From NCBI GenBank assembly GCA_027004335.1, contig JALTID010000218.1, positions 1 to 6,923 on the forward strand: 6,923 nt of DNA. The letters run 5' to 3'. Numbering within the stretch: position 1 is the stretch's first letter; each line of letters begins with the position of its first letter. Made by a program: the position numbers and the translations under genes. This DNA comes from JALTID01 sp027004335 [NCBI: bacterium]. GTDB lineage: Bacteria; JALSQH01. A model generated the notes under the pieces. That model had not been told where the DNA came from and did not search any database. It saw nothing but the letters and a program-made list of their open reading frames with translations. Positions 1 to 6,923 of the stretch are shown here, one piece after another.

Positions 1-346
1 TGAAATAGAGGGCTTCAGATTGTACATGGAGGTAGCAGAGAGGGAGGATCTCCAGCATCTTATTGAGAAAGAAGGCGTAGCTGGTCTCTTTGAAAAGTAC
101 CTTCCCTATGCTATAGCCCTTGATGTGGAAAAGAAGTGGAGTGAGAAATTTTCTTCTCTCCTCCTCTCCGCAGAAGAGGGATACTCTCCCTCCTGGTATT
201 CAGGAACTACCCCCTTTGCCTCATCTGTTTTTGCCTCCTCTATTACTACAGGAATGATGTCAAGTTTGAATTCTGCGGCGACCAGTAGTGGTAGTTCAGC
301 TTCTGGTGGTGGCTTCTCAGGTGGGGGAGGAGGCGGTGGCTGGTAA
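1..346 (+). CDS. DUF2207-type predicted membrane protein, C-terminal fragment
   Basis: Partial gene: the frame is open to the left edge (first full codon at base 2), so the true start lies outside and the ATG at 20 is internal. The visible 114 residues begin with a GFRLYMEVAERE-like segment, followed by FEKYLPYAIALDVEKKW, a pattern typical of the cytosolic C-terminal part of DUF2207 membrane proteins. A Ser/Ala/Thr-rich stretch follows, and the protein ends in a glycine-rich tail (GGGFSGGGGGGGW), also characteristic of that family. The family's biochemical function is unknown; members are usually N-terminally secreted or anchored with several membrane segments, none of which are in view. The stop at 344-346 is 3 bases from the stop of the convergent acyl-CoA dehydrogenase gene. 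Family call is confident from motif and tail; function cannot be given. Confidence 0.85.
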   Translation, partial: EIEGFRLYMEVAEREDLQHLIEKEGVAGLFEKYLPYAIALDVEKKWSEKFSSLLLSAEEGYSPSWYSGTTPFASSVFASSITTGMMSSLNSAATSSGSSASGGGFSGGGGGGGW

Positions 347-349
347 AGC

Positions 350-1501
350 TTACCCGATCCCCCCCCTTCTAAGCAGTTCTTTGTAGATCACGAATCTCTG
401 AATCTCACTGGTGCCTGCGCCAATTTCCATTAGTTTAGCGTCTCTTGCCAATCTTTCCACCGGGAAATCCCTTGTATATCCGTATCCCCCCAGTATTTGA
501 ACCGCGTTTAACGCTGCGGTGGTTGCTGCTTCTGAAGCAAAGACCTTGGCCATGGCTGCTTCCATGTTTGCCTTTTCACCGTTTAATGCCTTGAATGCAG
601 CGGTATATACCAGATTCCTGGCAGCGTTGTAAAGGATGGTCATATTTGCAATCTTTTCTTGGATCATCTGGAAATTGCCTATAGGCTGTCCAAATTGCTT
701 TCTCTCCTGTGCATATCTCAGACTGATCTCAAGGGACTCTCTTATAATTCCAAGAGAAATACCTGATAAAGTTATTCTTTCTATATCAAGGTTCTGAAGC
801 ATTGCATATAATCCTCCGTCCTCTTCCCCCATTAAATTCTCCGCAGGTACGATGCAATCTTCAAAGTATATTTCTGAAGTGGGAGAACTTCTCATCCCCA
901 TCTTCTTGAGTTTTTTTCCCACATGGAAGCCCGGGAAATTTTTTTCAACGATGAAGATGCTTATACCCCGTTTACCCTTTTCCGGGGATGTTTTTGCATA
1001 CACAACAAAGATGTCTGCTACGGGTCCATTTGTGATGAAAGTTTTTGTTCCGTTCAGGATGTAATGATCACCTTCTTTGACTGCAGTGGTTTTTATGCTT
1101 AATGCGTCCGATCCTGCCTCTGGTTCAGTTAGAGCCATGGCACCTATTTTCCTACCCGAGGCAAGATCGGGAAGATATTTTTTCTTCTGCTCATTTCTGG
1201 CGTGTATTAGTATATTATTGGCGCATAAGATTGTATGATCTCCATAAGATAGGGCGAGTGCAGGATCCACAGCCCCTAACTCTTCCATCACTATGGTAGC
1301 TCCGATAATATCACTTCCTGCTCCACCATACTCCTCTGGAACAGTAATTCCAAGAAGACCTAACTCTGCTAATTTCTGGAAACCTTCTTTGTTGAACTCT
1401 TCCTTTTCATCGTAGATAGGTGCCAGTGGAGCTAACTCCTCCCTGGCAAGCTTCCTCACATTTTCACGAATCATACTCTGTACATCGGAAAATTTAAACA
1501 T
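350..1501 (-). CDS. acyl-CoA dehydrogenase, isovaleryl-CoA dehydrogenase-like
   Basis: FAD flavoenzyme of 383 residues, full family length, that would oxidise an acyl-CoA to the 2-enoyl-CoA and pass electrons to an electron-transfer flavoprotein in the cytosol. Order: N-terminal helical domain (about 1-118), beta domain with LTEPEAGSD (124-132) and FITNGP (155-160), C-terminal helical domain with [12 protein letters not shown] (267-278), [13 protein letters not shown] (335-347) and [11 protein letters not shown] (359-369). The short/medium-chain enzymes have their catalytic Glu in the last motif; here that place is Ala362. The LDIER segment supplies Glu241 where isovaleryl-CoA dehydrogenase has its base (Glu254 in the human enzyme). 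This and the [12 protein letters not shown] segment favour the isovaleryl/branched-chain type, though exact substrate is unproven. Start: ATG at 1501, preceded by GGGAG with a 6-base spacer. It lies 31 bases after the kinase gene, with a candidate promoter of its own. No ETF or leucine-catabolism gene is in view. An 8-G run lies in its last codons. Confidence 0.93.
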
Positions 1502-1507
1502 TTTCTA

Positions 1508-1512
1508 CTCCC
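1508..1512 (-). promoter_or_regulatory. Shine-Dalgarno site of the acyl-CoA dehydrogenase
   Basis: Read on the minus strand the bases are GGGAG, six bases before the ATG at 1501-1499. This supports that start over downstream alternatives. Confidence 0.7.
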
Positions 1513-1529
1513 GGATTGAATTTTACAGT

Positions 1530-1559
1530 ATTTTAGCATGAAGAATTTCTGTGTGGCAA
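1530..1559 (-). promoter_or_regulatory. candidate sigma-70-type promoter for the acyl-CoA dehydrogenase
   Basis: On the minus strand TTGCCA (1559-1554, one mismatch to TTGACA) is followed after 18 bases by TAAAAT (1535-1530, one mismatch to TATAAT). A TG one base upstream of the latter makes an extended -10. The -10 box overlaps the stop codon of the histidine kinase gene. A start about 7 bases downstream, near 1523, would give a leader of about 20 bases that just includes the GGGAG ribosome site. Seen by eye only. AT-rich DNA gives such matches by chance, but the spacing to the ribosome site is good. It would let the dehydrogenase be expressed apart from the pilus-type genes. Confidence 0.42.
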
Positions 1560-3041
1560 GTTAATATGGAAAGTAGTTCCTACCTGGGAGGAAGACTCTG
1601 CAGAGATTTTGCCCTGGAGCTGATCTATAATTATTGATGATACATAAAGCCCAAGACCTGTACCTTTCCCTGGTTCTTTTGTGGTGTAGAATGGAAGAAA
1701 GATTTTTTTGATGTTTTCATTCTCGATTCCGATTCCATTATCGGAGATGGATATTAAGACTTTTTCATTTTCCTTTTTCGCCGAGAGCTTGATTTTTCCT
1801 CCAGGGGAAGCACCAAATTTTTCCCTTATTGCGTCTGCAGCATTTATCAGCAGGTTTAGAATTACCTGAAGAAGTCTTTCCCCATCTGTGCAGAGAGTTA
1901 CATTTTCAGCTTTAATTTCAAGTTCAATGTTTTTAAGTTTCCCCTGGACATTAAGAATCTCTGTTGCTCTGTTTATGATTTCCTTAAGCTCTGTTTTTTT
2001 TAGATGCCCTTTTGATGGTCTTGAGAAATTGAGGAGGGTTTTGATGAGATTGTTAATCCTCTCACCTTCGGAGAGAATTCTTTTGACAAAATCCCTATCT
2101 TCCTCTGATAAGGTTCCTGTTTTGAGCATAATCTGCGCAAGCCCAATTATAGAGGTTATAGGGTTACCAACCTCGTGGGCGAGTCCTGAGGTCATCTGAC
2201 CAATTAGGGCTAACTTTTCGCTTCTAATTATCTCCTCCTGCATCTCTTTCAATTTTGAATATGCTTCGTTTAATTCCTTTATCTGATCAAGGATAGTTTC
2301 TCTATCCTCCTTAAGCTTTTCAGACATTTCATACATTGACTCTGAGAGTAGTCCAAATTCATCTCCAGAGGGATAGGGTTTTCTGGTGAGAAATTCACCC
2401 CTCCCCACTTTATCAGAAGCTTCTGTTAGTTTCTGGATAGGGAGAATAACTTTTTTACCAGTTACCCAGAGCAGTAGAGCTATAATAAGGATGGTGGTAC
2501 TCAGGATGTAGAAGAAGATTATTTTAAGGATCCTTCCGGTCACCATGTTTAGCCATTTCAGATTATATCTTATGAGTAGTTTTAGATTTCCTCTCCCATT
2601 CCAGAAGAAATCTGCCCAGTAATATCTGGAGAGGGTAAAGGTTCTCCGGGAAAAATAGATTTTTTTTGAGAGCTTCTCCTTTTCTGAAGCAAGGAAATAT
2701 TCCACTTCTTTTTTATAATTGGGAATTTTTCCATAAATAAAAACAGGTTCCCACCTGTAAAAAACAACTATTCCAAGCAGGATGCCGCTTTTTTTCAGAG
2801 GATCTACTATCCATCTTGAGAGTGTTTCAATATCTATCTCTTTGCTTTTCTCGGTAGAATTTTCAAGATAGTTCACCGTGGCTTCGGTGAAAGCCTGAAG
2901 ATTTACCATTTGTGATTTCAGAACTTCAGTTTCAACGATTTTAATTACACTCCAGCTTATCAGAAGGACCATCAGAAGCAGAAGGAGCATATACCAGCTT
3001 ATAAGGTTGAAAGAGAGTGAGCGAAATAATTTGGGTTTCAT
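1533..3041 (-). CDS. membrane sensor histidine kinase, HAMP-containing (possible PilS/NtrB-like role)
   Basis: Sensor kinase of 502 residues that would autophosphorylate on His and pass the phosphate to a response regulator not in this window. Layout: membrane segment 1 (about 13-35), an extracytoplasmic region of about 135 residues with no motif I recognise, membrane segment 2 (about 171-193), a HAMP linker (about 194-246), a coiled coil (about 246-275), and the dimerisation/phosphoacceptor domain with His289 in LAHEVGNPI. The ATP-binding domain follows, with N box NLLINAADA (N396, N400), G1 DNGIGI (434-439), F box IFLPFYTT (447-454) and G2 GKGTGLGL (458-465). All catalytic boxes are intact. 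The HEVGNP form is common in kinases partnered with NtrC-type regulators. Only 4 bases separate it from the pilD-like gene upstream, so they are probably co-transcribed. A stop codon three codons upstream in frame leaves ATG 3041 as the natural start, although its ribosome site is poor (GAG one base before the ATG). Pilus-related signalling is inferred only from position. Confidence 0.93.
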   Translation of the reverse strand: MKPKLFRSLSFNLISWYMLLLLLMVLLISWSVIKIVETEVLKSQMVNLQAFTEATVNYLENSTEKSKEIDIETLSRWIVDPLKKSGILLGIVVFYRWEPVFIYGKIPNYKKEVEYFLASEKEKLSKKIYFSRRTFTLSRYYWADFFWNGRGNLKLLIRYNLKWLNMVTGRILKIIFFYILSTTILIIALLLWVTGKKVILPIQKLTEASDKVGRGEFLTRKPYPSGDEFGLLSESMYEMSEKLKEDRETILDQIKELNEAYSKLKEMQEEIIRSEKLALIGQMTSGLAHEVGNPITSIIGLAQIMLKTGTLSEEDRDFVKRILSEGERINNLIKTLLNFSRPSKGHLKKTELKEIINRATEILNVQGKLKNIELEIKAENVTLCTDGERLLQVILNLLINAADAIREKFGASPGGKIKLSAKKENEKVLISISDNGIGIENENIKKIFLPFYTTKEPGKGTGLGLYVSSIIIDQLQGKISAESSSQVGTTFHINLPHRNSSC

Positions 3042-3045
3042 ACTC

Positions 3046-3858
3046 TTATATTAACAGTAATTGTACAAGATTGTCCACTCCGATCAGGTATGTAATTATT
3101 GCGGCTACCGCAATAAAGGGGCCAAAGGGGATGTACCTTTTTTCACGGAGTTCTTCTTCATCAACTTTTTTCCCGGTAAGAAGTACCAGGGGATATCCAA
3201 CTATGATTCCGAGAATTGATCCAATTATCATTGTGAAAAGCACACCGTAAAGCCCCATGAATGTACCTGTAATGGCAAAAAGCTTTATATCGCCACCTCC
3301 TAAGGCAGGTTGCTCCATCTTTTTTATTTTTTCAAAAGTGATTGCGATTATCAGTGGTAACCCACCACCAAATAGAAGACCTATGATGCCATCCAGAATT
3401 TTTACAGGAAGCAGTTGGAGAAAGAGAAGAACAAGCCCGATCACCAGAAGTGAGTAGGAAATTGTATCTGGGATCGTGAAAGTATCCCAGTCTATGAACG
3501 AAATTACCAGAAGGCAACCGGAGAGGAAAAAGTAGATAAAGTACTCAAGTATAGATGAGGCTCTCCAGAGCACAAGAATTGAAATTAACCCTGTTAATGC
3601 TTCTACCAGAGGGTATCTTGGAGAGATTTTTGTTCCACAGTATCTGCATCTTCCTCTGAGCATTATGTAGCTTATTACTGGTATATTATCATACCATTTG
3701 AGCTTATGGCCACACACAGGGCAGTGACTGGGGGGGTAAGCTATTGAAATCTTGTTAGGGATTCTGTAAATACAGACATTGTAAAAGCTCCCCCAGATCG
3801 TTCCCCAGATGAAGGCAAGAAAATAGAGGAGCCAGTCAGGAATATTGTAGATATACAT
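3046..3858 (-). CDS. pilD: type IV prepilin peptidase / N-methyltransferase PilD
   Basis: Polytopic inner-membrane aspartyl protease of 270 residues. Family members cut the leader of type IV pilins and type II secretion pseudopilins and methylate the new N-terminus. The N-terminal GSFYNVCIYRIP motif (23-34) is followed by two CxxC pairs (Cys46/Cys49 and Cys71/Cys74) around KWYDNIPVISY, marking the bifunctional A24A form with a zinc-binding cytosolic domain. The catalytic aspartates are expected at Asp123 (in SFIDWDTFTIPD) and Asp190 (in GGGDIK). Multiple hydrophobic segments fill the rest, and length is near the usual 250-290. The start ATG overlaps the preceding stop as TAATG, which suggests translational coupling. 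No pilin or pseudopilin gene is in view; its substrates must be encoded elsewhere. A 7-C run on this strand (3736-3730) lies just before the first CxxC. Confidence 0.96.
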   Translation of the reverse strand: MYIYNIPDWLLYFLAFIWGTIWGSFYNVCIYRIPNKISIAYPPSHCPVCGHKLKWYDNIPVISYIMLRGRCRYCGTKISPRYPLVEALTGLISILVLWRASSILEYFIYFFLSGCLLVISFIDWDTFTIPDTISYSLLVIGLVLLFLQLLPVKILDGIIGLLFGGGLPLIIAITFEKIKKMEQPALGGGDIKLFAITGTFMGLYGVLFTMIIGSILGIIVGYPLVLLTGKKVDEEELREKRYIPFGPFIAVAAIITYLIGVDNLVQLLLI

Positions 3859-3869
3859 TAACCACCTTT
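3856..3869 (-). promoter_or_regulatory. ribosome site and TAATG stop-start overlap of pilD
   Basis: Read on the minus strand, AAAGGTGG (3869-3862) lies two bases before an ATG whose A is also the last base of the preceding gene's TAA (3860-3858). The Shine-Dalgarno match is good but unusually close to the ATG, which suits translation by reinitiation from the upstream small gene. The next in-frame Met is residue 66, beyond the essential first CxxC, so no other start is reasonable. Confidence 0.6.
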
Positions 3870-4076
3870 AAGCATTTTTAAGATTATGTATGCAATCACG
3901 GCAAAGATAAGCCCCGAAAAACCTATTATAATTCCTGTTACTTTCTGATATCTTGGTTTTACATAGAAGAAAACGAAGAAGCCAAGCAAGCTGGAGAATA
4001 ACCCAAGAACAATATAAAAGTAGTAAATTCCAGTGTTTTTCATTTTGGTTTCAGATCCCTTTGTATTCCATATCAA
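3858..4076 (-). CDS. small two-transmembrane protein between ABC permease and pilD
   Basis: Family not recognised. The longest form has 72 residues. After a polar start come two hydrophobic segments (about 18-38 and 47-67), separated by a short basic loop (VKPRYQKVTG), with a KMLKGG tail, as in a helical hairpin. The start is uncertain: Met1 at 4076 has no good ribosome site, while Met12 at 4043 would give a 61-residue protein beginning MKNTGIYYF, with GGGAT about 11 bases upstream. The spacing resembles that of the permease gene, so I slightly prefer Met12. It ends in a TAATG overlap with pilD and starts 25 to 58 bases after the permease, so it is probably co-expressed with both. A small partner of the permease or of PilD is possible, but nothing in the sequence proves it. 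Its conserved place in the operon and clear membrane pattern argue that it is real. Confidence 0.7.
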   Translation of the reverse strand: MIWNTKGSETKMKNTGIYYFYIVLGLFSSLLGFFVFFYVKPRYQKVTGIIIGFSGLIFAVIAYIILKMLKGG

Positions 4077-4101
4077 CGTATATTTTCCTATTTTTATCCT
4101 G

Positions 4102-4872
4102 TTAATACAATTCTTTCTTTTCGAAGATTAATGTTGCGAGGAGAAGCATAAAAAGCATATAGGCTACTGCATAGAGAATAGAAAATAGAGCATAACCGCC
4201 GGGGAGAGCTGTATTGTGGACGACCTGATTTTTGATATTTAGATTTGAAAAGTTTGGAAGAATTATATAGAAGAAATCTATGAGGAGCCTTTCCCCAGAT
4301 GAGAGAGAAATCCTGGAAATTAGAACTTCTAATTCCCCAAGTGAATTTCCAATAAAGTATATGGTTGCAGCAAATAATCCGCTCAGTATAGGGGAGGAAA
4401 AAGTGGAAAAGAAAATAGTGATTGAAATTGTGAGTATTATTATAAGGTATATAAAAAGTCCCCCTAAAAGTATAATGGGATAAACTCTCGCTCCTACTAT
4501 GAAAAGAAAGAGAATTACCACAATAAGCATCAAGATTGTCTGAAAAAGTAAGGCAATGGAGAGACCTAAAAATTTTCCAAGTATAAATTCCCATCTCTTG
4601 ATCGGTTTTGGAATGATGGTAAAAATTGTTTTTCTTTGAATTTCGTTGTAAATAATCCCGGTTCCTGTAACAATAGCCATCGTTACACCTAGTAGCTCGA
4701 TTCCAGCCAGACCAAAATTTATTACAAACCTGGAGACTTCTCCCATGGTAAAGCTACCTAAAATAGATGATATTCCCAGAAGAATTATCAGGAAGAAAAC
4801 CACCGTGTATAGTAACTTATTCCTTATAGCTTCACGGCATGTATTTACAATGACAGCTTTAATCCTGTGCAT
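4102..4872 (-). CDS. ABC-2 type transporter permease (PilI/NosY-like)
   Basis: Integral membrane subunit, 256 residues from the preferred start. Hydrophobic segments lie at about 20-42, 52-74, 100-126, 131-155, 158-172 and 227-250. Between the second and third is a cytosolic loop with IQRKTIFTIIPKPIKRWEF and then LGKFLG. This is the hallmark of the ABC-2 permease group that includes NosY-like proteins (COG1277 type). It would pair with the ATPase encoded just upstream. The frame could open at ATG 4941, but that would overlap the ATPase gene by 83 bases with a polar, non-family N-terminus. ATG 4872, reading MHRIKAVIVNTCREAI, matches family N-termini and overlaps by only 14 bases, with GGAGGG 11 bases before it. 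The exported substrate is unknown. Position next to pilD suggests a PilI-like role in pilus assembly; a general efflux or membrane-maintenance ABC is the alternative. Confidence 0.9.
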   Translation of the reverse strand: MHRIKAVIVNTCREAIRNKLLYTVVFFLIILLGISSILGSFTMGEVSRFVINFGLAGIELLGVTMAIVTGTGIIYNEIQRKTIFTIIPKPIKRWEFILGKFLGLSIALLFQTILMLIVVILFLFIVGARVYPIILLGGLFIYLIIILTISITIFFSTFSSPILSGLFAATIYFIGNSLGELEVLISRISLSSGERLLIDFFYIILPNFSNLNIKNQVVHNTALPGGYALFSILYAVAYMLFMLLLATLIFEKKELY

Positions 4873-5785
4873 ACCTGCGGTATCCCTCCATAAAAAGGTC
4901 TTCCAGGAGGATTCTTCTCGGGCAAAATGAGAGGATCTCAATATCTTCCCTTAAAAGCTCTTTGAGAAATTTATCTGCTTCTTCCCTCGTAGAAAATTCT
5001 AACAAAAGAGAGTTTGTCTGGTGTTTAAAATGTAAATTCTGCTGTTCAACCCACTTCAGGTACTTTTTTGGTATTTCTATTTCATATCCAGTAGAATGTT
5101 TTGCTGTTAAACTCTCTATGTCTCCTTCTTCAACAATTTTTCCTTTAATAAGTATAGCTACTCTATCACAGATCATCTCAACATCAGAGAGTATATGGGA
5201 AGAAAAAATGATCGTTTTGCCGTGTTCCTTTAAACTTAAGATAATTTCTTTGAGTTCCTTTCTCCCTACAGGATCAAGTCCAGTCATTGGTTCATCCAGG
5301 ATCAGGAGCTCAGGATCATTTATCAATGCCTGAGCCACCCCTACTCTCTGGATCATGCCTTTTGAGAATTTTTTAATGGGGATATCTGCCCAGGAAGAAA
5401 GATTAACAGTTTTTAGTATATCTTCAACTCTGTTTTGTATATCTTTTCCAGAAATGGAGAAGAGCTCTCCGTAGAATGTAAGTATTTCTCTCGGGGTTAG
5501 ATAGGTGTAAAAGTAGGGATTTTCTGGGAGAAAACCTATCTTCTGTTTTGCTCTTAGAGAGGAAGGACTCTCTCCGAAGATACTGACCTCACCACTGTCT
5601 GGATGTATCAAACCTGTTAACAATTTAAGGAGTGTGGTTTTACCTGCCCCATTATGGCCCAGGAGCCCGAAGGTTTCTCCTTCTTTCACAGAGAAGGTTA
5701 CTCCTCTCAGAGCAGTAATTTTCTTTCTGACGATATGTCCTGTGGGGTATGATTTTTCTACATTTTTAACCTCTATAATCATCAT
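4859..5785 (-). CDS. ABC transporter ATP-binding protein (PilH/NosF-like)
   Basis: Cytosolic ATPase of 308 residues that would power the adjacent permease. Seen in order: Walker A GHNGAGKTT (43-51), FLPENPYFYTYLT at the Q-loop position (Glu88 in place of Gln, as is common in NosF/CcmA-like ATPases), signature FSKGM (140-144), Walker B LLILDEP (160-166, with Asp164 and Glu165), D-loop GLDP (169-172) and switch His197 in FSSHIL. All nucleotide-hydrolysis elements are intact. A C-terminal domain of about 75 residues (235-308) follows, as in ABC-2 exporters with a single nucleotide-binding domain per chain. Two ATG codons stand in tandem at 5785 and 5782. GAGGAAG before them, with AGGA six bases from the first, favours 5785. 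Its start is one base from the stop of the TPR-like gene, and its end overlaps the permease by 14 bases, so the three form one translational unit. Family is certain; the PilH role is inferred from gene order. Confidence 0.95.
   Translation of the reverse strand: MMIIEVKNVEKSYPTGHIVRKKITALRGVTFSVKEGETFGLLGHNGAGKTTLLKLLTGLIHPDSGEVSIFGESPSSLRAKQKIGFLPENPYFYTYLTPREILTFYGELFSISGKDIQNRVEDILKTVNLSSWADIPIKKFSKGMIQRVGVAQALINDPELLILDEPMTGLDPVGRKELKEIILSLKEHGKTIIFSSHILSDVEMICDRVAILIKGKIVEEGDIESLTAKHSTGYEIEIPKKYLKWVEQQNLHFKHQTNSLLLEFSTREEADKFLKELLREDIEILSFCPRRILLEDLFMEGYRRYAQD
4884..4889 (-). promoter_or_regulatory. Shine-Dalgarno site deciding the permease start
   Basis: GGAGGG on the minus strand, 11 bases before ATG 4872-4870 and inside the 3' end of the ATPase gene. 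Spacing is long but within the usable range. No comparable site was noted for the more distant ATG at 4941. It supports the shorter 256-residue permease. Confidence 0.55.
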
Positions 5786-5786
5786 A

Positions 5787-6647
5787 CTACTTCCTCAGAA
5801 AGATCTTTATTCTTTTATTATATGCAGTGTTTTTCACTTTACCATCTGGTGTGAGATAGTATTTACCTCCAAAAGGGTCTCTGGGAATATAAGAGAGGTA
5901 ACCTTTATGTATAAGTTCCTCAAGGGAGGATGGTAACCTCCCTTCTCTTCTTTTAAATCTTGCCAATGCTTCTTCAATGAGTCTAAAGTTTCTCTCTGCG
6001 AGGATCATCTTTATTTTTCTTAATATATGAGCCTTTGCATGAGGATTTTTAGTATGATTATATATTTCCAGAAGGATCTTGATTGCAGTATCTGCATCAT
6101 TTGTTTTTGCCATGAGTTTTATTGCTAAACTGACAATAAAGGAAGGTCTATTAGGTTTTGTTGCTGCTTCTTTGAAGTAGAATGCAGCTTCTCTGTAATC
6201 TCCTTTGAAATACATATAGATAAAACCAGTCAGGAACCACAGGTACCACTTATCGGGAAGATACCTCAAACTTTTCTTAAGAATTCTTATTGCATCGTTC
6301 GGATCATGAGCCTCCCAAGGTAAAATAGTACCGGCAAATCTGTATGGATAGAAAAAATAGGGATCCAGATCAGTAACTGCGTTGAGAAGATCTACAAGAT
6401 ACTTAAAGTTCCTATCAGTCACGATATGCTCGCCTGTATATGCAAGGGTTTTCATCCATAGGATATCAGCAACAACATTGGTATAACCTAGGGAGATCAG
6501 TTTGGCATACCTTTCTATAGGGAGGTAATAAAGGTCTTCAACCACTTTTTTCGGATATGCGTGTATCTTATTATTGGACCAGTATATTATCGCACCAAGA
6601 AGCAGCACAACAAAAATTTTCAGGGGGTAGGCTCTTTTATTCTGCAT
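5787..6647 (-). CDS. membrane-anchored TPR-like protein with pseudopilin-like C-terminal motif (positional PilG candidate)
   Basis: Protein of 286 residues. A short basic start and one hydrophobic segment (about 9-23) form a signal anchor, so most of the chain should lie outside the cytoplasm. Then comes YAKLISLGYTNVVADILWMK (47-66), a segment I know from TPR proteins of Deltaproteobacteria-like genomes, followed by degenerate TPR-like helical pairs (about 80-225), e.g. around DPYFFYPYRFAGTI and PDKWYLWFLTGFIY. The C-terminus (224-271) reads IEEALARFKRREGRLP, SLEELIHKGYL, IPRDPFGGKYYL and DGKV, a pattern much like the end of type II secretion major pseudopilins. There is no prepilin cleavage motif at the N-terminus. 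It overlaps the upstream gene by 28 bases; AGGA lies two bases before the ATG, and the next Met (65) would lose the anchor. It precedes the ABC ATPase by one base, so it is likely the extracytoplasmic partner of that transporter. PilG equivalence is by position only. Confidence 0.82.
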   Translation of the reverse strand: MQNKRAYPLKIFVVLLLGAIIYWSNNKIHAYPKKVVEDLYYLPIERYAKLISLGYTNVVADILWMKTLAYTGEHIVTDRNFKYLVDLLNAVTDLDPYFFYPYRFAGTILPWEAHDPNDAIRILKKSLRYLPDKWYLWFLTGFIYMYFKGDYREAAFYFKEAATKPNRPSFIVSLAIKLMAKTNDADTAIKILLEIYNHTKNPHAKAHILRKIKMILAERNFRLIEEALARFKRREGRLPSSLEELIHKGYLSYIPRDPFGGKYYLTPDGKVKNTAYNKRIKIFLRK

Positions 6648-6923
6648 AGTCCTGTGATATTGCTATTATATATTAGTTTGCAGTGTGAAGCAATATAGGA
6701 AAGAAATTTTGCTCTTTTTTCCTCTGGTATATTATTTTCAATAAATCTGGCTAAGAAATATTTATTATAGGCAAGACAGGTAACGTTGTGACTTGTGAAA
6801 ATATTCATGTTATTTGTTTTCCATGCATGGATCAACCAGGAGCCCTCCACATTATATTTTGGTTCAAACATGAAGGGAATGTCAAGGTAATAGTCTCTCT
6901 TACCAAGGAAGTACAGAAATATC
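6620..6923 (-). CDS. C-terminal fragment of a probable membrane glycosyltransferase (GT-C/GT39-like)
   Basis: Partial gene: the frame is open to the right edge, so the ATG at 6871 is internal and the start lies outside. About 100 residues are visible. They begin IFLYFLGKRDYYLDIPFMF, continue with WLIHAWKTNN, TSHNVTCLAYNKYFLARFIE, IPEEKRAKFLSYI and KLIYNSNITGLCRIK, and end EPTP. The pattern 'G.R.YYLD.PF', then a 'V..L..N..F..R' strand, then a closing 'K..Y....L.R..' strand resembles the small soluble C-terminal domain of polytopic GT-C glycosyltransferases of the mannosyltransferase type. I recognise this as a pattern, not by alignment, so the call is tentative. It ends 28 bases inside the TPR-like gene, which suggests it belongs to the same transcript or runs into it. 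The active-site and membrane parts are outside the window. Confidence 0.5.
   Translation of the reverse strand, partial: IFLYFLGKRDYYLDIPFMFEPKYNVEGSWLIHAWKTNNMNIFTSHNVTCLAYNKYFLARFIENNIPEEKRAKFLSYIASHCKLIYNSNITGLCRIKEPTP

Follow-up and report, generated by a model that had tools for sequence, protein, structure and literature searches.

Pilus-linked PilG-PilH-PilI-type ABC genes next to a prepilin peptidase gene in a candidate-phylum bacterium

Gene content and genomic setting of the block

The window, i.e. the whole 6,923-nucleotide stretch of DNA analysed here, carries a string of genes on its minus strand, running from position 6647 to 1533 in the order pilG, pilH, pilI, a gene for a 61-aa membrane protein, pilD, and a PilS2-like kinase gene:

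6620..6923, minus strand: GT-C/PMT-like membrane protein, C-terminal fragment at the contig edge, upstream of pilG (match to a 517-aa protein of the relative G001, E 2.5e-22)
5787..6647, minus strand: pilG, one N-terminal membrane helix plus a TPR-like domain, 286 aa (PilG profile; AlphaFold)
4859..5785, minus strand: pilH, ABC ATPase, 308 aa (PF00005, 2.3e-34; placed among PilH rows by the tree)
4102..4872, minus strand: pilI, ABC-2 permease, 256 aa, 14-base overlap with pilH (PF12679, 7.5e-11; PilI clade; NosY-like fold)
3858..4043, minus strand: small membrane protein, two helices, 61 aa, adjoining pilD (74% identity to the G001 copy, coding-type change)
3046..3858, minus strand: pilD, prepilin peptidase (PF06750, 1.7e-38; PF01478, 1.5e-16)
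1533..3041, minus strand: PilS2-like sensor histidine kinase (HisKA/HATPase_c; in the tree with kinases found after pilD)

The five genes from pilG to pilD are all intact and nearly gapless, and correspond to the anchored TPR-like protein, ABC ATPase, ABC-2 permease, small membrane protein, and prepilin peptidase that the first-pass annotation had described on one strand. The string extends past the ends reported there, with the HisKA kinase on one side, itself followed by an acyl-CoA dehydrogenase gene, and the truncated membrane protein (6923-6620) upstream. Translation probably starts at 4872 for pilI and at 4043 for the small protein, in both cases later than in the longest open reading frames. 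Amino-acid identity to G001, a relative from the same phylum, is 65-74% across the five genes, with 2.0-2.5 times as many differences at third codon positions as at first ones and 3-5 times as many as at second ones, the pattern of real genes. In G001, a pilin gene lies upstream of the block on the same strand, with TMEM260-like, 198-aa, and 517-aa genes intervening, while the window contig ends upstream of the block. The 517-aa protein has no Pfam family, and its relative in locus L132 scores with PF02366/PF13231.

PilD includes A24_N and A24 domains above cut-off, as well as tetracysteine, DWD, and GGGDIKL motifs, which we take to be prepilin peptidase motifs with the catalytic aspartates. 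The two membrane helices of the 61-aa protein were read by eye, and look-alikes of 53-89 aa occupy the same place in four other loci (L168, L169, L170, and L196), although these are weaker (pairwise scores of 47-52, without a null). A Rhomboid match of this small protein was weak, fell in a 72-aa frame, and was disbelieved. The window kinase groups with kinases encoded downstream of pilD and apart from PilS1, with SH-aLRT values of 93 (8 rows, L102 included) and 85 (9 rows), in a tree from which 2 of 20 rows had been dropped for lack of an H-box match; the L164 kinase, though located after pilD, falls with PilS1. Judged by sequence, and as part of the joint identity of the block, the window kinase is very probably of the PilS2 type.

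Other pilus machinery was recovered from the same genome, a draft assembly that is 80% complete. One contig (C28) encodes PilM, PilN, PilO, and PilP together with the start of an AMIN-domain protein where PilQ would be expected, and the genome includes two PilB/GspE-type ATPases and one PilT-type ATPase, so that type IV pilus genes are present. On a different contig (C136), four prepilin-like genes accompany a PilB/GspE-type ATPase in a set resembling type II secretion, and type II secretion genes are probably encoded as well. Both pilA and pilBTC are absent from the window contig.

In Myxococcus xanthus, PilG-PilH-PilI correspond to MXAN_5782-5780 and to TCDB entry 3.A.1.144.5, as given in PMC3924187. 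The window shares with this system three protein families, the order G-H-I-D, a PilS2-type kinase as the next gene, and a genome with type IV pilus genes, but differs in its 61-aa gene between pilI and pilD and in having no pilR2 after the kinase. The "altered layout" proposed earlier is thus not borne out, since the order is colinear with Myxococcus pilGHID-S2 apart from one small additional gene.

Relationships of PilG and the ABC pair

The permease and ATPase both fall with Pil relatives, and neither clusters with NosFY in the trees, which was a check suggested by the first-pass annotation. These were quick trees, with SH-aLRT alone as support and long branches flagged. The window ATPase lies on the PilH side of the branch separating it from NosF and others, with an SH-aLRT of only 44 for the strict clade and 89 once a pilin-linked plasmid ATPase is counted inside. 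The PilI clade has an SH-aLRT of 91, and branches with values of 91 and 92 separate PilI from NosY. Similarly, a PilI profile built from 15 rows yielded 141-363 bits on 30 PilI rows vs. at most 55 bits on 16 NosY rows. NosD (TIGR04247) had no match at 1e-20 in either G001 or the window's own draft genome. Taken together, the trees, profile scores, and lack of a NosD match in these two genomes lead us to reject NosFY membership of the ABC pair.

At the level of fold, NosY is the best match of PilI (TM 0.69, E 1.2e-4), followed by PmtCD, ABCG2, and CcmB, and is also its sole sequence relative in the PDB at E 0.01 or better (1.4e-5). NosDFY, involved in nitrous oxide reductase maturation, resembles the window genes in its ABC-2 pair, this permease fold, and an extra non-ABC partner, but that partner is NosD where the window has a TPR protein, the clades are separate, and there is no pilus system. 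With the Pseudomonas Pil-Chp system, whose PilI is a CheW-like protein, the window has only the names PilG, PilH, and PilI in common. Pil-Chp PilG and PilH are response regulators according to PMC11656802. Searches for PilI on plasmids (tblastn) and for near DNA matches in E. coli genomes (megablast) returned no match.

The PilG profile also matches, with 232 bits, the protein that occupies the pilG position in G336, a genome that is Myxococcus-like by its PilA and gene order and is not DK1622 itself. PilG and PilI are only ~25% identical to Myxococcus-type copies. In the AlphaFold model of PilG (pLDDT 88.5), a single long helix at the N-terminus accompanies a stack of TPR-like helices; the listed fold matches, with Z up to 12.7, comprise TPR-type and other helical proteins and may reflect a common arrangement only. 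Net charge placed the more positive side at the N side of the helix in 34 of 77 PilG sequences and was equal in 16, a split that favours neither membrane orientation of PilG. Curated families provide little by way of a name: PilG has no dedicated family among the Pfam and NCBIfam models scanned and PilI has none in NCBIfam, which may be why annotation hides the module. Weak matches among PilG members included TIGR02521 PilW in 5 of 65 (best 1.2e-5) and others in 1-5 of 65. The profile also matched some open reading frames of ~115-140 aa over model positions 210-280. Five of these were inspected for a pseudopilin-like PilG C-terminus, an idea that was rejected, as none had a pilin signature and four resembled small lipoproteins by eye.

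Distribution and linkage to pilus genes

Strong PilG matches were found in 84 of the 290 genomes sampled. At cut-offs read from printed lists (PilG E 2.5e-20, PilI E 4e-27), a PilI permease was encoded within 3 kb of 70 of the 87 strong PilG matches (56 of 70 outside of the seed genomes), while 17 had no PilI within that distance. PilD was found within 5 kb of at least 10 of the 87 (at least 12 when counting G034 and G038), so few that PilD linkage is not general in the 290-genome sample. At the genome level, with presence in the 84 strong-PilG genomes read by eye, PilM occurred in 83/84 of these vs. 162/206 of the others (Fisher 1e-6), the exception being G130, and PilD in 82/84 vs. 162/206 (Fisher 8e-6). 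Conversely, 83 of the 245 PilM-positive genomes in this broad sample encode a strong PilG, mostly beside PilI. Neighbourhood counts for PilM are lower bounds.

Loci were also ranked by PilI alone. Among the best 80 of 530, which are mostly close relatives and of which three (L121, L192, and L184) very likely represent the seed genomes G001, G057, and G241, PilG adjoins in 75, PilH in 74, and PilD lies downstream in 58. Record titles, quoted here because taxonomy assigned a phylum to only 38 of the 80 loci (and two "Deltaproteobacteria" titles to Myxococcota), are mostly Aminicenantes, and also include Acidobacteriota, Nitrospira/Nitrospirota, Desulfobacterales, Latescibacterota, and Cloacimonetes. 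Gene labels in these comparisons come from our own ORF calling with phmmer and hmmsearch, not from curated annotation.

Several loci connect the module to pilus genes directly, and in several lineages the ABC pair has pilD, a pilin gene, or another pil gene as a neighbour. The order is pilB-T-C-S-R-A-G-H-I-x-D in G034, pilB-T-C-S-R-A-G-H-I-D-S2-R2 in G336, pilB-T-C-S-R-A-A-H-I-G-x-M-N in G135, and a Myxococcus-like G-H-I-D in L101. The PilA of G336 is nearest to PDB 8tj2, presumably M. xanthus PilA. In Nitrospira, G034, G208, and the Myxococcus-like genome, a pilin gene is the immediate neighbour of pilG or the ABC pair, and in G135, G066, and G208 the block also takes in pilM. In Aminicenantes, H-I-G-D mostly has no other pil genes in reach; of the 80 loci, 3 had labels for core pil genes besides pilD. 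Separately, ribF, named by eye, ends the G034 and G336 clusters.

The suggestion that the module is not a myxobacterial peculiarity is supported, but its range is partly in print. The module was once called unique to the Myxococcus cluster, as quoted in PMC6060248; that study reports the Myxococcus type IV pilus layout, with some exceptions, from Geobacter, Pelobacter, Bdellovibrio, Deferrisoma (for which pilDGHI is named), and others. All clusters in that study are deltaproteobacterial, whereas the window belongs to a candidate phylum and titles of the loci here also include Aminicenantes, Acidobacteriota, Nitrospirota, Latescibacterota, and Cloacimonetes. What is added to the module known from Myxococcus and from Geobacter and its relatives is this wide range, PilG as a marker, and the small PilD-linked protein.

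Candidate roles of the module

Homology, gene order, and trees agree on the PilG-PilH-PilI-PilD identity first proposed. We are close to certain that these genes form a genuine PilG-PilH-PilI ABC module, accompanied by its prepilin peptidase and a PilS2-type kinase, and that the candidate-phylum bacterium carrying them has other type IV pilus parts, and we place the best explanation, identity and mechanism together, at roughly 80%. None of the outcomes that would have contradicted the first-pass reading was observed, whether clustering with NosFY, absence of the pair from beside pilD in relatives, or a genome devoid of pilus and type II secretion genes. Pilus machines of the textbook kind (Pseudomonas, Neisseria) are, to our knowledge, described without an ABC transporter, and the module looks like a general, poorly understood part of pilus building across several unrelated lineages. 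With PilG as a defined marker, it can be mapped by anyone, and the role of an ABC motor in pilus building becomes testable in many species.

Mutants of M. xanthus in pilG, pilH, or pilI lack social motility and pili (literature), and PilGHI has been credited with pilin translocation or export (PMC3724824 and PMC3924187). Because PilI folds like NosY, we favour ATP-driven mechanical work on pilin handling, the best mechanism at hand but an unproven one to which we give somewhat less than even odds. A NosFY-type ABC core would be built in the inner membrane from two copies each of the PilI permease and the PilH ATPase, and PilG, held by its single helix, could offer a TPR surface binding pilins or PilD on one side of that membrane. 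ATP cycles of PilH would then move PilG, and this movement might help mature pilins exit PilD or the membrane pool towards the PilC/PilB assembly platform. More speculatively, and rather doubtfully, PilGHI may join PilB and PilT as the third ATP-driven engine of type IVa pili, found in about one-third of PilM-bearing genomes, in which a NosFY-like mechanical core with a TPR arm (PilG) replacing NosD works with PilD and the two-helix helper to pull mature pilins from the membrane pool to the assembly platform.

Alternatively, PilGHI could export a small substrate, a lipid-linked sugar or the like, for pilin modification, its linkage to pil genes reflecting pilin glycosylation. Candidate enzymes do occur nearby, with TMEM260-like, 517-aa PMT-like, and GT2 genes in the G001 string, PMT and GT2-like genes in that of L132, a TMEM260-like gene between pilG and pilH in G179, Wzy_C ligases beside pilin and pilG in G043 and G188, and the piece of a PMT-like gene with which the window itself begins. 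However, a search of 119 loci recovered relatives of the six query genes in only 6 of them, five being the query source loci and the sixth (L050) a more distant Wzy_C in a genome whose PilI is on another contig; moreover, pilin glycosylation enzymes often adjoin pilA without an ABC pair. This role is thus unlikely, and pilin glycosylation as a general function was dropped given those 6 of 119 loci.

Less likely still is that the module serves general envelope export or type II secretion and is a mere neighbour of pilD. PilD serves the type IV pilus and type II secretion alike, the C136 set resembles type II secretion, and most Aminicenantes loci have no other pil genes in reach, yet the pilins directly adjoining pilG or the ABC pair, the pilM genes within the block in three genomes, and the nearly constant company of PilM with strong PilG all argue against it. 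Finally, it is highly improbable that the ABC pair is an exporter of the NosFY type, or another unrelated one, that came to lie beside pilD by drift; this is already contradicted by the trees and scores above even though NosY is the nearest structural relative of PilI.

Gene order and the altered layout

The window is an entire contig (C218) of 6,923 bases in a 1.5 Mb draft genome that is 80% complete, and its minus strand carries a single gene string starting at the contig edge.

6923-6620, minus: truncated membrane protein, at the contig edge
6647-5787, minus: TPR-like protein, one membrane helix at the N-terminus (pilG)
5785-4859, minus: ABC ATPase (pilH)
4872-4102, minus: ABC-2 permease (pilI)
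4043-3858, minus: 61-aa membrane protein
3858-3046, minus: prepilin peptidase (pilD)
3041-1533, minus: histidine kinase
1501-350, minus: acyl-CoA dehydrogenase

Intergenic gaps from pilG to the kinase were at most 58 bases, and seven of these genes were 57–78% identical to those of G001, the one other genome of this phylum available for comparison, with change greatest at third codon positions. On the opposite strand, positions 2-346 hold the C-terminal part of a membrane protein of the DUF2207 family, with a glycine-rich tail at its end.

In the sampled genome G034, whose cluster reads pilB-T-C-S-R-A-G-H-I-x-D, the window homologues stand where pilG, pilH, and pilI belong (Pfam was used to check B, T, C, S, R, A, D, and I, and phmmer to label H; G has no Pfam family). 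A second sampled genome, G336 (9.0 Mb, single contig), has the order pilB-T-C-S-R-A-G-H-I-D-S2-R2, with a ribF-like gene adjoining pilB (by eye) and a PilA whose closest match is PDB 8tj2 (E 3.7e-110), presumably M. xanthus PilA. The G336 order agrees with published passages on the M. xanthus pilA-G-H-I operon (MXAN_5783-5780; PMC3546991), and on the two pilRS pairs and ribF (PMC6060248). The window kinase clusters with PilS2, the kinases after pilD, and not with PilS1; a single kinase of the nine after pilD, at locus L164, falls outside this grouping. The PilG-PilH-PilI-PilD block proposed in the first-pass annotation is thus borne out by the gene order of homologues and by the permease and ATPase trees. 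Its "altered layout" holds only in part: based on gene orders, these trees, and the kinase grouping, the window follows the Myxococcus-type order pilG-H-I-D-S2, differing by one extra small gene and the absence of pilR2.

Relationship to NosFY and proposed role

The window permease falls within a clade of 30 PilI rows (SH-aLRT 91), separate from 16 NosY rows (92), and PilI profile scores are 141–363 bits for PilI rows vs. ≤55 bits for NosY rows. Similarly, 29 PilH rows split from 15 NosF rows in the ATPase tree; support is 96 for NosF and only 44 for the strict PilH branch, because a Manganitrophus plasmid ATPase near a prepilin gene sits inside the PilH set. Both trees therefore argue against an affiliation of the ABC pair with NosFY. 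Locus L243, from this Candidatus Manganitrophus plasmid (CP114559.1), encodes at its positions 2487-6995 the prepilin, the PilH-like ATPase, and 443-aa and 276-aa proteins, with a PilZ protein next. This set may be a pilus ABC variant carried on a plasmid.

Type IV pilus genes occur elsewhere in the genome. Contig C28 carries PilM, PilN, PilO, PilP, and, in the PilQ place at the contig edge, the start of an AMIN-domain protein. Two PilB/GspE-type and one PilT-type ATPases (typed by length) exceeded the cut-off, and contig C136 combines one of the PilB/GspE-type ATPases with four prepilin-like genes, probably representing type II secretion.

The PilI structure was predicted with good confidence (pLDDT 85.4, pTM 0.85), and among solved structures it resembled chains of NosY most closely (TM up to 0.69, E 1.2e-4), followed by PmtCD; by sequence, NosY was the sole PDB relative at E 0.01 (1.4e-5). 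NosDFY is not a simple pump: this ABC complex drives the movement of a partner that lies outside the membrane. PilG is predicted to form a TPR-like stack on a single membrane helix. Passages in PMC3724824 and PMC3924187, both citing Wu 1998, credit M. xanthus PilGHI with a requirement for pilus assembly and pilin translocation/export; a passage in PMC6060248 states that experimental data in support of ABC transport are not available. According to PMC3724824, deletions of pilG, pilH, and pilI cause a polysaccharide defect that a pilB Walker A mutation suppresses, whereas the defect of pilC or pilM-Q deletions is not suppressed. PilGHI may act before pilus assembly, on pilin supply, a role which agrees with these mutant and literature facts and with the repeated PilD linkage; we infer its ligand, topology, and mechanical step.

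Distribution across genomes and named loci

At E 1e-6, a PilG profile built from 17 rows had matches in 155 of the 290 genomes. Since many weak matches are probably ordinary TPR proteins, PilG was counted only at E 2.5e-20 or better, yielding 87 matches in 84 genomes. PilI lay ≤3 kb from 70 of these 87 (56 of 70 without seed genomes) and PilD ≤5 kb from at least 12, with a PilI match anywhere in 81 of the 84 genomes. PilM was detected in 83/84 strong-PilG genomes vs. 162/206 others (245/290 overall) and PilD in 82/84 vs. 162/206 (244/290), a comparison that ignores kinship, so that p-values are indicative only. In the phylum of genome G029, Myxococcota by our reading of the pil order, 51 of 58 genomes had a PilG match at 1e-10.

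A PilI-pattern scan of named records returned 558 stretches and 530 relatives. Among the best 80 of these 530 loci, PilI has PilG next to it in 75 and PilH in 74, and PilD is downstream in 58, confirming that the pair lies beside pilD in relatives; the PilG profile at 1e-20 matched 77, a pilin-like ORF occurred at some place in 17, and further core pil genes in 3. Gene order varied across these 80 loci. H-I-G-D characterized 45 (8 Aminicenantota, 7 Acidobacteriota, 1 Bacillota from a "Clostridiales" draft, and 29 without a placement, most of which carry Aminicenantes titles), and G-H-I-x-D four, titled Desulfobacterales, Deltaproteobacteria, Zymogenus, and "bacterium". PilG and PilH were both present in 10 of the 12 Nitrospirota loci, none of which had PilD within reach, and six (Nitrospira and a Nitrospiraceae draft) had the order pilA-G-H-I. 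Latescibacterota and Cloacimonetes titles accounted for one locus each.

PMC6060248 already reports pilGHI matches outside Myxococcus and, in several Deltaproteobacteria, clusters that resemble those of Myxococcus. Among the matches listed for the module names in the open literature (subscription journals mostly outside), no paper described the module in Aminicenantes, Nitrospira, or candidate phyla. No dedicated model was found for PilG in Pfam or NCBIfam (65 members scanned), or for PilI in NCBIfam (15 members scanned). Given this precedent and these negatives, the window's module is of a known kind with a widened range, much wider than we found described.

Additional components of the string

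The 61-aa protein is 74% identical to its G001 copy, has only a weak Pfam match (Rhomboid), and has weaker look-alikes directly before pilD in loci L168, L169, L170, and L196, judged solely from pairwise scores with no null distribution. Tiny two-helix membrane proteins thus positioned occur in more than one lineage (window 3858-4043, L168 8512-8694, L196 8221-8382). A ~200-aa family linked to PilGHI, with a conserved Y-x-P motif and a single membrane helix at the N-terminus, is encoded between pilI and pilD in several loci. Members follow pilI in L048, L119, L168, L171, and L196, and another is at L032 10474-11070; two scanned members gave no Pfam match, and a 198-aa homologue lies upstream in G001 (5.4e-20, single-target search). 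Glycosyltransferases lie within the string in a few loci. TMEM260-like protein O-mannosyltransferase genes were seen within pil strings (L119 7313-8980, L032 11052-13109), one directly between pilG and pilH. Finally, PilG at L111 9912-10949 seemingly has a duplicated C-terminal GRYPxSLxELV...PxDPFGG segment; small ORFs resembling lipoproteins (L222-L225) contain one like it.
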